This document shows, one piece after another, positions 1 through 64,000 of a DNA stretch of 64,000 nucleotides. The stretch is from Candidatus Izemoplasma sp. (GTDB lineage: Bacteria > Bacillota_I > Bacilli_A > Izemoplasmatales > Izemoplasmataceae): the NCBI GenBank assembly GCA_036172455.1, contig JAXKVY010000002.1, forward strand, positions 372,001-436,000, in the 5' to 3' direction. The notes below the pieces were generated by a model. The model was not told the origin of the DNA. It made no database searches and saw nothing but the letters and a program-made list of their open reading frames with translations. The translations under genes and the position numbers were made by a program. How positions within the stretch are numbered: position 1 is the first letter of the stretch; each line of letters opens with the position of its first letter.

Positions 1-17
1 TTTTTGTCTCTTTTCCA

Positions 18-809
18 TCACATTGTTTTCCAATATTTACGTTTCCAACCATGTGAAGGTGATGGTCCCGACTCAAAGAACCGGTCATATTTAAACCCAT
101 TCTTAAGCAAAAATGAATGTACTTCATTATCTCGATCATCATTGCCAGGCATAAGGATAATCGTACCGCCAGGCTTAGTGATGCGTTCTAACTCATCCAA
201 TTCTTCTTCTGGCAAGTCTCCAAATACATGGCCCGTCACGGTTATATCAGAAAAATGATCATGAAATGGAATCTCTGTCAACAATCCATCGACAATATAA
301 ACATGGGTGAGTTCTAATGAAGGGGCTTTTTCTTTTAGATACGTTCTCAAATGGCCAATCGGTTCTACACCATAAGCATTTTTAGCGTTTGGTGTCATTC
401 GGAAAAGTTGTGAACCAGTGCCACTTCCAATATCAACTATCGTTTTACCTTTGAAGTCGGTCAGTGATAATAATGCTTGATCATCCCAGTTGTTAAATGA
501 CAATTGATCGTAGATATTAAGATCTGTTACATAGATTATCCAATCTTCTAACGACTGAATAAATGCTGATTCAATGTCTTTTAGTGTTGTATTATCTGGG
601 AGTATTTGATAGCTCGTTTCTAATTCTTTAAATGTTTTACATAATGATGGTGCTTTGTGTTTTAATATCCAAATTACATAGGGATAATGATGCAATCGTA
701 GTCCTAAAGATTGTTGATCTTTATACTTAACCATCCACTTTAGTTGAATCGGTTCTAAAAGTATGACTACATGAAAATTATAATGACTTAAATCTATCCA
801 ACCTAACAT
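18..809 (-). CDS. Class I SAM-dependent methyltransferase, substrate unknown
   Basis: The 263-residue protein has a Rossmann methyltransferase core from about residue 120. Motif I is VDIGSGTG, an acidic residue follows in GVEP, and a later LMPGND segment fits motif III/IV. The N-terminal 120 residues match no domain I recognise, so the substrate cannot be named. The ATG at 809 is supported by an AGGAGG six to eight bases upstream. A promoter at 897-925 and a possible 12-codon ORF lie between it and rnhB. The gene ends 17 bases from the window edge, so its downstream context is unseen. The methyltransferase fold is secure; the role is not. Confidence 0.8.
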   Translation of the reverse strand: MLGWIDLSHYNFHVVILLEPIQLKWMVKYKDQQSLGLRLHHYPYVIWILKHKAPSLCKTFKELETSYQILPDNTTLKDIESAFIQSLEDWIIYVTDLNIYDQLSFNNWDDQALLSLTDFKGKTIVDIGSGTGSQLFRMTPNAKNAYGVEPIGHLRTYLKEKAPSLELTHVYIVDGLLTEIPFHDHFSDITVTGHVFGDLPEEELDELERITKPGGTIILMPGNDDRDNEVHSFLLKNGFKYDRFFESGPSPSHGWKRKYWKTM

Positions 810-843
810 GTTACCTCCTGATGTTTTTCAGGTCTAAATGAAA

Positions 844-882
844 TTACGTACGCCGTTCCTTTTTCATTTTGTATAGTTTCAT
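844..882 (-). other. Possible 12-codon leader ORF ahead of the methyltransferase
   Basis: ATG at 882 opens a 12-codon basic peptide (MKLYKMKKERRT) ending in TAA at 844, with GGAGG eight bases upstream. It sits between the promoter and the methyltransferase start. The predicted -10 box lies immediately before the GGAGG, so a transcript from that promoter may lack most of this ribosome site. That makes translation doubtful. It could be a leader peptide or chance. Confidence 0.25.
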
Positions 883-896
883 TGTAATCGCCTCCA

Positions 897-925
897 ATTT
901 TACTAAACTAGTTGTCTTTTTTCAA
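897..925 (-). promoter_or_regulatory. Sigma-A-type promoter of the methyltransferase gene
   Basis: On the minus strand TTGAAA (920-925) and TAAAAT (897-902) are separated by 17 bases, close to the vegetative consensus. It lies just beyond the rnhB terminator, so the methyltransferase appears to be a separate transcription unit. Confidence 0.6.
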
Positions 926-933
926 TATAAAAA

Positions 934-950
934 AAGCCCTATAAGGGCTT
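934..950 (-). terminator. Intrinsic terminator after rnhB
   Basis: A seven-base-pair stem AAGCCCT/AGGGCTT with a three-base loop is followed on the minus strand by a run of T. It overlaps the rnhB stop codon. Confidence 0.8.
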
Positions 951-1569
951 AAATATCTAACTTAATTTGACGATTAATCTGATCCTTGACAGGTTGATAG
1001 CTTCTTCTATGTAGTGGTGTCACACCAAATCTTTTTAAAGCCGCCATATGTTCTTTGGTAGGATAGCCTTTATGCCGGTCAAATCCATAATCAGGATAGG
1101 TGATAGCTTGATCAATCATATACCGATCACGACTCACTTTTGCGATAATACTTGCTGCCGCAATGCTTTCACTTAATGTGTCTCCTTTTATAATAGACTC
1201 ACATATGATATCTTTTAAAGATAATGGCATGGCATCACTTAATACCACGTCTGGTCTTAATGATAATTGCGTAATCGCATCATTCATAGCTTTTTTGCTG
1301 GCTTGATAGATATTTATTTGATCTATTTCTTCGGGATATATAAAGACTGTTGCAATCGCTTTTGCATACCTATGAATTTCATCATATAGATGGTTACGTT
1401 TCTTTTCACTTAATTGCTTCGAATCATTTAAACCATCAATGGGATGATTCTCATCAAGGATAACAGCACTCGCAACAACTGGTCCTGCTAAAGGACCCCT
1501 TCCTGCTTCATCAGTACCAGCGATTAATCGATATCCTTGTTTAAGATATTTCGTTTCAAATTGTCTCAA
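949..1569 (-). CDS. rnhB: Ribonuclease HII
   Basis: This 206-residue enzyme cleaves RNA in RNA-DNA hybrids, including single ribonucleotides misincorporated in DNA. The hallmark GTDEAGRGPLAGPV lies near residues 18-31 and supplies the first catalytic Asp and Glu. VLSDAMPL supplies a further Asp, and the C-terminal DRHKGYPT block is typical. The start is TTG: GAGGTGA lies six bases upstream and no better ATG is available. The first codons overlap the end of rbgA by 14 bases, so the two are translationally coupled in the common rbgA-rnhB order. Length is normal for the family. Confidence 0.95.
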   Translation of the reverse strand: MRQFETKYLKQGYRLIAGTDEAGRGPLAGPVVASAVILDENHPIDGLNDSKQLSEKKRNHLYDEIHRYAKAIATVFIYPEEIDQINIYQASKKAMNDAITQLSLRPDVVLSDAMPLSLKDIICESIIKGDTLSESIAAASIIAKVSRDRYMIDQAITYPDYGFDRHKGYPTKEHMAALKRFGVTPLHRRSYQPVKDQINRQIKLDI

Positions 1570-2416
1570 AGTCAGTCACCTCATCCAAACATAAGCGACC
1601 AAATTTTAAATGTCTAAAATCATGTAAAAACAAACTATAAACACGATCATAATCAATTTCATTACCCCGCATGATACATCCGCGTGCCCTCCCGATATTA
1701 TCAAGCACCTCAATGACATCATCACTTAACAAAATATCGTAATAATTCTTCAATGCCTCAGGATTGTGTTCTAGTAAATAATTTAAGCCATAGATCACCA
1801 CATTATCAATGGGTAAAATACTATCTTTGATTGCTCCAATTAAAGCAAGTTTTAAGGCAATTGCTTCATCATCAAATTTGGGCCATAATATTCCTGGTGT
1901 ATCCATAACTTCTAGTCCTTTTCTAACAGTAATAAACTGCGTTTGTCTAGTCACACCTGGTTTATCCCCTATCTTTAATTTCTTCTTACCCGCTAATTGA
2001 TTGATGATAGTTGATTTTCCTACATTGGGAATACCTACTATCATTAGCCTTATAATGGGTTCATTAATGCCTCTTTCCTGCGCTTTTTTAATCATATCTT
2101 CTGTCACAGTATCAATGAGTGTATATAGTTTTTGTGTTGTTTTTTGATGTTGGGCATTAACAAAAATAGAGGGGATCCCCTCTTTTGCAAAATACATTTG
2201 CCACATATCTAAATGATATTGGTCCGCTAAATCTGCTTTATTCATGACAACAACACGTTGAGTGTTTTGACTAATATCAGGAATAATTGGATTCATTGAT
2301 GATTTTGGTGCTCTTGCATCCACAAGTTCTAAGACCACATCAATTTGTTTCATCTTTTCTTTCAATTGGCGTTTGGTCTTGGCCATATGACCAGGATACC
2401 ATTGTATTTGTTTCAT
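1556..2416 (-). CDS. rbgA: Ribosome biogenesis GTPase RbgA (YlqF)
   Basis: This is a circularly permuted GTPase needed for late assembly of the 50S subunit. The permutation is visible: the G4 motif NKAD comes first (near residue 60), followed by the P-loop GIPNVGKST (near 128-136) and then G3 DTPG (near 173). The N-terminal QWYPGHMAKTKR is characteristic of YlqF/RbgA. I place the start at ATG 2416, which has AGGTGA five to six bases upstream, rather than at the GTG nine bases earlier. The gene follows lepB closely and overlaps rnhB. Confidence 0.93.
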   Translation of the reverse strand: MKQIQWYPGHMAKTKRQLKEKMKQIDVVLELVDARAPKSSMNPIIPDISQNTQRVVVMNKADLADQYHLDMWQMYFAKEGIPSIFVNAQHQKTTQKLYTLIDTVTEDMIKKAQERGINEPIIRLMIVGIPNVGKSTIINQLAGKKKLKIGDKPGVTRQTQFITVRKGLEVMDTPGILWPKFDDEAIALKLALIGAIKDSILPIDNVVIYGLNYLLEHNPEALKNYYDILLSDDVIEVLDNIGRARGCIMRGNEIDYDRVYSLFLHDFRHLKFGRLCLDEVTDFETI

Positions 2417-2421
2417 AATTG

Positions 2422-3249
2422 TCACCTATTTAATAAATTATAGTCTTTAAACTGAAAAATGACTTTACCATAAATATTTGCTTCATCAACCACACCAAAT
2501 GTTCTCGAATCAATGGAATACCCTGTTAGTGATTGAAGTGCGTGTCCATTGCGGTTGTCCCCTAATACAAAATAAGTATTTTCTTCAACGGTAAAACGGC
2601 ATTCATTTTGTTGTGGTTGTAGACATGAGGTTACCACTTCGGTTTCGTCAATATAAGGTTCTTCTAATAATGTATCATTAATATAAACACGGCCTTCTTT
2701 AATCGTAACTGTCTCACCTGGTAAGCCAATAATGCGTTTAATTAAGTAGGGGTCATCAAGGGTGTCTTCATATAATATGACGACATCTCCCCGTTCATAT
2801 TCATTGCTTAAATGCGAGAATATCACTGCCTCATCATCTGAGAATGATGGGGCCATAGAAGACCCACTGATAGGGGAAAAACTAAAGACAAACATATTGA
2901 GTACGGTAATTGAAAAGACTAAATAGGGAATAATCACCATATAGTCCAATGTGGTATGAAAGACTTTATATATACGATAGGGGACTGCTTTTTCTAAGTC
3001 ATTTTCCTTAATTGTATGGTCATATAATAAGTACGTTACCGAGACAAAAACCGTTACTGCAAGTAACACATCGAATACCAATGTATGTGTTGGATTAAAA
3101 TCTTGGTATGGATCAATCATTAATAAGATTCTATGAACTAAAATGATGAGTAATACGGCGGGTACTTTCAGCATTAACTCTCTTTGTATACTTGCGATGT
3201 GTGTTAACTGTATCTTTATTTGGTCATCATATTCTATCTGTGCGTTCAT
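2422..3249 (-). CDS. lepB: Signal peptidase I with extended membrane domain
   Basis: This membrane serine protease removes signal peptides from exported proteins. The catalytic Ser is in SGSSMAPSF (near residue 130) and the catalytic Lys in KRIIGLPGE (near 168). The box E region begins GDNRNG but carries an extra stretch before SIDSRTFG, where the usual form is a tight GDNRxxSxDSR. About 125 residues precede the catalytic domain and contain three likely membrane helices, more than the single anchor of most Bacillota enzymes. AAGGAG eight bases upstream supports the ATG at 3249. It lies between ftsK and rbgA with almost no spacing. Confidence 0.9.
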   Translation of the reverse strand: MNAQIEYDDQIKIQLTHIASIQRELMLKVPAVLLIILVHRILLMIDPYQDFNPTHTLVFDVLLAVTVFVSVTYLLYDHTIKENDLEKAVPYRIYKVFHTTLDYMVIIPYLVFSITVLNMFVFSFSPISGSSMAPSFSDDEAVIFSHLSNEYERGDVVILYEDTLDDPYLIKRIIGLPGETVTIKEGRVYINDTLLEEPYIDETEVVTSCLQPQQNECRFTVEENTYFVLGDNRNGHALQSLTGYSIDSRTFGVVDEANIYGKVIFQFKDYNLLNR

Positions 3250-3261
3250 GATGTCATCTCC

Positions 3262-5268
3262 TTAATTAAACAGCTTGTCTAGTTCTTCTTTTGTCATGAG
3301 TACATCACGAGCTCTTGAGCCAACATTATCCGAAACAATGCCCATATCAAAGAGTGTCTCAACAATGTGTTGAGCACGATTAAATCCAATCTTGAACTCT
3401 TTTGAAATCTTGTTAATTGAGGCAGCTTCTTCTGCGACAACGAAGTATGCGACAGGTTTTGTTAATTCATCTGCTTCTACTTCTGTGGTTACTTTTTTAA
3501 TCAAACTTTCTTCATCAAACAAATAATCACTTGGTGCTTGTTTACGTATATAATTGGTTACATGACGGATATCCTCATCAGAAATAAAGGCACCTTGTAC
3601 CCGGTGATGTGGTTTACCACTTTCAACAAACAACATATCACCACGGCCTAATAATTTATCCGCACCAGCACCATCAATAATGGTCATTGAATCAACATGT
3701 GATGATACCATAAAGGCAATACGCGTTGGTATATTAGACTTAATAGTTCCCTTAACAACATCTGTGCTTGGACGTTGTGTAGCAATTATTAAATGGATTC
3801 CACATGCTCTTGCTTTTTGCGTTAAGCGCATAATAGCGTCTTCGACATTCGATGATGATACCATCATTAAATCAGCTAACTCATCAACAACAATAACAAT
3901 AAACGGCATGTCATCTAGGTTTTCAGTTTTCGCGTATTTATTATATGCCATAATATCTCTAACATGATATTTTGCAAATGTATCAAATCGACTTTCCATC
4001 TCATCAACAACCCATTTCAATCCCGCCATCGCAACTTTAGGATCTGTGATCACTGGTGTAATAAGATGTGGTAAATCATTATATACACTTAGTTCAACCA
4101 TTTTGGGATCAATCAACAAGAGTTTTAACTCTTCTGGTGTATACTTAAATAATAAGCTCATTAATAATGTATTAATACACACACTTTTCCCACTACCTGT
4201 CGCACCAGCAACTAAGCCATGCGGCATTGTACGTATGGAAGTAAATACACCATGCCCATCAATATCAATACCTAGCGCTACGGTTAAAGGATCTGTCGCA
4301 TGGATAAACGCATCTTTTTTTACAACATCATAAAAATGCACAATATCTGCTTTCTCATTTGGGACTTCAATACCAACAGTATTTTTCCCAGGAATGGGGG
4401 CTTCTAAACGAATTTCTTTCGCGGCAAGAGCCATTTTAATATTATCCGCAATACCCGTAATTTTTTTAACATTCACACCTTTATCAAGTGCGATTTCATA
4501 TCTAGTAACAGTTGGACCTTTGGTATATTTTTTTACCGATGCGCCTATATTAAACTCTTCAAATGTTTGATTTAAAATATCAATTTGCTTATTTAGCCAT
4601 TCACTATTATTCGTGACTTTTCGGACTGGCTTTTGTAATAAATCAGCTGTTGGTAGGGTGTACTCAGCCTTTGTTTTCTTTGGCTTTTCTACCTTTTGAG
4701 ATACCTTATTATCCGGTGTTGTCACCGGTGTCTCATGCGTTTTTTCAGGTTGTTTTTTTGATACAACATCTTGCTCATCAGCTGTTTTTTCAAAATGTGA
4801 TGTTTTGTCTTGATTTTTACGATCGAAAAAGTCACTAATGTTTGTTTTTTTGGATGGCTGGGGTGATATGTTTTCTTCAGTTGTATGAGATTGCCTAGTT
4901 TCAAAAGAGGTAGAGTTATGTCTTTTTTCTTCTTTACGTCGGCTTTGGGAATCCATTGCTTCTTTTAGATTTCTTCCTTTCACCAAATCAAACTCTGGAT
5001 AAGCTGTGCCATAACGTTTAATCATCTCTTCTTTACTCATTTTAGGTTTCGTTCTAAAACTATCAAACTGTAAATCCACATCGCCTTCACGTTTATATGG
5101 ATTCGGAATTACAACATCATCTTTGACTTTTCGTCCAAATATAGGACTAACAAAGTTTTCTTGCTTGTAAGGTTCTTTCTTTTCAACGATTTGTGGTATT
5201 TCAAAAGGAACGGTATCTTCTGACCGTTCAGTAACAACTAAACTACGCATTTTCTTAAAAAAGAACAT
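3262..5268 (-). CDS. ftsK: FtsK/SpoIIIE-family DNA translocase lacking membrane segments
   Basis: The protein is a hexameric ATP-driven DNA pump for chromosome segregation. The order is a charged low-complexity N-terminus (about 1-210), an alpha/beta motor with Walker A GATGSGKS (near 357-364) and Walker B IVVVDELADLM, and a C-terminal winged-helix gamma domain (about 605-668) that in this family reads KOPS/SRS-like sites. Canonical FtsK/SpoIIIE proteins start with several membrane helices; none is visible here, and the protein begins with a basic MFFFKKMRS. It is therefore soluble or anchored by a partner. Upstream and downstream genes are within 15 bases. Whether it serves division or segregation cannot be told. 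Confidence 0.9.
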   Translation of the reverse strand: MFFFKKMRSLVVTERSEDTVPFEIPQIVEKKEPYKQENFVSPIFGRKVKDDVVIPNPYKREGDVDLQFDSFRTKPKMSKEEMIKRYGTAYPEFDLVKGRNLKEAMDSQSRRKEEKRHNSTSFETRQSHTTEENISPQPSKKTNISDFFDRKNQDKTSHFEKTADEQDVVSKKQPEKTHETPVTTPDNKVSQKVEKPKKTKAEYTLPTADLLQKPVRKVTNNSEWLNKQIDILNQTFEEFNIGASVKKYTKGPTVTRYEIALDKGVNVKKITGIADNIKMALAAKEIRLEAPIPGKNTVGIEVPNEKADIVHFYDVVKKDAFIHATDPLTVALGIDIDGHGVFTSIRTMPHGLVAGATGSGKSVCINTLLMSLLFKYTPEELKLLLIDPKMVELSVYNDLPHLITPVITDPKVAMAGLKWVVDEMESRFDTFAKYHVRDIMAYNKYAKTENLDDMPFIVIVVDELADLMMVSSSNVEDAIMRLTQKARACGIHLIIATQRPSTDVVKGTIKSNIPTRIAFMVSSHVDSMTIIDGAGADKLLGRGDMLFVESGKPHHRVQGAFISDEDIRHVTNYIRKQAPSDYLFDEESLIKKVTTEVEADELTKPVAYFVVAEEAASINKISKEFKIGFNRAQHIVETLFDMGIVSDNVGSRARDVLMTKEELDKLFN

Positions 5269-5280
5269 CCCATCACCCCA

Positions 5281-5601
5281 TCATGTCGTACTATTTTGAA
5301 TGAATGTTTTTACTTCACTATATGTTTTTCTTCGTTTATTTACAAGACGATCAACTTCGTCTCCATTTTCAAATACAATAAAACTTGGAATACCAAATAC
5401 TTCTAAGTGTTTTGCTAAATCGATTAACTCATCACGATCAATATCTAAAAAGTCAAACGCGTCAAACTCCTTTTCTAATTTAGGTAAATGTGGTTTTATA
5501 ACGATACAATCTGGACACCACTTTGTATGCCAGAAAGTAATCACCTTATCATGGGTCTCAATTGCATTATAAAATTCTTTAAGTGTCGAGATTTTCTTCA
5601 T
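5281..5601 (-). CDS. Thioredoxin-family protein
   Basis: This small thioredoxin-fold protein of about 106 residues has the redox motif WCPDC and the cis-Pro loop GIPSFIVF. Classical thioredoxin has WCGPC, so the partner specificity may differ. Two in-frame ATGs exist at 5610 and 5601. AAGGAGG lies only two bases before the first and about eleven before the second, so I prefer 5601 with modest confidence. It overlaps the end of the upstream unknown gene, implying coupled translation. Confidence 0.85.
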   Translation of the reverse strand: MKKISTLKEFYNAIETHDKVITFWHTKWCPDCIVIKPHLPKLEKEFDAFDFLDIDRDELIDLAKHLEVFGIPSFIVFENGDEVDRLVNKRRKTYSEVKTFIQNSTT

Positions 5602-6340
5602 CTTCGTCATCTCCTCCTTGTAAGTAATTCTCTAGTTGATCATCTACTAAGTTTAAATCATAATCTTCATCAAAGACTTTCTTAGAATAAATCTTTACGG
5701 TTTCTTCTCCAACTACTCCTATAATCACAATACAGACCTTACGGGTAATGACATCAATTGACGTATTGATAACAAGTTTACGAAACCAATAAACAGGATT
5801 TACTGCATTAAATGCCATTGATCCATACTTTAATATTTTACCAACTTTATATTTTTTTGACCATTTTACTGCACGACTTTCTTCCACCATTTTTTTCTTA
5901 TCATACATTTTCATTATGTTGGTTACCCGAATATTTTTGGTATTTTTCAATATCGGTTTATCAAGAATATCGTCTATCCGATCACTGATGTAGTGATTTA
6001 ATGAGATCAACTCATGAATACTAAGTTCCAGCATTGGATACTTTGAATTTGGAAAAAAATAGCGTGCAATTTCCTCTATTAACTCATAGCTAATATCAAA
6101 GGTTAACTTCGCTACACTATCACGGTTCAATTTTAAACTGTGTTTCAATTTTTTCTGTCTACTAATAATAAGTTGTTTAAGCTCTTCATCATTCACATCA
6201 ACCTGTGGTCTTGTGATATCAGAAACATCCACATTTTTGCCACGAACAATTAAATAAACCGTCGTCGCCGTAAACAGAAATATACCGGTAATCATACCAA
6301 AAAAGAAATTGGTAAAACCACCTAAGGAAAAGTCAAACAT
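5579..6340 (-). CDS. Unknown protein with one N-terminal membrane helix
   Basis: The 253-residue protein is not recognised. Residues about 12-33 form one hydrophobic helix followed by RGK, so the bulk is probably cytoplasmic. The middle is rich in helix-forming charged residues, a second moderately hydrophobic stretch (IVIIGVVGE) lies near residue 205, and the C-terminus is strongly acidic. It heads a close minus-strand run with thioredoxin, ftsK, lepB, rbgA and rnhB. No catalytic motif is visible. Confidence 0.7.
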   Translation of the reverse strand: MFDFSLGGFTNFFFGMITGIFLFTATTVYLIVRGKNVDVSDITRPQVDVNDEELKQLIISRQKKLKHSLKLNRDSVAKLTFDISYELIEEIARYFFPNSKYPMLELSIHELISLNHYISDRIDDILDKPILKNTKNIRVTNIMKMYDKKKMVEESRAVKWSKKYKVGKILKYGSMAFNAVNPVYWFRKLVINTSIDVITRKVCIVIIGVVGEETVKIYSKKVFDEDYDLNLVDDQLENYLQGGDDEDEENLDT

Positions 6341-6375
6341 GGTTTTCCCTCCTCACTACATATCATTATAACATA

Positions 6376-6417
6376 ATTATCATAAGTATTGTGTAAAAAA
6401 GTCAAATGTGTCATAAT
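6376..6417. promoter_or_regulatory. Overlapping divergent promoters
   Basis: On the minus strand TTGACT (6400-6405) and GATAAT (6376-6381) are 18 bases apart and would drive the unknown membrane gene. On the plus strand TTGTGT (6389-6394) and CATAAT (6412-6417) are 17 bases apart and would drive the HAD gene. The two footprints interleave, so the genes may compete for RNA polymerase. Confidence 0.5.
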
Positions 6418-6433
6418 AATAAAGGTGATTTAT

Positions 6434-7252
6434 ATGAAAAAATATTTATTTGCTTTAGATTTAGATGGTACCCTTTTGCAAGATTGGGAGACCATTTCTG
6501 AAGCCACAAAAACTTACCTTAGACAATTAAAATCCGACGGACATACCATTGTTTTAGCAACCGGAAGACCCTATCGTAGTAGTGAACCATTCCATCGTGA
6601 GTTAGGTCTGAAAACACCTCTAATCAACTACAATGGTGGGTTAGTCACAAGTGATCACGATAAGACATTTGAGCCTTACTCACTGACAATAGATAAAAAT
6701 GATATCTTGACCATTTTTAATGATAATATTAATTATATCGACAATTGCTTTGGTGAAGTAAAGGATGATATCTTTTTATATCGAGAGACAGAAGAGATTG
6801 AACCATTATTACACAACTTTAACGGTGCCCGTTTATTTGTTGGCGACTTAAACAAAACCCTTGATGAAAATACAAACGGATTTATAATCATAGCTAAACC
6901 ACAACAATCAGAACAAATTGAGTCCTATGTTAAAAAGCATTTTAAAGATCGCGTCCTATGTCGGAATTGGGGAGAACACTATCATCACGTTTTAGAACTC
7001 TATACCCCCGAGACGAATAAAGGTAAGGGATTAGCATATGTTGCGGAGCACCTAAAGATTCCAAGAGAAAATATCATCGCCTTTGGTGATGCCCACAACG
7101 ACATTGAAATGCTTAAATATGCCAGTCTTGGTGTCGCAATGAAAAATGCTCAAGATCGCTTGAAGGTTCATGCAGATGATATCACAGAGTATTCAAATAC
7201 CGAAGATGGATTAATTCATTACATCAAACAATTCTTAAAAAAAGAACAGTAA
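6434..7252 (+). CDS. Cof-type HAD-superfamily phosphatase
   Basis: The 272-residue protein has the HAD catalytic motif DLDGTLL near residue 8, with both Asp present. Motif II is VLATGRP and motif III/IV is GDAHNDIEML near residue 220. A cap domain of about 110 residues lies between, which is the Cof/type IIB arrangement. Such enzymes dephosphorylate sugar phosphates, FMN or PLP; the substrate cannot be told. I choose ATG 6434 because AAAGGTGA lies five bases upstream; the open frame extends further 5' without a ribosome site. It is one of few plus-strand genes here. Confidence 0.88.
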   Translation: MKKYLFALDLDGTLLQDWETISEATKTYLRQLKSDGHTIVLATGRPYRSSEPFHRELGLKTPLINYNGGLVTSDHDKTFEPYSLTIDKNDILTIFNDNINYIDNCFGEVKDDIFLYRETEEIEPLLHNFNGARLFVGDLNKTLDENTNGFIIIAKPQQSEQIESYVKKHFKDRVLCRNWGEHYHHVLELYTPETNKGKGLAYVAEHLKIPRENIIAFGDAHNDIEMLKYASLGVAMKNAQDRLKVHADDITEYSNTEDGLIHYIKQFLKKEQ

Positions 7253-7275
7253 TTTGCATCTAGCAAATTACTGTT
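7245..7275. terminator. Bidirectional terminator between the HAD gene and ffh
   Basis: A 13-base-pair stem (AACAGTAATTTGC and its complement) with a five-base loop has T-rich tracts on both strands. It lies between two convergent genes and can end both transcripts. Confidence 0.8.
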
Positions 7276-7283
7276 TTCAATAT

Positions 7284-8681
7284 CTAGAAACGGAAACGCC
7301 CTTTGCCTTTACCTTTTCCTTTTTTTGCCTTTTGTTTCGGCATACTTCCTAAAGGATTATTTGGATTTATTTGGGATGGATCCATATTTTTCATTTGTTT
7401 CATCATCTTTGATTGTTGTTGCATAGTTTGAATAAGACGATTAACATCACTGACTTTTCGTCCACTACCTTTAGCGATTCGTCGTCTACGTGAACTGCTT
7501 TTTTCTATCAATCTTGGTTGTTTGCGTTCTTGTTTGGTCATCGATGAAATCATAGCTTCTACATAGACAAGTTGCTTCTCATCAATATCTTGATTTTTTA
7601 ACGCTTTTCCAACACCTGGGATAAGTTTTAAAATACCGCCAAGTGATCCCATTCGTTTGATCATTTTAAGTTGTTTGATATAGTCGTTATAGTTGAAGTT
7701 TCCACTCATCATTTTTTCCATCATCGACATCATATCAGTTTCATCAATATTTTCAGTTACCTTATCGACAAGTGTTAACACATCACCCATGCCTAATATT
7801 CGTGATGCCATTCGTTCAGGATGGAAAACTTCTAATTGATCAAGTTTTTCACCAAGTCCCATTAACTTGATTGGCACCTCTGTTACTTGGCGTAAACTTA
7901 AGGCAGCTCCGCCACGTGTATCACCATCTAGTTTGGTTAATATAGCCCCTGTAATAGAGAGTTGCTCATGGAATCCTTTAGCTGTTGTAACTGCGTCTTG
8001 TCCTGTCATTGCATCAATGGTTAAAAGTATTTCATCGGGTTCCACAGCTGCTTCGATATCAACTAATTCTTTCATCATTTTTTCATCGATTTGTAAGCGT
8101 CCAGCGGTATCAATAATTACCACATCGTGACTGTGATCTTTTGCAAATCCTAATGCTTCTTTTGCTGTTAAAACCGGATTAACATCTGTGCCTTTTTCAA
8201 AGACTGGCATATCCAAATCTTGTCCAATCGTTTTTAACTGTTCAATTGCCGCAGGACGATAAACATCTAATGCAACAAGCATTGGATGTTTGTTTTGCTT
8301 ATCTTGTAAAAACTTTGCTAGTTTACCAACAGTGGTAGTTTTCCCAGCTCCTTGCAAACCAACAAGCATAATGATACTCAATCCTTGGTCCTTAACATTT
8401 AAAGGTACTGCTTTTTCACCCATGATTTTTTCTAATTCATCACGAACAATCTTTACGACTTGTTGTCCTGGGTTGAGTCCTTTTAAGATTTTTTCACCTT
8501 TGGCTTTTTCTTTTACACCTTTAGTGAATTGTTTCACAACACGAAAATGAACGTCTGCCTCAAGTAAACTCAGACGTACCTCACGCATCATTTCATCGAT
8601 ATCTTTTTCATTTAAGCGCCCTTTTCCAGTTACACGACGCATCGCCATCTGAAGACGATCACTTAAATTTTCAAATGCCAT
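7284..8681 (-). CDS. ffh: Signal recognition particle protein Ffh
   Basis: Ffh binds signal sequences and SRP RNA and delivers ribosomes to FtsY. The N domain begins MAFENLSDRLQ. The G domain carries GLQGAGKTTT (near 105-114), DTAGR and TKLDGD. The C-terminal M domain is methionine-rich and has the RNA-binding GSGR motif, and the protein ends in a basic KGKGKGKGRFRF tail. The canonical ATG is 8681; an in-frame TTG at 8691-8693 also exists and sits nearer to the AAAGGAAA site. It follows ylxM within a few bases. Confidence 0.96.
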   Translation of the reverse strand: MAFENLSDRLQMAMRRVTGKGRLNEKDIDEMMREVRLSLLEADVHFRVVKQFTKGVKEKAKGEKILKGLNPGQQVVKIVRDELEKIMGEKAVPLNVKDQGLSIIMLVGLQGAGKTTTVGKLAKFLQDKQNKHPMLVALDVYRPAAIEQLKTIGQDLDMPVFEKGTDVNPVLTAKEALGFAKDHSHDVVIIDTAGRLQIDEKMMKELVDIEAAVEPDEILLTIDAMTGQDAVTTAKGFHEQLSITGAILTKLDGDTRGGAALSLRQVTEVPIKLMGLGEKLDQLEVFHPERMASRILGMGDVLTLVDKVTENIDETDMMSMMEKMMSGNFNYNDYIKQLKMIKRMGSLGGILKLIPGVGKALKNQDIDEKQLVYVEAMISSMTKQERKQPRLIEKSSSRRRRIAKGSGRKVSDVNRLIQTMQQQSKMMKQMKNMDPSQINPNNPLGSMPKQKAKKGKGKGKGRFRF

Positions 8682-8685
8682 AAAA

Positions 8686-9009
8686 TCACTCAATTTCCTT
8701 TACTTTGTCTATTAATTCTTTAATCGTAGTTATCTCTTCTAATTCGCCAATCTCACGATAAATGGATTGTCGTTTTTGATAGTTTTGATATAAGCTTAAT
8801 TGTGTTTCATATTCCTCTAATTTTGTCTCTACCCGTTTTAACTGATCAAATACAGCGTTACGGCTAATATGATGATTTTCTGCGATTTCCGTGATGGAAT
8901 AATCATTAAAGTAATAGGCTTCAAAATAGGATTGTTGCTTGTTTGTTAATAATTTACCATAAAAATCATATAGCCGTTGTAAGTAAATAGTATCATCTAA
9001 TGTTTTCAT
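8686..9009 (-). CDS. ylxM: YlxM/p13-family DNA-binding regulator of SRP genes
   Basis: This 107-residue protein of the UPF0122 family resembles a sigma-70 region 4 helix-turn-helix (SITEIAENHHISRNAVFDQLKRVE, residues about 38-60). The gene lies between ftsY and ffh, as in many Bacillota, and the family is tied to SRP function. Its ATG overlaps the ftsY stop in TGATG, so translation is coupled. No own promoter was seen. Confidence 0.9.
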   Translation of the reverse strand: MKTLDDTIYLQRLYDFYGKLLTNKQQSYFEAYYFNDYSITEIAENHHISRNAVFDQLKRVETKLEEYETQLSLYQNYQKRQSIYREIGELEEITTIKELIDKVKEIE

Positions 9010-9977
9010 CAAAATAACCCACTAAATAATCCATACATATATTCTTCTAAGTCAAAATGTTCTAGATCATCTAAACCTTCGCCTAGACCTACATATTTAA
9101 TCGGGATTCCTAACTCTTCTTTAATAGCTAAGGCAATTCCACCCTTAGCAGTTCCATCTAGTTTGGTGAGAACAATGCCACTTAACGATGTCACGTCATT
9201 AAATATTTTAGCCTGTGATAACCCATTTTGTCCTGTTGTTGCATCAATAACTAGTAAGGTTTCATGTGGTGCACCATCTACTTCTCTACCAATAACACGA
9301 TGTATTTTTTCTAACTCATTCATCAAATTTTTCTTATTTTGAAGTCTTCCGGCAGTGTCGCATAAGACAAGATCAATATCATGTTCTTTGGCATAGTTTA
9401 ATGCATCAAACATCACACTTGATGGATCACTTTTCGCAGGTTTTGAAAAAAAATCGCTGCCAACTCGTTGTGCCCATGTTTCAAGTTGTTCAATCGCTCC
9501 AGCACGGAAAGTATCGCCTGCGACCATTAATACTGATTTGCCTTTATTTAGATACTCGTGTGCTACTTTGGCAATGGTGGTTGTTTTACCTACCCCGTTA
9601 ACCCCAACAAATAGTACGACATTTAGTCGCTCGTCTTCAATCGCTAAGTTAGAGGAAACTACATTGTCTTGAACATACAACTTAAACATCTCATCAATAA
9701 TTAACTCTTTAAATGCTTCTGTAGATTCGATCGATTTATCGGATACAGTGTCTTTTAAATGATCAATAAACTTTACGACTGTATCGACACCCATATCCGC
9801 CATAATAAAAATTTCTTCAATATCATCAAATAATGCATCATCGATAGTTTGTGATGATTCGATGACATTTTTTAAATTTGATAAGACACCTTCCCGTGTC
9901 TTATCCATGCCAATTTTATATTTACGTGCTTTTTCTTTTTTTGCTTTACTACTAAATAGATTCTTAAAAAAACCCAT
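9009..9977 (-). CDS. ftsY: SRP receptor FtsY
   Basis: FtsY is the membrane-associated SRP receptor GTPase. The 322-residue form has a short basic N-terminus (MGFFKNLFSSKAKKEKARK) instead of a long acidic A domain, then an N domain and a G domain with GVNGVGKTTT, DTAGR and TKLDGTAKGG. The ATG at 9977 follows AAAGGAAGTG. A promoter at 10006-10035 and an upstream promoter-terminator unit could control it. It heads the ftsY-ylxM-ffh operon. Confidence 0.95.
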   Translation of the reverse strand: MGFFKNLFSSKAKKEKARKYKIGMDKTREGVLSNLKNVIESSQTIDDALFDDIEEIFIMADMGVDTVVKFIDHLKDTVSDKSIESTEAFKELIIDEMFKLYVQDNVVSSNLAIEDERLNVVLFVGVNGVGKTTTIAKVAHEYLNKGKSVLMVAGDTFRAGAIEQLETWAQRVGSDFFSKPAKSDPSSVMFDALNYAKEHDIDLVLCDTAGRLQNKKNLMNELEKIHRVIGREVDGAPHETLLVIDATTGQNGLSQAKIFNDVTSLSGIVLTKLDGTAKGGIALAIKEELGIPIKYVGLGEGLDDLEHFDLEEYMYGLFSGLF

Positions 9978-10005
9978 ATCTTCACTTCCTTTAAAATCAA
10001 TGCAT

Positions 10006-10035
10006 ATTATAACATACGATTGTATCAGTTGCCAT
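10006..10035 (-). promoter_or_regulatory. Probable ftsY promoter
   Basis: ATGGCA (10030-10035) and a perfect TATAAT (10006-10011) are 18 bases apart on the minus strand. They lie downstream of the tandem hairpins at 10052-10086, so ftsY can be transcribed even if those hairpins stop read-through. Confidence 0.55.
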
Positions 10036-10041
10036 TATAAT

Positions 10042-10157
10042 AAAAAAAAAGTCCCTAAAAAGGGAAAATCCGCCTCTCGGCGGATTAAGGAAGGGGATGT
10101 GTGAATAAATAAATTATTCACCATGCTATGTAAGGGATAAGTTGCGACTAAGTCGCA
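10042..10157 (-). ncRNA. Candidate small RNA or ftsY-operon leader with tandem terminator hairpins
   Basis: A strong promoter is followed by about 115 bases with no convincing gene and then two hairpins with a T-run. The 5' end has GCGAC/GTCGC (10144-10156), the middle an eight-base-pair stem GTGAATAA/TTATTCAC, and the 3' end AATCCGCC-loop-GGCGGATT (10067-10086) plus TCCCT/AGGGA (10052-10065) before nine T residues. It has no SRP-RNA signature (GGAAGG with GNAR loop) or T-box sequence. A 29-codon ATG frame runs through the hairpins but has no ribosome site. It could be a free sRNA or an attenuated leader of ftsY. The remaining bases of the 9978-10352 gap hold promoters and an inverted repeat. 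Confidence 0.45.
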
Positions 10158-10162
10158 TCTTT

Positions 10163-10192
10163 AATATAACACGATTTTATAAATTATGTCAA
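10163..10192 (-). promoter_or_regulatory. Strong promoter of the candidate small RNA
   Basis: Minus-strand TTGACA (10187-10192) and TATATT (10163-10168) are 18 bases apart. The -35 box is perfect. Transcription would start near 10156, at the edge of the first hairpin. Confidence 0.65.
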
Positions 10193-10223
10193 TAGATTTC
10201 ACGAAGTTTTTTCATAAAACCAC

Positions 10224-10277
10224 ATCTGTCGCTCGGTTGCGCGAAAAAAATTTTTTCGGCTTAGCATAGCGATAGAT
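10224..10277. repeat. Imperfect inverted repeat downstream of topA
   Basis: ATCTGTCGCT at one end pairs with AGCGATAGAT at the other with one mismatch, and the centre is a near-palindrome of seven A and six T flanked by CG. It lies 76 bases past the topA stop. It may end topA transcription, but no classic T-run follows the outer stem. It could also be a decayed short mobile repeat. Confidence 0.4.
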
Positions 10278-10352
10278 TAACATTAACACCTGATTGACCA
10301 TTTTATTAATAAAACCAATCAAGAGTTGTTATTTTCATTTGTGTAAACGTTT

Positions 10353-12413
10353 TTATTTTTTATATCCGCATTGTTTTTGGTCTTGACACATGACAATGCC
10401 ATCTTCATCTTTCATCAATAACTTACCACATTCCGGGCAGGTTTCACCAGTTGGTTCATATTGCAAAATATTACGGCATTTAGGGAAGTTATCACACGCA
10501 TAAAAAGTATTTCCTTTATTGCGGCCACTTTTTGCTACACGTTTAACAATTGTTCCCGTTTGACATTTTGCACAGGTAACGCCTGTCGATTCTGGTTCAA
10601 CTTTTTCTTGTTCTTTGTTTTGCTTAATATACTTACACTCAGGAAAATTACTACATGCTTCAAAAGTTCCATATTTTGATTGCCGATATACCATCTTATG
10701 TCCACATTTTGGACAGGTTTCGCCAGTAAACTTTGGCGCTATTTTTTCCATGTGTTTATTTGCATTTTCTACCATTGGGATAAATGAGTGATAGAAACTA
10801 GAAATGATTTTTGTTTGATCTTCATTTCCCATTGATATTTCATCTAAGACTTTTTCCATGCGGGCAGTATAATCAACACTGATAATTTGAGCAAAGAACT
10901 CATCTAACTTCTCTATTGTCAAACGGCCTTGATCAGTTGGCATAAAGGCTTTTGATTTCATCGTAACATACTTTCGTTTCTTCAACGTTGAGATGGTTTG
11001 TGAATAGGTTGATGGTCTACCAATACCAACTTCTTCCATCTCTTTAATTAATTTTGCCTCTGAAAATCTAGCCGGCGGTGATGTGAAATGTTGTGTCGGT
11101 TCAATCTCATCATGTTTTACCGATTCACCTTCTGTGAAGTCTGGTAATTTTTGATCTGTCACTGTTTCATAATCATACACTCTTAAATATCCATCAAATA
11201 CAAGTTTTTGTGCCGTAGATTTAAAGAGATATACTTTATTCTTAAGTAAAAGAGATGTCGACTCTAAAGTCGCAGCCTTCATCAATGATGCGATCGCCCG
11301 TAAATAAATTAAACGATATAATTTATACTCATCACGTTTTAAATAGGGCTTTACTTCTTTGGGTGTATACTCTACAGAAGTCGGTCGAATAGCTTCATGG
11401 GCATCTTGGGTATTACTCCCATTTTTTGGTTTTTTATAGACCCCTCTGTATTCTTTACCATGGGTCTTTTCAATATGTGATAATGCTGGTTGAATAAAGG
11501 TGTCGCTCATCCGGGTTGAATCGGTACGCATGTAAGTAATTAAACCCACGGTTTCATCACCTAACTCAATACCTTCATAGAGTCGTTGAGCAATCAACAT
11601 TGTCTTTGCGGAACTAAAATTCAATTTAGTAGAAGCTTCTTGCTGCATAGCTGATGTCGTAAACGGTAATTTTGATTGTCGCTTACGATTACGTGTATCA
11701 ATTTTATCAATTGTAAATTGATCGTCTAAATCATTCACAACATCCATTGTTTCTTTTTCATTTGTTAACTCAGCTTTTTCGCCATTGATCTTATCTAATT
11801 CAGCTTCAAAATTTGGAAAAATGGCTTTAATTTTCCAGTACTCATCCGGTACGAAGGCCTCAATTTCTTTTTCTCGTTCAACAATCATCTTCAATGCGGC
11901 ACTTTGAACGCGACCGGCTGATTTAGATTTGATTTTGTTTTGTAATAATTTAGATAACTTAAATCCGATAATACGATCTAAGATACGTCGGGTCTCTTGG
12001 CTCGATACCAGATCATAATCGATATCTCTCGGATGATCAAACGCTTCTTTAACACGATCACGTGTAATCTCATTAAAAATAACGCGTTTAGTTGGTTTAT
12101 CTTTGGTGTTCAGCGTTTCCTTGAGATGCCAACTAATTGCCTCACCTTCACGATCCGGGTCAGTAGCAAGATAGATTTCATCTGCCTTTTTAGCAGCCTT
12201 CTTCAACTCTTTAACAATTTTATTCTTATTTTTAATCACACTATATTGTGGTTTAAAATCATTTTCAATTTCTAGACCTAAGCCACCTTTTCCTTTAATC
12301 GCTAAATCACGAATATGTCCTTTAGATGATAATACATGATAATCATCGCCAAGATATTGTGAAATAGTTTTTGATTTACTTGGTGACTCAACAATTACTA
12401 ATTTCTCTGCCAT
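10353..12413 (-). CDS. topA: DNA topoisomerase I (type IA)
   Basis: The enzyme relaxes negative supercoils through a transient 5'-phosphotyrosine. The TOPRIM domain starts LVIVESPSK and has DPDREGE. The active-site region contains TYMRTDSTR with the catalytic Tyr. The C-terminus has three zinc ribbons of the CxxC-x(n)-C-x(n)-C type (CPKCGH, CAKCQT, CPECGK). Length is normal at 686 residues. The ATG at 12413 follows GTGAGGCG, and a promoter with TTGACA lies just upstream, so it forms its own transcription unit. Confidence 0.97.
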   Translation of the reverse strand: MAEKLVIVESPSKSKTISQYLGDDYHVLSSKGHIRDLAIKGKGGLGLEIENDFKPQYSVIKNKNKIVKELKKAAKKADEIYLATDPDREGEAISWHLKETLNTKDKPTKRVIFNEITRDRVKEAFDHPRDIDYDLVSSQETRRILDRIIGFKLSKLLQNKIKSKSAGRVQSAALKMIVEREKEIEAFVPDEYWKIKAIFPNFEAELDKINGEKAELTNEKETMDVVNDLDDQFTIDKIDTRNRKRQSKLPFTTSAMQQEASTKLNFSSAKTMLIAQRLYEGIELGDETVGLITYMRTDSTRMSDTFIQPALSHIEKTHGKEYRGVYKKPKNGSNTQDAHEAIRPTSVEYTPKEVKPYLKRDEYKLYRLIYLRAIASLMKAATLESTSLLLKNKVYLFKSTAQKLVFDGYLRVYDYETVTDQKLPDFTEGESVKHDEIEPTQHFTSPPARFSEAKLIKEMEEVGIGRPSTYSQTISTLKKRKYVTMKSKAFMPTDQGRLTIEKLDEFFAQIISVDYTARMEKVLDEISMGNEDQTKIISSFYHSFIPMVENANKHMEKIAPKFTGETCPKCGHKMVYRQSKYGTFEACSNFPECKYIKQNKEQEKVEPESTGVTCAKCQTGTIVKRVAKSGRNKGNTFYACDNFPKCRNILQYEPTGETCPECGKLLMKDEDGIVMCQDQKQCGYKK

Positions 12414-12438
12414 TGTTTCGCCTCACTTTCTCTATTAT

Positions 12439-12466
12439 GTTATACACACGAAACTTGGTTTGTCAA
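12439..12466 (-). promoter_or_regulatory. topA promoter
   Basis: TTGACA (12461-12466) and TATAAC (12439-12444) are 16 bases apart on the minus strand, about 25 bases before the topA start. Confidence 0.6.
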
Positions 12467-12522
12467 GTAAGGTGTTTTCTATCTGTCTATTATATATATT
12501 AAAGATATATATACTTTTTTTC

Positions 12523-13368
12523 TTATTTTTTTATCACAAAGGTCATACGATCTTTACCTTGCATATCCTTCATTTGTCGAATCTCAACATCTTCAAAGTG
12601 ATCTTCAATCAATTTTCTTAGAGCATCATTCTTATCATAAGCATGTTCAAAAGCCATAATAAATCGTGCATTTAAAATCTTTTTAGCATTCTTAATAATA
12701 ACACGGTAGAAGTCTAATCCATCTGCGCCCCCGAACAGAGCAATATGGGGTTCGTTATCTTTAACAAGATGGTCGACTGCTTCATCTTTAGGAATATATG
12801 GTGGGTTTGATACAAGAATATCAAAGGTCTTACCCTCAAACGGCTTCAGCATATCTCCTTCATAAAATGAAACATTCGCATCTAGCAATTGGTTATTTTT
12901 TTTCGCCACAGCCAATGCTTCTATAGAGATATCAGAAGCACTCACGGTCATATGCTTTTCTTCTTTATCTAAGGTAATTGCTAGACATCCACTTCCGGTT
13001 CCAATGTCGACGACATCAACAGGGCGTTGATTAAAAACTTCATCATAAATCATTAACAGATTCGCAACTAACTCTTCTGTTTCAAAGCGTGGAATTAACA
13101 CATCTTGATTAACGAAGAACTCATAACCGTAAAAATACTCTTTTTGTGTGATGTGTTGAACAGGAATATTTTTAACGACATATTGGTCTACGCCATATAA
13201 AAATGCTTTATAATCCGGTTCAGGCATCTCTTCGTCAAAGTGTAAGAATAACTCGTTATTGCTTAATTGAGAAAAGTGTTGTAACAACACTTTAATGCCA
13301 GTGGTTTCTTTTTGATTATCCAAGGCATATTGTTCATTAATCTGTAATGCTTCTTTATATGTAGGCAT
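12523..13368 (-). CDS. prmC: Release factor glutamine methyltransferase PrmC
   Basis: PrmC methylates the Gln of the GGQ motif in RF1 and RF2. SAM motif I is VDIGTGSGCLAI and the catalytic NPPY appears in VSNPPYIPK (near residue 187). An N-terminal helical domain precedes the methyltransferase fold. Length is normal at 281 residues. It sits directly after prfA, whose product is its substrate, with 37 bases between, so they are probably co-transcribed. Confidence 0.95.
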   Translation of the reverse strand: MPTYKEALQINEQYALDNQKETTGIKVLLQHFSQLSNNELFLHFDEEMPEPDYKAFLYGVDQYVVKNIPVQHITQKEYFYGYEFFVNQDVLIPRFETEELVANLLMIYDEVFNQRPVDVVDIGTGSGCLAITLDKEEKHMTVSASDISIEALAVAKKNNQLLDANVSFYEGDMLKPFEGKTFDILVSNPPYIPKDEAVDHLVKDNEPHIALFGGADGLDFYRVIIKNAKKILNARFIMAFEHAYDKNDALRKLIEDHFEDVEIRQMKDMQGKDRMTFVIKK

Positions 13369-13405
13369 ATTATCACCTTCAAGTTACGAAAGAAGAGTAA
13401 GTGAC

Positions 13406-14470
13406 TTACTCTTCTCCTTCTAGTTTGCGTTTAAATTCTTCATCAATTAAGGCATCAATAACAGGTTCTAATTTCCCATCAATGACGCGGTCTAATTGCT
13501 TAATAGTATAGTTGATACGGTGATCGGTAACACGGTTTTGTGGATAATTATACGTTCTAATTTTCTCACTGCGATCCCCACTACCTATTTTACTACGGCG
13601 TTCTTCGCCTTCTTTTTCCATTTGTTCCTGCATTTTTTGATCATACAAACGTGCTTTTAAAATACGTAATGCGGATGCTTTATTTTCATGTTGGCTTTTC
13701 CCATCTTGACAAGTAACAATTGTCCCTGTTGGCTCATGGGTAATACGGACAGCACTATCCGTTTTATTAACACTTTGTCCCCCCGCTCCACTCGAACGAT
13801 ACGTATCAATTCGTAAATCTTTCATATTTAAATCGACTTCAATATCTTCTGCCTCTGGCAAGACTAAAACCGTTGCGGTTGATGTATGTATACGTCCTTG
13901 TGATTCTGTCGCAGGGACCCGTTGAACGCGATGTGCACCTGATTCATATTTCAAATAGGAAAAGACATTTTTACCTGATACCGTAAATTCTATTTGACTA
14001 TATCCCCCAGCATCACTCGGTTCAGCATTGGTAACTTCAATTGTCCATCCCATATGCTCAGCATACTTTGTATACATGCGGTATAAGTCACCGGCAAAAA
14101 TATTACCTTCAGAACCACCGGCAGCACCACGAATTTCAACGATTACGTTCTTTGTATCATTTGGATCTTTAGGAACTAAATAACGTTGTAATTGAGCTTC
14201 ATATTGAGGTACTTTTTCTTTCATTTCCATGAGTTCCATTTCTGCCATCTCAACGATTTCAGGATCTGTTTCATGGGTCATCTCTTTTAAATCTTCAATG
14301 GTCGATAAAGCATCTAAATATGTATCATATAATTCAACAATCGGTTCTAACTCACTACGTTCTTTTGATAATTCTGTTAATCTATCAATATCTGTCACTA
14401 CATCTTCTTGCATTAATAACTGATTTATTTCTTTAAAACGTGCTTTTATTTGATTTAAACGATCTTCCAT
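13406..14470 (-). CDS. prfA: Peptide chain release factor 1
   Basis: RF1 ends translation at UAA and UAG. The GGQ loop reads RSSGAGGQSVNKT (near residue 228) and the codon-recognition PxT motif is present as PATESQ (near residue 186), which separates RF1 from RF2. Length of 354 residues is normal. The GGQ Gln is the target of PrmC, encoded next. In a code where TGA is a stop an RF2 gene is also expected, but it is not in this window. Confidence 0.96.
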   Translation of the reverse strand: MEDRLNQIKARFKEINQLLMQEDVVTDIDRLTELSKERSELEPIVELYDTYLDALSTIEDLKEMTHETDPEIVEMAEMELMEMKEKVPQYEAQLQRYLVPKDPNDTKNVIVEIRGAAGGSEGNIFAGDLYRMYTKYAEHMGWTIEVTNAEPSDAGGYSQIEFTVSGKNVFSYLKYESGAHRVQRVPATESQGRIHTSTATVLVLPEAEDIEVDLNMKDLRIDTYRSSGAGGQSVNKTDSAVRITHEPTGTIVTCQDGKSQHENKASALRILKARLYDQKMQEQMEKEGEERRSKIGSGDRSEKIRTYNYPQNRVTDHRINYTIKQLDRVIDGKLEPVIDALIDEEFKRKLEGEE

Positions 14471-14499
14471 ATTATCACTCCGGACATATTATACTTGAT

Positions 14500-15918
14500 T
14501 TAATTTGAATTTTCAAATAAGATTCCATCTGGCTTACCGAGTTTCTTCAATAAGAATATAAACCAAATAACTAAGATGGTTCCTTTTAAAATACTGCTTC
14601 CTGAGACAGCCCACCATATACCAGCGTATCCTAAGGATATACTCAATAGCGCCGCACCAGGTATGCGTAAAAAGTTCCCAACAATACCAACCCCTGATGG
14701 AATCATTGTTTTACCAAGACCGTTAAATGCCCCAGCAACACCTAACTCAACAATCATAAACAGCTGAGAAATACTTAATATTTCTAAATATAAAACACCT
14801 ATTTTTAAGGTTCCTAGTTCATCAATAAAAATCGAAAAGACTTCTTCTGCAAAGACAAACATCCCTATATTAATGATAATTCCATACGGTACTAAAAGCC
14901 GCATCGCAACTTTAAAGCCTTCTTTGATTCTATCATATTGCATGGCTCCAAAATTCTGTCCAACAAAACTTGCTAATGCGACTTGAAAACCAGATGCAAT
15001 CATCCAAGCTACTGCTTCAATTTGACTTCCTAGACGTTGGGTTGCCATGACGTCTTCACCATAACTCGCAACCATTACACCAATCACAATACTAATCGAT
15101 GTAAAAAGCATACTCTGTATCCCGACTGGTGTTCCAATACGGATAATTCGCTTAAACATTTTTTTAGAAAAATATTTTATTGGCCGTAAGCTAAATGGTC
15201 GATACGGTGAAACATATATAATGATATAAATTAGAAAGATAAATGACTGCGAAATAACCGTCGCAATAGCCGCCCCTTTAACACCCATAGCTAATCCCGT
15301 AAAGGGTAGGCCAAATAAAATGAAGTCTTCTAAAATAAAGAACGGGTCGAGAATAATGTTGACAAGCAATCCTGACCCTGAGACAAGGAGGGTATTAATG
15401 GTTTTTCCAAGTCCATCATATACACCATTAAAAAGGTTAACGTAAAAGAAAGCAAAGCCAAACATTGCAATGATTTGCATATAATCTTTGGCATAAATGA
15501 TCACGTTCGCATTATTTAAATTGAAGATTCCTACATAAAAATCATTGAAAAATAGGCCAAAACTCATATAAAGTAAGGCAAAAAATGAAATTATTATAAA
15601 GCCGGTATTCCCTGCATGTCTCACACCATCTAAATCATTTTTTCCTGCCATTTGACTTATATTAACACTCGTACCTATTTTAGCGAGTAAAATAAGCCCA
15701 AACCCAAACCAAGGATAATACCCTACAGTGCCTACAGCTGCTATAGCTTCGGTTGGACTGAGACCAATACTGTCTACTCGTCCAACCCAAAACATATCAG
15801 TTAAATTATATGTCATTTGTACTAAACTCGTTAAAAGTGTTGGTAGTGCAACTATCAATAATTTTAATAAGATATTGCCTGTGGTTAAATCTATTTTGCG
15901 TTTCATTAACTTTCTCAT
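14500..15918 (-). CDS. MATE-family multidrug/cation antiporter
   Basis: The 472-residue protein has about twelve hydrophobic helices and the duplicated MATE architecture. Near the N-terminus it has the TDMFWVGR motif and ALPTLLTSLVQMTYNLTD. MATE transporters export drugs or metabolites in exchange for Na+ or H+. The ATG at 15918 has AAGGTGA four bases upstream and is preferred to the ATG four codons later. It is 29 bases upstream of prfA and may be co-transcribed with it. The substrate cannot be predicted. Confidence 0.9.
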   Translation of the reverse strand: MRKLMKRKIDLTTGNILLKLLIVALPTLLTSLVQMTYNLTDMFWVGRVDSIGLSPTEAIAAVGTVGYYPWFGFGLILLAKIGTSVNISQMAGKNDLDGVRHAGNTGFIIISFFALLYMSFGLFFNDFYVGIFNLNNANVIIYAKDYMQIIAMFGFAFFYVNLFNGVYDGLGKTINTLLVSGSGLLVNIILDPFFILEDFILFGLPFTGLAMGVKGAAIATVISQSFIFLIYIIIYVSPYRPFSLRPIKYFSKKMFKRIIRIGTPVGIQSMLFTSISIVIGVMVASYGEDVMATQRLGSQIEAVAWMIASGFQVALASFVGQNFGAMQYDRIKEGFKVAMRLLVPYGIIINIGMFVFAEEVFSIFIDELGTLKIGVLYLEILSISQLFMIVELGVAGAFNGLGKTMIPSGVGIVGNFLRIPGAALLSISLGYAGIWWAVSGSSILKGTILVIWFIFLLKKLGKPDGILFENSN

Positions 15919-16044
15919 GTCATCACCTTTTTCACAAACAAGATTATATCACTTCTTTTATAAAAATACTACTAAAAGGTTATTACTTCTAAAGGAAACT
16001 TAAGTATGATATAATAAACTCAATATTATTATGGGTAGTGCCTC

Positions 16045-16466
16045 ATTAAGACAATTGATTATGAATTATTAGATGCCCTATTTGAAGGGGCTTATGTCGT
16101 AGATAAAAACCGTAAAATTGTTCATTGGAATAAAGAAAGTAACGCAAATCATAGGGTAAAAAAAGACACTGTTATCAACTAACATTAATAAGCTTACATA
16201 AATCTACAATCGTAAATGTATCGTTTACCAATTAACCTAAAGTATAGAAGCGTTTAAGTATAAAACACATTTGCTGAAAAAGTGCGTATTCTTATCAAAT
16301 AATCAATATTTTTTACAAACGATGATACACTAATTTATGTTACAATAAGTGTTGGTGGGTCATTATTGAAAGGTGACGACACAGTTTGAAAAATTCATTA
16401 AACGCGCAGATCAAAACATGTATTATGCTAAATCACACGGGAGAAATCAGAATAAAATAGATTAGG
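16045..16466 (+). pseudogene. Decayed PAS-GGDEF diguanylate cyclase
   Basis: Two recognisable ends of one gene family remain. At 16054-16182 the frame reads DYELLDALFEGAYVVDKNR and then KIVHWNKES, which is the start of a PAS domain of the type preceding GGDEF domains; its first codon is now ATT. At 16339-16389 VTISVGGSLLKGDD matches the strand after a GGDEF motif. A shifted frame from 16382 gives FEKFIKRADQNMYYAKSHGR, the standard GGDEF C-terminus, ending in TAG at 16463-16465. The GGDEF motif and most of the domain are missing and stops interrupt the middle. Part of the region could still act as leader for the TSUP gene. The intact GGDEF gene downstream is a different architecture. Confidence 0.75.
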
Positions 16467-16475
16467 ATGGATAAT

Positions 16476-17237
16476 ATGGAATACGTTGTATATATTATTG
16501 GTGGGTTAATGGCGGGTATTGCCACGGGCCTTGTTGGACTGAGTGCCGCAACCATTATTGCACCATTATTTGTGACCGCTTTAAGGATGAATCCTTATGT
16601 TGCAATAGGTATTGCTTTAGCCAGTGATGTCTTTGCAAGTGCACTAAGTGCGGCCAATTATATTAAACATAAAAATATTCACTTATTTCATGCCGTATCA
16701 TTAGCTATCCCAGTTGTATTATTTACCCTTATAGCCTCCTACTTCTCAAAAGATACTAACCCTGAAAGTCTTGGTGGCTTAGTCAATATCTTCGTTATCT
16801 TCTTAGGCTTAAGATTTCTAATCTTCCCCCTTGCAGGAGATACCAATAAGAAACTGTTAACCTTAACTAAAAGCAAAGTCTTACAAAGCGTATTATGGGG
16901 AGCCATCATAGGATCTATCAATGGATATTTTGGTGCTGGAGGTGGTCTCAGTATGTTAGCCATATTGACAGTTGTTCTTGGCTATGATTTAAAAAATGGT
17001 GTTGGAACGAGTGTCTTTATTATGACCTTTACCGCATTTGTTGGCGCAGCTGCACATATTGTATTTGGTGGAACAGAGTGGATCCCTTTAATAATCACGT
17101 CAATTTCTGCAATGGCAGGGGCAAACTTATCGAGCAATTATGCCAATACAATTGAAAGTGATAAATTAAATAAACTTATTGGATCATTTCTTGTTGTCTT
17201 TGGAATTGTCCTTGTTAGTATTTACTTCACCCGATAA
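16476..17237 (+). CDS. TSUP-family membrane transporter
   Basis: The 253-residue protein has about eight hydrophobic segments and the two glycine-rich repeats of the TSUP/TauE-SafE family (GLMAGIATGLVGLSAA at the start and GSINGYFGAGGGLS near residue 148). Members move sulfite, sulfonates or other organic anions; the substrate is unknown here. ATG 16476 has AGGA eight bases upstream; an earlier ATG at 16467 touches the same site and is unlikely. It begins right after the decayed GGDEF gene. Confidence 0.85.
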   Translation: MEYVVYIIGGLMAGIATGLVGLSAATIIAPLFVTALRMNPYVAIGIALASDVFASALSAANYIKHKNIHLFHAVSLAIPVVLFTLIASYFSKDTNPESLGGLVNIFVIFLGLRFLIFPLAGDTNKKLLTLTKSKVLQSVLWGAIIGSINGYFGAGGGLSMLAILTVVLGYDLKNGVGTSVFIMTFTAFVGAAAHIVFGGTEWIPLIITSISAMAGANLSSNYANTIESDKLNKLIGSFLVVFGIVLVSIYFTR

Positions 17238-17246
17238 CCATAAAAT

Positions 17247-17277
17247 AAACCCCCATTACATCTTGTAAAGGGGGTTT
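17247..17277. terminator. Bidirectional terminator between TSUP and GGDEF/HD-GYP genes
   Basis: AAACCCCC pairs with GGGGGTTT across a loop of about 15 bases, with a T-run on the plus strand and an A/T tract on the other side. It lies between two convergent genes. Confidence 0.75.
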
Positions 17278-17284
17278 TAATTAA

Positions 17285-19996
17285 TTATGCATCTTTTTCA
17301 AGTAATTCAATAAATTTCTCAACAATGTTCGGATCGAACTGGGTTCCTGCATGATCGCTTAATTCTTTAATAGCTTCAGCGTATGTCTTTTTTGGCCGAT
17401 AAATTCTATCATGGGTCATTGCATCAAACGAATCAACAACAGCAATGACTCTTGCAAATAGCGGAATCTCTTCACCCTTTAATCCTTGTGGATAGCCTGT
17501 CCCATCGTACCATTCGTGGTGAAACAATACACCGTTACAGACATCATCACTATCAGTGATATTACGAATAATTTTATAGCCAGCCTCACAATGTTTTTTT
17601 ATGACTTCAAACTCATTACTCGTCAATTTAGAGGGTTTCATAAGAATGTTATCAGGAATCGTAATCTTGCCAATATCATGAACTTGAGCAAGTAATCGAA
17701 TATCTTCTATTTCACTCGCACGGGAAAAGCCTAAAGCATGAATTGTTTGAATAGCTAATTCACTTACTCTATTGCTATGTTCTTTCGTTTCTTCCGTTTT
17801 TGCGTTTAATGTTTCCATGATTGAGCTTAAGACTTTTGATTTTCGCGAATTACGACTATTAAGCTTACGGCGATACATTTTATTTTCTGCCTCAGCAAAA
17901 GCTTCATCAAATGTTATATCATCGACATTAACAGCCATACCACCTTTACTAACTCTAAGTTCAATGGTTGACTCACGATTATATTTCTTTACCGCATCTT
18001 CAAGTTGATTGGCTTGATTGGTGACATGATCGTAATCTACCTGTTCAGTCAACACAACAAATTCATCGCCACCAATTCTAGCAATGAATAATGCATCATC
18101 AAAAATATCTTTTAAAAATTTAGCCAATGTCTTGATGATACGATCCCCTTCTATATGACCAAAGGCATCATTAATTAACTTTAACCCATCAACATCAAAT
18201 ACTAACACTGAGTATGTTCGTGGTAATTTATTACGGATGTAGCGTTCAAAATAGTTTCTATTATAGGTTTCAGTAAGCGTATCATGATCGGCTAAATACT
18301 GTATCTTATCTTGGTAAAGTGTGTTTTCAGTGACATCTAAAATCATTCCTGCCATCATCCGATCTCCATTAAATTCATCTTTACCACTCAACTCAATTGA
18401 ATGTTCTAAGTAAATCACTTCATTTGTCTCTAGGTGACGATGTTTGGCTTTAACTTTCTTAAATCCTGTCTGTCGACCCGAAAAGACACTTTTAATTTCA
18501 TTCAGTAATTTTTTACCCATCATTCTAGATGATGGATCGTCCATCAGTAACGTTTTTCTAAGATCTTTATAACGAATCATTCCATCAGTTGATACGGGTA
18601 ATCCTAGTTTCTCATTAAAGGTATCGTTGCCATAAATCTTTAACGTTCCTTGAAGTTCACTTCGTGATTGATACCAAATCATACTATCGCGTGCTTTAAT
18701 CGCTAGGTTTTCAGCGAGTTGAAGCCGTTCATTCTTGATTCTTAATGCTTCAAGCTCTAATCGCCTATTATGCGTTTCAGTGACATCAACGTTAATACTA
18801 ACAAATAATAAAGGCTGCCCATTGTCATCTTTAGAAATCACATTAGTCCGTACGTCAATCCATTGTAAGGTATCTTCATTTTTAAAGTTAGGAATCACAA
18901 CATGATACTTTTCAAGTCCCTCATAAAAGACTTTATTATGGGTTTTACGAAATGCCTGAATATGTTTTTCAAGCCCTTGTCCATGGCGTTTCATCATGAC
19001 TTCTTGTTCATCTAATATATCCTTAATCGTTTCATTTTTATACACTCTGTTATCAGACATGAGTTTATTGTATGATTCAGTAAAGTAATACCGACCTTCT
19101 TTAAAATGACGTTGATAGTAAAATACACCCACACCAGAGTTTAATAATCCCTGATCAATTAAATTATGCAGTATTTCAAGTTGGTTGATTCGTTCAAAAA
19201 CCTCTGACATATAAATGTCAATTGCCACAAAGAAACGGGGACTTCCATCTGGATACCGTAACAAACATTTACCGTAAGCTTCTACCCAGACAATATCGTT
19301 TTTTGCCGTAACGGCAGGCGTTCGTCCACCAAAGTAATCTGTTTCATTTTTTCTAACAGCTTCATAAGCTTCCATTTCTGTTTGAATGGCCTCATCATAA
19401 AGTTCTGATACTTGGCGTGCTTTTTCACGTACTTTTTGGAATGTTTTTGTGTTATATAAGCCATTGTCATTAACGTCAATTCCCAATATTTTAGGTCCTT
19501 GGTCTGACTGATAAAAGTGATCACTATAATGATCATAATCAATCCACCATGTGCTCCCTGCAAAGACACTGACGCCTGCGCCAATGACATTACTAAAAAG
19601 TGATAATTGTTCTTCTGTTTCCATTAATTTTTCTTTACAAATAAGATAGAGAATAATTTTATTTTCATGTTTTGAATCAACTTTAATAATAAAGTGATAG
19701 TTTTGTTCTTTACTTTTTCTTACATAATATGTTTCAGTATTATCTTGTTTTGATACATTAATTACCGATTTAAGCATGTCAATAAATTCTTGATCAAAAC
19801 GTTGTGAGATCAACGGGTACGTTTCATCTGCATAAACGCCATCAAATCGTAGTAAAAGTGTCGCATTAAAATCAAAAGAAATGATACTATCAGATACAGT
19901 GATAGTAGCTATACCTAAAGCATCTTCCATTGAGTTAATAGATGATGCGAAAAAATCCTTAACATCCTGAATTGAAATAATGCGTTGTGTTTTCAT
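17285..19996 (-). CDS. PAS-GGDEF-HD-GYP cyclic-di-GMP signalling protein
   Basis: The 903-residue soluble protein has about 565 residues of sensor region with PAS-like segments. A GGDEF domain follows with intact IGGDEF at about 641-646, so synthesis of c-di-GMP from GTP is possible. The C-terminal HD-GYP domain has HDIGK (about 773-777) and GTGYPQG (about 832-838), the metal-binding phosphodiesterase signature, so hydrolysis is also possible. No membrane helix or signal peptide is visible. TATAAT with an upstream TG lies at the promoter, though no good -35 was found. Which activity dominates cannot be told. The neighbouring decayed PAS-GGDEF gene suggests a shrinking c-di-GMP network. Confidence 0.92.
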   Translation of the reverse strand: MKTQRIISIQDVKDFFASSINSMEDALGIATITVSDSIISFDFNATLLLRFDGVYADETYPLISQRFDQEFIDMLKSVINVSKQDNTETYYVRKSKEQNYHFIIKVDSKHENKIILYLICKEKLMETEEQLSLFSNVIGAGVSVFAGSTWWIDYDHYSDHFYQSDQGPKILGIDVNDNGLYNTKTFQKVREKARQVSELYDEAIQTEMEAYEAVRKNETDYFGGRTPAVTAKNDIVWVEAYGKCLLRYPDGSPRFFVAIDIYMSEVFERINQLEILHNLIDQGLLNSGVGVFYYQRHFKEGRYYFTESYNKLMSDNRVYKNETIKDILDEQEVMMKRHGQGLEKHIQAFRKTHNKVFYEGLEKYHVVIPNFKNEDTLQWIDVRTNVISKDDNGQPLLFVSINVDVTETHNRRLELEALRIKNERLQLAENLAIKARDSMIWYQSRSELQGTLKIYGNDTFNEKLGLPVSTDGMIRYKDLRKTLLMDDPSSRMMGKKLLNEIKSVFSGRQTGFKKVKAKHRHLETNEVIYLEHSIELSGKDEFNGDRMMAGMILDVTENTLYQDKIQYLADHDTLTETYNRNYFERYIRNKLPRTYSVLVFDVDGLKLINDAFGHIEGDRIIKTLAKFLKDIFDDALFIARIGGDEFVVLTEQVDYDHVTNQANQLEDAVKKYNRESTIELRVSKGGMAVNVDDITFDEAFAEAENKMYRRKLNSRNSRKSKVLSSIMETLNAKTEETKEHSNRVSELAIQTIHALGFSRASEIEDIRLLAQVHDIGKITIPDNILMKPSKLTSNEFEVIKKHCEAGYKIIRNITDSDDVCNGVLFHHEWYDGTGYPQGLKGEEIPLFARVIAVVDSFDAMTHDRIYRPKKTYAEAIKELSDHAGTQFDPNIVEKFIELLEKDA

Positions 19997-20064
19997 ATGT
20001 CACACCTCAAACTATTATTAAATTATATTATACCACATATCCGAAAATAAAAAAGGAAAGACTT

Positions 20065-21291
20065 TTACGTCTCTTCTCTTTCATTATATATCATTTTAGC
20101 CAGTGGAAATGGTTCAAGTACTCTTGGTAATATCCCTTTTAAGTATGCGATTAAAACACCATAATTAAGAATAGGAATGTTTTGCGCCTTAGCAAGATTA
20201 ATGCGGTGCATCATTTCTTTTTTATTTAACATACAAGCGCCACAATGAATGATTAGTTTAATATCAGACATATCTTCTTTGTACCCACCCCCACTGGTGT
20301 GTTCAAATATAAAATCTTTTCCCGTATAATCACGAAGCCAACGAGGTATTTTCACTGTACCAATATCATCGCTTTGACGATGATGTGTACAACCTTCACT
20401 TATCAGTATTTTATCATTATTGTCTAATGCTTCAATCATATTAGTCCCTTTAATCAATGTCTCTAACTCTCCTTTATATCTAGCAAAGAGAATTGAGAAA
20501 CTTGTCAACATAATATCATTAGGCGTATCTGCACTGACTCGTGAAAATACTTGTGAATCTGTCACAACCATCTTTGGTGGTTTATGTAAATTATTTAACA
20601 CATTTCTCAGTTCATGTTCTTTAGTAATAATTGCTGTTGCATCACTTTCTAAACAATCCCTAATAACTTGTTGTTGAGGTAAAATAAGCCGTCCTTTAGG
20701 TGCAGCTTTATCAATTGGTACCACAAGTACAACGATATCAGAAGGATGTAATAAATCTCCAATGATTTGAAACTTATAATCATCAACTGGCACACGGTGC
20801 CCGAGGGTTTCTTTTAATTCCTTTATGCCTTCTTGTGTTTTGGCACTAACCTTTATTACTTTGTAATCTGATAATATATTTGGAATTTGATATGCTTGTT
20901 CATCGATTTTATTATATACAATAATAAAAGGAATCTTTTTATCTTCAATTTGTTTAATAAGTTTTAGCTCATTATTAAAATCTGTCACATGATGATCTAT
21001 GACAACTAGTGCAATATCTGTTTTGTTCAAAACTTTCTCAGTTTTTTGAACACGAAGTGTGCCTAAGTCACCGGTATCATCTATACCTGCAGTATCAATG
21101 ATTACAACAGGTCCTATTGGCAAAAGTTCCATGCTTTTGTATACAGGATCAGTCGTCGTACCAGGTGTTGAAGAAACAACAGAAATATCTTGGTTGGTCA
21201 ATGCGTTAATCAGACTTGATTTTCCAACGTTCCTACGACCAAAGATGGCAATATGCATTCGACTACTTCTGGGTGTTTTATTTAACGACAT
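20065..21291 (-). CDS. hydF: [FeFe]-hydrogenase maturation GTPase HydF
   Basis: HydF is the scaffold on which the 2Fe subcluster of the H-cluster is assembled before transfer to the hydrogenase. The N-terminal GTPase domain has GRRNVGKSS (18-26), DTAG and NKID. The C-terminal cluster-binding domain has C301-T-H303-H304 and H349-C350-x-x-C353, the conserved ligand set. Length of 408 residues is normal. The ATG follows AAGGAGG eight bases upstream and lies just after the aspA frame. Downstream, a weak five-base-pair hairpin near 20055-20072 may end the operon. No hydrogenase structural gene is in the window. Confidence 0.95.
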   Translation of the reverse strand: MSLNKTPRSSRMHIAIFGRRNVGKSSLINALTNQDISVVSSTPGTTTDPVYKSMELLPIGPVVIIDTAGIDDTGDLGTLRVQKTEKVLNKTDIALVVIDHHVTDFNNELKLIKQIEDKKIPFIIVYNKIDEQAYQIPNILSDYKVIKVSAKTQEGIKELKETLGHRVPVDDYKFQIIGDLLHPSDIVVLVVPIDKAAPKGRLILPQQQVIRDCLESDATAIITKEHELRNVLNNLHKPPKMVVTDSQVFSRVSADTPNDIMLTSFSILFARYKGELETLIKGTNMIEALDNNDKILISEGCTHHRQSDDIGTVKIPRWLRDYTGKDFIFEHTSGGGYKEDMSDIKLIIHCGACMLNKKEMMHRINLAKAQNIPILNYGVLIAYLKGILPRVLEPFPLAKMIYNEREET

Positions 21292-21296
21292 TTAAA

Positions 21297-22684
21297 TTAC
21301 CTCCTTTGCCGAGGATGTGTACATTGTTTTAAGGACAATAATGTGGCTAACTCCTCTTCAGTAAACATCTTATGTTTTAAAAGTACTTGCCTTATTGATA
21401 AGTTATTTACCCCTGCTTCTTTAACAATATCAGCCGCTTGTTCGTAGCCAATTATATCAATAAGAGGTATAATGATACTGTGTGATTGATTTAAATTATG
21501 TAGACATCTATCTGTATTGACCACTATTGTATCAATAACAAGTGTACGAAACTTACGAATACCTTTAATCAATAATTTTAGTGATTCTAATAAGGTTTCT
21601 GCAATTAAGGGCATAAAAGCATTTAATTCTGTATTTCCCATCGTTACAGTTTGTTTTATGAGTTGATCATTACTTAATACCCGTTGTCCAATTTGAATCA
21701 TGTTTTCAACAATGACTGGATTCACTTTCCCTGGCATAATGGTAGAACCATCTTGTCGTTTTGCTAATGATATTTCACCGATTCCACCATTTGGCCCAGA
21801 GGAAAGAAATCGTAAATCTTGAGAGAGTTTTATTATGTTACTAGCAACAACACTCAGTAATCCTGAGGTTTCTGTGAATGCATCAAGATTCTGCGTGGCA
21901 TCAATTAAATTATCACTTCGGCAAGTCCGATATGTGTAGCTTGTTTCAATCTAGCTAACATTTTAAAGCCATAAGTTATTGGCGCATTTATACCAGTACC
22001 AATGGCTGTCCCACCGATATTAATATAACGTAGACGTTCCTCTGCTTTATAAATTCGCCAACGATCACGGCTTGTTACATCGGCATATGCTGAAAACATC
22101 TGAGAAGCTAATATGGGTACTGCGTCCATCATTTGTGTTCGACTAAGTTTTAATATGTTGGCATATTCCGTTTCTTTACGTTGAAAAGCCTCTTGCAATA
22201 AACTAAGTTCATCAGCTAGCTCTCTTACTAATCGAATTGATGCGATTTTTAAAGCCGTTGGATAAGTATCATTCGTTGACTGGTGCATATTAACATCATC
22301 TATTGGATGACAATTTTCATACATATGTAAATCATGACCTAAATAGATTAAAGCAACATTCGCTATGACTTCATTAACGTTCATATTAGTACTTGTTCCT
22401 GCGCCACCCTGATACTTGTTGACAACAAATGATTGGTCATACATGCCTGAGAGTATATCATCACACGCTTGAAAAATCGCCTTCGCTTTACTATCATCTA
22501 GATAACCAAGTTCGTGATTGGTTTTCGCAGCACATTGCTTTATTTCCACATAAGCATATATCAATTCTAGACTAACTGTGTCGTCAGACACATTAAAATT
22601 GTCAAGAGACCTCGCTGTAAAAGGGCCATAGTACTGTGTCTTATCTAAGGTAATGTTACCCAATGAATCCGTTAATGTAACCAT
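21297..22684 (-). pseudogene. aspA: Aspartate ammonia-lyase-like gene with a frameshift
   Basis: The gene encodes a fumarase/aspartase-superfamily protein of about 460 residues in two frames. The first part (22684 to about 21914) has DSLG, QGGAGTSTNMNVNEV and MHQSTNDTYPTALK. The second part (about 21914 to 21297) continues DNLIDATQNLD and has the signature GSTIMPGKVNP. The shift lies near 21912-21919, where one base is missing. All catalytic signatures survive, so the loss is recent or a sequencing error. It overlaps hydG by one base (TAATG) and precedes hydF. Aspartase genes recur in hyd maturation clusters, where ammonia supply for the azadithiolate bridge has been considered; its role here is inference. 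Confidence 0.85.
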
Positions 22685-24045
22685 TAGAAAAACAAGTCCC
22701 TTTCGCCTTGAATAATACGGTCTATATTCGTTAACAATTTATTTTTCACTGTAACATGTTTAATATTGTTAGCGTGATTTCTAACAAATTCTAATCCTTC
22801 TTTTTTTAACGTGTCATCTCCATAATCCATAATATATTCCGTTAATGTCATTAAAGCATTTGGCTCACATATATGCCCTATTTTACCACTTTTAGCTAAT
22901 CTCATAAATCGGTCTCCTGTACGTCCATTACGGTAACAGGCTGTACAATATGACGGAATGTGTCCTTTATCCATTAATGCTTTATTGACTTCTAGAACAC
23001 TACGTTCATCAGACAGTTCGAATTGATCAGGTTCATGATGACTCGAGTCATCATGATACCCACCGACATCTGTTTTACTTCCAGCACTGACTTGTGAAAT
23101 GCCATGTTCAATAAGTTCACTTCTAATATTAATCGGTTCTCTTGTGGATAAAATCATCCCAACATATGGTACACTTAAGCGTAAAATTGTTACAAGTCGT
23201 TTAAATTCTTCATCTGAGACCATATGGGGATAGTCTTCCAAAGACATTCCTTCTGCTTTTTTCAGCCTTGGAACACTGATTGTATGGAAACCTACACCAT
23301 ATTTATCTTCTAAGTAACGATTATGTGTAATCAGTGCCATCACTTCAAATTTCCAATCTGATAGACCAAATAACACACCTGCGCCTACATCATCGATTCC
23401 AGCTTCAAAGGCGCGATCGAAAGCATGAAGGTGATAATCATAGTCTCCTTTGAGACTACTTGGATGTTGGTCATAGTAAGCATCTTTATCATAAGTTTCT
23501 TGGAAAAGAATATAGGTTCCAATGCCAACATTTAATAACTTCTTATAGTCTTCGATTGTTGTTGCGGCAATGTTCACATTTATACGCCGAATAGATGAAT
23601 GTTCATAAATCATTTTAATCGCATTGACTACATAATCAATTGCTGTTTGTTTTGGGTCTTCTCCACACTCTAGTGCGAGTCGTTTATGTCCAAGTTTCTC
23701 CAGCTGTTTTGCTTGTTCTTTAATTGCTTCATAAGATAACTTCTTTCTAGTGAAGTGGTTGTCTCTGCGATACCCACAATACTTGCAATTATTCACACAA
23801 AAATTAGATATATATAGTGGCGCAAACATGACAACACGTTCGCCATAAATTTCTTCTTTTATTTGTCCTGCGACCTGATAAATTTTATTCAATTGTAAAC
23901 TATTTTCTGCGTTCAAAAGTACGGCAATTTCGTGTAAAGATAATTGTTGTCTTTTGGCCGCTTTTTGAATAACTTGGTCAATTTCTTCTAGCGTTGGATT
24001 ATTAGCTTCTTCTAGTATTTGATAAATGTGCTTTTTATCGATCAT
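22684..24045 (-). CDS. hydG: [FeFe]-hydrogenase maturation radical SAM enzyme HydG
   Basis: HydG cleaves tyrosine to make the CO and cyanide ligands of the H-cluster. The radical-SAM cluster motif is C83-x3-C87-x2-C90 (CVNNCKYC). The C-terminal auxiliary cluster motif is C367-x2-C370-x22-C393 (CTAC...C), diagnostic for HydG as opposed to ThiH. The start is ATG 24045, with AGAGG five bases upstream; an in-frame start 18 codons earlier lies inside hydE and is unlikely. It overlaps hydE by 11 bases and aspA by one, so translation is coupled throughout. Confidence 0.96.
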   Translation of the reverse strand: MIDKKHIYQILEEANNPTLEEIDQVIQKAAKRQQLSLHEIAVLLNAENSLQLNKIYQVAGQIKEEIYGERVVMFAPLYISNFCVNNCKYCGYRRDNHFTRKKLSYEAIKEQAKQLEKLGHKRLALECGEDPKQTAIDYVVNAIKMIYEHSSIRRINVNIAATTIEDYKKLLNVGIGTYILFQETYDKDAYYDQHPSSLKGDYDYHLHAFDRAFEAGIDDVGAGVLFGLSDWKFEVMALITHNRYLEDKYGVGFHTISVPRLKKAEGMSLEDYPHMVSDEEFKRLVTILRLSVPYVGMILSTREPINIRSELIEHGISQVSAGSKTDVGGYHDDSSHHEPDQFELSDERSVLEVNKALMDKGHIPSYCTACYRNGRTGDRFMRLAKSGKIGHICEPNALMTLTEYIMDYGDDTLKKEGLEFVRNHANNIKHVTVKNKLLTNIDRIIQGERDLFF

Positions 24046-25162
24046 AATATCCTCTTCTTTCAACATCAATATGGTCACCAACTCCAAAGTCTGCGACATG
24101 TTGATAATGTTTTATACGTCCTTGAACACATAAGTAACAGGTGCTGATTGTATCATTCACACAAATTTTATTTTGATATATTTCATAATCCTTTTTAAAT
24201 TCAGTTGGCCCAACATTTGGCATGAATACATTTGCCCCAGCTAAAAGTCCTTCTTCTCTACCTGTTTTATGAACACTTCCTAATGCTGTTGTGCTAGGTA
24301 GTAATACTTTTGGCAACATCAATCTCACTAATGCGAGCATAACTAATGTTTCTGTTAGGGTACCATCTGGGTTATTCTTTAATTTTGTTTGGTTGTGACA
24401 AATGTAAGGACCAATTCCAATCATATGTGGATTAAGGCGTTTTAAATACTGCAAGTCCTTTACAAGATCCTTGTTTCGTTGTCCGGGTAGACCAACCATA
24501 AAGCCAGCTCCTACTTGATACCCAATATCTTTTAAATCAGCCAAACATTGCCTTCTTAAATCAAAGGACATATCCTTTGAATGAATCATTTCATATAATG
24601 ATTTAGATGCTGTTTCATGTCTGAGAAGATATCGATCCGCTCCTGCATTAAACCATTTTTGATAAGTCGCTTTCGAATGTTCTCCAAGTGATAATGTCAC
24701 ACGAGAGTCTGAAAACTTTTGTTTTATTTTCATAATGAGTTGAGTAATGAATGATTCTGTTAATTTAGGATCTTCTCCAGCTTGTAATACAAATGTTCTA
24801 TATCCTAATTCATAGGCTGTTTTGCAAGATTCTAAAATATCGTTTTCACATAAACGATAACGATTAACTGCGTTGTTATATCGACTAATGCCACAGTAGT
24901 AGCATCCTTTTTGACAATAGTTAGAAATTTCTATAAGGGCTCTTAAGAAAACTTTATTCCCATAGAAAGGTAACTTTGCTTCGTAAGCTTGGTTATATAA
25001 ATAGGGTAAAGAGGTGTGATCGATATGATTCAAAATAAATAATAAATCATCAGATGACAAGACTTTATTGGCACGGATTTGTAAAATCAAGTCTTTTACA
25101 CGTGTTTGGATAGATTCACATGTTGTAGTTTTTGACTTGATCATTGGTAGAATATGGGACAT
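24035..25162 (-). CDS. hydE: [FeFe]-hydrogenase maturation radical SAM enzyme HydE
   Basis: HydE is the radical-SAM enzyme acting on the HydG-derived iron synthon in H-cluster assembly. The cluster motif is C83-x3-C87-x2-C90 (CQKGCYYC). A further CYLC pair near the C-terminus may bind an extra cluster, which some HydE proteins have. I choose ATG 25162 because GGAGGTGA lies five bases upstream; a GTG five codons earlier falls within that site. It heads the cluster, after the dnaB terminator. A TATACT -10 box (25182-25187) is present without a clear -35. Confidence 0.94.
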   Translation of the reverse strand: MSHILPMIKSKTTTCESIQTRVKDLILQIRANKVLSSDDLLFILNHIDHTSLPYLYNQAYEAKLPFYGNKVFLRALIEISNYCQKGCYYCGISRYNNAVNRYRLCENDILESCKTAYELGYRTFVLQAGEDPKLTESFITQLIMKIKQKFSDSRVTLSLGEHSKATYQKWFNAGADRYLLRHETASKSLYEMIHSKDMSFDLRRQCLADLKDIGYQVGAGFMVGLPGQRNKDLVKDLQYLKRLNPHMIGIGPYICHNQTKLKNNPDGTLTETLVMLALVRLMLPKVLLPSTTALGSVHKTGREEGLLAGANVFMPNVGPTEFKKDYEIYQNKICVNDTISTCYLCVQGRIKHYQHVADFGVGDHIDVERRGYYDR

Positions 25163-25202
25163 AGATGTCACCTCCACTTACAGTATAGCGTAAGCAAATA
25201 AA

Positions 25203-25230
25203 AAACTTTGTAACAAATGTTACAAAGTTT
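25203..25230 (-). terminator. Terminator after dnaB
   Basis: A perfect 12-base-pair stem AAACTTTGTAAC/GTTACAAAGTTT with a four-base loop is followed on the minus strand by a T-run. It separates the gdpP-dnaB unit from the hyd cluster. Confidence 0.88.
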
Positions 25231-25256
25231 ATATTTTTTTACTTATTTTAATTTTT

Positions 25257-26609
25257 TTAAATATCACCAAGTTCAGACTGAACCCGACGTTCAATACTAG
25301 CAAAATAACTACATGATTTATTAAACAATAAACGAATATTATCTACAGTGGTAGCTCCCTGTCTATTTTTAGCAATAATAATTTCTACCTGATCTTTGTG
25401 TTGGGTTTCTTTATTATAATATTCATCACGGTACAAGAACATAATAACATCAGCATCCTGTTCTATTGATCCTGAATCACGTAAGTCGGCCATGATTGGA
25501 TGTTTATCCTCTCGTCGTTCAACAGCACGTGATAGCTGTGATAATGCAATAACAGGAATTTCTAACTCACGCGCCATCTCTTTTAGTGTTCGAGAAATTT
25601 CCGAGACTTCTTGGACTCGGTTTTCATTACGACGATTGCTTGATCCACTTAACAATTGTAAGTAATCAATGACAACTAAATCAAGTCGATTATCTTGTTT
25701 AAGTTTACGACATTTTTGACGTAAATCTGTTACACGTACTGTTCCAGAATCATCAAATAAAATATTTAGTTGACTTAGGTTTTCTTTCGCCACTGATATC
25801 TGTTGCCACTGTGCAGGACTTAAATTACCCGTTCTTATGGCCGTTGAATGAACTTTAGATTCAGCACTTAACATCCGACCAACTAATTGGTCACTTCCCA
25901 TTTCTAAACTGAAAAATGCAACATATGGTTTATCCGGCGTTTTTGCTATATTCGTTGCTAAATTTAAGGCAAATGCTGATTTACCCATTGATGGTCTAGC
26001 TGCAATAATGAGTAACTCTGTTGGTTGCAACCCTAATGTGTAATCATTTATCTCATCAAATCCTGTATCTAACCCTGTTAACTTGCCTTGATTATTCTTA
26101 GCTGCTTCCGTTTTTTCAATAACTTCTTCAGCAACCAGTGCTATTGGAACAAATTCACTACTTCGCCTTGTTTTAGCGATATCAAAAATACGTTTTTCAG
26201 ATAAATCAACAAAAGCATTCGTATCTTCTGCAGAATACCCTTCTTCGATAATTTCACGACAGGCATCTTGAATTCTGCGCGTCAGTGATTTATCGATAAC
26301 AATATTCATGTAGTTTTGCAAGTTAGCGATTGATGGTACACTCTCACTTAACCCTAATATATAATCAATACCACCCGCATCATTTAATAATCCTTTCGTT
26401 TCTAGCTTGCTTGCTAATGTGGTATAGTCAATATCCGTTCCTTCTTGAAATAAATCAACCATAGCATTGTATATCACACGATGGCGATATGTATAAAAGT
26501 CATCACCGGTCAATTTATCTACAAGCGACTTCATAACGCCTTGGTCTACAAACACACTCCCAAGAACGGACTGTTCAGCTTCAACATTGTGTGGCGTTAC
26601 TTTTTCCAT
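25257..26609 (-). CDS. dnaB: Replicative DNA helicase DnaB
   Basis: This is the hexameric fork helicase. The N-terminal domain starts with PHNVEAEQSVLGSV, a linker follows, and the RecA-like motor has Walker A ARPSMGKSAFAL (near 212-221) and Walker B LVVIDYLQLL. Length of 450 residues is normal and no intein is present. It begins nine bases after the gdpP::rplI stop and keeps the gdpP-rplI-dnaB order common in Bacillota. Confidence 0.96.
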   Translation of the reverse strand: MEKVTPHNVEAEQSVLGSVFVDQGVMKSLVDKLTGDDFYTYRHRVIYNAMVDLFQEGTDIDYTTLASKLETKGLLNDAGGIDYILGLSESVPSIANLQNYMNIVIDKSLTRRIQDACREIIEEGYSAEDTNAFVDLSEKRIFDIAKTRRSSEFVPIALVAEEVIEKTEAAKNNQGKLTGLDTGFDEINDYTLGLQPTELLIIAARPSMGKSAFALNLATNIAKTPDKPYVAFFSLEMGSDQLVGRMLSAESKVHSTAIRTGNLSPAQWQQISVAKENLSQLNILFDDSGTVRVTDLRQKCRKLKQDNRLDLVVIDYLQLLSGSSNRRNENRVQEVSEISRTLKEMARELEIPVIALSQLSRAVERREDKHPIMADLRDSGSIEQDADVIMFLYRDEYYNKETQHKDQVEIIIAKNRQGATTVDNIRLLFNKSCSYFASIERRVQSELGDI

Positions 26610-26618
26610 GATACCCCT

Positions 26619-29048
26619 CTATTCTTCAACAACTAATACTTCTATTTTAGCTGTAACATCTTTATGTAGTTTGACATCTACATGATAACTTCCTAAAGAT
26701 TCAATTGGGTCGTCTAATTGAATCTTTCGCTTATCTAAGTCAATATCATGTTGTTTTTTATATTCATCGGCAATTTTCTTGGTATTCACTTTGCCATAAA
26801 GTTTACCTTTTTGACCAAGTTTAACGAATACCTTGACTGGTTTTTTCTCTAGTTGTTTTTTTAACTTCCTCATTTTAGATATCTCTTTTTTCTCATTTTC
26901 TTCTTTTTTCTTTTGTTCCATTTCAAGAGATTGCAGATTTTCTTGTGTTGCTTCAATAGCGATTTTGTTTGTCATAAGGTAATTGGCATACCCATTAGCT
27001 ACCTCAATAACATCGCCTTTTTTACCCTTCCCCCGTAAATCCTTAATTAATATAACTTTCATTGGTTCTTCCTCCTTGACAGCTTGATTTAATACTTGGA
27101 TTAAATCTAATCGAACTTGTTTCATATCTGTTGTTTCTACTTGTGCACCTGCATTATTTAAATGGCCTCCGCCATTAAATTTCTCCATAATTACTTGAAC
27201 ATTAAATCCTTCCAAACTTCGCGCACTAATGCCAACGTAATGCTCATCTAATCGGCCAATGGCAAAGGATGCGACGATGTCTTCAATTTCTAACAAATCA
27301 TCAGCTACTTTAGCCAATAACGTACGATCTGGTTCTAAGTCATCAGGTATCATTACAATGCTAAAACGATGATGGACAACTTCAGCAAGTCCTAGCAATT
27401 GTGACTTCAACTGAATTTCTTGTAATCCTTCACGTAAAATTGTTTTTACTTTGAATGTGTCTGCTCCGTATTTTCTGAGTAATGCACTGGCTTCAAATGT
27501 ACGTGATCCTGTGCGGTACATGAAGTTATTGGTATCAACGATAATACCACTAAGCATAACTGTTGCTTCAAATTTATTTATTTCGATATCTTTATCACTT
27601 AATTCAATCATCTCTGTGATCAGTTCAACACTACTAGATGCATATGGTTCTATATGGGATAATTTTGCTCCACTAATGGCATCACTTAACTTACGGTGAT
27701 GATCAATAATAGCAAAATGTTTAATACGCGTAATAAAACGACCATCGAGTGTTTGACTAAAGGAATGATGATCAAGCAATATGAGTAAATCATCACGTGT
27801 TATATCATCGAGTGCCTCTGATGGCGATACGATATAGTCAAGGATTGTAATATACTCATATTCAATTAACTGTAAAATCTTTTTGACTGTTTTATCAACA
27901 TTGTCTCGGTTAATGACAATATAAGCTTCTTTACCGTAAGCTAATGCGAATTTCAAAGCACCTATTGAGGCACCTAAGGCATCAGTATCTGGTAATTTGT
28001 GTGGTACTATATAGACCTTATCTGTATCTTCAAATAAGTTTTCTAGCCGTTGCATATTGGTTCTTGTTGTAATTTTAGTCCGTTTTTCTGCAGTATTGGT
28101 ATTCCCACCAAAGTACATTAAATCATGATTCTCTAAATTAACAACGATTTGATCGCCACCACGACTGAGTGCTAAATCTAGTGCATCTTGAGCAATGTCT
28201 CCTAGTTTATCATAAGCAATGGAACTACAAGCAATACCCGCAGATAATGTAACTAACAACCCATGTTGGCGTGAGATATCTCCTATTTGAGTTATTATTT
28301 TAAACTCATTTTGAATGAGTTTCATTAAGATATCTCGCTGTAAGACAGCCACTAATTGAGAGTTTGTCAGAGGTGTGATAAAGAAATCATACTCTTCTCC
28401 CCATGCCTCTAATGCTTCCAAATATTTCCCTTGCACAAAGTTCCTATCACTTACATCAAGTTCACTCATGGCATCCTCTAAATTATCTAAGTTCAATTTC
28501 ATTATTGCCGGCATAGAATCATTTAGCTCTCTTCGCCATTTTTCACGATCTGTTACCTCGGTAATGAATAGTGTATTGTCTTCAATATAGACTTGTACTT
28601 CATACTCTTTGCGATATATTTTCGTCACAAATGTGAAGTTTTCATCATGTTTTTCTAACTCTTGGTAGATGTGTTGGTTTAAGACGTCTAATGAGCGATC
28701 TTCTAGGGCATTTTCAAACACTTCACGGGCATTTTTGTTAGACCATTTAATCTCATAATTGTCATCATAAATAACAATCCCGACGGGCATATCTTCAACA
28801 AGACGTTCTTCAACTAGCCGTTTGCGATCAAGTAATGATTTTGTATCGGTTAATTTTGTTTTTAACCATTTTATGCGTAAGGTTTTACGGTGATGCGAAA
28901 ATTGCAACACCATCCACACGACTAAAATAAGTGCTATACTGCTTAGTGATAGCACAAAAAATGGAATATCCCGATATATGATATTAATGATTATAACAAT
29001 TGCGATGAATAGAAATGGATATATCTTTTCAAACCATGCTTTCATCAT
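26619..29048 (-). CDS. gdpP-rplI: GdpP c-di-AMP phosphodiesterase fused in frame to ribosomal protein L9
   Basis: One 809-codon frame contains two normally separate genes. Residues 1-662 are GdpP: two membrane helices (about 8-50), a PAS-like domain, a degenerate GGDEF domain and DHH/DHHA1 phosphodiesterase domains with PDTDALGA, D449-H-H and GGHLNNAGA. GdpP hydrolyses c-di-AMP. Residues 663-809 are complete L9 beginning MKVILIKDLRGKGKKGD. No stop codon lies between them. ATG 27062 has AAGGAGG eight bases upstream inside the GdpP frame, so L9 can also start on its own. Separate gdpP and rplI are adjacent in many Bacillota. A missing stop by sequencing error is possible, although both parts are full length. 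Confidence 0.92.
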   Translation of the reverse strand: MMKAWFEKIYPFLFIAIVIIINIIYRDIPFFVLSLSSIALILVVWMVLQFSHHRKTLRIKWLKTKLTDTKSLLDRKRLVEERLVEDMPVGIVIYDDNYEIKWSNKNAREVFENALEDRSLDVLNQHIYQELEKHDENFTFVTKIYRKEYEVQVYIEDNTLFITEVTDREKWRRELNDSMPAIMKLNLDNLEDAMSELDVSDRNFVQGKYLEALEAWGEEYDFFITPLTNSQLVAVLQRDILMKLIQNEFKIITQIGDISRQHGLLVTLSAGIACSSIAYDKLGDIAQDALDLALSRGGDQIVVNLENHDLMYFGGNTNTAEKRTKITTRTNMQRLENLFEDTDKVYIVPHKLPDTDALGASIGALKFALAYGKEAYIVINRDNVDKTVKKILQLIEYEYITILDYIVSPSEALDDITRDDLLILLDHHSFSQTLDGRFITRIKHFAIIDHHRKLSDAISGAKLSHIEPYASSSVELITEMIELSDKDIEINKFEATVMLSGIIVDTNNFMYRTGSRTFEASALLRKYGADTFKVKTILREGLQEIQLKSQLLGLAEVVHHRFSIVMIPDDLEPDRTLLAKVADDLLEIEDIVASFAIGRLDEHYVGISARSLEGFNVQVIMEKFNGGGHLNNAGAQVETTDMKQVRLDLIQVLNQAVKEEEPMKVILIKDLRGKGKKGDVIEVANGYANYLMTNKIAIEATQENLQSLEMEQKKKEENEKKEISKMRKLKKQLEKKPVKVFVKLGQKGKLYGKVNTKKIADEYKKQHDIDLDKRKIQLDDPIESLGSYHVDVKLHKDVTAKIEVLVVEE
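27060..27077 (-). promoter_or_regulatory. rplI: Internal ribosome-binding site and start for free L9
   Basis: AAGGAGG (27071-27077) lies eight bases before ATG (27060-27062) inside the fused frame. A protein started here would be 147 residues, the usual L9 length. This could supply free L9 to ribosomes apart from the membrane-tethered fusion. Confidence 0.7.
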
Positions 29049-29073
29049 GAATCACCCCAATTTACTTTAGATA

Positions 29074-29101
29074 ATTATAACATATAGAAAGGTATTTTCA
29101 A
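29074..29101 (-). promoter_or_regulatory. gdpP::rplI-dnaB promoter
   Basis: TTGAAA (29096-29101) and TATAAT (29074-29079) are 16 bases apart on the minus strand, just beyond the rpsR terminator. Confidence 0.6.
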
Positions 29102-29131
29102 AACAAATCTATAGTCTTTATAGGTTAAAAA

Positions 29132-29153
29132 AAGACTCATTTGCATGAGTCTT
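29132..29153 (-). terminator. Terminator after rpsR
   Basis: A nine-base-pair stem AAGACTCAT/ATGAGTCTT with loop TTGC is followed by a T-run on the minus strand and overlaps the rpsR stop codon. Confidence 0.85.
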
Positions 29154-29385
29154 AGTCTTTAACGTATGGTAATAATGCCATATGACGTGCGCGCTTAATT
29201 GCAATCGCAAGTCTTCCTTGATATTTCGCTTTAGTACCAGTAACACGTCTTGGTAAAATTTTCCCGCGATCACTGATAAATCTTTTCAGTAATTTTACAT
29301 CTTTAAAATCAATATAATCTATATTATTATCTGTAAAATAACATCTTTTTTTACGTCTTCTACGAAATCCTCCTGGTCTAGCCAT
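29152..29385 (-). CDS. rpsR: 30S ribosomal protein S18
   Basis: This 77-residue basic protein has the S18 core [22 protein letters not shown] and [12 protein letters not shown]. It binds S6 on the platform of the small subunit. It ends the rpsF-ssb-rpsR operon, 22 bases after ssb. Confidence 0.97.
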
Positions 29386-29407
29386 TAGGTCATTCCTCCT
29401 TTGTTAA

Positions 29408-29881
29408 TTAGAATGGTAAATCATCTTCAGCAACATCAATCTCAGGTGTCTGTTGTTGTGGTCTACGTTGCTGGTTAGTTTGATTATTATTTTGTCTACT
29501 TTGGTCTTGACGATAATAACCATCTTGTTGTTGTCCATAATCTTGATTGTTAGAGCTTGCATTTTTCGGCTCTAAAAATTGTACACTATCACATACAACA
29601 TCTGTTGTATAGCGACGAACACCATTGTTGTCATCATACTGTCCGGTTTGAATACGTCCTTCAATTCCAAGTAGACTTCCTTTATTAATGTACTTTGCCA
29701 TGTTTTCTGCTTGATTACGCCAAGCAACACATGAAATAAAGTCTGCTTTACGTTCACCATTAGATTCAGTATATGTACGATTTACAGCAAGTGTAAAACG
29801 AACATAAGGAATATTACTATTGGTATAACGCATTTCTGGATCTTTTGTAATTCTACCGACTAAAATTGTTTTGTTAATCAT
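29408..29881 (-). CDS. ssb: Single-stranded DNA-binding protein
   Basis: The 157-residue protein has an OB fold at about residues 1-105 (MINKTILVGRITKDPEMRYT). A Gln/Asn-rich linker follows, and the acidic tail PEIDVAEDDLPF is the docking site for partner proteins. It sits between rpsF and rpsR as in many Bacillota. Confidence 0.97.
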   Translation of the reverse strand: MINKTILVGRITKDPEMRYTNSNIPYVRFTLAVNRTYTESNGERKADFISCVAWRNQAENMAKYINKGSLLGIEGRIQTGQYDDNNGVRRYTTDVVCDSVQFLEPKNASSNNQDYGQQQDGYYRQDQSRQNNNQTNQQRRPQQQTPEIDVAEDDLPF

Positions 29882-29896
29882 AATGACACCCCTATT

Positions 29897-30184
29897 TTAT
29901 AGTTCGTCTTTGATAATGATATGACGAATCACGTCTTCTTTGAGTCGAATTACACGCTCAAATTCACGTCTTGCTTCATCCGTTGCTTGCACTTCAAGAA
30001 CAACATAGTATCCTTTTTTGTGATCTTCAATTTCATAAGCAAGTTCTCTCATTCCCCACTCATCAACATTAGTGACAGCAGATCCATTGCTTTCAAAGAT
30101 GGCACTTAATTCTTCAATTAATGCTTTGCGATCATCTTCTAATACAGTTGGACGAATGATATACATAATTTCGTACTTTCTCAT
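29897..30184 (-). CDS. rpsF: 30S ribosomal protein S6
   Basis: This 95-residue protein has the typical start MRKYEIMYIIRP and the strand WGMRELAYEIEDHKKGYY. The ATG at 30184 follows AAAGGAGG. It opens the operon and has a strong promoter and a short structured leader upstream. Confidence 0.97.
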   Translation of the reverse strand: MRKYEIMYIIRPTVLEDDRKALIEELSAIFESNGSAVTNVDEWGMRELAYEIEDHKKGYYVVLEVQATDEARREFERVIRLKEDVIRHIIIKDEL

Positions 30185-30281
30185 TTTTTAACCTCCTTTT
30201 GGTCTAGTGGCTACTTACGTAGCAAGGATGAGTTTTTCACTCACGTTTTGTAATTATACCACAGAAAAATTGGTAATTCAA
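30185..30281 (-). promoter_or_regulatory. rpsF promoter and 5' leader
   Basis: TTGAAT (30276-30281) and a perfect TATAAT (30253-30258) are 17 bases apart, with TGG before the -10 box. The leader of about 60 bases holds TGAGT/ACTCA (30229-30243) and GCTAC/GTAGC with a GNRA-type loop (30210-30223). In many bacteria the S6:S18 complex binds its own leader; I could not identify that motif's CCG loop here, so autoregulation is only a possibility. Confidence 0.65.
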
Positions 30282-30323
30282 CTAATTTCACTGCATAAAT
30301 ATTATGGCACAAAAGAGCGTTGA

Positions 30324-31061
30324 TTACAAGTTAATTTCATTCCCAGAAATATAACTTAAAATATCTTCTTGCATCCGTCTAGGCACATTATGTCTACAGT
30401 CATATAAGAAAAACTGATCAATCATATCTTGGTGATGTTTAATAAACTTGAGTGATGGTCTTGGTGGTACTTCATCATCATTTTCACTGACAAATATCGC
30501 TAATTCATTATATTGCCATTCATTCCTTTTTAAAATAGGATCTATCGACTTAATATAATCAAGCTTATCTTGTGTAAAAAACTTTTCTGTATCTATTCCA
30601 GCAGATGATATCGCATAATATGCTTGTTTATGAAAATCAGGTGTTGAGATAATCGGTAGTAAACGGTTAATTTTATCTGTCTTTGTCGCAAGTAAGTAAG
30701 CAACCATACCACCTAAAGAAATACCTAAAATGTCAAATGTTTCATAGTGTTTAAACGCTGTATTGAATAATTTTAAAATATCGTCGGCTGTATGTTCGAT
30801 TACATGAAATGCTTCTTTTAAGCGAAAGTACCCTGACTGACTAATAAATGGTTCTTCTAATCTATCACCATGTTTATACGCATCAATACTCACAACATGA
30901 TATCCTAAACGGGCAACATTCATGGCTAAGTATTCAGTGCCTCTAACTTTATTGGATTCATAACCATGTTGTATAAAGGTTAAGCCTTTTGGTTTTTTTT
31001 CTGGCAGATATTCAATTAATGGAATCCCTTGTATAACATGTTCTGTTACTGTAATTGTCAT
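30324..31061 (-). CDS. Alpha/beta hydrolase (YitV-like esterase)
   Basis: The 245-residue protein has an alpha/beta hydrolase fold with FIQHGYESN near residue 28 and the nucleophile elbow GISLGG near residue 116. A late Asp (SENDDEVPP) and His (YDCRHNVPRR) can complete the triad. The YitV-like assignment rests on general resemblance. It overlaps cinA by four bases (ATGA), so the two are coupled. Confidence 0.8.
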   Translation of the reverse strand: MTITVTEHVIQGIPLIEYLPEKKPKGLTFIQHGYESNKVRGTEYLAMNVARLGYHVVSIDAYKHGDRLEEPFISQSGYFRLKEAFHVIEHTADDILKLFNTAFKHYETFDILGISLGGMVAYLLATKTDKINRLLPIISTPDFHKQAYYAISSAGIDTEKFFTQDKLDYIKSIDPILKRNEWQYNELAIFVSENDDEVPPRPSLKFIKHHQDMIDQFFLYDCRHNVPRRMQEDILSYISGNEINL

Positions 31062-32263
31062 TCTATCATCGCCTTCCTGATCATGTTAAGTGCATACTGT
31101 GATGCACGATGTCGAATCATTTGTCTATCACCATTAAATATATTTCTTTTCACAGTTATTTTCCCATCCTTATATAAGCCAAAATAGACAAGACCTACAG
31201 GTTTTTCATCTGTGCCACCACTTGGCCCGGCGATACCTGTTACAGCTAAAGCAATATCACTTTGTGTTGCGTTAGCTAGACCTTCAACCATTGCTTTAGC
31301 GCATGCTTCACTAACAGCCCCATCATTCAATAATATCTCATGATCGACGTTAAGGTATCGTTCTTTAGCCGTATTAGAATAGGTCACAAGACTTTCAGAA
31401 AATACTTTAGAGGCACCGCTAACATTCACAATACGACTAGCAATCATACCTCCAGTACAACTTTCTGCAAGACTTAATTGCCTATTTTGTTGTATTAATT
31501 CACGCACAACAACACTTTCTAAAGTATCATCGAGTTCTCCATATATGTATTGTGAGAATTGTTTTTTAAATCGCTTAACAACGTCTTCTAACGCTTCTTT
31601 GTTATAAGAATATAGAATATATTTAATTTCACCAACACTAGCATAAGGATTCACACGAACATCTGGATGCATGTCATAGTATGCTTGCATTTGTTCTTCT
31701 AATGTTGACTCTCCAACACCGACGAGTTTAAATCCTTGGCTGTAATAATTAATGTGTAGTTCCTTTTTCAACAGAGATACAACTTTATCAAGCATTGGTT
31801 TCATTTCATGCGGTGGTCCTGGGAATAATACAATCCGTTGATCATGTTTTTTAAAATATACTCCCGGAGCTGTACCCAGTGTATTATCTAAGACTATTCC
31901 CTCTTTGGGTGTTCTTGCTTGTTTTTTATTCGCATCTGTCATCGTTCTACCCATCCGTGCGAAGTAAGCTTTAATCTCAGATAAGATACGTTCATCTATC
32001 ACTGTTTCTATATCAAAATAATCAAAAACAACTTCTTTTGTAATATCATCAATGGTCGGTCCTAATCCACCAGTAAAAATAATCAACTCGGCGTCAATGC
32101 TTTCTAAGATGTCATGATATTCATCTTTATTATCGTCTATCACAAATGAACGATTAATCTCAATACCAATTGTTAATAATGCTTTTGCAATAGTTGCTAA
32201 ATTTGAATTAATAGATCGTCCTGTTAATAACTCTTTACCGACTGTAATGACTGCTGTTTTCAT
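31058..32263 (-). CDS. cinA: CinA: nicotinamide-nucleotide amidase / MoCF-domain protein
   Basis: The N-terminal MoCF-like domain (about 1-170) has FTGGLGPTIDDITK and LFPGPPHEM. The C-terminal amidase domain (about 250-400) has LAESCTGGMIASRIV and GIAGPSGGTDEKPVG, typical of PncC-type NMN deamidases that recycle NAD breakdown products. Length of 401 residues is normal for the two-domain form. The ATG follows CAGGTGA. Its promoter carries a perfect inverted repeat in the spacer. Confidence 0.93.
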   Translation of the reverse strand: MKTAVITVGKELLTGRSINSNLATIAKALLTIGIEINRSFVIDDNKDEYHDILESIDAELIIFTGGLGPTIDDITKEVVFDYFDIETVIDERILSEIKAYFARMGRTMTDANKKQARTPKEGIVLDNTLGTAPGVYFKKHDQRIVLFPGPPHEMKPMLDKVVSLLKKELHINYYSQGFKLVGVGESTLEEQMQAYYDMHPDVRVNPYASVGEIKYILYSYNKEALEDVVKRFKKQFSQYIYGELDDTLESVVVRELIQQNRQLSLAESCTGGMIASRIVNVSGASKVFSESLVTYSNTAKERYLNVDHEILLNDGAVSEACAKAMVEGLANATQSDIALAVTGIAGPSGGTDEKPVGLVYFGLYKDGKITVKRNIFNGDRQMIRHRASQYALNMIRKAMIE

Positions 32264-32279
32264 ATAATCACCTGATTAT

Positions 32280-32308
32280 ATTATACAACAGTTTCACTGT
32301 TTTTGCAG
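32280..32308 (-). promoter_or_regulatory. cinA promoter with an inverted repeat in the spacer
   Basis: TATAAT (32280-32285) and CTGCAA (32303-32308) are 17 bases apart on the minus strand. The perfect inverted repeat AACAGT-n3-ACTGTT (32287-32301) fills the spacer. A repressor bound there would block RNA polymerase. The sequence does not match the Gram-positive LexA box CGAAC-n4-GTTCG. Confidence 0.45.
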
Positions 32309-32336
32309 GTGATTCGTTCAAAAAGTAAAAGAAAAA

Positions 32337-32354
32337 GCTACTCGTAAAAGTAGC
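32337..32354 (-). terminator. Terminator after the phzF-like gene
   Basis: A short stem GCTAC/GTAGC with an eight-base loop, extended by flanking pairs, precedes a T-rich tract on the minus strand. Confidence 0.65.
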
Positions 32355-32359
32355 CTTCT

Positions 32360-33199
32360 TTATCGTAATTCCTCTTTCAATTTAATGGCCTTTCCACCAA
32401 CCCATACTGTTTTTATATCTTGGCGATGGTCAATCTCTAATTTCACTTTAATCTCACTAGGTAAATTCATACTAAATCCTTGGTATAAGCTATATTCAGT
32501 TTTCTTATCATCTCTATATCGATATAGATAACAAGCCAACGCTCCATTTGATGTCCCAGTAGCACTCTCTTCATTAATCCCAACACCTGGTGCAAAATTA
32601 CGGCCATATAGTTGGCCATTCTCATCAAAACTGAACAAATGGAGACCAATGACACGATATTGATTAGCAACTTGTGTCATTTTCTTAAACTTGGGTGTAA
32701 GTTGATTCATTGTCTTAACATCTTTTATAGGGACAAATATCTCTCGTAACCCTGTTGATACAATTTGTATTTTATTTTTGTCTTTGATAAAGTCTTTTTC
32801 CTCAAAGCAATGTCTGATAACACGATTACTTACTGTTTCACCAAACAAAGGGTTCTTCTGTTGCATGTACACTTCATCTTCATGTACATCCAGTTTTAAA
32901 ATTCCAACTTCTGTTTGTTGAGTATACATGCCGGGTGCGATAACCCCTTTATCTCTTAACATATTAAAGGTTGCAATCGTGGCATGTCCACATAAATCAA
33001 CTTGTTCAGTTGGCGTGAAAAACCATACTTTAAAGTCTGCCAATCGACTGTTTAAAACAAATGCTGTTTCACTATAATTTAATTCTTTCGCGATGGCTTG
33101 CATCTCAGCTTTACTTAAATCGTCTGCGGGATACACAACCCCTGCTTTGTTCCCACCGTCTTTAGTTTTAGGAAAAGCTGTTGCGTGAAATATTGTCAT
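32360..33199 (-). CDS. PhzF-family isomerase/epimerase
   Basis: The 279-residue protein has the duplicated PhzF fold. NSRLADFKVWFFTP followed by EQVDLCGHATIATF near residue 70 and ESATGTSNGALACYL near residue 220 are family blocks. The conserved catalytic Glu is present in LNYSETAFV (near residue 45). Members are cofactor-independent isomerases of varied substrates, so the function is unknown. The ATG follows AGGTGATGAACC. Confidence 0.85.
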   Translation of the reverse strand: MTIFHATAFPKTKDGGNKAGVVYPADDLSKAEMQAIAKELNYSETAFVLNSRLADFKVWFFTPTEQVDLCGHATIATFNMLRDKGVIAPGMYTQQTEVGILKLDVHEDEVYMQQKNPLFGETVSNRVIRHCFEEKDFIKDKNKIQIVSTGLREIFVPIKDVKTMNQLTPKFKKMTQVANQYRVIGLHLFSFDENGQLYGRNFAPGVGINEESATGTSNGALACYLYRYRDDKKTEYSLYQGFSMNLPSEIKVKLEIDHRQDIKTVWVGGKAIKLKEELR

Positions 33200-33244
33200 G
33201 GTTCATCACCTCATATGATAGTCTATTCCCATTATAGCATAAAA

Positions 33245-33264
33245 AAAGACACTTTCGTGTCTTT
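33245..33264 (-). terminator. Terminator after ychF
   Basis: An eight-base-pair stem AAAGACAC/GTGTCTTT with loop TTTC is followed by seven T residues on the minus strand. Confidence 0.88.
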
Positions 33265-33266
33265 TA

Positions 33267-34370
33267 TTATAGATTAAAACGATAGTGCATAATATCGCCA
33301 TCTTTTACAATATATTCTTTTCCTTCTAAGCGGAAAGCACCAGCTTCTTTAGCGCCTTGTTCACCATTATATTTAACATAAGCATCAAACGGTATCGTTT
33401 CGGCTCGGATAAACCCCTTTGCAAAATCAGTATGAATAACACCAGCACATTCAGGTGCTTTCATGCCTTTTTTAAAGGTCCATGCTCTAACTTCTTTTGG
33501 TCCCGCTGTGAAAAATGTTGCTAGACCAAGTAAGTCATAACTGTGTCTAATCAATTTATCAAGTCCTGATTCCTCTAATCCCAAGTCTTCTAAAAACATC
33601 GCTTTTTCTTCTTCATCCAACTCAGATAATTCTGCCTCAATCTTGGCACTAATAACAACAACATCACTTTTTTCATTTTTTGCAAATGTCTCAATTTGTT
33701 TGACATAATCGTTATCTTCATAATCTAATACATCATCTTCATGAATGTTAGCCACATACACAATTGGTTTAGCTGTTAAGAAATTAAAATGTTTGATCAT
33801 TTTTTGTTGTTCTTTTGTAAACGACATTGAACGAATCGGTCTATCTTCTAATAAAACAGTTTGAATCTCTTTTAAGATATTATACTCTAGAACACTTTCA
33901 TCATCAACTTTTAGTTGTGCTTTCTTTTCAACCTTAGGGATGCGTTTTTCAACAACTTCTAGATCAGCAAAGATTAACTCTAAATTAATTGTTTCAATAT
34001 CACGAATAGGATTAATACTGCCATCAACATGAGTAATATTCGGATCATCAAATGCTCGTACAACCTGTACAATTGCGTCTACTTCACGGATATGACTTAA
34101 GAATTGATTACCAAGTCCTTCTCCTTTTGAAGCGCCTTTTACAATACCAGCAATGTCGGTAAATTCAAAAATGGTTGGAATTGTTTTTTTAGGTTGCACC
34201 ATGTCACTGAGTATTTGTAGACGTTTATCGGGTACTTCTACAACTCCGACATTCGGATCAATTGTCGCAAACGGATAATTGGCACTTAAAACTTCTGATT
34301 TTGTTATGGCGTTAAATAACGTTGACTTTCCGACATTCGGAAGTCCAACGATACCTGCTGTTAAACCCAT
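33267..34370 (-). CDS. ychF: Obg-family ATPase YchF (OLA1)
   Basis: YchF is a ribosome-associated P-loop protein that prefers ATP. It starts [21 protein letters not shown], with G3 DIAG and a C-terminal TGS domain ending in [13 protein letters not shown] choose ATG 34370, giving the usual 367 residues; the frame runs 29 codons further upstream but that extension is not family-like. It has its own terminator. Confidence 0.96.
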
Positions 34371-34457
34371 AGGTATCACTCCTTTTAAACCTTTTCTATT
34401 GTACTTGAAAAAAAGCCTTTTTACAAGTAAAAAGATGTTGATTTCATTTAAAGACAA

Positions 34458-34476
34458 AAGGACACCAGAGTGTCCT
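34458..34476 (-). terminator. Terminator after psuG
   Basis: AGGACAC/GTGTCCT forms a strong stem with a four-base loop. The downstream tract TTTTGTCTTT on the minus strand is T-rich. Confidence 0.78.
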
Positions 34477-34484
34477 TATAGTTG

Positions 34485-35408
34485 TTATCTTTTGTGATAT
34501 GCAATGGCTAACTTTGCACCAACTCTTGCATTGTTATAGACGAGTGCCAGATTGGCTTGAAGACTTTTGCCATCAGTCGCTTTAACAATGTAATCAAGCA
34601 AGAATGGCGTTACATCTTTTCCTTCAATATGTTGCTCTTTACTAGCGGTTAATGCTTCTTCTATAACCCGGTTCATGTAGGTATGATCTAAAGAATCAGA
34701 TTGTTGAATCGGGTTAGCAACTAAGACGCCACCTGATAAATTTAACTGCTCTTTAGTGTGTACCATGTTTGCTATTTCACTTACTGTATCAGCCTTTAAA
34801 CGTAAGTTGATATCAGATTCTCTCGTGTAAAAGGCGGGTAGTATGTCTGTTTGATAGCCCACAACTGGGACCCCTTTTGTTTCAAGATACTCCATCGTTC
34901 TAGGTAAATCTAAAATAGCTTTTGCGCCTGCACATATGACTGTAACATTTGTTTTTGATAACTCTTCTAAGTCCGCTGAGACATCCATTGTTTCTTCATA
35001 TCCACGATGGACCCCACCAATACCTCCTGTGACAAAGAATTTAATTCCAGCTTTTTCAGCACACATCATAGTTGACGCAACTGTTGTTGCACCGAGTCCT
35101 TTTTTGGTAATAACTGTTGCGAAGTCACGTCTGGACACTTTTGTAACGTGTTCAGCTTTTGCTAATGTTTCTAAATCATCTTCAGTTAATCCTATCTTAA
35201 TTTTTCCATTCATGATTGCAATGGTAGCTGGAATAGCACCTTCTTCTCTAATGATTGATTCGACTTTCTTAGCCATCTTTACATTATCTGGATAAGGCAT
35301 TCCATGAGAAATGATTGTGGATTCTAATGCGACAACAGGTTGGTTATTGTCGATAGCTTTTTTTACCTCTGGTAAGATATCTAAATACGTTTCTTTATTG
35401 TGTGTCAT
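34485..35408 (-). CDS. psuG: Pseudouridine-5'-phosphate glycosidase
   Basis: PsuG splits pseudouridine 5'-phosphate into uracil and ribose 5-phosphate. Family blocks are ALESTIISHGMPYP near residue 27 and FVTGGIGGVHRG near residue 125, with Lys and Asp residues of the active site in place. I choose ATG 35408, which has AAGGAG ten bases upstream; the longer frame lies inside psuK. It overlaps psuK by 14 bases, so kinase and glycosidase are made together. Confidence 0.95.
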   Translation of the reverse strand: MTHNKETYLDILPEVKKAIDNNQPVVALESTIISHGMPYPDNVKMAKKVESIIREEGAIPATIAIMNGKIKIGLTEDDLETLAKAEHVTKVSRRDFATVITKKGLGATTVASTMMCAEKAGIKFFVTGGIGGVHRGYEETMDVSADLEELSKTNVTVICAGAKAILDLPRTMEYLETKGVPVVGYQTDILPAFYTRESDINLRLKADTVSEIANMVHTKEQLNLSGGVLVANPIQQSDSLDHTYMNRVIEEALTASKEQHIEGKDVTPFLLDYIVKATDGKSLQANLALVYNNARVGAKLAIAYHKR

Positions 35409-36498
35409 TTGTATCAAACTCCTTTTCAATACGTTTCTTAGATAGATTTTTATTAACAGCATCAAGTGTCTGTATAGTTAGTGCTGCACTAACTGTTCCA
35501 TATTGAGTGCTTTTCTCAAGAGACATGTTATTTATTAATCCGTAAATTGTTGCAGCACTAAATGCATCTCCTGCGCCAGTCACATCCTTGATTTCATGAT
35601 TATTAATTGAGCGTGCTGGCTGGTGATGTATTCCTTTAGCATTGCCATAATAAGCACCTTTTTCTCCCTGAGTAATGACAACATTTGTTATACCTTTATC
35701 TAACCATAGTTGCACTAAGTCCTGCGTTGCATCATCATCTTTATTAAAATATGTTAACGCTTCGTCACGATTAGTGATGAGTACCTTAACACCTTTTAAA
35801 TCATTCGGCAAATGACTCATTTTAGGACTTGATACACCAACAATAGCTAACGGTTTATCGTGTGTATTAGAAAATTCAATTAATGCTTCTAGAGCTTCCT
35901 TTGTCATATTCATGTCAGCAATTAGCCACTTACTTTGATGTAACTGTTTTTTATGTCGAATAATCCAATCACGATCCATATTGTTATATATTGCCATGTT
36001 TGCGAAGCCCACTGCCATACTTCCCGATGTGTTTAACACTGCATAATAGCTCCCTGTACTTTTACCTTCTAAGCGTTCAATAGCATCTACATTCATGAAA
36101 TGTTTCATATCATTAATAAGTTGTTCACCGGTACTATCTTGCCCTATTAATGTCATTAAGGCAACATCTTCATTTAATCGTGATAAGTTCTCAGCAACAT
36201 TTCTAACGACACCGCCATAAGACGAACTTTCTGAGACTGGATTCGATGTTTTCATGACAAGATCATTGTGTAATTTAAATCCATAATCAACATTAGCACC
36301 ACCTATACAGGTAATATATTCTTTTGTTTTTAAGACGTATGGTTTCCCTAGAATATAGCCATTTTGTGTTAACCCAGAAATAAGATTAGCCACAGCTGGT
36401 CTTGATAAGCCCAGCTCACTTGCGAGTTCTTTTTGTGATAAATATGGATTATCACGCAATAGTTTAAGGATTTTTTCTTCATTATTATTTAATGACAT
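35395..36498 (-). CDS. psuK: Pseudouridine kinase with N-terminal winged-helix domain
   Basis: Residues 1-60 form an HTH_24-like winged helix (LSQKELASELGLSRPAVANLI). Residues about 63-367 are a PfkB-family sugar kinase with GGANVDYG and the C-terminal DVTGAGDAFSAA that supplies the catalytic Asp. The kinase makes pseudouridine 5'-phosphate for PsuG next door. HTH-PfkB fusions are known in Bacillota. Two tandem repeats in its own promoter region suggest the protein regulates itself, perhaps in response to substrate. Confidence 0.92.
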   Translation of the reverse strand: MSLNNNEEKILKLLRDNPYLSQKELASELGLSRPAVANLISGLTQNGYILGKPYVLKTKEYITCIGGANVDYGFKLHNDLVMKTSNPVSESSSYGGVVRNVAENLSRLNEDVALMTLIGQDSTGEQLINDMKHFMNVDAIERLEGKSTGSYYAVLNTSGSMAVGFANMAIYNNMDRDWIIRHKKQLHQSKWLIADMNMTKEALEALIEFSNTHDKPLAIVGVSSPKMSHLPNDLKGVKVLITNRDEALTYFNKDDDATQDLVQLWLDKGITNVVITQGEKGAYYGNAKGIHHQPARSINNHEIKDVTGAGDAFSAATIYGLINNMSLEKSTQYGTVSAALTIQTLDAVNKNLSKKRIEKEFDTNDTQ

Positions 36499-36511
36499 AG
36501 TACAACCTCAT

Positions 36512-36577
36512 AACTTTTGTTTATTAACAAACTTTTGTTTATAGGTATATATTATCATTATTATATGCTCATGTAAA
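36512..36577 (-). promoter_or_regulatory. psuKG promoter with tandem operator repeats
   Basis: TTTACA (36572-36577) and TAATAT (36549-36554) are 17 bases apart. Just downstream are two exact 13-base direct repeats AACTTTTGTTTAT at 36512-36524 and 36530-36542, with an 18-base period. The second copy begins AAAC, so it contains the palindrome AAAC-n4-GTTT. The position over the transcription start suits a repressor. Confidence 0.65.
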
Positions 36578-36622
36578 GTAATATCATGATTAAATTCTAT
36601 TTCCTTTATACACGTAAAAAAA

Positions 36623-36639
36623 GAGCTATTAACTAGCTC
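36623..36639 (-). terminator. Terminator after the PIG-L gene
   Basis: A six-base-pair stem GAGCTA/TAGCTC with a five-base loop overlaps the stop codon and is followed by seven T residues on the minus strand. Confidence 0.8.
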
Positions 36640-37483
36640 ATTTTTCATAAATATCTATTATGTGCATTAAATCATCTTCAAAGGCTTTCAAATACTGTTG
36701 GATAAACATCTTAATAGACGTCTTTTCACCACGAACTAATGGCATTAAATCCATTGCATAGGTTGCTCTTTTAACACGATCACTTTGATGTGTTTCATCA
36801 AACGTCGCATTTGCAATACGTCTACCAATAGTAGCATTTACATAGTCTTTACCACTTTCAAGTTGTGAGGTGTAAACACGTAACAAGTGTTCAGATAACT
36901 GAGGATAATTTGAGATATCCAGTTTGACCTTATCTTTCCCCATCCAATCTAAAGCACGCCACACTTCACATCCATATATTTCGCGTGGCCTTTTATTTTT
37001 AGGAAGTCGTCTAATCGCATTAATGACTTGCACAGCGACACCAACATGCGTGGTATGTTTATCGGCTAAGTTATGGGTATAAATAATATCAGGTGTTGTA
37101 AGAGTTAAGATATTATATAAGTCGTCTTCAATATCTGAATGGATAGTTTTCACAGCGCTACTCGGATAATTTAGCAACGCAATGCTGTTGTACTTACCGA
37201 CTCTAGCTGCCTCTAACTGTTCTTCATTGCGGCGTTGGACTATTTCTTGTTCAGTTAGTGTTTGAAAAGATTCGTTTCGGATACTCCCACTACCCGATGT
37301 GACGGTCACACCCGTAAAGAACTTATCATCAGCTTGATAGCAGGTCGCTATGCCGTGATAAGCCATAATTTCAAGATCATCTTGGTGAGCACCAATGGCC
37401 AGATGGGTTGTTTTTGATATAGCCGCCTGTTCATCGTTGTTATCTATTACTTTTAAAATTGCCGTTTTATTATGGAATCGCAT
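36638..37483 (-). CDS. PIG-L (LmbE-like) family deacetylase
   Basis: The 281-residue protein has the zinc-binding motif AHQDDLE near residue 33 and the later His in YTHNLADKHTTHVG near residue 140. The family removes N-acetyl groups from sugars such as GlcNAc conjugates; the substrate is unknown. ATG 37483 has AAGGAG eight bases upstream, while the GTG three codons earlier overlaps it. It follows the CPBP protease by 25 bases. Confidence 0.87.
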   Translation of the reverse strand: MRFHNKTAILKVIDNNDEQAAISKTTHLAIGAHQDDLEIMAYHGIATCYQADDKFFTGVTVTSGSGSIRNESFQTLTEQEIVQRRNEEQLEAARVGKYNSIALLNYPSSAVKTIHSDIEDDLYNILTLTTPDIIYTHNLADKHTTHVGVAVQVINAIRRLPKNKRPREIYGCEVWRALDWMGKDKVKLDISNYPQLSEHLLRVYTSQLESGKDYVNATIGRRIANATFDETHQSDRVKRATYAMDLMPLVRGEKTSIKMFIQQYLKAFEDDLMHIIDIYEK

Positions 37484-37508
37484 GTATGTCACTCCTTATT
37501 GAATACCC

Positions 37509-38300
37509 TTAAGGATTAATGAGAGTTTCTACCGTATCTAATGACATCGATTTAAACTGTTTTACATAAAAGATTGTTGTGATAACAGCAACGATTATTG
37601 TCACGATTATTGTAAACAGGTCAAAGCGTGTTGAAACAGAACCATATCTAAAATATAATACACCAACGAAATTATATATGGTGTGCAGCAAAATAGGAAC
37701 CCAAATATTTTGGGTTAAAAATAATGTCATTGACCAGAGCAGTCCAAGTAGGGTCGTATAGCCAACTTGTTGGAGTGTTTCACCAACACCTGCACCTGCG
37801 AATAAATTAATCAAATGAAATAATCCAAAAAGCACTGAAGATAATACCATACCGAGAAAAACATTCTTTTTATTTATTGTAAGCAGCTGCATAATAATCA
37901 CAAAAATTACATACCGAAATAAGACTTCTTCAAAGATACCAATACTGAGACATTCAATAAAGAATAACACCACTACACCTAAGCCAACATTCAAGTTTAG
38001 TGAGCCATTATATAGTACATGCCAAGGAAAATTATTCAAAGAAACAATGAACGCTGGGATGATTAACCACCCTGTAGAATAAAGTGATTTTTTCTCCATA
38101 TGAAAAACAGGATATCCCTTCAAATAAAGACCATAAATGAATATCGTTGCCAAGAAAAACCGTAAGGAAGTTGTTCGGAAACTTGTAATGACATCCGATG
38201 GGAATAACCTAAACAAGCCAGCAACAATCCATACTAGAAGAAATATAAGCGTCATACAAGCTAACAAATGAATTGATCGATAGTTATTGAGTCTCTTCAT
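37509..38300 (-). CDS. CPBP-family intramembrane glutamic protease
   Basis: The 263-residue protein has about seven hydrophobic helices. The CPBP/Rce1 motifs are EEVLFRYVIF (near residue 140), FGLFHL and a third with NFVG. Relatives process prenylated proteins or handle bacteriocins; the target is unknown. I choose ATG 38300; the upstream extension lies within lgt. It overlaps lgt by 17 bases. Confidence 0.87.
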   Translation of the reverse strand: MKRLNNYRSIHLLACMTLIFLLVWIVAGLFRLFPSDVITSFRTTSLRFFLATIFIYGLYLKGYPVFHMEKKSLYSTGWLIIPAFIVSLNNFPWHVLYNGSLNLNVGLGVVVLFFIECLSIGIFEEVLFRYVIFVIIMQLLTINKKNVFLGMVLSSVLFGLFHLINLFAGAGVGETLQQVGYTTLLGLLWSMTLFLTQNIWVPILLHTIYNFVGVLYFRYGSVSTRFDLFTIIVTIIVAVITTIFYVKQFKSMSLDTVETLINP

Positions 38301-39093
38301 AGACTGTCTCCCTCTTTCGTTTTTGTTTATGTGAATAAAGTATAAACACACCTAATATTACCATTAATAAACTCATGAACTGTGATGGGGTTGGGTAAGT
38401 ATTATACGTTGTTGATACAAGAGATAAAAACGACCCACGGTCATCACCTCTAATAAACTCAATCAAAATCCGCCAAATACCATAGCCAAACAAATATCCT
38501 TCAATCTCATATCCCCGTATCCATTTCGCACGATCCAATACGATAAACAAGCTAAACAAGAAGAGTGACTCGAATAATTGTGTTGGATAGACTGCTAAGC
38601 CCTCATATGTTTCATGGGCATCTCCATAAGGAAAAGTCACCCCTAACAAAGAGTCTGTTGGCACACCATAGCAACACCCTGCTAAAAAGCAGCCGATTCT
38701 ACCAAATGCATGAGCTAATACCACGCCCGTTAATACAGTACCAAAAATAGATCGATACTGAATGCTCTCTTCTTTCAAGAAGAGTTTAAGTAATACAATA
38801 AAACACCCTATGCCACCGATAAGTCCGCCCAGAAAAGAAATTGACTCAAAATCAGGTTCACCAGCTTGAATCGAATGGAAAAGCCCATCAATAATATAGG
38901 ATGATCCTAAGGCAAAAATCAGACTGATACTTATAAATAAAAGTAATTTATTGGTAATTTTAACACTGATATTATCCCGTTTTTCGAACCGTTTTGAAAC
39001 ATAAAACAGCATGGAAAAAACCCCAATCAATATGAATATATCATATAACGGGATGGCATTGCCAAACACCTGTGGTAACATATAAGGATACAT
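38284..39093 (-). CDS. lgt: Prolipoprotein diacylglyceryl transferase-like protein
   Basis: The 269-residue membrane protein has about seven helices and an Lgt-like signature, GRIGCFLAGCCYG, near residue 130. Standard Lgt has GRxGNFxNxExxG there, so this is a divergent subfamily. The rest (VYPTQLFES and YGIWRILIEFIRGD) is Lgt-like, including the conserved Arg. Lgt attaches diacylglycerol to lipobox Cys. Two lipoproteins (XylF, HtrA-like) are in the window, so such activity is needed. Whether this is the main Lgt or a paralogue is open. Confidence 0.8.
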   Translation of the reverse strand: MYPYMLPQVFGNAIPLYDIFILIGVFSMLFYVSKRFEKRDNISVKITNKLLLFISISLIFALGSSYIIDGLFHSIQAGEPDFESISFLGGLIGGIGCFIVLLKLFLKEESIQYRSIFGTVLTGVVLAHAFGRIGCFLAGCCYGVPTDSLLGVTFPYGDAHETYEGLAVYPTQLFESLFLFSLFIVLDRAKWIRGYEIEGYLFGYGIWRILIEFIRGDDRGSFLSLVSTTYNTYPTPSQFMSLLMVILGVFILYSHKQKRKRETVYEETQ

Positions 39094-39131
39094 TATCTCA
39101 CTCCATTTTAGTCATTATTATCATTATCTAT

Positions 39132-39160
39132 ATTATAGTTTATCACGTTCGCAAATGCAA
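39132..39160 (-). promoter_or_regulatory. Promoter of lgt-CPBP-PIG-L operon
   Basis: TTGCAT (39155-39160) and TATAAT (39132-39137) are 17 bases apart on the minus strand. Confidence 0.65.
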
Positions 39161-39195
39161 TTTGATTGTTATTTATGAGACCTATTACAATTGAA

Positions 39196-39220
39196 AAGAC
39201 ACCCTTTAAAAGGGTGCCTT
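39196..39220 (-). terminator. Terminator of the xylose operon
   Basis: AAGGCACCC pairs with GGGTGTCTT (one G-T) around a short A/T loop, followed by TTTTC on the minus strand. It ends the xylABGHF operon. Confidence 0.82.
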
Positions 39221-39249
39221 TAACAAAATAAGAGGGTTATTCAATATTA

Positions 39250-40422
39250 TTATTCATATTGACTAAAGTCAATATTACTAAATACATCTGATTCCTTGTT
39301 TTTGTATCCTGTAGCAAAGATTAAGTCATAAGTCTTTTGTTTGTTATCAATTGTTAATACATCGATTGGTGAGTAAGCTGTTTTTGCACCATCAATTGAA
39401 GGTCCTGAGTTTAATCCTTCTAATCCATCGACACCATCAACAACGTTTTTCGCGATAGCAACACTATCAGCAACTAATTTAGATACGTCTTTGAAGACTG
39501 TCATTGTTTGAGTTCCTTTACCTTTTACTTCGTCACCCATTAATGACGCTAATGTAATATCAGCAGCATCTTGTCCAGTTGTGTAGTATGTTCCATAAGG
39601 GTTTGCCATTTTTGCGAACTCTTGACGGATTGCAGTTGATGTATCATCGTTAGGTGCAAGGACGAATACTGGTTCATCAGATTTGTCTGCGCTACCTAAG
39701 TTAGCAACAACAGCAGCAGCTTTTGTAGCAGCTGTTTCAGCATTCCAGTCAGTGTCAACTGAGTTCATAGCAGCTTGTAATGCATCTTTGTCAAAGTCAG
39801 TTTCAGTAGGTTTTGCAAGGTCACTAAAGTCATCAGTAACATTGATAATGTTGAATCTGTCCATTACAGGAACCAATTCTTCCATAGCCCCACCAAAGAA
39901 GTACGTTGCATTAGGCCAGTCAGCAGTACGACCAGCAAAGATAGCTAAATCACATTTTGAAGTTGAAGTACATCCTTCATTATTTGATTCTTCAACTAAG
40001 TGAGCACCCATTGCTTTACCAACATTCCAACTATTGAAAGTTGTATAATAATCAGCATGATCATCTGCAGATTTTGCCATACGGTCATGTGCGATTAAGA
40101 TAACCCCAGCTTCGTGTGCTGCTTGAACAGCTCCAGCTCCAGAACCTTCAGCAGTTAAGATAATAACTTCTGCACCTTTAGCAATTAATGCTTCAACATT
40201 TGTTTTCTCTTTAGCTTCGTTTCCTTCACTAAATAAAATCTCATACTCGTATCCTTCACCAAGTGCTTCTAATTCTTCTTCAAAGAAGGCACCATCTTGG
40301 TTTGCCCATCTTTCTTCAGATGCATCAGGTAATACGACACCAATTTTAATGGTTGAACTACCACATGCTGCTAAAGAAACGGTGAATACAGCAACTAATA
40401 ATAAACTAATAATCTTTCTCAT
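39250..40422 (-). CDS. xylF: Xylose ABC transporter substrate-binding lipoprotein
   Basis: The 390-residue protein starts with a lipoprotein signal peptide ending LAAC (Cys20). Two Rossmann-like lobes of periplasmic-binding protein type I follow (KIGVVLPDASEERWANQDG, then GQDAADITLASLMG). It resembles XylF/ChvE binding proteins and, given xylAB, the likely ligand is xylose or a related pentose. AAAAGGAG precedes the ATG. It is last in the operon, an uncommon place for the most abundant component. Confidence 0.92.
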   Translation of the reverse strand: MRKIISLLLVAVFTVSLAACGSSTIKIGVVLPDASEERWANQDGAFFEEELEALGEGYEYEILFSEGNEAKEKTNVEALIAKGAEVIILTAEGSGAGAVQAAHEAGVILIAHDRMAKSADDHADYYTTFNSWNVGKAMGAHLVEESNNEGCTSTSKCDLAIFAGRTADWPNATYFFGGAMEELVPVMDRFNIINVTDDFSDLAKPTETDFDKDALQAAMNSVDTDWNAETAATKAAAVVANLGSADKSDEPVFVLAPNDDTSTAIRQEFAKMANPYGTYYTTGQDAADITLASLMGDEVKGKGTQTMTVFKDVSKLVADSVAIAKNVVDGVDGLEGLNSGPSIDGAKTAYSPIDVLTIDNKQKTYDLIFATGYKNKESDVFSNIDFSQYE

Positions 40423-40478
40423 TTTTCTCTCCTTTTTTTGTTTTTATTATAGAGTACTTAAATAAGTACCAATAACCA

Positions 40479-41903
40479 TTAATTATTTACAAAATCTTCT
40501 TCTTTTGCGGCTCTAATCTTCTCTTGAATCTTGTTTAATTTACCTTGTGCATTAGTAAATGCATATTCGTATTCAATCGTATCTTCTCTGTCTTCTTTTT
40601 TAGCTTTTTTCAAATTGTTTTTCGCTTCTTTGAATGCTTGTTTTGCTTCGACTAATTCATCTTTATAAGCTTTTTTCGCATAATGAATACCGACGTAATC
40701 AATTGGTAGAACATTACGTGTGAAGATATCAAAGATAACAGCGAGCAATAATACTGAGCCAAGAATAATCGGCTCTAAGTTTGCATCTACACCAGCTAAT
40801 GCCATACCATTTCTCAATGCCATGATGACGACAGACCCGATAACGGCATTAATCACTTTACCAACACCACCAGCCGCACTAGTTCCACCAATGAAGGCTG
40901 CAGCAATGGCATATAACTCCCAGAATGGTCCATGGTTTGGTGATGTGTTTTGAAGACGAGATGCGTACATAACCCCAGAAATTAAAGCTAAAATACCCAT
41001 AGATATAAAGACAATAACTAATATTCTCTCAACACTAATTCCTGATAATTCTGCGGCATCTGGATTACCACCTACAGCATAAATACGTCGTCCTAATGTC
41101 GTTTTTGTTGTCATAAAATGATACAAAACAACGACTACTACTGTGACTAATAAGAGATATGATATTCCTCTAAACGAAGCGAATGTGAAAATTAAATATC
41201 CTAAAATGAAAATCATAACGAGCATTTTTGTCACAAATAGTTCAAGTTTTTCATTTGGGATATTCAGTTGCTTATTTTTACGTCTTGTGTTGATCCCGCC
41301 AATTAACAGTAGCAGTATCCCTAAGACACCAACGACTATGGTGATGATATCAAACCCACCGACAGTATATGTTGGTAAATATCCAACTCCAAGGTTTTTA
41401 AAAAAACTATGTGTTGTTGGGATAGTACGGTTATTCGTTCTAAACATCAACAATCCCTTAAAGATGAACATTCCGGCTAATGTCACAACAAATGCAGGCA
41501 CTTTGATCTTTGCAACAAGAATACCCTTTCCTGCTCCTACGATAACCGTTATCACTAATGCACCGAGTAGCGCTAACCATACAGGTTGTCCTAAATTTTC
41601 AACACCAACAACGACATAGGCTCCTAAGAAGGCTCCTATGAATCCAACAGATAAATCAATCTGGCGAGTAACAATAACTAACGTCATCCCAACGGCCAAA
41701 ACGCTTACATAAGCGGTTTGATTTAAAAGGTTGGTAAAGTTAATTGCTCCTAAGAATATCCAATCTGTCATAAAACTAAATGTGATGAAAATAACAAAGA
41801 GTGCAATAAACATACCATAGTCACGTATATTGGTTCTTATCATTGATAACAGTGTTAACATGTACTTATAAATTATCCAAAATATTTTTTTTATCGTATT
41901 CAT
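40479..41903 (-). CDS. xylH: Xylose ABC transporter permease with C-terminal charged tail
   Basis: The 474-residue BPD_transp_2-family permease has about ten or more helices and the motif GGNPDAAELSGISV near residue 270. It forms the channel with XylG. Residues about 410-474 are a charged, helix-forming Lys/Glu/Ala-rich tail with coiled-coil character, absent from typical XylH. AGGAGG precedes the ATG at 41903. The tail may contact a partner; its role is unknown. Confidence 0.92.
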   Translation of the reverse strand: MNTIKKIFWIIYKYMLTLLSMIRTNIRDYGMFIALFVIFITFSFMTDWIFLGAINFTNLLNQTAYVSVLAVGMTLVIVTRQIDLSVGFIGAFLGAYVVVGVENLGQPVWLALLGALVITVIVGAGKGILVAKIKVPAFVVTLAGMFIFKGLLMFRTNNRTIPTTHSFFKNLGVGYLPTYTVGGFDIITIVVGVLGILLLLIGGINTRRKNKQLNIPNEKLELFVTKMLVMIFILGYLIFTFASFRGISYLLLVTVVVVVLYHFMTTKTTLGRRIYAVGGNPDAAELSGISVERILVIVFISMGILALISGVMYASRLQNTSPNHGPFWELYAIAAAFIGGTSAAGGVGKVINAVIGSVVIMALRNGMALAGVDANLEPIILGSVLLLAVIFDIFTRNVLPIDYVGIHYAKKAYKDELVEAKQAFKEAKNNLKKAKKEDREDTIEYEYAFTNAQGKLNKIQEKIRAAKEEDFVNN

Positions 41904-41912
41904 AATTTCCTC

Positions 41913-43430
41913 CTAAACCGTTGCACTTTCCATTATTTTTTCTGCTGTGGCGTCTTGTATATTAAACTCTGCTGTTTGTAATCCTTCAGCGATAACGTAT
42001 ATACGATCGCACATTCCTAATATTTCTGGAAGTTCAGAAGAAATGATTAAAATACTCATACCTTGTGCAACTAAATCGTTAATAATTGTGTATATTTCAT
42101 ATTTTGCACCAACATCAATTCCCCGTGTTGGTTCATCTAAAATTAATATCTTAGGGTTAGCAAATAACCATTTTGCAACCTGTACTTTTTGTTGATTACC
42201 ACCACTTAGATTATTGACAGCTTGCAATATAGATGGGGTTCTAATATCAATTTCTTTAACATATTTTTCAGCATATTCATTTTGCTTAAAGAAATCAATA
42301 ACACCTGATTTAGATATTTTCTTTAAGTCAGAAATTGTAATATTTTGGGAAATGGTATTATTTAATATTAAGCCATCTTGCTTTCGGTCTTCTGACACAT
42401 AAGCAATCCCTTGTTTAATCGCATCATTTGGATGTCTTAGTTCAACACCTTTTCCATGAACTAAGATACGACCACTGACTTTAAATTTGTCAGGATTACC
42501 AAAAATACAGTGTGCTAACTCTGTTCTTCCAGCGCCCATTAAACCAGCAAGTCCCACGACTTCACCTTTACGTAACTTAATGTTTGCATCATTAACAATA
42601 TAGCGATTTACGTTATGGTTATAAGCATTTAAATGAACGGTTTCAAGAACGGTTTCACCACCCTCATACTTTGGTCGCTTAGGGAAAATATCCTCAATTT
42701 CACGTCCAACCATATTACGTATAATCTCTTGTTCATTAATATCTTCTTTTTTTATCCGTACAATTGTTTTTCCATCCCTAAGTACCGTTAGTGAATCCGC
42801 AATAGCTTCTACTTCTTTTAACTTATGTGAAATCATAATTGATGTGATTCCTTGTTCTTTCAATTCAACCAATAAATTCAGTAGATTTTCACTATCATTT
42901 TCATTTAATGCGGCAGTCGGTTCATCTAGAATCAATAACTTTACGTTTTGACTTAATGCTTTAGCAATCTCGATTAGCTGTTGTTTCCCAACACCTAAAC
43001 TTCCTACCATACGGTGGATGTCTACTTTAAGTCCTACCATATTTAAGTATTTAACCGCTTCCTTTTTTGTTTTATCCCAGTCCATAACATACGCTTTATT
43101 GATTTCATGGCCAACAAATATATTTTCATAAACTGTTAAATTCGGGAATAATGCCAATTCCTGATTGATAATGACAATTCCATCACTCACAGACTGCTTA
43201 ATATTATGAAAATGTTTTACTTCCCCATCAAAGATGATGTCACCACTATAGCTTCCATATGGATAAATACCGCTTAATACTTTCATTAAGGTTGATTTTC
43301 CTGCTCCGTTTTCCCCAACGATAAAGTGAATTTCACCACGTTTTACATTAATGTTTACCTCATCAAGCGCTTTCACGCCAGGGAAAGTTTTAGTGATATA
43401 TTTCATCACTAACAAATCATCTTGTTTCAA
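41913..43430 (-). CDS. xylG: Xylose ABC transporter ATP-binding protein
   Basis: The 505-residue protein has two ABC cassettes. The first has Walker A GENGAGKST, a degenerate signature VGKQQ and Walker B LLILDEPTAAL. The second has a degenerate Walker A (LMGAGRTEL) and a good signature LSGGNQQKV and Walker B LILDEPTRGIDVG. This is standard for the sugar ABC import class. I prefer the TTG at 43430 with GAGGTGA five bases upstream; a GTG three codons earlier also exists. Confidence 0.92.
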   Translation of the reverse strand: MKQDDLLVMKYITKTFPGVKALDEVNINVKRGEIHFIVGENGAGKSTLMKVLSGIYPYGSYSGDIIFDGEVKHFHNIKQSVSDGIVIINQELALFPNLTVYENIFVGHEINKAYVMDWDKTKKEAVKYLNMVGLKVDIHRMVGSLGVGKQQLIEIAKALSQNVKLLILDEPTAALNENDSENLLNLLVELKEQGITSIMISHKLKEVEAIADSLTVLRDGKTIVRIKKEDINEQEIIRNMVGREIEDIFPKRPKYEGGETVLETVHLNAYNHNVNRYIVNDANIKLRKGEVVGLAGLMGAGRTELAHCIFGNPDKFKVSGRILVHGKGVELRHPNDAIKQGIAYVSEDRKQDGLILNNTISQNITISDLKKISKSGVIDFFKQNEYAEKYVKEIDIRTPSILQAVNNLSGGNQQKVQVAKWLFANPKILILDEPTRGIDVGAKYEIYTIINDLVAQGMSILIISSELPEILGMCDRIYVIAEGLQTAEFNIQDATAEKIMESATV

Positions 43431-43467
43431 CTGAATCACCTCATATTTATGTCAAATTTATCCTAAC

Positions 43468-44931
43468 TTAAAACGATTTGAATAACGCTTTAAGTGTTGG
43501 ATATAATTGAACGAATTTATTATATTTCTTATTATACGCATTGACATTCGATGTGTTTGGCGTAAATTCTTTACCTAATGTAACAAGTTGTTTACATGCT
43601 GATTGTACTGTCGGATATTCTTTACAGCCAACCATTGCTAAGATTGCTGCACCAAGTGCTGGTCCTTCTTCTGATGTAATTTTGGCTACTTCTACATTAA
43701 AGACATCACTAATCATTTGTGCCCACACATCACTTTTAGCGCCACCACCAGTTAATCGAACACGCTTAATATCAACACCTAAATCTTGTATTAATGTGAA
43801 AGAATCTCTTAAGGCAAAGGTAACGCCTTCAACAACAGCTCTATCCATATCTTCTTTGGTATGATGAACGCCTAGTCCATAAAATACACCTTTTGCATAC
43901 GGATCATTTATTGGAGCCCGTTCGCCAGTTAAATATGGTAAAAAGTAAATGTCATTGTCTGGTTTACTATGAACAACTTGTTTATAATAGGCTTCAAAAT
44001 CATCGGTATTAAAAATAGCATTGTTCCACCATTTTATCGCACCTGCCGCATTTAACATAACGGCCATCATATGATAATTCCCATTCGCATGGGCATAAGA
44101 TTGTAAATAGCTTTTATGATCAATCTTGAATGTGTTGCTTGAGACAAATATAACACCACTTGTGCCTAAACTTAAACTACATTCACCATCACCAACGACA
44201 CCGACACCGACAGCGCCAACTGCTTGGTCACCGCCACCAACTATAATATGAACATCTTGTGTAATATTCAGGATGTTTTTAATGTCGTCATTCATCGTAC
44301 CAACGACATCAAAACTTTCATGAACACTTGGCAACATATCACGTGTGATATCAAGAATATCTAGCATCTCAGGACTATAATCGCGTTTCTCTGGGTTAAA
44401 GTAAAGGGTTCCTGATAAGTCCGATACATCACTTGCAAATGCGCCAGATAACTTATACACTAGAAAATCCTTAGGCAACATTATTTTACTGATTTTGTCA
44501 AAAATATCTGGTTCGTGTTCTTTTACCCATAATATTTTTGGAGCTGTCAAACCAGTTAAAGCAATGTTACCTGTATATTTAAGGAGTGAATCTTTACCAA
44601 CAGTTTGGTTTAAATATTCTACTTGATTTATAGTTCTTTGATCATTCCAAAGTAATGCGTTTCTCAATACCTTATCATTCTCATCCAGTAATACTAGGCC
44701 ATGCATTTGACCAGAAAAACTCATACCTTGAATATCATTCTCATATCCAACAACAACTTCTTTCAAAGCTTCTAAGGTTTGTTTTAACCATGCATTTGGA
44801 TCTTGCTCAATCCAAGATGCTTTTGGAATGATTAAGTCATAAGAGCGTTTTGCGGTATTGATAACCTCGCCCTTATTATTAGTGAGAATGACTTTGACCC
44901 CTGATGTTCCTAAATCGACTCCAATAAACAT
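43468..44931 (-). CDS. xylB: Xylulokinase
   Basis: Xylulokinase phosphorylates D-xylulose to xylulose 5-phosphate. The FGGY-kinase fold shows GVDLGTSGVK at residue 4, GQMHGLVLLD near 77 and LTGGGAKSDVWAQM near 393. The conserved catalytic Asp lies in GGDQAVGAVG near 235. Length of 487 residues is normal. It follows xylA by six bases. Confidence 0.95.
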   Translation of the reverse strand: MFIGVDLGTSGVKVILTNNKGEVINTAKRSYDLIIPKASWIEQDPNAWLKQTLEALKEVVVGYENDIQGMSFSGQMHGLVLLDENDKVLRNALLWNDQRTINQVEYLNQTVGKDSLLKYTGNIALTGLTAPKILWVKEHEPDIFDKISKIMLPKDFLVYKLSGAFASDVSDLSGTLYFNPEKRDYSPEMLDILDITRDMLPSVHESFDVVGTMNDDIKNILNITQDVHIIVGGGDQAVGAVGVGVVGDGECSLSLGTSGVIFVSSNTFKIDHKSYLQSYAHANGNYHMMAVMLNAAGAIKWWNNAIFNTDDFEAYYKQVVHSKPDNDIYFLPYLTGERAPINDPYAKGVFYGLGVHHTKEDMDRAVVEGVTFALRDSFTLIQDLGVDIKRVRLTGGGAKSDVWAQMISDVFNVEVAKITSEEGPALGAAILAMVGCKEYPTVQSACKQLVTLGKEFTPNTSNVNAYNKKYNKFVQLYPTLKALFKSF

Positions 44932-44937
44932 TCTAAT

Positions 44938-46254
44938 CTACCCTAAGATATATTGGTTTAATATTGATTCAAGCAATTCTTGTTTACCAGGTTCATTTGG
45001 TTCAAGTTCCTTTTTGTCCATAACATATGTTTCTAATTCTTTGAATCCAACTTCATTGTTTACAATTTTCTTACCAATACCTGCATTATATGACCGATAG
45101 CGTTGCGATAGATTATCTTCTAATACACCATCTTCATGTAGCTTAGCTGCGACACGCAATCCAGCAGCGTAGGTATCCATCCCGACAATATGAGCAATCA
45201 TTAAATCTTCTTTAATGAATGATGGACGACGTACTTTTGCATCAAAATTAAGTCCTCCTGTTTTTAATCCACCCGCACGTAAAATTTCATACATTGTTAA
45301 TGTTGTATCATAAATATTGGTCGGAAATTGATCGGTATCCCAACCTAACAGTAAATCTCCTTGATTGGCATCAACACTACCTAGCATATCATTGTCTGCG
45401 GCGAAACGTAACTCATGTTGCATGGTATGCATAGCTAAGGTCGCGTGGTTGGTTTCTATATTTAGTTTGAAGTGTTTATCTAAATCATATTTTCTTAAAA
45501 ACGACACAACAGTTGCACCATCAAAATCATACTGGTGTTTTGTTGGTTCTTTTGGTTTCGGTTCGATATAGAATTGTCCATTAAATCCAATTTCTTTAGC
45601 ATAATCAACTGCCATATGTAATAAGCGTGCAAAGTTGTCTTGTTCTAATTTCATATTGGTATTTAATAAAGTTTCATATCCTTCACGTCCGCCCCAAAAC
45701 ACATACCCTGCGCCACCTAAGCGATGAGTGATTTCCATAGCTTTTTTGATTTGCGCCGCGGCAAAGGCAAAAATATCTGCATTTGGACTCGTCCCTGCAC
45801 CATTAACGTAGCGTGGGTTAGAAAACGCATTCGCTGTTCCCCATAACAGTTTAATGCCTGTACGCTTCATTTCTGATTCAATGAGATCTGCGATCTCATC
45901 AAGGTTTTTATTGGTTTCTTCTAATGTTTCTCCCTCAGGTGCTATATCGCGATCATGGAAACAAAAATACTCTAATCCAAGTTTTTCCATAAATTCAAAT
46001 GCTACTTTAACGCGCGCTTTGGCTTGTTCCATACCACTAAGACCCTCATCCCATGGACGAATCATCGTACCCTCGCCGAATGGGTCTTCGCCCATCCCAG
46101 TAAACGTATGCCAATAAGCCATTGAGAATTTCAAATGATCTTTCATAGGTTTTCCTAAAATCTCTTCTTCAGGATTATAGAATTTGAAGGCAAACGGATT
46201 TAAACTTTTTGGTCCTTCATATTTAATTTTATCTACATTTTCAAAGTATTTCAT
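44938..46254 (-). CDS. xylA: Xylose isomerase
   Basis: XylA converts D-xylose to D-xylulose with two divalent metals. Characteristic blocks are YFCFHDRD (catalytic His, near 100), [12 protein letters not shown] (near 185), [16 protein letters not shown] (metal Glu, near 230) and [16 protein letters not shown] (metal Asp, near 305). Length of 438 residues is that of class II enzymes. ATG 46254 has AAAGGAG seven bases upstream; the GTG six codons earlier is inside that site. It heads the operon. Confidence 0.96.
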
Positions 46255-46285
46255 GTCTTTTCTCCTTTTCACTTTTTATTTCTAT

Positions 46286-46332
46286 TTGCTAATTTATTTT
46301 TTATACTTTATAATTTAAGTTGTAATTTGAAA
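46286..46332. promoter_or_regulatory. Divergent xylA / xylR promoter region
   Basis: On the plus strand TTGCTA (46286-46291) and TATAAT (46309-46314) are 17 bases apart and serve xylR. On the minus strand TTTCAA (46327-46332) and TAAAGT (46305-46310) are 16 apart and would serve xylA. The -10 boxes overlap. No Bacillus-type xyl operator (TTAGTTTGTT palindrome) was seen in the roughly 90-base gap. Confidence 0.5.
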
Positions 46333-46345
46333 GGGTGTGTTATAA

Positions 46346-47503
46346 ATGAAAACCTCTAATTCGAAATCTATCAAAGCGGAAAACACGAAACTAGTTGTTG
46401 AAAAGCTTGTTGAATTAAAGGAAACTACACGAATTGAACTCGCACGATTAACGACATTAAATAAGGCGACAATATCATCTATCATACAAGGATTAATTAA
46501 AAAACAAATCGTGATTAAGACCGATAAAAGTATCAAAACAAGTGGCCGCAGCGCTAAGGTCATAGCCTTAAACAAGAATGCAGGACGTATTTTAAGTCTT
46601 GATCTCCAGACTACTCAGATTTACGGTGTTATAACCAATCTATATGGTGAAATGCTGTTTGAAATTAAGCACCCAATTTCAAATCCAAATTTCAGTCCTT
46701 ATCTTGAAGAACTTTTAAAAACCATTGATGAATTAAAAGATAATACATTCGATTCTACCTACGGTATTATTGGAATCGGAATTGGTGTTTATGGTATTAT
46801 CGATAAAAATCATCGTATTAAATTTGCTCCATTTACTTCTTGGAAAAATATTGAGCTTAAAACAATCATTGAAGACTATACTGGTCTTGATACCTATGTT
46901 GAAAATGAAGCAAATATCTCTGCTTTAGGTGAGAACACCGTATATCCTGATCACCATAATCTTATAACGCTCAATATCGGTGTTGGTGTCGGTATGGGCA
47001 TAGTTATTAACAATACACTCTATACTGGTGAGGATGGTTTCGCCGGTGAAATTGGCCATACCATAATTCATCCAGGTGGTAATCCTTGTGTTTGTGGTAA
47101 TAATGGATGCCTAGAAACCTATCTTAAAGATTCCGCAATTATTAATCGTTACCATCAATTAACAGGCGTCATTGTCGATTTAGATGAACTCATACAACGT
47201 TATAAACTCAAAGATCCTTATGCAATGAAAGTATATAGCGAGTTTATTGAAAACGTCAGTATTACAGTCAACAATATATCACAAATGCTTAATCCTAAAG
47301 CAATCATTATCAATAGTGTTATTGTCCAAAATATCTCAGAAAGTATTTCATTAATTAAAAACAATCTTCATTCTCAAATAATGAACTTAGACATTTTGAC
47401 GACCTCAAAATACCGTGCAAAAACCAACGTCATCGGATTAGCCCATTTGCTTATTCAAGACTTTCTAAAAATCGACAATTACACACCACGAAATATTGCA
47501 TAG
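46346..47503 (+). CDS. xylR: ROK-family xylose repressor XylR
   Basis: The 385-residue regulator has an N-terminal winged helix (TRIELARLTTLNKATISSII) and a ROK sugar-binding domain. The zinc motif reads CVCGNNGCLE, with the preceding His in GEIGHT. In Bacillota such repressors shut off xyl genes without xylose. It is transcribed away from xylA, as is usual. AAAGGGTG precedes the ATG. Confidence 0.92.
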   Translation: MKTSNSKSIKAENTKLVVEKLVELKETTRIELARLTTLNKATISSIIQGLIKKQIVIKTDKSIKTSGRSAKVIALNKNAGRILSLDLQTTQIYGVITNLYGEMLFEIKHPISNPNFSPYLEELLKTIDELKDNTFDSTYGIIGIGIGVYGIIDKNHRIKFAPFTSWKNIELKTIIEDYTGLDTYVENEANISALGENTVYPDHHNLITLNIGVGVGMGIVINNTLYTGEDGFAGEIGHTIIHPGGNPCVCGNNGCLETYLKDSAIINRYHQLTGVIVDLDELIQRYKLKDPYAMKVYSEFIENVSITVNNISQMLNPKAIIINSVIVQNISESISLIKNNLHSQIMNLDILTTSKYRAKTNVIGLAHLLIQDFLKIDNYTPRNIA

Positions 47504-47514
47504 AAATGAAAAAA

Positions 47515-47528
47515 CGTTAACGCTTTCA
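47515..47528. promoter_or_regulatory. cre-like site downstream of xylR
   Basis: The minus-strand sequence TGAAAGCGTTAACG matches the CcpA-site consensus TGNAANCGNTNNCA except for the last base. It lies just after the xylR stop, not in a promoter, so its role is uncertain. Confidence 0.35.
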
Positions 47529-47530
47529 AA

Positions 47531-47597
47531 CATGGTTTATCACTTAAACTTAGTAATGTAAAGGCTTTTTTTGAGTTTTTTTAAATGATAAACTATG
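47531..47597. repeat. Long inverted repeat after xylR
   Basis: Arms 47531-47547 and 47581-47597 are inverted copies over 17 bases with two differences, around a 33-base loop rich in T. It could fold in the xylR transcript and terminate or protect it. The rest of the 47504-47766 gap is AT-rich with no other feature than the HtrA terminator. Confidence 0.45.
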
Positions 47598-47718
47598 GCT
47601 ATTTAAAGCGATAAATCAATTATTTTTATGATTTCAAATACTCTTTATAATTATTATACAAAAGCGTTATCCCTATCGATAAGCGCATTACGATAGTTTC
47701 ATATTAAAATAAATTAAA

Positions 47719-47754
47719 AAAAGCAATTCTAAATTTTACTAAAGAATTGCTTTT
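47719..47754 (-). terminator. Terminator after the HtrA-like gene
   Basis: A 12-base-pair stem AAAAGCAATTCT/AGAATTGCTTTT with a 12-base loop is followed by a T-run on the minus strand. Confidence 0.85.
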
Positions 47755-47766
47755 AATATGACTTTT

Positions 47767-48894
47767 TTATTGATCATCCGGATGCACATTGAGTGTTGCG
47801 GAATCACTGATGTACTCACTACCATTGCGAATATATTTTAAAATCACGGTGTCACCAACACTTGAATTTAAAATGGCTTCTTTTAAATCATTAAAGTTAT
47901 AAATGTATAAGAAGTCATCCATATCGGCTGTTTTATATCCAATAATCACATCACCATCTTCTAGTCCTGCTTCGTCCGCGGCGCCACCAGGCGCAATTGT
48001 AGCACAGACACCGTAGTCTAAGCCACAAGCATTAACTTGTGCATAGGTGCTAATACCTAAGTAAGGTCTTGTAATAATACCATCATCTTCTAAGTCTTCA
48101 ATAATTCTTGCGACTGTATTAGATGGAATCGCAAATCCGATATTACTCACATTATCAGTGACAAGTTTCATATTATTAATACCTATTAACTCACCATTAA
48201 TATTTACCAAAGCGCCTCCACTATTACCCGGGCTAATCGCCGCATCATGTTGTAAAAGGGTTGCATCAAAATCTCCATTTTGAACATATCTTGCTAGTCC
48301 ACTAATGACTCCCATAGTTACGGTACCATAATACTCAAAACCAAGCGGATTTCCGATCGCAAATGCAAATTGACCAATTTCAACATCATAGCTATCAGCT
48401 AATGGTATCACCGGAAATTCTTCACTAGAGGTAAACGTTAAAACAGCTAAATCCGTAACCGGGTCCATACCCAAAATATTAATATTATCGTTTACTACTT
48501 CAAACAGTAATCCATTGCGTTCATACACAATGGTCAATGTATCATACTCAGCAACAACGTGTTCATTTGTTACAACATAATACATATTATCAATATGCTT
48601 ATATACGACTCCACTGCCCGTTCCGTATCCCAATGAACTTTCATTAACAATCCCGACAACACCGTCGTGAATATCACCTATCATTGATTTAACAGAACTT
48701 TCAAATTCTTCAAGTGTGTAAGTCGTATTGGTTTCAGCTTCTGGTAATAATTCTTCAATTATTCCGATAAGTTCTTCTTCTGTATAAGCCGTGTCAATAA
48801 CATCATCACCGGGGTCTTCATAAACTGGCACACAGGCAGATAATGATAAGACAAGGACTAGGATTATTACATATAAGTTTCTTTTCAACGTCAT
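47767..48894 (-). CDS. HtrA/DegP-like serine protease lipoprotein
   Basis: The protein of about 375 residues has a lipoprotein signal peptide ending LSAC. The trypsin-like domain has the triad in TNEHVV, DPVTDLAVL and SPGNSGGAL. A single PDZ domain (about 265-365) reads GLEDGDVIIGYK. It acts outside the membrane in protein quality control. Its ATG overlaps the tatD stop in TGATG; a TTG at 48888 has better spacing (eight bases) to AAGGAG and may be the true start. Confidence 0.9.
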   Translation of the reverse strand: MTLKRNLYVIILVLVLSLSACVPVYEDPGDDVIDTAYTEEELIGIIEELLPEAETNTTYTLEEFESSVKSMIGDIHDGVVGIVNESSLGYGTGSGVVYKHIDNMYYVVTNEHVVAEYDTLTIVYERNGLLFEVVNDNINILGMDPVTDLAVLTFTSSEEFPVIPLADSYDVEIGQFAFAIGNPLGFEYYGTVTMGVISGLARYVQNGDFDATLLQHDAAISPGNSGGALVNINGELIGINNMKLVTDNVSNIGFAIPSNTVARIIEDLEDDGIITRPYLGISTYAQVNACGLDYGVCATIAPGGAADEAGLEDGDVIIGYKTADMDDFLYIYNFNDLKEAILNSSVGDTVILKYIRNGSEYISDSATLNVHPDDQ

Positions 48895-49658
48895 CACTCC
48901 TTAAGATTAAATAATGTCATCGCATTTTGCGTTGTTGTTTGTGCAATATCTTTAAACGACATATCGCGTAAATCTGCTATTTGTTCTGCAACAAGTTTCA
49001 CGCGTGCCGGCTCATTCCGTTTACCACGATATGGATGTGGCGATAAATATGGGGAATCTGTCTCAACTAATAAACGATTAAGGGGTACCATCTTTGCGAC
49101 TTCCTTTGGTGTTTTCGCATTTTTAAACGTTACTGGGCCCCCAAGCGATATATGCAAACCTAAATCGAGAAATTTATCAGCCATTTCAGCACTACCACTA
49201 TAACAATGCATAACGCCTTTTATATGATCATACTCACTGAGTACATTATAGGTTGCTTCACTGGCATCTCGCATGTGAATAATCAACGGTTTATTTAGTT
49301 TTATAGAGCGCTTGATCTGTTCCTTGAACACTTCTACTTGATCATCGATATGATTATTGTCCCAATAAAAGTCAAGCCCGCACTCTCCTATACCAACGAC
49401 TTTATCATGTGCTAAAAGTTCATCTAAAATAACAAAATCATTATCATTGATCTCTTTTGCAATAGTTGGATGAAATCCAACTGTCGCATAGATAAAATCA
49501 TATTGTTCTGCTAAAGTAATCGCTTTTTCATTAGTTTTGTGATCAAAACCAATGACAATCAATTTTTCTACGCCTGCTGCTTGTGCACGTTCAATAATCG
49601 CTGCTTCTTTTCCATCAAATTCATCTGCGTTTAAATGTACGTGTGTATCTATTAACAT
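48894..49658 (-). CDS. tatD: TatD-family metal-dependent deoxyribonuclease
   Basis: The TIM-barrel hydrolase of 254 residues has the metal ligands IDTHVH at the N-terminus, GECGLD, IHMRDA, MHCYSG and ETDSPYL. Relatives degrade DNA 3' ends or act as quality-control hydrolases. I choose ATG 49658, which has AGGTGA five bases upstream. It is coupled to the HtrA-like gene, with a four-codon-or-less overlap. Confidence 0.93.
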   Translation of the reverse strand: MLIDTHVHLNADEFDGKEAAIIERAQAAGVEKLIVIGFDHKTNEKAITLAEQYDFIYATVGFHPTIAKEINDNDFVILDELLAHDKVVGIGECGLDFYWDNNHIDDQVEVFKEQIKRSIKLNKPLIIHMRDASEATYNVLSEYDHIKGVMHCYSGSAEMADKFLDLGLHISLGGPVTFKNAKTPKEVAKMVPLNRLLVETDSPYLSPHPYRGKRNEPARVKLVAEQIADLRDMSFKDIAQTTTQNAMTLFNLKE

Positions 49659-49720
49659 TATTATCACCTATGAACATTATAACAAATATTCCATAAAAAG
49701 ATATGGAATTTACGTGAAAA

Positions 49721-49740
49721 AAAGAGACCGAAGTCTCTTT
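49721..49740 (-). terminator. Terminator after tuf
   Basis: An eight-base-pair stem AAAGAGAC/GTCTCTTT with a CGAA loop (TTCG in the transcript) and a T-run on the minus strand ends the str operon. Confidence 0.9.
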
Positions 49741-49759
49741 TTAAATGTATGAATTATAA

Positions 49760-50950
49760 TTATTCAATAATTTTACTTACGTTTCCAGCACCAACTGTGC
49801 GTCCACCTTCACGGATTGAGAACTTAGTACCTTGTTCTAAAGCGATTGGGTGAATTAAGTCTACAACCATTGTTACGTCGTCACCAGGCATAACCATTTC
49901 AACACCTTCAGGTAATTCAATAACACCAGTTACGTCAGTTGTTCTGAAGTAGAATTGTGGACGATAGTTACTGAAGAATGGTGTATGACGTCCACCTTCT
50001 TCTTTACTTAATACGTAAACTTGACCTTCAAACTTAGTATGTGGTGTTACACTACCAGGTTTAGCGACTACTTGACCACGTTGGATGTCTTCACGGTTAA
50101 CACCACGAAGTAAGACACCAATGTTGTCTCCAGCTTCTGCTTGGTCTAATAATTTACGGAACATTTCAACACCTGTTACAACTGATTTAGTTGTATCTTT
50201 AATACCTACGATTTCAACAGCATCTCCAACTTTAACAGTTCCACGGTCTACACGACCAGTAGCTACTGTTCCACGTCCAGTAATACTGAATACATCTTCA
50301 ACAGGCATCATGAATGGTTTATCTGTTTCACGAACAGGATCTTCGAAGTACTCATCAACCTGTTCCATTAATTCGATGATTTTTTCTTCGTGTTCTTCGT
50401 CTCCTTCAAGAGCTTTTAATGCAGATCCCATTACAACAGGAATGTCGTCTCCAGGGAAATCGTACTCGTCTAATAATTCACGGATTTCCATTTCAACTAA
50501 TTCTAATAATTCTTCATCATCAACCATATCAGTTTTATTCATGAATACGATTAATTTAGGTACACCAACTTGGCGAGCAAGTAAGATATGTTCACGTGTT
50601 TGAGGCATAGCTCCATCTGCAGCAGATACAACTAAGATAGCCCCGTCCATTTGTGCAGCACCAGTGATCATGTTTTTAACATAATCGGCATGCCCTGGAC
50701 AGTCAACGTGTGCATAGTGACGCTTGTCAGTAGAGTACTCGATGTGTGCACTATTGATTGTAATTCCTCTTTCACGTTCCTCTGGAGCGTTGTCAATTGA
50801 AGCGTAATCTGACGCTTTTGTATCTCCGATTCCTCTTTTTGATAATACAGTTGCGATAGCAGCTGTTAATGTAGTTTTTCCATGGTCTACGTGTCCAACT
50901 GTACCGATATTCATATGCGGTTTATTGCGGACAAATTTTTCTTTAGCCAT
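49760..50950 (-). CDS. tuf: Elongation factor Tu
   Basis: EF-Tu delivers aminoacyl-tRNA to the ribosome. The G domain has [14 protein letters not shown] and NKTDM; the effector region RERGITI is intact. Domains 2 and 3 follow to residue 396. AAGGAGG precedes the ATG. A promoter in the fusA-tuf gap allows separate expression. Confidence 0.98.
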
Positions 50951-51003
50951 TTTACAGTTTCCTCCTTATTTTTTCTTGAATAGAATTGTTATTTTCCAAA
51001 GTT

Positions 51004-51032
51004 ATTTTATCGCATTATCAACGATAATGCAA
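51004..51032 (-). promoter_or_regulatory. Internal tuf promoter
   Basis: TTGCAT (51027-51032) and TAAAAT (51004-51009) are 17 bases apart. The spacer overlaps a perfect inverted repeat GCATTATC/GATAATGC at 51012-51030, which could act as a hairpin or operator. Confidence 0.5.
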
Positions 51033-51044
51033 GTTTTAAGTCAA

Positions 51045-53114
51045 TTAACCGTTACGCTTTTCAACAACTTCTTCAGCAATTGACTTTGGACATGGCGCAT
51101 AATGCGAGAATTGCATTGTATAGTTTCCACGACCCTGTGTATTAGAACGCAAACTAGTTGCGTAACCAAACATTTCTGCGAGTGGGACTTTAGATCGGAT
51201 TTGTTGTGCATTTCCACGTTTCTCTTGTCCCTCGATTTGACCACGACGGGATGTAATGTCACCTATAACGTTCCCCATATATTCTTCAGGAACAATAACA
51301 TCTACACTCATCATTGGTTCTAATAAAATTGCTTTTGATGCATCTTTGGCTTTTTTAAGCGCCATATTAGCGGCTACTTTAAAGGCCATCTCACTCGAGT
51401 CAACATCATGGTATGATCCATCAAATAATGTCGCTTTGATGTCGATTAATGGATATCCTGCTAAGACACCACCTTCAAGTGACTCCTGCAATCCCTTATC
51501 GACAACTGGAATATATTCTCTAGGAACTTTACCGCCAACAATTTTATCGACAAATTCGTAACCTTTTTCAGGGTTTGGTTCAAACTTGATCCAAACGTGT
51601 CCATATTGTCCACGTCCACCTGACTGACGTACGAATTTCCCTTCAACTTCTGCTTCTTTCGTGAATGTTTCACGATAACTAACCTGAGGTGCTCCAACTT
51701 GAGCTTCTACTTTGAATTCACGTTTCATACGATCAACAATGATATCTAAGTGTAATTCACCCATACCAGCGATAATCGTTTGTCCTGTTTCATCATCAGT
51801 ATATGTTCTAAATGTTGGATCTTCTTCAGCTAATTTATTTAAGGCAACACCCATTTTATCTTGATCGGCGCGACTATTTGGTTCAATCGCAACACTGATA
51901 ACAGGTTCTGGGAATACCATCTTTTCTAAGATGATATGTGAATCAGTTGAACATAATGTATCTCCTGTAGACGTATCTTTAAGTCCGACAGCAGCAGCAA
52001 TATCTCCTGCATATACTTGTTCAATTTCATCACGGCTGTTGGCATGCATTTGTAATAAACGCCCAACACGTTCTTTATTTCCTTTAGTGGCATTACGAAT
52101 GTAAGATCCTTTATTTAGAACTCCTGAATACACTCGGAAGAATGTTAATTTCCCGACATATGGATCAGTTGCTACTTTGAAGGCAAGTGCTGCAAATTCA
52201 GCATCGTCATCCGCTTTAATGCGAATCTCTTCTTCATCAGCATCTATTCCTTTAATTGGAGGGACATCTGTTGGTGCTGGTAAGTAATCTAACACGGCAT
52301 CAAGTAATAACTTAACCCCCATGTTTTTATATGCACTACCACACATTACTGGAAAGAATTTAACATCAAGTGTCGCTTGACGAATCGCTGATTTTAATAA
52401 GTCAGCATCAATATCTTCACCTTCTAAATACATCATCATGATATCTTCATTGAAATCAGCAAGTTTTTCAATTAATAATTCACGACGTTCAGTAACCGTG
52501 TCCTCTAAATCTGCAGGAATATCTATTTCCTTTGCTTCTTCTAAATAATGTCCATCAAACTCATAAGCTTTCATTTCAACAAGATCGATAATCCCATTAA
52601 AATCATTTTCTGCACCAATTGGCCATTGAATCGCAGCGGCATTTGCCCCTAAACGATCCCCAACTGATTTAACACTAAAGGCAAAGTCTGCCCCTGTTTT
52701 ATCCATTTTGTTGGCGAAGATGATCCGTGGTACACGGTAATCATTTGCTTGTCGCCAAACAGTTTCAGTTTGTGGTTCAACACCAGCTTGTGCATCAAGT
52801 AACGCAACACTACCATCTAATACTCGTAGTGAACGAGAGACTTCAACTGTGAAGTCGACGTGACCAGGGGTATCAATGATATTAATACGATGATTTTTCC
52901 ATTCTGCTGTTGTTGCCGCAGATGTTATCGTGATTCCACGTTCTTGTTCTTGTTCCATCCAGTCCATTTGTGATGCACCATCATGTGTTTCACCAATTTT
53001 ATGAATACGTCCTGTGTGGAATAAAATACGTTCAGTAGCCGTTGTTTTTCCAGCATCAATATGCGCCATAATTCCGATATTTCTGGTGTGACTTAATTTG
53101 TACTTACGTGCCAT
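51045..53114 (-). CDS. fusA: Elongation factor G
   Basis: EF-G catalyses translocation. The G domain starts HIDAGKTT and has DTPGHVD and NKMDKTGAD. Domains II-V follow to residue 689, with [13 protein letters not shown] in domain IV. Length is normal. It follows rpsG by 15 bases. Confidence 0.98.
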
Positions 53115-53129
53115 ACTGATATCTCCTTT

Positions 53130-53600
53130 CTACCAACGGTAATGAGCGAACGCTTTATTTGCTTCAGCCATTCTATGAACGTCTTCTTTTTTCTTAACAG
53201 ACGCACCTGTTCCTTGACTGGCATCAATAATTTCCTTCGCTAGCCTTTCTTCCATTGTTTTTTCATTTCTTAATCTTGAATATTGCGTTAACCATCTAAG
53301 TCCTAATGTATATTTACGCTCATTTCTTACTTCAGATGGTACTTGATAGTTTTGCCCACCAATACGTCTTGAACGTACTTCGAATGTCGGCATAATATTG
53401 TTTAATGCTTCTTCAAACACCTCAATTGGTGGTTGATTTGTCACTTCTTCTACGCGCTTAAATGCTGCATAAAGAATTTTTTGAGCTGTTCCTCTTTTAC
53501 CATCCAACATAATATTATTAATTAACTTAGTAACTAATTTAGAATTATACAGTGGATCAGGTAAGACATCTCTTTTCGATATATGACCTTTACGAGGCAT
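53130..53600 (-). CDS. rpsG: 30S ribosomal protein S7
   Basis: The 156-residue primary 16S rRNA binder of the small-subunit head shows [16 protein letters not shown] at the start and [20 protein letters not shown] precedes the ATG. Confidence 0.97.
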
Positions 53601-53631
53601 ACTAGTCTCCTCCTTTCAAACTAATTGATAT

Positions 53632-54039
53632 TTATGGTTTTTTAGTTCCGTATTTTGAACGTCCTTGACGGCGTCCTTCAACACCAGTTGTATCGAGTGT
53701 TCCACGTACGATATGATATCGTACACCAGGTAAATCTTTTACCCGTCCACCACGAATTAATACAACACTATGTTCTTGTAATTTATGTCCTATTCCAGGA
53801 ATATATGCTGTTACTTCAATCCCATTTGTTAAACGCACACGCGCATACTTACGTAACGCAGAGTTAGGTTTTTTTGGTGTCATCGTTGCAACACGTGTAC
53901 ATACCCCACGTTTTTGTGGGCTGTTCACTTTTGAGTACTCTTTTTTGATTGAGTTCCAACTGATACCTAAATGAGGTGATTTTGTTTTTTTAGTTTTTGA
54001 TTCTCTACCTTTTCTTACTAACTGATTAATCGTTGGCAT
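53632..54039 (-). CDS. rpsL: 30S ribosomal protein S12
   Basis: S12 is part of the decoding centre. The streptomycin region reads [17 protein letters not shown] and the second conserved loop [14 protein letters not shown]. The first has Lys at the classical position, so no streptomycin-resistance change is visible. ATG 54039 with GAGGAGG seven bases upstream is the start. It opens the str operon behind an attenuator-like leader. The L7Ae-like gene often found just before rpsL in Bacillota is absent. Confidence 0.97.
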
Positions 54040-54059
54040 ATTGGTTCCTCCTCTCATGT

Positions 54060-54095
54060 TTATGTCCACGCATCCAGGTGGTTCACTTTTTTCAT
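54060..54095 (-). other. Eleven-codon leader ORF ahead of rpsL
   Basis: ATG at 54095 starts directly after the T-run of the attenuator hairpin and encodes [11 protein letters not shown], ending in TAA at 54060, 21 bases before the rpsL start. No good ribosome site precedes it. It may be translated at low level, or the sequence may be conserved RNA structure: CCAC and GTGG within it can pair. Confidence 0.35.
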
Positions 54096-54124
54096 AAAAA
54101 CTAGGGCTTATAAGGATAAACCCT
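54096..54124 (-). terminator. Attenuator-like hairpin in the str operon leader
   Basis: AGGGTTTAT pairs with ATAAGCCCT (one G-U) around CCTT, followed by AGTTTTT, in the minus-strand transcript. It lies between the promoter and rpsL, so termination here would lower ribosomal gene expression. Confidence 0.6.
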
Positions 54125-54151
54125 GATGTTTTTTCATTTAATAGCGTATAT

Positions 54152-54180
54152 ATTATATCTCACACATGCAGGTGTGTCAA
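54152..54180 (-). promoter_or_regulatory. str operon promoter
   Basis: A perfect TTGACA (54175-54180) and a perfect TATAAT (54152-54157) are 17 bases apart on the minus strand. It is the best consensus promoter in the window. Confidence 0.85.
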
Positions 54181-54253
54181 CCCTAAACAGTATTTTTTTT
54201 AAAATTTCTAAAATATCGCTATATTGCGTTGTTTTCTTAATCCAAATTTGAAG

Positions 54254-54270
54254 CGCAACGTAGCGTTGCG
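54254..54270. repeat. Perfect inverted repeat between rpsL and XRE gene
   Basis: CGCAACG-n3-CGTTGCG stands out as GC-rich in an AT-rich gap. It is about 85 bases upstream of the XRE regulator, so it could be its operator or a small terminator. The remaining bases of the 54040-54353 gap hold the str leader and promoter. Confidence 0.4.
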
Positions 54271-54353
54271 TAATGACAACAAATCGGTTATTGTTAAATA
54301 CTGTATCATAAGTTGCAATATAAAAGATAACTATAATTAAAAAGGGGATGACT

Positions 54354-55160
54354 TTGAATAACATAGGACGCCCTATTCAATCATTACGACAACATCGACA
54401 CATGACTCAAGACCAACTTGCGAGTGAAATTGGTGTATCACGACAAGCCATATCTAAGTGGGAGCAGGGCGATGGATTACCTGATCTTCATAACGTTCAA
54501 GCACTTGCCAATGTTTTAGACATTAGCGTTGATACCTTACTCAATCATCAATCAACTAGTTCGTTACCTAGTAGTGGTAACAGCTTTTCCACCCATTCAA
54601 CAAACAATATGTCTGGTAATTTTTAAAAAAAACTACTCTACAAAGCCAAACACACAACTAACTCTGAAGAAGCAAGGAAAATTAAAAAAATCTTATCGCT
54701 TGCTGGTGGTATTGGTGTCGTTGTTGGCATATCAATGATTCTTTTTGGATTTATTGGATTTGGTAAAGGGGCATTCGACAGTGTAAATAACTTTGGTAAT
54801 GATACTTATCATCAGTTTCCGACAAGTCCAACTGATTCGTTTAATCCAACAATTACGGAACCAGAGATGTTTAACCCTCTACCCCACATCATTGTCTTTA
54901 TGTTAGGTGGTGTGATTACCGGAATAAGTAGTTATGTACTATATGCTGGTTTAGCAATTGTGGTGACGGGTGTTGCCTCAAATTACTTAGATGACCGTCC
55001 AAAATGCCCACAATGCGGCGATGAAGTAGACTCTGATGAAAACGTCTGTTCATCATGTGGTGCTAAATTAGATAGCGTCAAAGCTAAAACCTGTGACTGT
55101 GGCAAAGTGAATCAACCAAGTGATGTCTATTGTCGTGAGTGTGGTGCTATATTAAGCTAA
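54354..55160 (+). pseudogene. XRE regulator with membrane and zinc-ribbon domains, split by in-frame stop
   Basis: Two open frames lie in the same reading frame and are separated only by TAA at 54624-54626. The first (to 54626) has an XRE helix-turn-helix (MTQDQLASEIGVSRQAISKW). The second, read from right after the stop, gives KKLLYKAKHTT, a charged segment, two hydrophobic helices and two zinc ribbons (CPQCGDE...CSSCG and CDCG...CREC). The translated bridge looks like real protein, so this was one gene of about 268 codons. The stop lies in a T5A8 tract, where an error or mutation is likely. TTG 54354 has GGGG six bases upstream and is preferred to ATG 54348, which abuts it. Confidence 0.65.
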
Positions 55161-55165
55161 TCAAA

Positions 55166-55192
55166 AGCGTTTATTCTAGTCGAATAAACGCT
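55166..55192. terminator. Terminator between zinc-ribbon gene and tRNA-Thr
   Basis: A perfect ten-base-pair stem AGCGTTTATT/AATAAACGCT with a seven-base loop has T-rich sequence on both sides, so it can end both convergent transcripts. Confidence 0.82.
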
Positions 55193-55204
55193 ACTTTTAT
55201 TAAA

Positions 55205-55281
55205 TGGTGCCGCATGTAGGATTTGAACCTACGACCTCTACCTTACCATGGTATTGCTCTACCGGGCTGAGCTAAAGCGGC
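55205..55281 (-). tRNA. tRNA-Thr (GGU anticodon)
   Basis: The 77-base gene with encoded CCA folds as a cloverleaf: acceptor GCCGCTT/ATGCGGC (one T-T mismatch), D stem GCTC/GAGC, anticodon loop ATGGTAA, T stem GTAGG/CCTAC with TTCAAAT loop. The anticodon GGT (complement of 55245-55247) reads ACC and ACU. The 27-43 pair at the anticodon stem base is A-G. It has its own promoter and terminator. Confidence 0.93.
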
Positions 55282-55297
55282 GATGCATGCAAAATAT

Positions 55298-55325
55298 ATT
55301 ATACCATAAACTTGCCTCGTGACAA
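55298..55325 (-). promoter_or_regulatory. tRNA-Thr promoter
   Basis: TTGTCA (55320-55325) and TATAAT (55298-55303) with TGG before it are 16 bases apart, about 17 bases upstream of the tRNA. Confidence 0.65.
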
Positions 55326-55355
55326 GTCTTTTAAATACATTTTTAATAAAAATAA

Positions 55356-55384
55356 TGCCACACAGCGTTAAGCGCTATGTGGCA
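55356..55384 (-). terminator. Terminator after rpoC
   Basis: TGCCACATAGCGC pairs with GCGCT/GTGTGGCA in a 12-13-base-pair stem with a TTAA loop, followed by TTATTTTTATT on the minus strand. Confidence 0.88.
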
Positions 55385-55395
55385 TCTTCTATAAC

Positions 55396-58300
55396 TTAAA
55401 AATTAAAATCTGATGTATCAAATGGTTGGTCTTCTAAGGCTGACTCCTCTTCGACTTCTGGTTTCTCATAATCAAATGCAGTATCTCTTAGAATACCTGT
55501 ACCAGCAGGAATTAGTCCACCGATGATGACATTCTCTTTTAATCCGAGTAAGTCATCTGTTTTTGCACGAATTGCCGCATCAGTTAAGACACGTGTTGTC
55601 TCTTGGAAACTTGCTGCACTTAAGAACGATTCGCTACGTAAACTTGCTCGGGTAATCCCGAGTAACGCAGGACGTCCAATCGCAGGTGATTTTCCTTCAA
55701 TTAAGACATTGCGGTTGGCTTCTTTAAATTCTCTAATTGATACTTGGTCCCCTGGTAACAACATTGTGTCACCCTCTAAGATAACGTTGATACGACGCAT
55801 CATTTGGTGAATAATAACCTCAATATGTTTATCTGAGATTTCAATGTTTTGGGCACGGTATACTTTTTGTACTTCTTTTAATAGATATTGTTGTACTGTT
55901 TCAGCATCTGTCGCTTTTAACAGTTGTTTTGGATCAATACTACCTTCCGTTAATTTTTGGCCAGCATATAATGCTTCACCTTCATTAACGCTAACACTGT
56001 CTCCAGTATTGGTCATATATTCAATTTCTTGGTTGTCATTTGCCACAACGACTTTTGTGCGACCGTTGACAATTTCCTTTGATTTTACAACACCATTGAT
56101 TTCACTAATGATCGCTTTACCTTTTGGTGTTCTTGCCTCAAATAATTCTTGAATACGCGGTAGACCTTGGGTAATATCGGCACCGGCAACACCTCCCGTA
56201 TGGAAAGTACGCATGGTTAACTGTGTTCCTGGTTCACCAATTGATTGCGCTGCGATGGTTCCAATACTTTCTCCAACTTCAACTTGTTCTCCGGTTGATA
56301 AGTTTTGACCATAACATTTTTTACAGACACCACGCTCACTTGCACAGGTTAAGACGCTTCTAATACGTAATTCTGAAATCCCTGCATGAATAATTCTACG
56401 GGCAATTTCCTCAGTAATATATTCATTTTTATTCACAAGGATTTCACCTGTATCAGGATCAGAGCGTGTTTCCGAAGAAAAGCGGCCAACTAAACGATCA
56501 ATAAATGGTACAATCAAGTCCATTTCAATGACCATACCATCGGCTGGTGTGTCATAATAAATAGCGACACTATTGATATTTGCACGAATCATTTCATCGG
56601 CAATATCAGGTGTAATGATGGTATCTTGTTCAACGATTACATCACGTGTTCTACTGTGATAAACCGTATTTCTAGCGTAGCGGTTAACAATCTTATTTTT
56701 AAAGTCTTGTTTACCGTGTGTATCAGAAATCGCGAAGACTTCTGTTCCACGATCAGTACCACAGTCTTCTTCTGTCACAACTAAGTCCTGACTAACATCT
56801 ACAAGGCGACGTGTTAAGTAACCGGAATCGGCTGTTTTGAGTGCGGTATCGGTTGATCCTTTACGCGCACCATGTGTCGAGATAAAGAACTCTGACATCG
56901 TTAATCCTTCAATAAATGAAGACTTAACAGGTAACTCGATTGTTGATTTAATACCGGCACGGATATTGTATGCCTTGTTTAATCCCTCACGCTTGGTATT
57001 CGCCATACTACCACGAATTCCGGCTAACTGCGTAAAGTTAGAGGCATTACCACGTGCACCTGAGTCACTCATCATGAAGATGTGATTGTCATTGGTAAGT
57101 TCTTCCATTAATCCTTTTTGGATTCTATTTTTAACGGCTGCCCATTCTTTAATAACGAGTTTATAACGTTCATAGTCTGTGAGTAGTCCGTTATGGTATT
57201 GTTCATATAAGTAATCAACTTTCGCTTGCGCTTTGTCAATTTCTTCTTTCTTATGTGAATACACTTGAACATCACTCGCACTAACGGTAATACCCGCTTG
57301 TGTTGAGTATTTAAATCCTAAGTTTTTCAGTTTATCTAACATTTTTGATGTCTCATTTATCTTAAAGACTAAGAATACTTCAGAAATGATATTAGATAAA
57401 AATCCTTTTTTAAATGGAGGCACTAGCGCTTGTGATGCGATATGCTCTTTAACATTCGTTCCCATTGGGACAAAGTAACGATCCGGTGTATGGTAACGTT
57501 CTTCACCAGTTTCTGTGTTTACTTGTTTTTGTAAGTTTTCAAGTGTTGGTTCATTTAAATAAGCAAATTCTTTCGGTAAAATTGAGTTAAATGTTAATTT
57601 ACCAAATGTTGTGATGAGGTATCCATTACGTTGTTCTTCGGTAATTGGTGCGTTTCCTAAAGCACTTCCTTTTAATGCAATACGGCTATGTAAAGTGATC
57701 ATGTTGTTTTCGTATGCTAAGGCTGCTTCATCATAATCACTAAAGACGCGTCCTTCACCTTTCTCACCAGCTTTTTCTAGGGTAAGGTAATAATTTCCAA
57801 GTACCATATCCTGTGATGGTGTAACAATTGGTTTTCCATCTTTTGGATTTAAGATATTGTTTGAGGCAAGCATAAGCACACGTGCTTCTGCTTGTGCTTC
57901 TTCACTTAAAGGAACATGGACTGCCATCTGGTCACCATCAAAATCGGCATTAAAAGCAGTGGTTACTAATGGGTGAAGACGGATTGCTTTCCCTTCCACA
58001 AGTTTTGGTTCAAACGCTTGAATCCCTAATCTATGTAACGTTGGTGCACGGTTTAACATGACTGGATGTTCTTTAATAACATCTTCTAATACGTTCCACA
58101 CATCTGGGTTCTCAACTTTATCAACAGCTTTTTTAGCAGCTTTAATGTTAGTCGCAATTTCGCGTGCTATTAACTCTTTAATAACAAATGGTTTAAAGAG
58201 GTTTAAGGCCATTTCTTTTGGTAATCCACATTGATACATTTCTAAATCTGGTCCAACAACGATAACACTACGACCTGAGTAATCAACACGTTTACCGAGT

Positions 58301-59286
58301 AAGTTTTGACGGAAACGTCCTTGTTTACCACGGAGTAAGTCACTCAATGATTTTAATGGACGATTCTTTTCAACGACTTTACGACCACGTTTCGAGTTAT
58401 CAATTAAGGCATCGACACTTTCTTGAAGCATCCGTTTCTCATTTTTAGTAATTAAGTGTGGTGCGCCTTGTTCAAATTGACGTTTTAAACGATTATTACG
58501 GTTTAAAATACGACGATATAAATCATTTAAATCGGTTGTTGCGAAACGTCCACCATCAAGTTGTACCATCGGACGTAAATCTGGTGGTATAACCGGTAAA
58601 ACTTCTAAAACCATCCATTCTGGTTTATTATCAGAATTCAAGAAGGCTTCTACAACGTTTAATCGTTTAATGATTTTTTTACGTTTTTGTTTTGATGCAC
58701 TACTTAAGTTTTTACGTAAGATTAAACTTTCTCGTTCAAGATCTAGTTTTTTAAGTAAGTATTTAACAGCTTCAGCACCACTTAAGGCTTTGAAGCGACT
58801 ACCGTATTCCATATATTTCATTGAATATTCGGCTTCACTTAAGATTTGCTTATATTGTAAGTCGGTATCGCCTGGATCTACAACAATGTATGATGCCAGG
58901 TAAACAACTTGTTCTAAATTCTTTGTTTTTAAATCAAGCAAAGTTGCCAAGCGAGATGGGGTATTGCGTAAATACCATGTATGTACAACTGGCGCAGCTA
59001 ATTCAATATGACCCATACGTTCACGACGTACTTTGCTTTCTGTGATTTCAACACCACATTGAGGACATTTTTTCCCAACATGGCTTGTGCGTTTTGATTT
59101 ATTATTACATGCACATTGGTAGTCTTTGGTTGGTCCAAAGATAATTTCACAGAATAATCCATCTTTTTCTGGCTTTAACGTCCGGTAATTGATTGTTTCA
59201 TGTTTTTTTACTTCTCCGAAAGACCATCCACGAATCTCTTCTGGAGATGCCAAACGAATTTTATAATGCGTAAATTTTTGACTCAT
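55396..59286 (-). CDS. rpoC: RNA polymerase subunit beta'
   Basis: The catalytic motif NADFDGDQM (near residue 448) holds the three Asp ligands of the active Mg. The N-terminal zinc site is [10 protein letters not shown]...CPQCG and a second is [13 protein letters not shown]. Length of about 1,296 residues is normal. ATG 59286 follows GGGTGATTTG; the TTG just before is within the same site. It follows rpoB by 13-16 bases. Confidence 0.98.
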
Positions 59287-59302
59287 CAAATCACCCTACT
59301 TT

Positions 59303-62300
59303 CTACGACTGAAAACCATATTTTGAAATATAGTCTTCACTGTCTTCGTTGACCAAACTCTTATTTGCTTCATTCACACCAGTTTCTTTATTGATTAACT
59401 CAACATAAATACCTAGTGATTGTAATTCACGTGTTAAGACACGGAAACTTTCTGGTAAGCTTGGGTTTGGTATGCTTTTGCCATCGACAATAGCTCTAAA
59501 GACTTTATTACGACCGATGATATCATCTGACTTCACAGTCAACATTTCTTGTAATGCATATGCTGCACCGTATGCTTCAAGTGCCCATACTTCCATTTCT
59601 CCGAAACGTTGTCCACCATTTTGTGCTTTACCACCCATAGGTTGTTGGGTAACGAGCGTGTATGGTCCAACACTTCTTGCATGTAATTTATCGTCAACCA
59701 TGTGGTCTAATTTAATCATGTACATAACACCAACACTAATTGGGTTATCGTATGGTTCACCGGTTTGACCTGAATAAAGGGTTACTTTTCCATCATTGCG
59801 CATACCAGCTTCAGCCATGATATCTTGTAATTCTTCAATTTCAATACCATCAAATACTGGTGTAGCGACATGAATACCTAACCGTTTTGCGGCCATCCCT
59901 AAATGAATCTCAAGAACCTGTCCGATATTCATACGTGATGGTACCCCAAGTGGATTTAACATAATATCTACTGGTGTTCCATCTTCCATATATGGCATAT
60001 CTTCAATCGGTAATATTTTAGAGATAACCCCTTTATTACCATGTCGTCCAGCCATTTTGTCTCCTTCAGAAATCTTACGCTTCTGAACGATGAATACACG
60101 AACAACCTCATTTACACCTGGTGGCAACTCATCACCGTTTGCACGACTGAAGTATTTAACATCTTGGACGATTCCGCCCCCACCATGTGGTACTTTTAAT
60201 GATGTATCGCGTACTTCGCGTGATTTTTCACCGAAGATTGCGAGTAATAATTTATCTTCTGGGGTTGGATCTGTAACACCTTTTGGTGTCACTTTACCAA
60301 CTAAGATATCCCCTTCAAATACTTCTGCTCCTGGAATAATGATTCCATTTTGGTCTAAGTATTTGCGTCCTTCTTCACTTACATGAGGAATTTCACGTGT
60401 GATTTCTTCTTTACCTAATTTTGTATCTCTAGCTTCTAATTCATATTTCTCGATATGGACAGACGTATACACATCTTCTTTAACTAAGCGTTCACTTAAG
60501 ATAACAGCATCCTCATAGTTATATCCATTCCATGTCATAAAGGCAACGGTAACATTCCGCCCTAATGCCATTTCGCCATCTTCCATTGATGGACCATCAG
60601 TAATGGTCATACCTTTGTAAATTTCATCACCGAGTGAGACAATTGGTTTTTGATTAATGCATGTTCCTTGATTACTACGTTGGAACTTATATAAATCATA
60701 TACATCAATTTCACCATCTTCGCGACGAATTTTAATGGTTCTAGCATCGACATAATCAACAACACCAGCGTTCAGTGCAACAAGTGCACTACCACTATCG
60801 TGCGCAGCTTTATATTCAATACCAGTACCAACGAATGGTGCTTCTGGAATTAATAATGGGATTGCCTGACGTTGCATGTTCGCACCCATTAAGGCACGGT
60901 TCGCATCATCGTGTTCCAAGAATGGAATACATGCTGTTGAGATACTAACAATCTGTTTTGGTGAAACATCCATTAATTCAATGTTTTCACGTGGGTGCAT
61001 CTTCGTCTCACCTTGGTATCTTGCAACAACTTGATCATCGATGAGTTCACGATCATCATTTACTGCCGCATTTCCTTGGGCAATAATATAACGTTCTTCA
61101 ACATCAGCTGATAAGTAAATCATCTGGTCAGTAACGTATGATGTTCCATCTTCTTGTTGTTCTACAATTAAATACGGTGTTTCCATAAATCCATATTTGT
61201 TTACTTTAACATATGATGCCAAACTATTAATTAATCCAATGTTTTGACCCTCAGGTGTTTCAATTGGACAAATACGTCCGTAATGAGAGTTGTGAACATC
61301 TCGGACTTCAAATCCAGCACGATCACGGGTTAAACCACCAGGACCAAGCGCTGAAATACGACGTTTATGTGTTAATTCGTCTAACGGATTTGTTTGCGCC
61401 ATAAATTGTGATAACTGACTGCTTCCAAAGAATTCTTTTAAGCTTGATGTTAGCGGTCTAATATTAATAAGTTTTTGTGGTGTAATCTCATCGGGTTCTT
61501 TCGTACTCATGCGATCCTTAACATTTTTTTCCATTTTAGTCAGACCGATACGGAATTGATTTTTCAATAATTCACCAATTAAACGTAAGCGTCTATTTCC
61601 TAAATGGTCAATGTCATCAAGTGATCCTACACCCTCAAATAAGTTTAAGTAGTATGAGATACTTGCAAGGATATCTGAAGGGACAATGTGTACAGCATCT
61701 TCAAATGAATTGTTCCCAATGACTTTAACGATTTTTTCATTATCGTCTTCATCTTTAGTCACAACATTCAATATTTGAATTTCAGCTAATTCTAAGTAAA
61801 TATTATCATTATCAAGAACATCTTCGTACCCTTGTTTTAATTCTTTCACATAAGTTTTCCCAAACTCTTCAGTTAACATTTTTTCTGTTTGGCCAATGTG
61901 TTTTAAGTATGCTTTATAATAACTTTTCGCATTTTGATAACTTTGATGACGAATCTCATGTAATAATTCTTCATCCGTCATGAAGTCAAATAACTTAACT
62001 TCATTGACTTCCGCAGAACGGAAAATATCAAGTTGTGTCAAAAAGTCATATTCTATATCATTAGATAATACACCCGGTACAGTTTGTGTAATTAAATGAC
62101 GGTATTCTTTTAATGATTCTGCCATCTTACGTGTCACTAAGGTATTCTTCTCAACAATGATTTCACCCGTATCTGGATCAACAAAATCATCAGCAAGTTT
62201 ATTACCTATAACACGTTCAAAAACATCAAGTTTTTGATTGACTTTGAAACGTCCAACTTCCGCTAAGTCATAGCGTTTTGGATCAAACAAGCGTCCTTTT

Positions 62301-63067
62301 AAGAACGTAATTGCTCCTTCAATCGTTGATGTTTCACCTTGACGTAATTTTGAGTATACTTCTTTAATCGCTTCATGGCTTGTCGTTGTTGAATCTTTAC
62401 CAAGGGTGTTCAGTAAAAATTCGGTTTCACCATAAATGTCTAATATTTGCTCATTATTGATAAATCCAACAGCGCGTAAAATAGTGGTCAATGGAATTTT
62501 TTTACTGCGATCAAGTTTGACATATAAGATGTCTTTTGATCCCATTTCAAATTCTAACCATGCACCACGGGTTGGAATCACCTGTCCAACAAACTTACTT
62601 TTCAGTGTTTTCTTATCAATGTTTTCACTAAAAAACACACCAGCACTACGCACGATTTGTGATACTATGACACGTTCACTACCATTAATAATAAATGAAC
62701 CATTTGGTGTCATCATTGGAAAATCGCCCATAAAGATGCGTTGTTCTTTGACTTCACCAGTTTCTTTATTCTCTAATCTTACGTTGACTCTTAGTGGACG
62801 AGAATACGTCATATCCTTATCGCGTGATTCACTGATGTTATATTTAGGTTGATCAAATATAAAATCACCGAAAAACAAACTAATGTTTTCTATAAAGTTT
62901 TGGATTGGTGAGATATCTCTAAATAGTTCTTTAAGACCTTGTTGAATGAACCAATCAAATGACTCCGTTTGGACACGGATCAAGTCTGGTAATTCAACAT
63001 TTGTTTTGACTTTCGAGTAATTTCTTCGCTGTCTTTTTTTACCATATTGAATTAATTTATAACTCAC
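59303..63067 (-). CDS. rpoB: RNA polymerase subunit beta
   Basis: The 1,254-residue subunit has the rifampicin region [33 protein letters not shown] in two adjoining blocks near residue 535, with wild-type residues at the main resistance positions. [10 protein letters not shown] near 905 is the conserved active-site block. The start is GTG 63067, with GGGGTGA upstream. It may have its own promoter after the rsmC-like gene. Confidence 0.98.
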
Positions 63068-63130
63068 TAACTTTCACCCCATTTAAAAAGTAAAAAATGT
63101 CTATATACGCAAAAAAGCGCGCGTTATCGC

Positions 63131-63159
63131 AATTTAATATATTATCACACTATCGTCAA
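63131..63159 (-). promoter_or_regulatory. rpoBC promoter
   Basis: TTGACG (63154-63159) and TAAATT (63131-63136) are 17 bases apart. The -10 is weak, but the spacing and location just past the rsmC-like gene fit. Confidence 0.45.
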
Positions 63160-63163
63160 ATAG

Positions 63164-63751
63164 TCAAATGATTTTCGCGATTATTACATAAAATCCTTTG
63201 TCGCGCGTCACGATACGTACATCGTTGAATATACTGTTCAGTTTTTTTATTGCGGATTTTGCACCATGTTTTTTATGCATCACAATGACAAATTTACCAC
63301 CTGGGTTCAAATGCTCTTTGGTTTGTTCGAACAATCGATAAACAACACGTTTACCAGCATGAATTGGCGGGTTTAAAACTACCATATCATAACTTCTGTT
63401 AATATTCTCATAACCATCAGATTGCCATATTTTTTGTGATAGATTGTTTAATGTCAGATTATCTTTTGTCAGTGCAACAGCACGTTCATTGATATCAACC
63501 ATGTCAACATCAACATGAAACTTCTTTGTAAGATAGATGCCAATGATACCACTCCCACATCCTAAATCTAACACATGGGATGAATCATCAACTTCTATTG
63601 TATTTAAAAGAATTTGTGTGCCTAAATCCAAGTACCCTTTATTGAATACACCATGATCAGTGTAGACCGTAATTGGGATGTGATTGATATCAAAAGTAAC
63701 TTGCTTACGGTTACTTTTGACATCTGTATCGTTTGAAAAATAATGTGGCAT
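63164..63751 (-). CDS. RsmC-like class I methyltransferase (YbxB family)
   Basis: The 195-residue protein has SAM motif I VLDLGCGSGIIGIYL near residue 60 and the catalytic NPPIHAGK near residue 126, the RsmC/RlmG-type NPP motif. Family members methylate guanine of 16S or 23S rRNA. It lies between rplL and rpoB, where Bacillota have ybxB. AAGGAG precedes the ATG at 63751. Confidence 0.9.
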   Translation of the reverse strand: MPHYFSNDTDVKSNRKQVTFDINHIPITVYTDHGVFNKGYLDLGTQILLNTIEVDDSSHVLDLGCGSGIIGIYLTKKFHVDVDMVDINERAVALTKDNLTLNNLSQKIWQSDGYENINRSYDMVVLNPPIHAGKRVVYRLFEQTKEHLNPGGKFVIVMHKKHGAKSAIKKLNSIFNDVRIVTRDKGFYVIIAKII

Positions 63752-63790
63752 TCTACCAACTCCTTATTTTTCTACCATAATAGGCAAAAA

Positions 63791-63810
63791 ACCTGAGTTA
63801 AAACTCAGGT
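63791..63810 (-). terminator. Terminator after rplL
   Basis: A stem ACCTGAGTT/AACTCAGGT with a two-base loop is followed by six T on the minus strand. It separates rplL from the rsmC-like gene. Confidence 0.87.
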
Positions 63811-63827
63811 CATTTGTTTACATGTTG

Positions 63828-64000
63828 TTATTTAACTGTAACAGTTGCTCCAACTTCTTCTAATTGTTCTTTAATTTCGTTAGCTTCTTCAGGGCTAATT
63901 TCTTCTTTAATTGGTGCAGGTGCACTATCAACTAAAGCTTTTGCTTCTTTTAATCCTAAACCAGTAATTCCACGTACTGCTTTGATAACTGGAATTTTCT
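63828..64000 (-). CDS. rplL: 50S ribosomal protein L7/L12, C-terminal part
   Basis: The gene is cut by the window edge; about 57 codons are visible. They encode the C-terminal domain of L7/L12 ([19 protein letters not shown]) and end [10 protein letters not shown]. This domain recruits translation factors to the ribosome stalk. Its start and the rplJ gene expected beside it lie outside the window. Confidence 0.97.

Follow-up and report, generated by a model that had tools for sequence, protein, structure and literature searches.

The region between topA and ftsY in this Candidatus Izemoplasma genome raises the question of what a unit that runs from a promoter to a terminator, and holds no gene, may encode. 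In the window, which is the whole stretch of DNA analysed (64,000 nucleotides), this unit is found on the minus strand at positions 10192–10042, between topA (10353–12413) and ftsY (9009–9977), and the neighbours topA, ftsY, ylxM and ffh are backed by Pfam. The initial annotation proposed an undescribed small RNA that either stands alone or serves the SRP operon as a control leader. Its description of the locus is accurate: the TTGACA/TATATT promoter lies on the minus strand where it had been placed, the region was correctly positioned and contains no gene, and its stretch of about 115 bases carries hairpins (four stems if counted singly), the last two in tandem and followed by nine T (Table 1). 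The predicted transcript extends from about 10157 to 10042, with a length of about 115 nt.

Table 1. Features of the unit between topA and ftsY and of the adjacent ftsY promoter, in the order of transcription
Feature	Positions	Strand	Description
Predicted sRNA promoter	10163–10192	-	TTGACA 10192–10187, 18-nt spacer, TATATT 10168–10163, TG-extended (TGT-TATATT)
Hairpin 1	10143–10157	-	TGCGAC-TTA-GTCGCA, predicted RNA 5′ end; 6/6 pairs changed on both sides
Unpaired segment 1, C-rich putative seed	10122–10142	-	ACUUAUCCCUUACAUAGCAUG, 21 nt
Hairpin 2	10101–10121	-	GTGAATAA-TTTAT-TTATTCAC; 5/8 pairs changed on both sides
Unpaired segment 2, C-rich putative seed	10087–10100	-	ACAUCCCCUUCCUU, 14 nt
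Hairpin 3 (first terminator stem)	10067–10086	-	AATCCGCC-GAGA-GGCGGATT; 8/8 pairs changed on both sides
Hairpin 4 (second terminator stem) and T9	10042–10065	-	TCCCT-TTTT-AGGGA 10065–10052, T9 10050–10042
Separate ftsY promoter	10006–10035	-	ATGGCA-18-TATAAT, TG-extended (TGT-TATAAT), TATAAT 10011–10006

The promoter of the unit matches the consensus at 11 of 12 positions and is the top one of 23 promoter-like sites between 8000 and 13000, where 19.7 such sites are expected by chance, so that a single site means little. The homologues are more informative. The -10 box ends 5–6 nt ahead of hairpin 1 in 67 of 70 distinct copies, and a promoter score of at least 9/12 is reached in 64 of the 70, against about 12% of shuffled upstream stretches. 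The copies beside ftsY have TTGACA, or nearly so, as their -35 region, and in 40 of 42 distinct ftsY loci the 3′ side of the unit has five or more T in a row. The predicted elements thus give the layout of a stand-alone gene, with a promoter and an intrinsic terminator, as in the sRNAs of the UCCC type. Because the homologues share promoter, stems and terminator, the unit is more than a chance feature.

The DNA search of 61 genomes revealed the unit in 36 of the 37 genomes of the same family, at E values no higher than 1e-25, and the sole miss (G018) is a genome that is 67% complete. In the rest of the order, a strong match (E below 1e-19) was obtained in three of 24 genomes (G040, G044 and G053), all with the type in which hairpin 2 reads GTGTGT..ACACAC. 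Sixty stretches were found by motif, on contigs with names that include Candidatus Izimaplasma, Candidatus Izemoplasma, Mollicutes, Mycoplasmatota and Tenericutes bacterium; the loci are not independent counts, since many of these contigs belong to genomes already in the set.

With the covariance model R1, matches were obtained in 50 of the 395 genomes of the class. The broader model R2 gave matches in 74 of 395, a few of them doubtful, and in 27 of 295 genomes in a sample of the phylum, all 27 within this class; these tallies include the doubtful matches L161, L183, L159/L160 and L180. By family, R2 matched 32 of 88 genomes in f12 and 13 of 28 in f18, and the RNA was found in none of the 29 genomes of g143, a small-genome genus of f12 that may be phytoplasmas. 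With R2, in 800 kb of two genomes the known copy scored 125.3 bits and nothing else scored above 15.5, and in the window this locus scored 123.2 bits and nothing else scored above 11.6.

Some matches were not counted as members. L161 (G066) and L183 (G124) are weak and have no motifs. L159 (2474–2563) and L160 (124–213) form a near-identical pair of CU-rich units in G320, which end in terminators and match the model weakly; they may be unrelated, possibly another C-rich small RNA. L180 (2510–2621, G038) has just the 3′ half of a copy of the mobile type and is apparently the relic of an element end.

The position beside topA and ftsY is shared by distant relatives. Among 20 distant loci (L165–L184), topA adjoins the RNA in 16 and ftsY in 10; among 18 others (L145–L162), both genes are present at L147 and L158 and neither at the rest. 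Several f12 copies are adjoined by topA alone, with no ftsY, and the f18 copies have other neighbours, with no ftsY adjacent. Since the distant loci fall in families f3, f7, f12 and f16, the order topA-RNA-ftsY is probably ancestral. What the distant forms retain is a C-rich segment resembling ACUUAUCCCCUA and, after a hairpin, a second segment resembling AUCCCCUU, followed by a terminator stem. In f3, a strongly diverged form with shortened C-rich segments lies between topA and ftsY (L181, 2521–2619, minus strand, G048); other members of that family carry mobile copies of the main type. Two model matches on the same strand, about 430 bases apart, perhaps form a tandem pair in another genome (G216, contig C60, 51800–51912 and 52346–52431, L157).

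The predicted RNA folds at -36.9 kcal/mol (z -6.55), and none of 200 shuffled sequences was equally stable. In 73 distinct aligned rows, in an alignment fitted to the covariance model and so biased toward its structure, standard pairs occupy 99.1% of the cells; both partners vary in 19 of the 22 base pairs, and doubly changed cells number 197, compared with 32.6 after shuffling. When the partners were slid by 1 to 3 columns, pairing dropped to 30–58% of the cells. With distant families included, and under the same bias, 98.7% of the cells are paired and both partners vary in 20 of the 22 pairs, with 176 doubly changed cells. The pair count comprised 77 rows (73 distinct), with one reverse-strand match each from L030, L012, L100 and L029, which are a product of the palindromic hairpin 1; these were removed for the conservation count (73 rows, 69 distinct). 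The MAFFT alignment A1 was not used for pair counts because hairpin 1 is misaligned there. The changes in this hairpin can also be seen by plain inspection, without a model, in the variants TGCGAC..GTCGCA, GCAATC..GATTGT, GTAGCA..TGCTAC, GTAGGA..TCCTAC and GCTACT..AGTAGT. Four representatives share one fold, composed of hairpin 1, hairpin 2 and the terminator stem.

The unpaired segments are kept almost unchanged while the stems are rewritten. Across the 69 distinct copies, segment 1 has 19 of its 21 columns conserved at 97% or more and segment 2 has 10 of 14. Hairpin 1 has none of its 12 stem columns at this level, hairpin 2 has 8 of 15 and hairpin 3 has 2 of 16. In the 72 loci with ftsY downstream (42 distinct flanks), the flanks are 28–32% identical by a crude ungapped comparison, and the core occurs in three variants for segment 1 and in one for segment 2. 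Both segments present AUCCC at an unpaired site, another character of the UCCC-type sRNAs, and the complement of segment 2, as read from the sequence, is AAGGA-AGGGG-AUG, like a ribosome-binding site followed by a start codon. An extra copy in G008 (L060, 2022–2133) has diverged strongly: its three stems all differ in sequence from the usual ones, and its seeds are nearly intact.

A second copy of the RNA is located in this genome at positions 176005–176090 of contig C3 (L021/L043), and some genomes have several copies in differing contexts, including places far from ftsY. The most stable fold of this second copy deviates from the common one, as part of segment 1 pairs with an AAGGG in this copy. 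The second copies (L021/L043, L028–L031, L052–L054, L091 and L116) have other -35 regions, such as TTTGCA and TTGTAA, and may therefore answer to other signals. They often have a GCA/TGC repeat nearby, and in most cases a large lipoprotein-like gene precedes them.

Other copies are associated with mobile elements. In eleven loci a gene for a serine recombinase, or a piece of one, is directly upstream of the RNA; the distance is 31–40 nt in nine of the eleven, and a second recombinase gene precedes in seven. In L124, both proteins have Resolvase, Recombinase and Zn_ribbon_recom domains in Pfam. Copies of the RNA are also present on four IMG/VR contigs and on the plasmid CP017949 of Tenericutes bacterium MO-XQ; a search of a phage collection for the RNA gave no match. 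A gene for tRNA-Leu, tRNA-Cys or tmRNA lies nearby in eight of 17 scanned loci, some of which are duplicates of each other, and this proximity suggests that the RNA marks the end of an element at an att site. At L049, L055, L062, L085 and L121–L124, a copy of the RNA forms the end of an element with tandem large serine recombinases and lies near tRNA-Leu, tRNA-Cys or tmRNA genes. Nearly identical copies occur in genomes of families f1 and f3 (L055–L058), which suggests transfer between them. In the mobile copies hairpin 2 is replaced by GTGTGT..ACACAC and the stems are unlike those of the chromosomal type, with the seeds unchanged.

Taken as a whole, the unit is almost certainly a stand-alone conserved RNA. 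Of the two forms that the initial annotation had offered, an undescribed stand-alone small RNA is the one that stands, given that no Rfam family fits, the stems covary, promoter and terminator are its own and it recurs in other contexts. A role in cis, as leader or attenuator for ftsY and the SRP operon, would agree with the position of the RNA upstream of ftsY, in the same family and in distant ones. The unit, however, ends in terminator stems, past which ftsY has a promoter of its own, as had been annotated, with a TATAAT-like -10 box in all 42 distinct ftsY loci. Moreover, a leader or riboswitch of this operon would always lie upstream of the gene it regulates and share its transcript, and there is no ftsY beside the second, mobile and f18 copies, and only topA at several f12 copies. 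Because ftsY has this conserved promoter and copies exist far from it, we consider the RNA to be stand-alone, and the leader to be very improbable.

It is slightly less probable still that the sequence is conserved as DNA, for instance as the recombination or attachment site of serine recombinases. The recombinase genes directly upstream in the eleven loci speak for it, but the primary copies of the family are flanked by topA and ftsY with no recombinase, and a conserved promoter and terminator, together with compensatory changes in the stems, would not be expected of an attachment site. The least credible reading is an mRNA for a small peptide starting at the ATG of segment 1. Members of the family share this ATG, and in the window a short frame begins with it; nevertheless, its distance to segment 2 does not keep the frame (remainders 0, 2 and 1 in 36, 20 and 14 of 70 copies), it is absent at that place in most distant families, and the changes observed are compensatory pairs.

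As for known RNAs, the Rfam scans of the window and of 20 homologous loci found only a tRNA at the gathering threshold, and the matches below threshold scored 12.9 to 18 bits, including Qrr and RsaE. The initial annotation had named an Rfam hit and a lack of conservation as grounds for giving up its proposal; no family reached the gathering threshold at the locus or its homologues, and the RNA is conserved in nearly all genomes of the family with covarying stems. It had also seen no signature of SRP RNA, and rightly, as RF00169 has no match in the region. An identity with SRP RNA was rejected, with no RF00169 match anywhere in the window and the SRP RNA of this genome lying at positions 37474–37568 of contig C6 (57.2 bits); the likeness to the bacterial small SRP RNA is limited to the neighbourhood of the SRP protein genes.

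Membership in RsaE/RoxS (RF01820) was likewise rejected, given 15.0 bits and an E of 6.5 against a gathering score of 79; no match above the cut-off was found in 390 genomes of the class, and a B. subtilis control was above it. The analogy is nonetheless kept: both RNAs have a 5′ stem and a terminator with several C-rich regions left unpaired in between, and the run AUCCCCUU is common to both in the covariance-model alignment. The new RNA differs in having three stems before the tail, other sequences and another genomic place. RoxS pairs with Shine-Dalgarno regions (PMC4409812), and unpaired UCCC is the site at which LhrC and RsaE/RoxS contact Shine-Dalgarno sequences (PMC4132741, PMC4409812). 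LhrC of Listeria monocytogenes resembles the new RNA in its several copies per genome and redundant CU-rich UCCC sites (PMC4132741), but has CU-rich sites in loops too, whereas those of the new RNA are between hairpins, and there is no Rfam match at the gathering threshold. The CiaR-dependent csRNAs of Streptococcus are also several closely similar small RNAs per genome (PMC3091779, PMC4507080); the new RNA differs from them, in a comparison made by description and Rfam only, in having one copy fixed at topA-ftsY.

In the literature search, no description of this RNA was found, nor of any sRNA regulator in Izemoplasma or Acholeplasma. A Tenericutes genome was analysed in PMC8632094, which names an Acholeplasma motif upstream of aroF; the RNA is not described in the parts that the search covered, and an unnamed listing is possible in the supplement, which lay outside the search. 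By analogy, the unit most likely represents a new RNA family of a known kind, the UCCC-type sRNAs such as LhrC, csRNA, RoxS and FsrA.

From this likeness we consider it fairly probable that the RNA acts in trans by pairing with Shine-Dalgarno sequences. It would be a stand-alone RNA of about 115 nt, with its ancestral place between topA and ftsY, whose transcription, from a sigma-70-type promoter of its own, would begin with hairpin 1 and stop at the pair of terminator stems. Two unpaired C-rich seeds, and perhaps a third in the tail UUUUCCC, would be displayed on the scaffold formed by the stems. Base pairing of the seeds to G-rich Shine-Dalgarno sequences, and of CAU to start codons, would block translation or mark mRNAs for decay, which is how UCCC-type sRNAs act in low-GC Gram-positives. 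With their other promoters, the extra copies on the chromosome could feed several signals into one regulon, and mobile elements carry copies with the same seeds.

The genome has strong Shine-Dalgarno sequences. In a duplex-energy test on 389 and 370 predicted gene starts, the seeds bind translation starts better than coding stretches of the same genome (for segment 2, a mean of -8.3 kcal/mol against -4.7 kcal/mol), a preference that shuffled seeds of the same composition reproduce equally well. The comparison of 53 ortholog pairs, drawn from about a quarter of two genomes, yielded no conserved target, and a search of five genomes for complements of the seeds with up to three mismatches found the RNA genes and scattered, chance-like hits only. 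The best of these, a 14-nt perfect complement to segment 2 (AGGAAGGGGATGTG), is located just before an orphan gene of 91 aa in another genome (L227, G011, 996–721, minus strand); this match is weak, since the gene has no relative in 48 other genomes of the family and no Pfam match. Because the target tests were negative or did no better than composition, the mechanism is one that we infer.

The negative target searches, by duplex energy, ortholog pairs and complementarity, would also suit an RNA that mainly binds protein. In such an RNA the AUCCC(C/U)U motifs, repeated and unpaired, would serve as a sponge or scaffold for an RNA-binding protein (of the KH, cold-shock or Rho type, for instance), with mRNA pairing secondary or absent. 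Two similar motifs flank a hairpin, near-invariant in the family and recognisable in other families, and the near-absolute invariance of about 35 unpaired bases exceeds what generic Shine-Dalgarno pairing should require. Against that pairing also stands the second copy in this genome (L021), in which the most stable fold buries part of segment 1. Protein binding nevertheless seems unlikely to us: no protein partner is known, and UCCC sRNAs with tested mRNA targets share a similar layout (PMC4409812, PMC4132741). Shine-Dalgarno pairing in trans remains our preferred reading.

A wider scenario, which we put forward tentatively and would not call probable, is that an old core sRNA of the Izemoplasma/Acholeplasma branch, retained beside topA and ftsY, has been captured by prophages or integrative elements and spread between families, to act on the sRNA regulon of the host at entry or excision. 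The invariance of the seeds would then reflect a fixed partner, either an RNA-binding protein or a conserved group of mRNAs, with no counterpart known in model bacteria. If this is true, elements carry the RNA beside their recombinases with rewritten stems and identical seeds. The RNA is shared by many mycoplasma relatives in several families and its consensus is computable, and the lack of matches in genus g143 offers a natural contrast. Its function is directly testable, since the RNA occurs in what looks like Acholeplasma, which is culturable, and the mobile copies with the same seeds raise the testable question of how elements tap the sRNA network of the host.

Follow-up and report, generated by a model that had tools for sequence, protein, structure and literature searches.

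A single gdpP–rplI reading frame in Izemoplasma and related bacteria, with a conserved internal start from which free ribosomal protein L9 may be made

Can one uninterrupted reading frame supply both a membrane-anchored c-di-AMP phosphodiesterase and a free ribosomal protein? The question is raised by the window, i.e. the whole stretch of 64000 nucleotides of Candidatus Izemoplasma sp. that we analysed, in which positions 26619–29048 of the minus strand form a single ORF of 809 codons plus a stop, with no stop codon inside. The original prediction was that a GdpP of 662 residues and an L9 of 147 residues are encoded here without a stop between them, and that AAGGAGG precedes the L9 ATG by eight bases within the GdpP frame. 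Both statements agree with our reading of the DNA, in which the strand, left unmentioned in the prediction, is the minus strand: GdpP (residues 1–662) and L9 (residues 663–809) are each complete within one 809-amino-acid protein, in which the Pfam domains PAS_GdpP, GGDEF_GdpP, DHH, DHHA1, Ribosomal_L9_N and Ribosomal_L9_C follow one another in this order, and the junction DNA reads GTC AAG GAG GAA GAA CCA ATG AAA. The features of the locus are listed below.

26619..29048, minus strand: fused gdpP–rplI frame (ORF read and full-length NF011110 match)
27063..29048, minus strand: GdpP part, residues 1–662 (Pfam hits, predicted structure)
26619..27062, minus strand: L9 part, residues 663–809 plus stop (TIGR00158, Pfam N- and C-domains)
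27060..27062, minus strand: internal ATG, putative start of free L9 (sequence; start codon conserved in relatives)
27071..27077, minus strand: internal Shine–Dalgarno (SD) AAGGAGG, 8 bases before the L9 ATG, read as Lys-Glu-Glu in the long form
29074..29101, minus strand: promoter-like TTGAAA-16-TATAAT directly upstream of the fused gene (consensus match only)
29132..29153, minus strand: terminator-like hairpin and T run that separate rpsR from the fused gene (consensus match only)

The neighbours of the fused gene all lie on the minus strand, with rpsF–ssb–rpsR upstream and dnaB 9 bases downstream. The promoter-like site matches the consensus at 11 of 12 positions and has a TG before the −10 element, promoter-like sites being no more numerous in the region of the fused gene than expected by chance. 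Taken with the terminator-like hairpin that precedes it, this site suggests a transcript start specific to the fused gene, so that L9 may be uncoupled from the rpsF–ssb–rpsR transcript. A separate L9 promoter within gdpP was also considered and rejected, as no promoter-like site lies close to the L9 start and those in the region are at chance level.

The GdpP part has, in order, two N-terminal membrane helices (in the predicted model), a PAS domain, a degenerate GGDEF domain and DHH/DHHA1, which is the architecture of GdpP, and its Pfam hits lie above the cut-offs. The catalytic residues are present (His350, Asp354, Asp356, Asp426, Asp449-His450-His451, Asp505 and the GGGH motif at 626–629), and the corresponding motif columns are invariant in all 151 of the fused genes that we collected. 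Hydrolysis of c-di-AMP by this part would follow from its family membership. The same genome encodes a protein with a diadenylate cyclase domain, through which the bacterium probably synthesizes c-di-AMP.

The L9 model TIGR00158 covers residues 663–809 from end to end with 127 bits (cut-off 58.6), and this L9 is the only one found in the source genome. In the predicted structure (pLDDT 90.5, pTM 0.51) GdpP and L9 are each folded confidently, the latter with an ordinary L9 fold, and their mutual orientation is uncertain; the final DHHA1 helix ends at residue 658 and the first L9 strand begins at 663, leaving a loop of approximately four residues. As the distance from GGGH to L9 in fused proteins (mostly 37–40 residues) is similar to that from GGGH to the stop codon in separate GdpPs (30–47 residues), the junction contributes almost no linker. 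The AAGGAGG site pairs with the anti-SD sequence at −11.4 kcal/mol, a strength attained at 0.5% of the control positions taken from the rest of the gene.

The joining of GdpP with L9 is already known to databases. The NCBIfam model NF011110/PRK14538, named ‘putative bifunctional signaling protein/50S ribosomal protein L9’, has the same domain order, length and joined frame as the window protein and matches residues 27–808 of it over profile positions 52–834 of 838 with 637 bits. The curated cut-off is 707 bits, so that the window protein would go unnamed under NCBI's rule; it is a sister branch of that fusion with identical architecture and not a named member. The model is silent on an internal start and on free L9, unlike the two-product reading developed here, and our literature searches, in which subscription journals lay mostly outside coverage, returned no paper that names NF011110/PRK14538 or describes the fusion, an internal start or a dual product. 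What is new is the evidence for two products, a reading that these sequence comparisons make well supported.

How widely the frame is open was examined in related genomes. The two closest named relatives show 94 and 89% identity and come, like the others, from uncultured Izemoplasma/Izimaplasma and related Mollicutes genomes. Every full-length match in 61 close genomes is a single stop-free frame, so that the comparison of orthologues for which the original prediction had called found every full-length relative in the order open. In a class-wide sample of 395 genomes the stop-free full-length matches belong to eight related families of the class (f1, f2, f3, f7, f12, f16, f18 and f22). From all searches together we obtained 151 distinct fused genes; for 146 of these no second L9 was found, the fused L9 being the only one found in such genomes. 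In other families of the class gdpP and rplI are adjacent or overlapping and are parted by a stop or a change of frame. A sample of 245 genomes of the phylum gave no strong full-length fusion outside the eight families, and the f5 genome G062 carries a stop. The fused genes fall on one side of a single branch of the GdpP tree (support 48, root not inferred), which is compatible with a single origin of the fusion, likely though not proven. From this distribution the open frame is judged to be old and widely shared, and the idea that it might be an accidental read-through of an overlapped gene pair finds no support.

Some matches needed individual attention. In Lachnospiraceae, L066/L067 looked like a second fusion, but a TAA stands immediately before the ATG, so these are separate genes. 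G422 appeared to have two L9 genes, but its fused gene is merely split across two contigs. G139, which is 97% complete and belongs to the family of genomes with a duplicated L9, yielded neither an L9 match nor a GdpP match of full length, although its relatives in the genus carry both; joint loss or a missing contig is possible.

If free L9 is made from within the long frame, its initiation signals ought to be kept as DNA. A start codon for L9 is present in all 146 fused genes without a second L9 (ATG in 139, GTG in six and TTG in one), and in all 146 the sequence just upstream of it pairs with the anti-SD at −5.6 kcal/mol or better, with a median of −10.45 kcal/mol; in the median gene, pairing as good as this occurs at fewer than 1% of the other sampled positions. 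These genes share kinship and are not 146 independent trials. The site is written differently in different lineages (AAG-GAG-G, CAG-GAG-G, GAG-GAG, AGG-GAG, GGA-GGA and GAA-GGT), with varying codon phase and spacing. As the encoded peptide, the phase and the spacing shift while the SD stays, the site is conserved as DNA and not as peptide. In f1, f3 and f7, where it encodes Lys/Gln-Glu, GAG makes up 62 of the 68 Glu codons of the site, where the Glu codon usage of the individual genes would predict 14.7. In the Gly-rich junctions of f2, f12, f16, f18 and f22 the single-gene synonymous test was not significant because Gly codons themselves look SD-like, and for these families the case rests on the position of the site, the start codon and the duplicated lineages described below. 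The view that the SD is a mere by-product of a Lys/Glu-rich linker was rejected for f1, f3 and f7 on the basis of codon choice and of those same lineages. These data point to an internal SD and start codon conserved under selection. At four loci of one genus with genomes of 0.7–1.0 Mb (L082, L083, L084 and L085), the internal site is of the GAAGGTGA type, not AGGAGG, and its pairing energy almost matches that of AGGAGG.

Five genomes provide a natural control, in that the fused gene is directly followed by a separate L9 gene (G310, G316 and G322 in f7; G134 and G420 in f22). Each set of fused and separate copies nests inside its own fused family in the L9 tree, which indicates two separate duplications; the control therefore amounts to two events, and some of the genomes are of moderate quality (G322 is 71% complete and G310 has 6% contamination). 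None of the five fused genes retains the internal SD (pairing of −0.1 to −2.3 kcal/mol), and three of them no longer have the L9 start codon (AAG, AAG and ACT in its place); the separate genes begin with ATG and have upstream sites of their own. At L211 and L212 the KEEE peptide of the window is still encoded in the fused linker, but as AAA GAA GAA GAA, which contains no SD. That these signals vanish beside a separate L9 is the strongest evidence that the internal start would be the source of free L9 elsewhere. In the L9 tree, the five tandem loci (L206, L209, L210, L211 and L212) show more rapid evolution of the fused copies than of their separate counterparts, the fused branches having lengths of 0.85–1.44.

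In our view, one gene very probably gives two proteins, GdpP–L9 and, by internal initiation, free L9, and both are under selection. Translation from the gdpP start would yield a membrane-anchored GdpP with a complete L9 at its C-terminus, and a second start at the internal SD and ATG, in the same frame, would yield free L9 for ribosomes. Internal initiation is the most likely source of free L9, given an SD and start that are conserved and that disappear where a second L9 gene exists, and a fused frame that is never broken, even beside a tandem L9, argues that the long form too is kept by selection. The two-product proposal of the original prediction is thus borne out as far as sequence comparison can carry it (conserved in 146 of 146 genes, lost in five of five beside a second L9). 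That both proteins are produced, and in what ratio, we infer.

What the L9 tail does for the phosphodiesterase is a separate matter, on which the duplicated lineages again have a bearing. Residue Gly24, which is present in 100% of single-copy genes, has been lost in all five fused copies of these lineages and kept in all five separate copies, and the same losses and retentions are seen for Gly90. In their L9 N-domain the separate copies carry a net charge of +2 to +4 and the fused copies one of −2 to 0, the latter being at or below the low end of the single-copy genes. The original prediction had suggested that the long form brings c-di-AMP hydrolysis to ribosomes; in a fuller version, the L9 part would tether GdpP to the ribosome or hold ribosomes at the membrane, and so couple c-di-AMP breakdown to translation. 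The ordinary predicted fold of the L9 part, the retention of L9 sequence in single-copy lineages and the diadenylate cyclase domain protein in the genome are all in keeping with such a tether, but the free product alone can account for the conservation in single-copy genes, and the fused copies relieved by a second gene lose Gly24, Gly90 and the net positive charge of the N-domain. A tail used only for holding ribosomes should retain these features, so their loss speaks mildly against simple tethering and favours a structural or interaction role within GdpP. We regard the tether as unlikely overall, and in single-copy lineages it is possible that the tail serves in this way. Our guess is that the tail serves the phosphodiesterase in its structure or its interactions and is not a plain ribosome tether. 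A fuller form of this idea, which we consider plausible while stopping short of calling it probable, is that the L9 domain was co-opted as a lasting part of the membrane phosphodiesterase with a non-ribosomal role; the duplicated lineages would then have shifted the ribosomal duty to the new L9, and the fused copy would have lost its internal start and its L9-invariant residues while staying under purifying selection.

Alternatively, the fusion might be a neutral relic, with free L9 as the product that matters and the tail on GdpP as a harmless passenger. That L9 is dispensable in some other bacteria, rplI being deletable in S. pneumoniae (PMC10576035), and the faster divergence of the fused L9 after duplication would suit such a relic. 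However, a stop before L9 was found in none of the 151 fused genes, whereas neutrality of the last 12 GdpP codons would predict approximately 113 changes to a stop over 36 tip pairs, a rough estimate derived from synonymous divergence, some of the 12 codons lying in the last GdpP helix. In f1, a single C-to-T change from CAG to TAG would part the two proteins and spare AGGAGG, and it was never seen among the f1 genes. Moreover, beside a separate L9 the fused frame stays open in five of five genes, both L9 domains are still recognized in the fused copy, and dN/dS between close pairs is 0.32 and 0.12. These comparisons indicate that the long GdpP–L9 form is itself maintained by selection, and a neutral relic is improbable.

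It could also be argued that only the long protein is made, free L9 being released by proteolysis at the junction or L9 acting only in fused form. One open frame and a short junction, with its loop of approximately four residues in the predicted structure, agree with this. It leaves unexplained the conservation of the start codon, the preference for GAG over GAA, the constant SD within a shifting peptide and the disappearance of SD and start in just those genomes that carry a separate L9 gene, and the junction has no conserved cleavage motif; we give it very little credence. Lastly, an error of sequencing or assembly that deleted a stop codon, conceivable in a source genome of ten contigs, is refuted by the open frame in 151 distinct genes, some from single-contig genomes.

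To return to two products from one gene, their origin can be sketched from unfused relatives. In Streptococcus gallolyticus the ribosome-binding site of rplI lies inside the 3′ end of gdpP, with the genes unfused (PMC6398277), and in S. pneumoniae the two genes have a short overlap (PMC10576035). The unfused Bacillota operon thus has the same adjacency or overlap, with the rplI site within the gdpP 3′ end, but ends GdpP with a stop, whereas the fused gene has none and its L9 start is in frame. The internal SD probably derives from such a pair, in which it would already have lain inside gdpP, and later loss of the stop would have joined the frames with almost no linker gained. The earlier remark that fusion by stop loss is easy fits these unfused relatives, which are adjacent or overlapping and often carry the L9 SD at the gdpP 3′ end.

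In-frame internal initiation is familiar from the IF2 α, β and γ forms of infB and from the short form of CheA, which share with the fused gene one mRNA, two in-frame starts and a common C-terminus; here, by contrast, the shorter product would be a ribosomal protein, and the longer one a signalling enzyme anchored in the membrane. In Thermus, rpmH and rnpA overlap in different reading frames, and there too a ribosomal protein gene is embedded in or overlaps another, but gdpP and L9 share one frame. The locus offers a clean and testable case, with natural controls, in which a ribosomal protein and an enzyme of membrane signalling may come from one gene. A single ‘bifunctional’ protein is what annotation pipelines record, so that a separate L9 product would be missed across a broad range of wall-less and related bacteria, and whether c-di-AMP signalling and a ribosomal protein are physically linked becomes a direct question.

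Elsewhere in the window, at 22684–25177 on the minus strand, two radical SAM genes overlap by approximately 65 bases, one of them with a BATS domain; this pair may resemble the HydG/HydE type.
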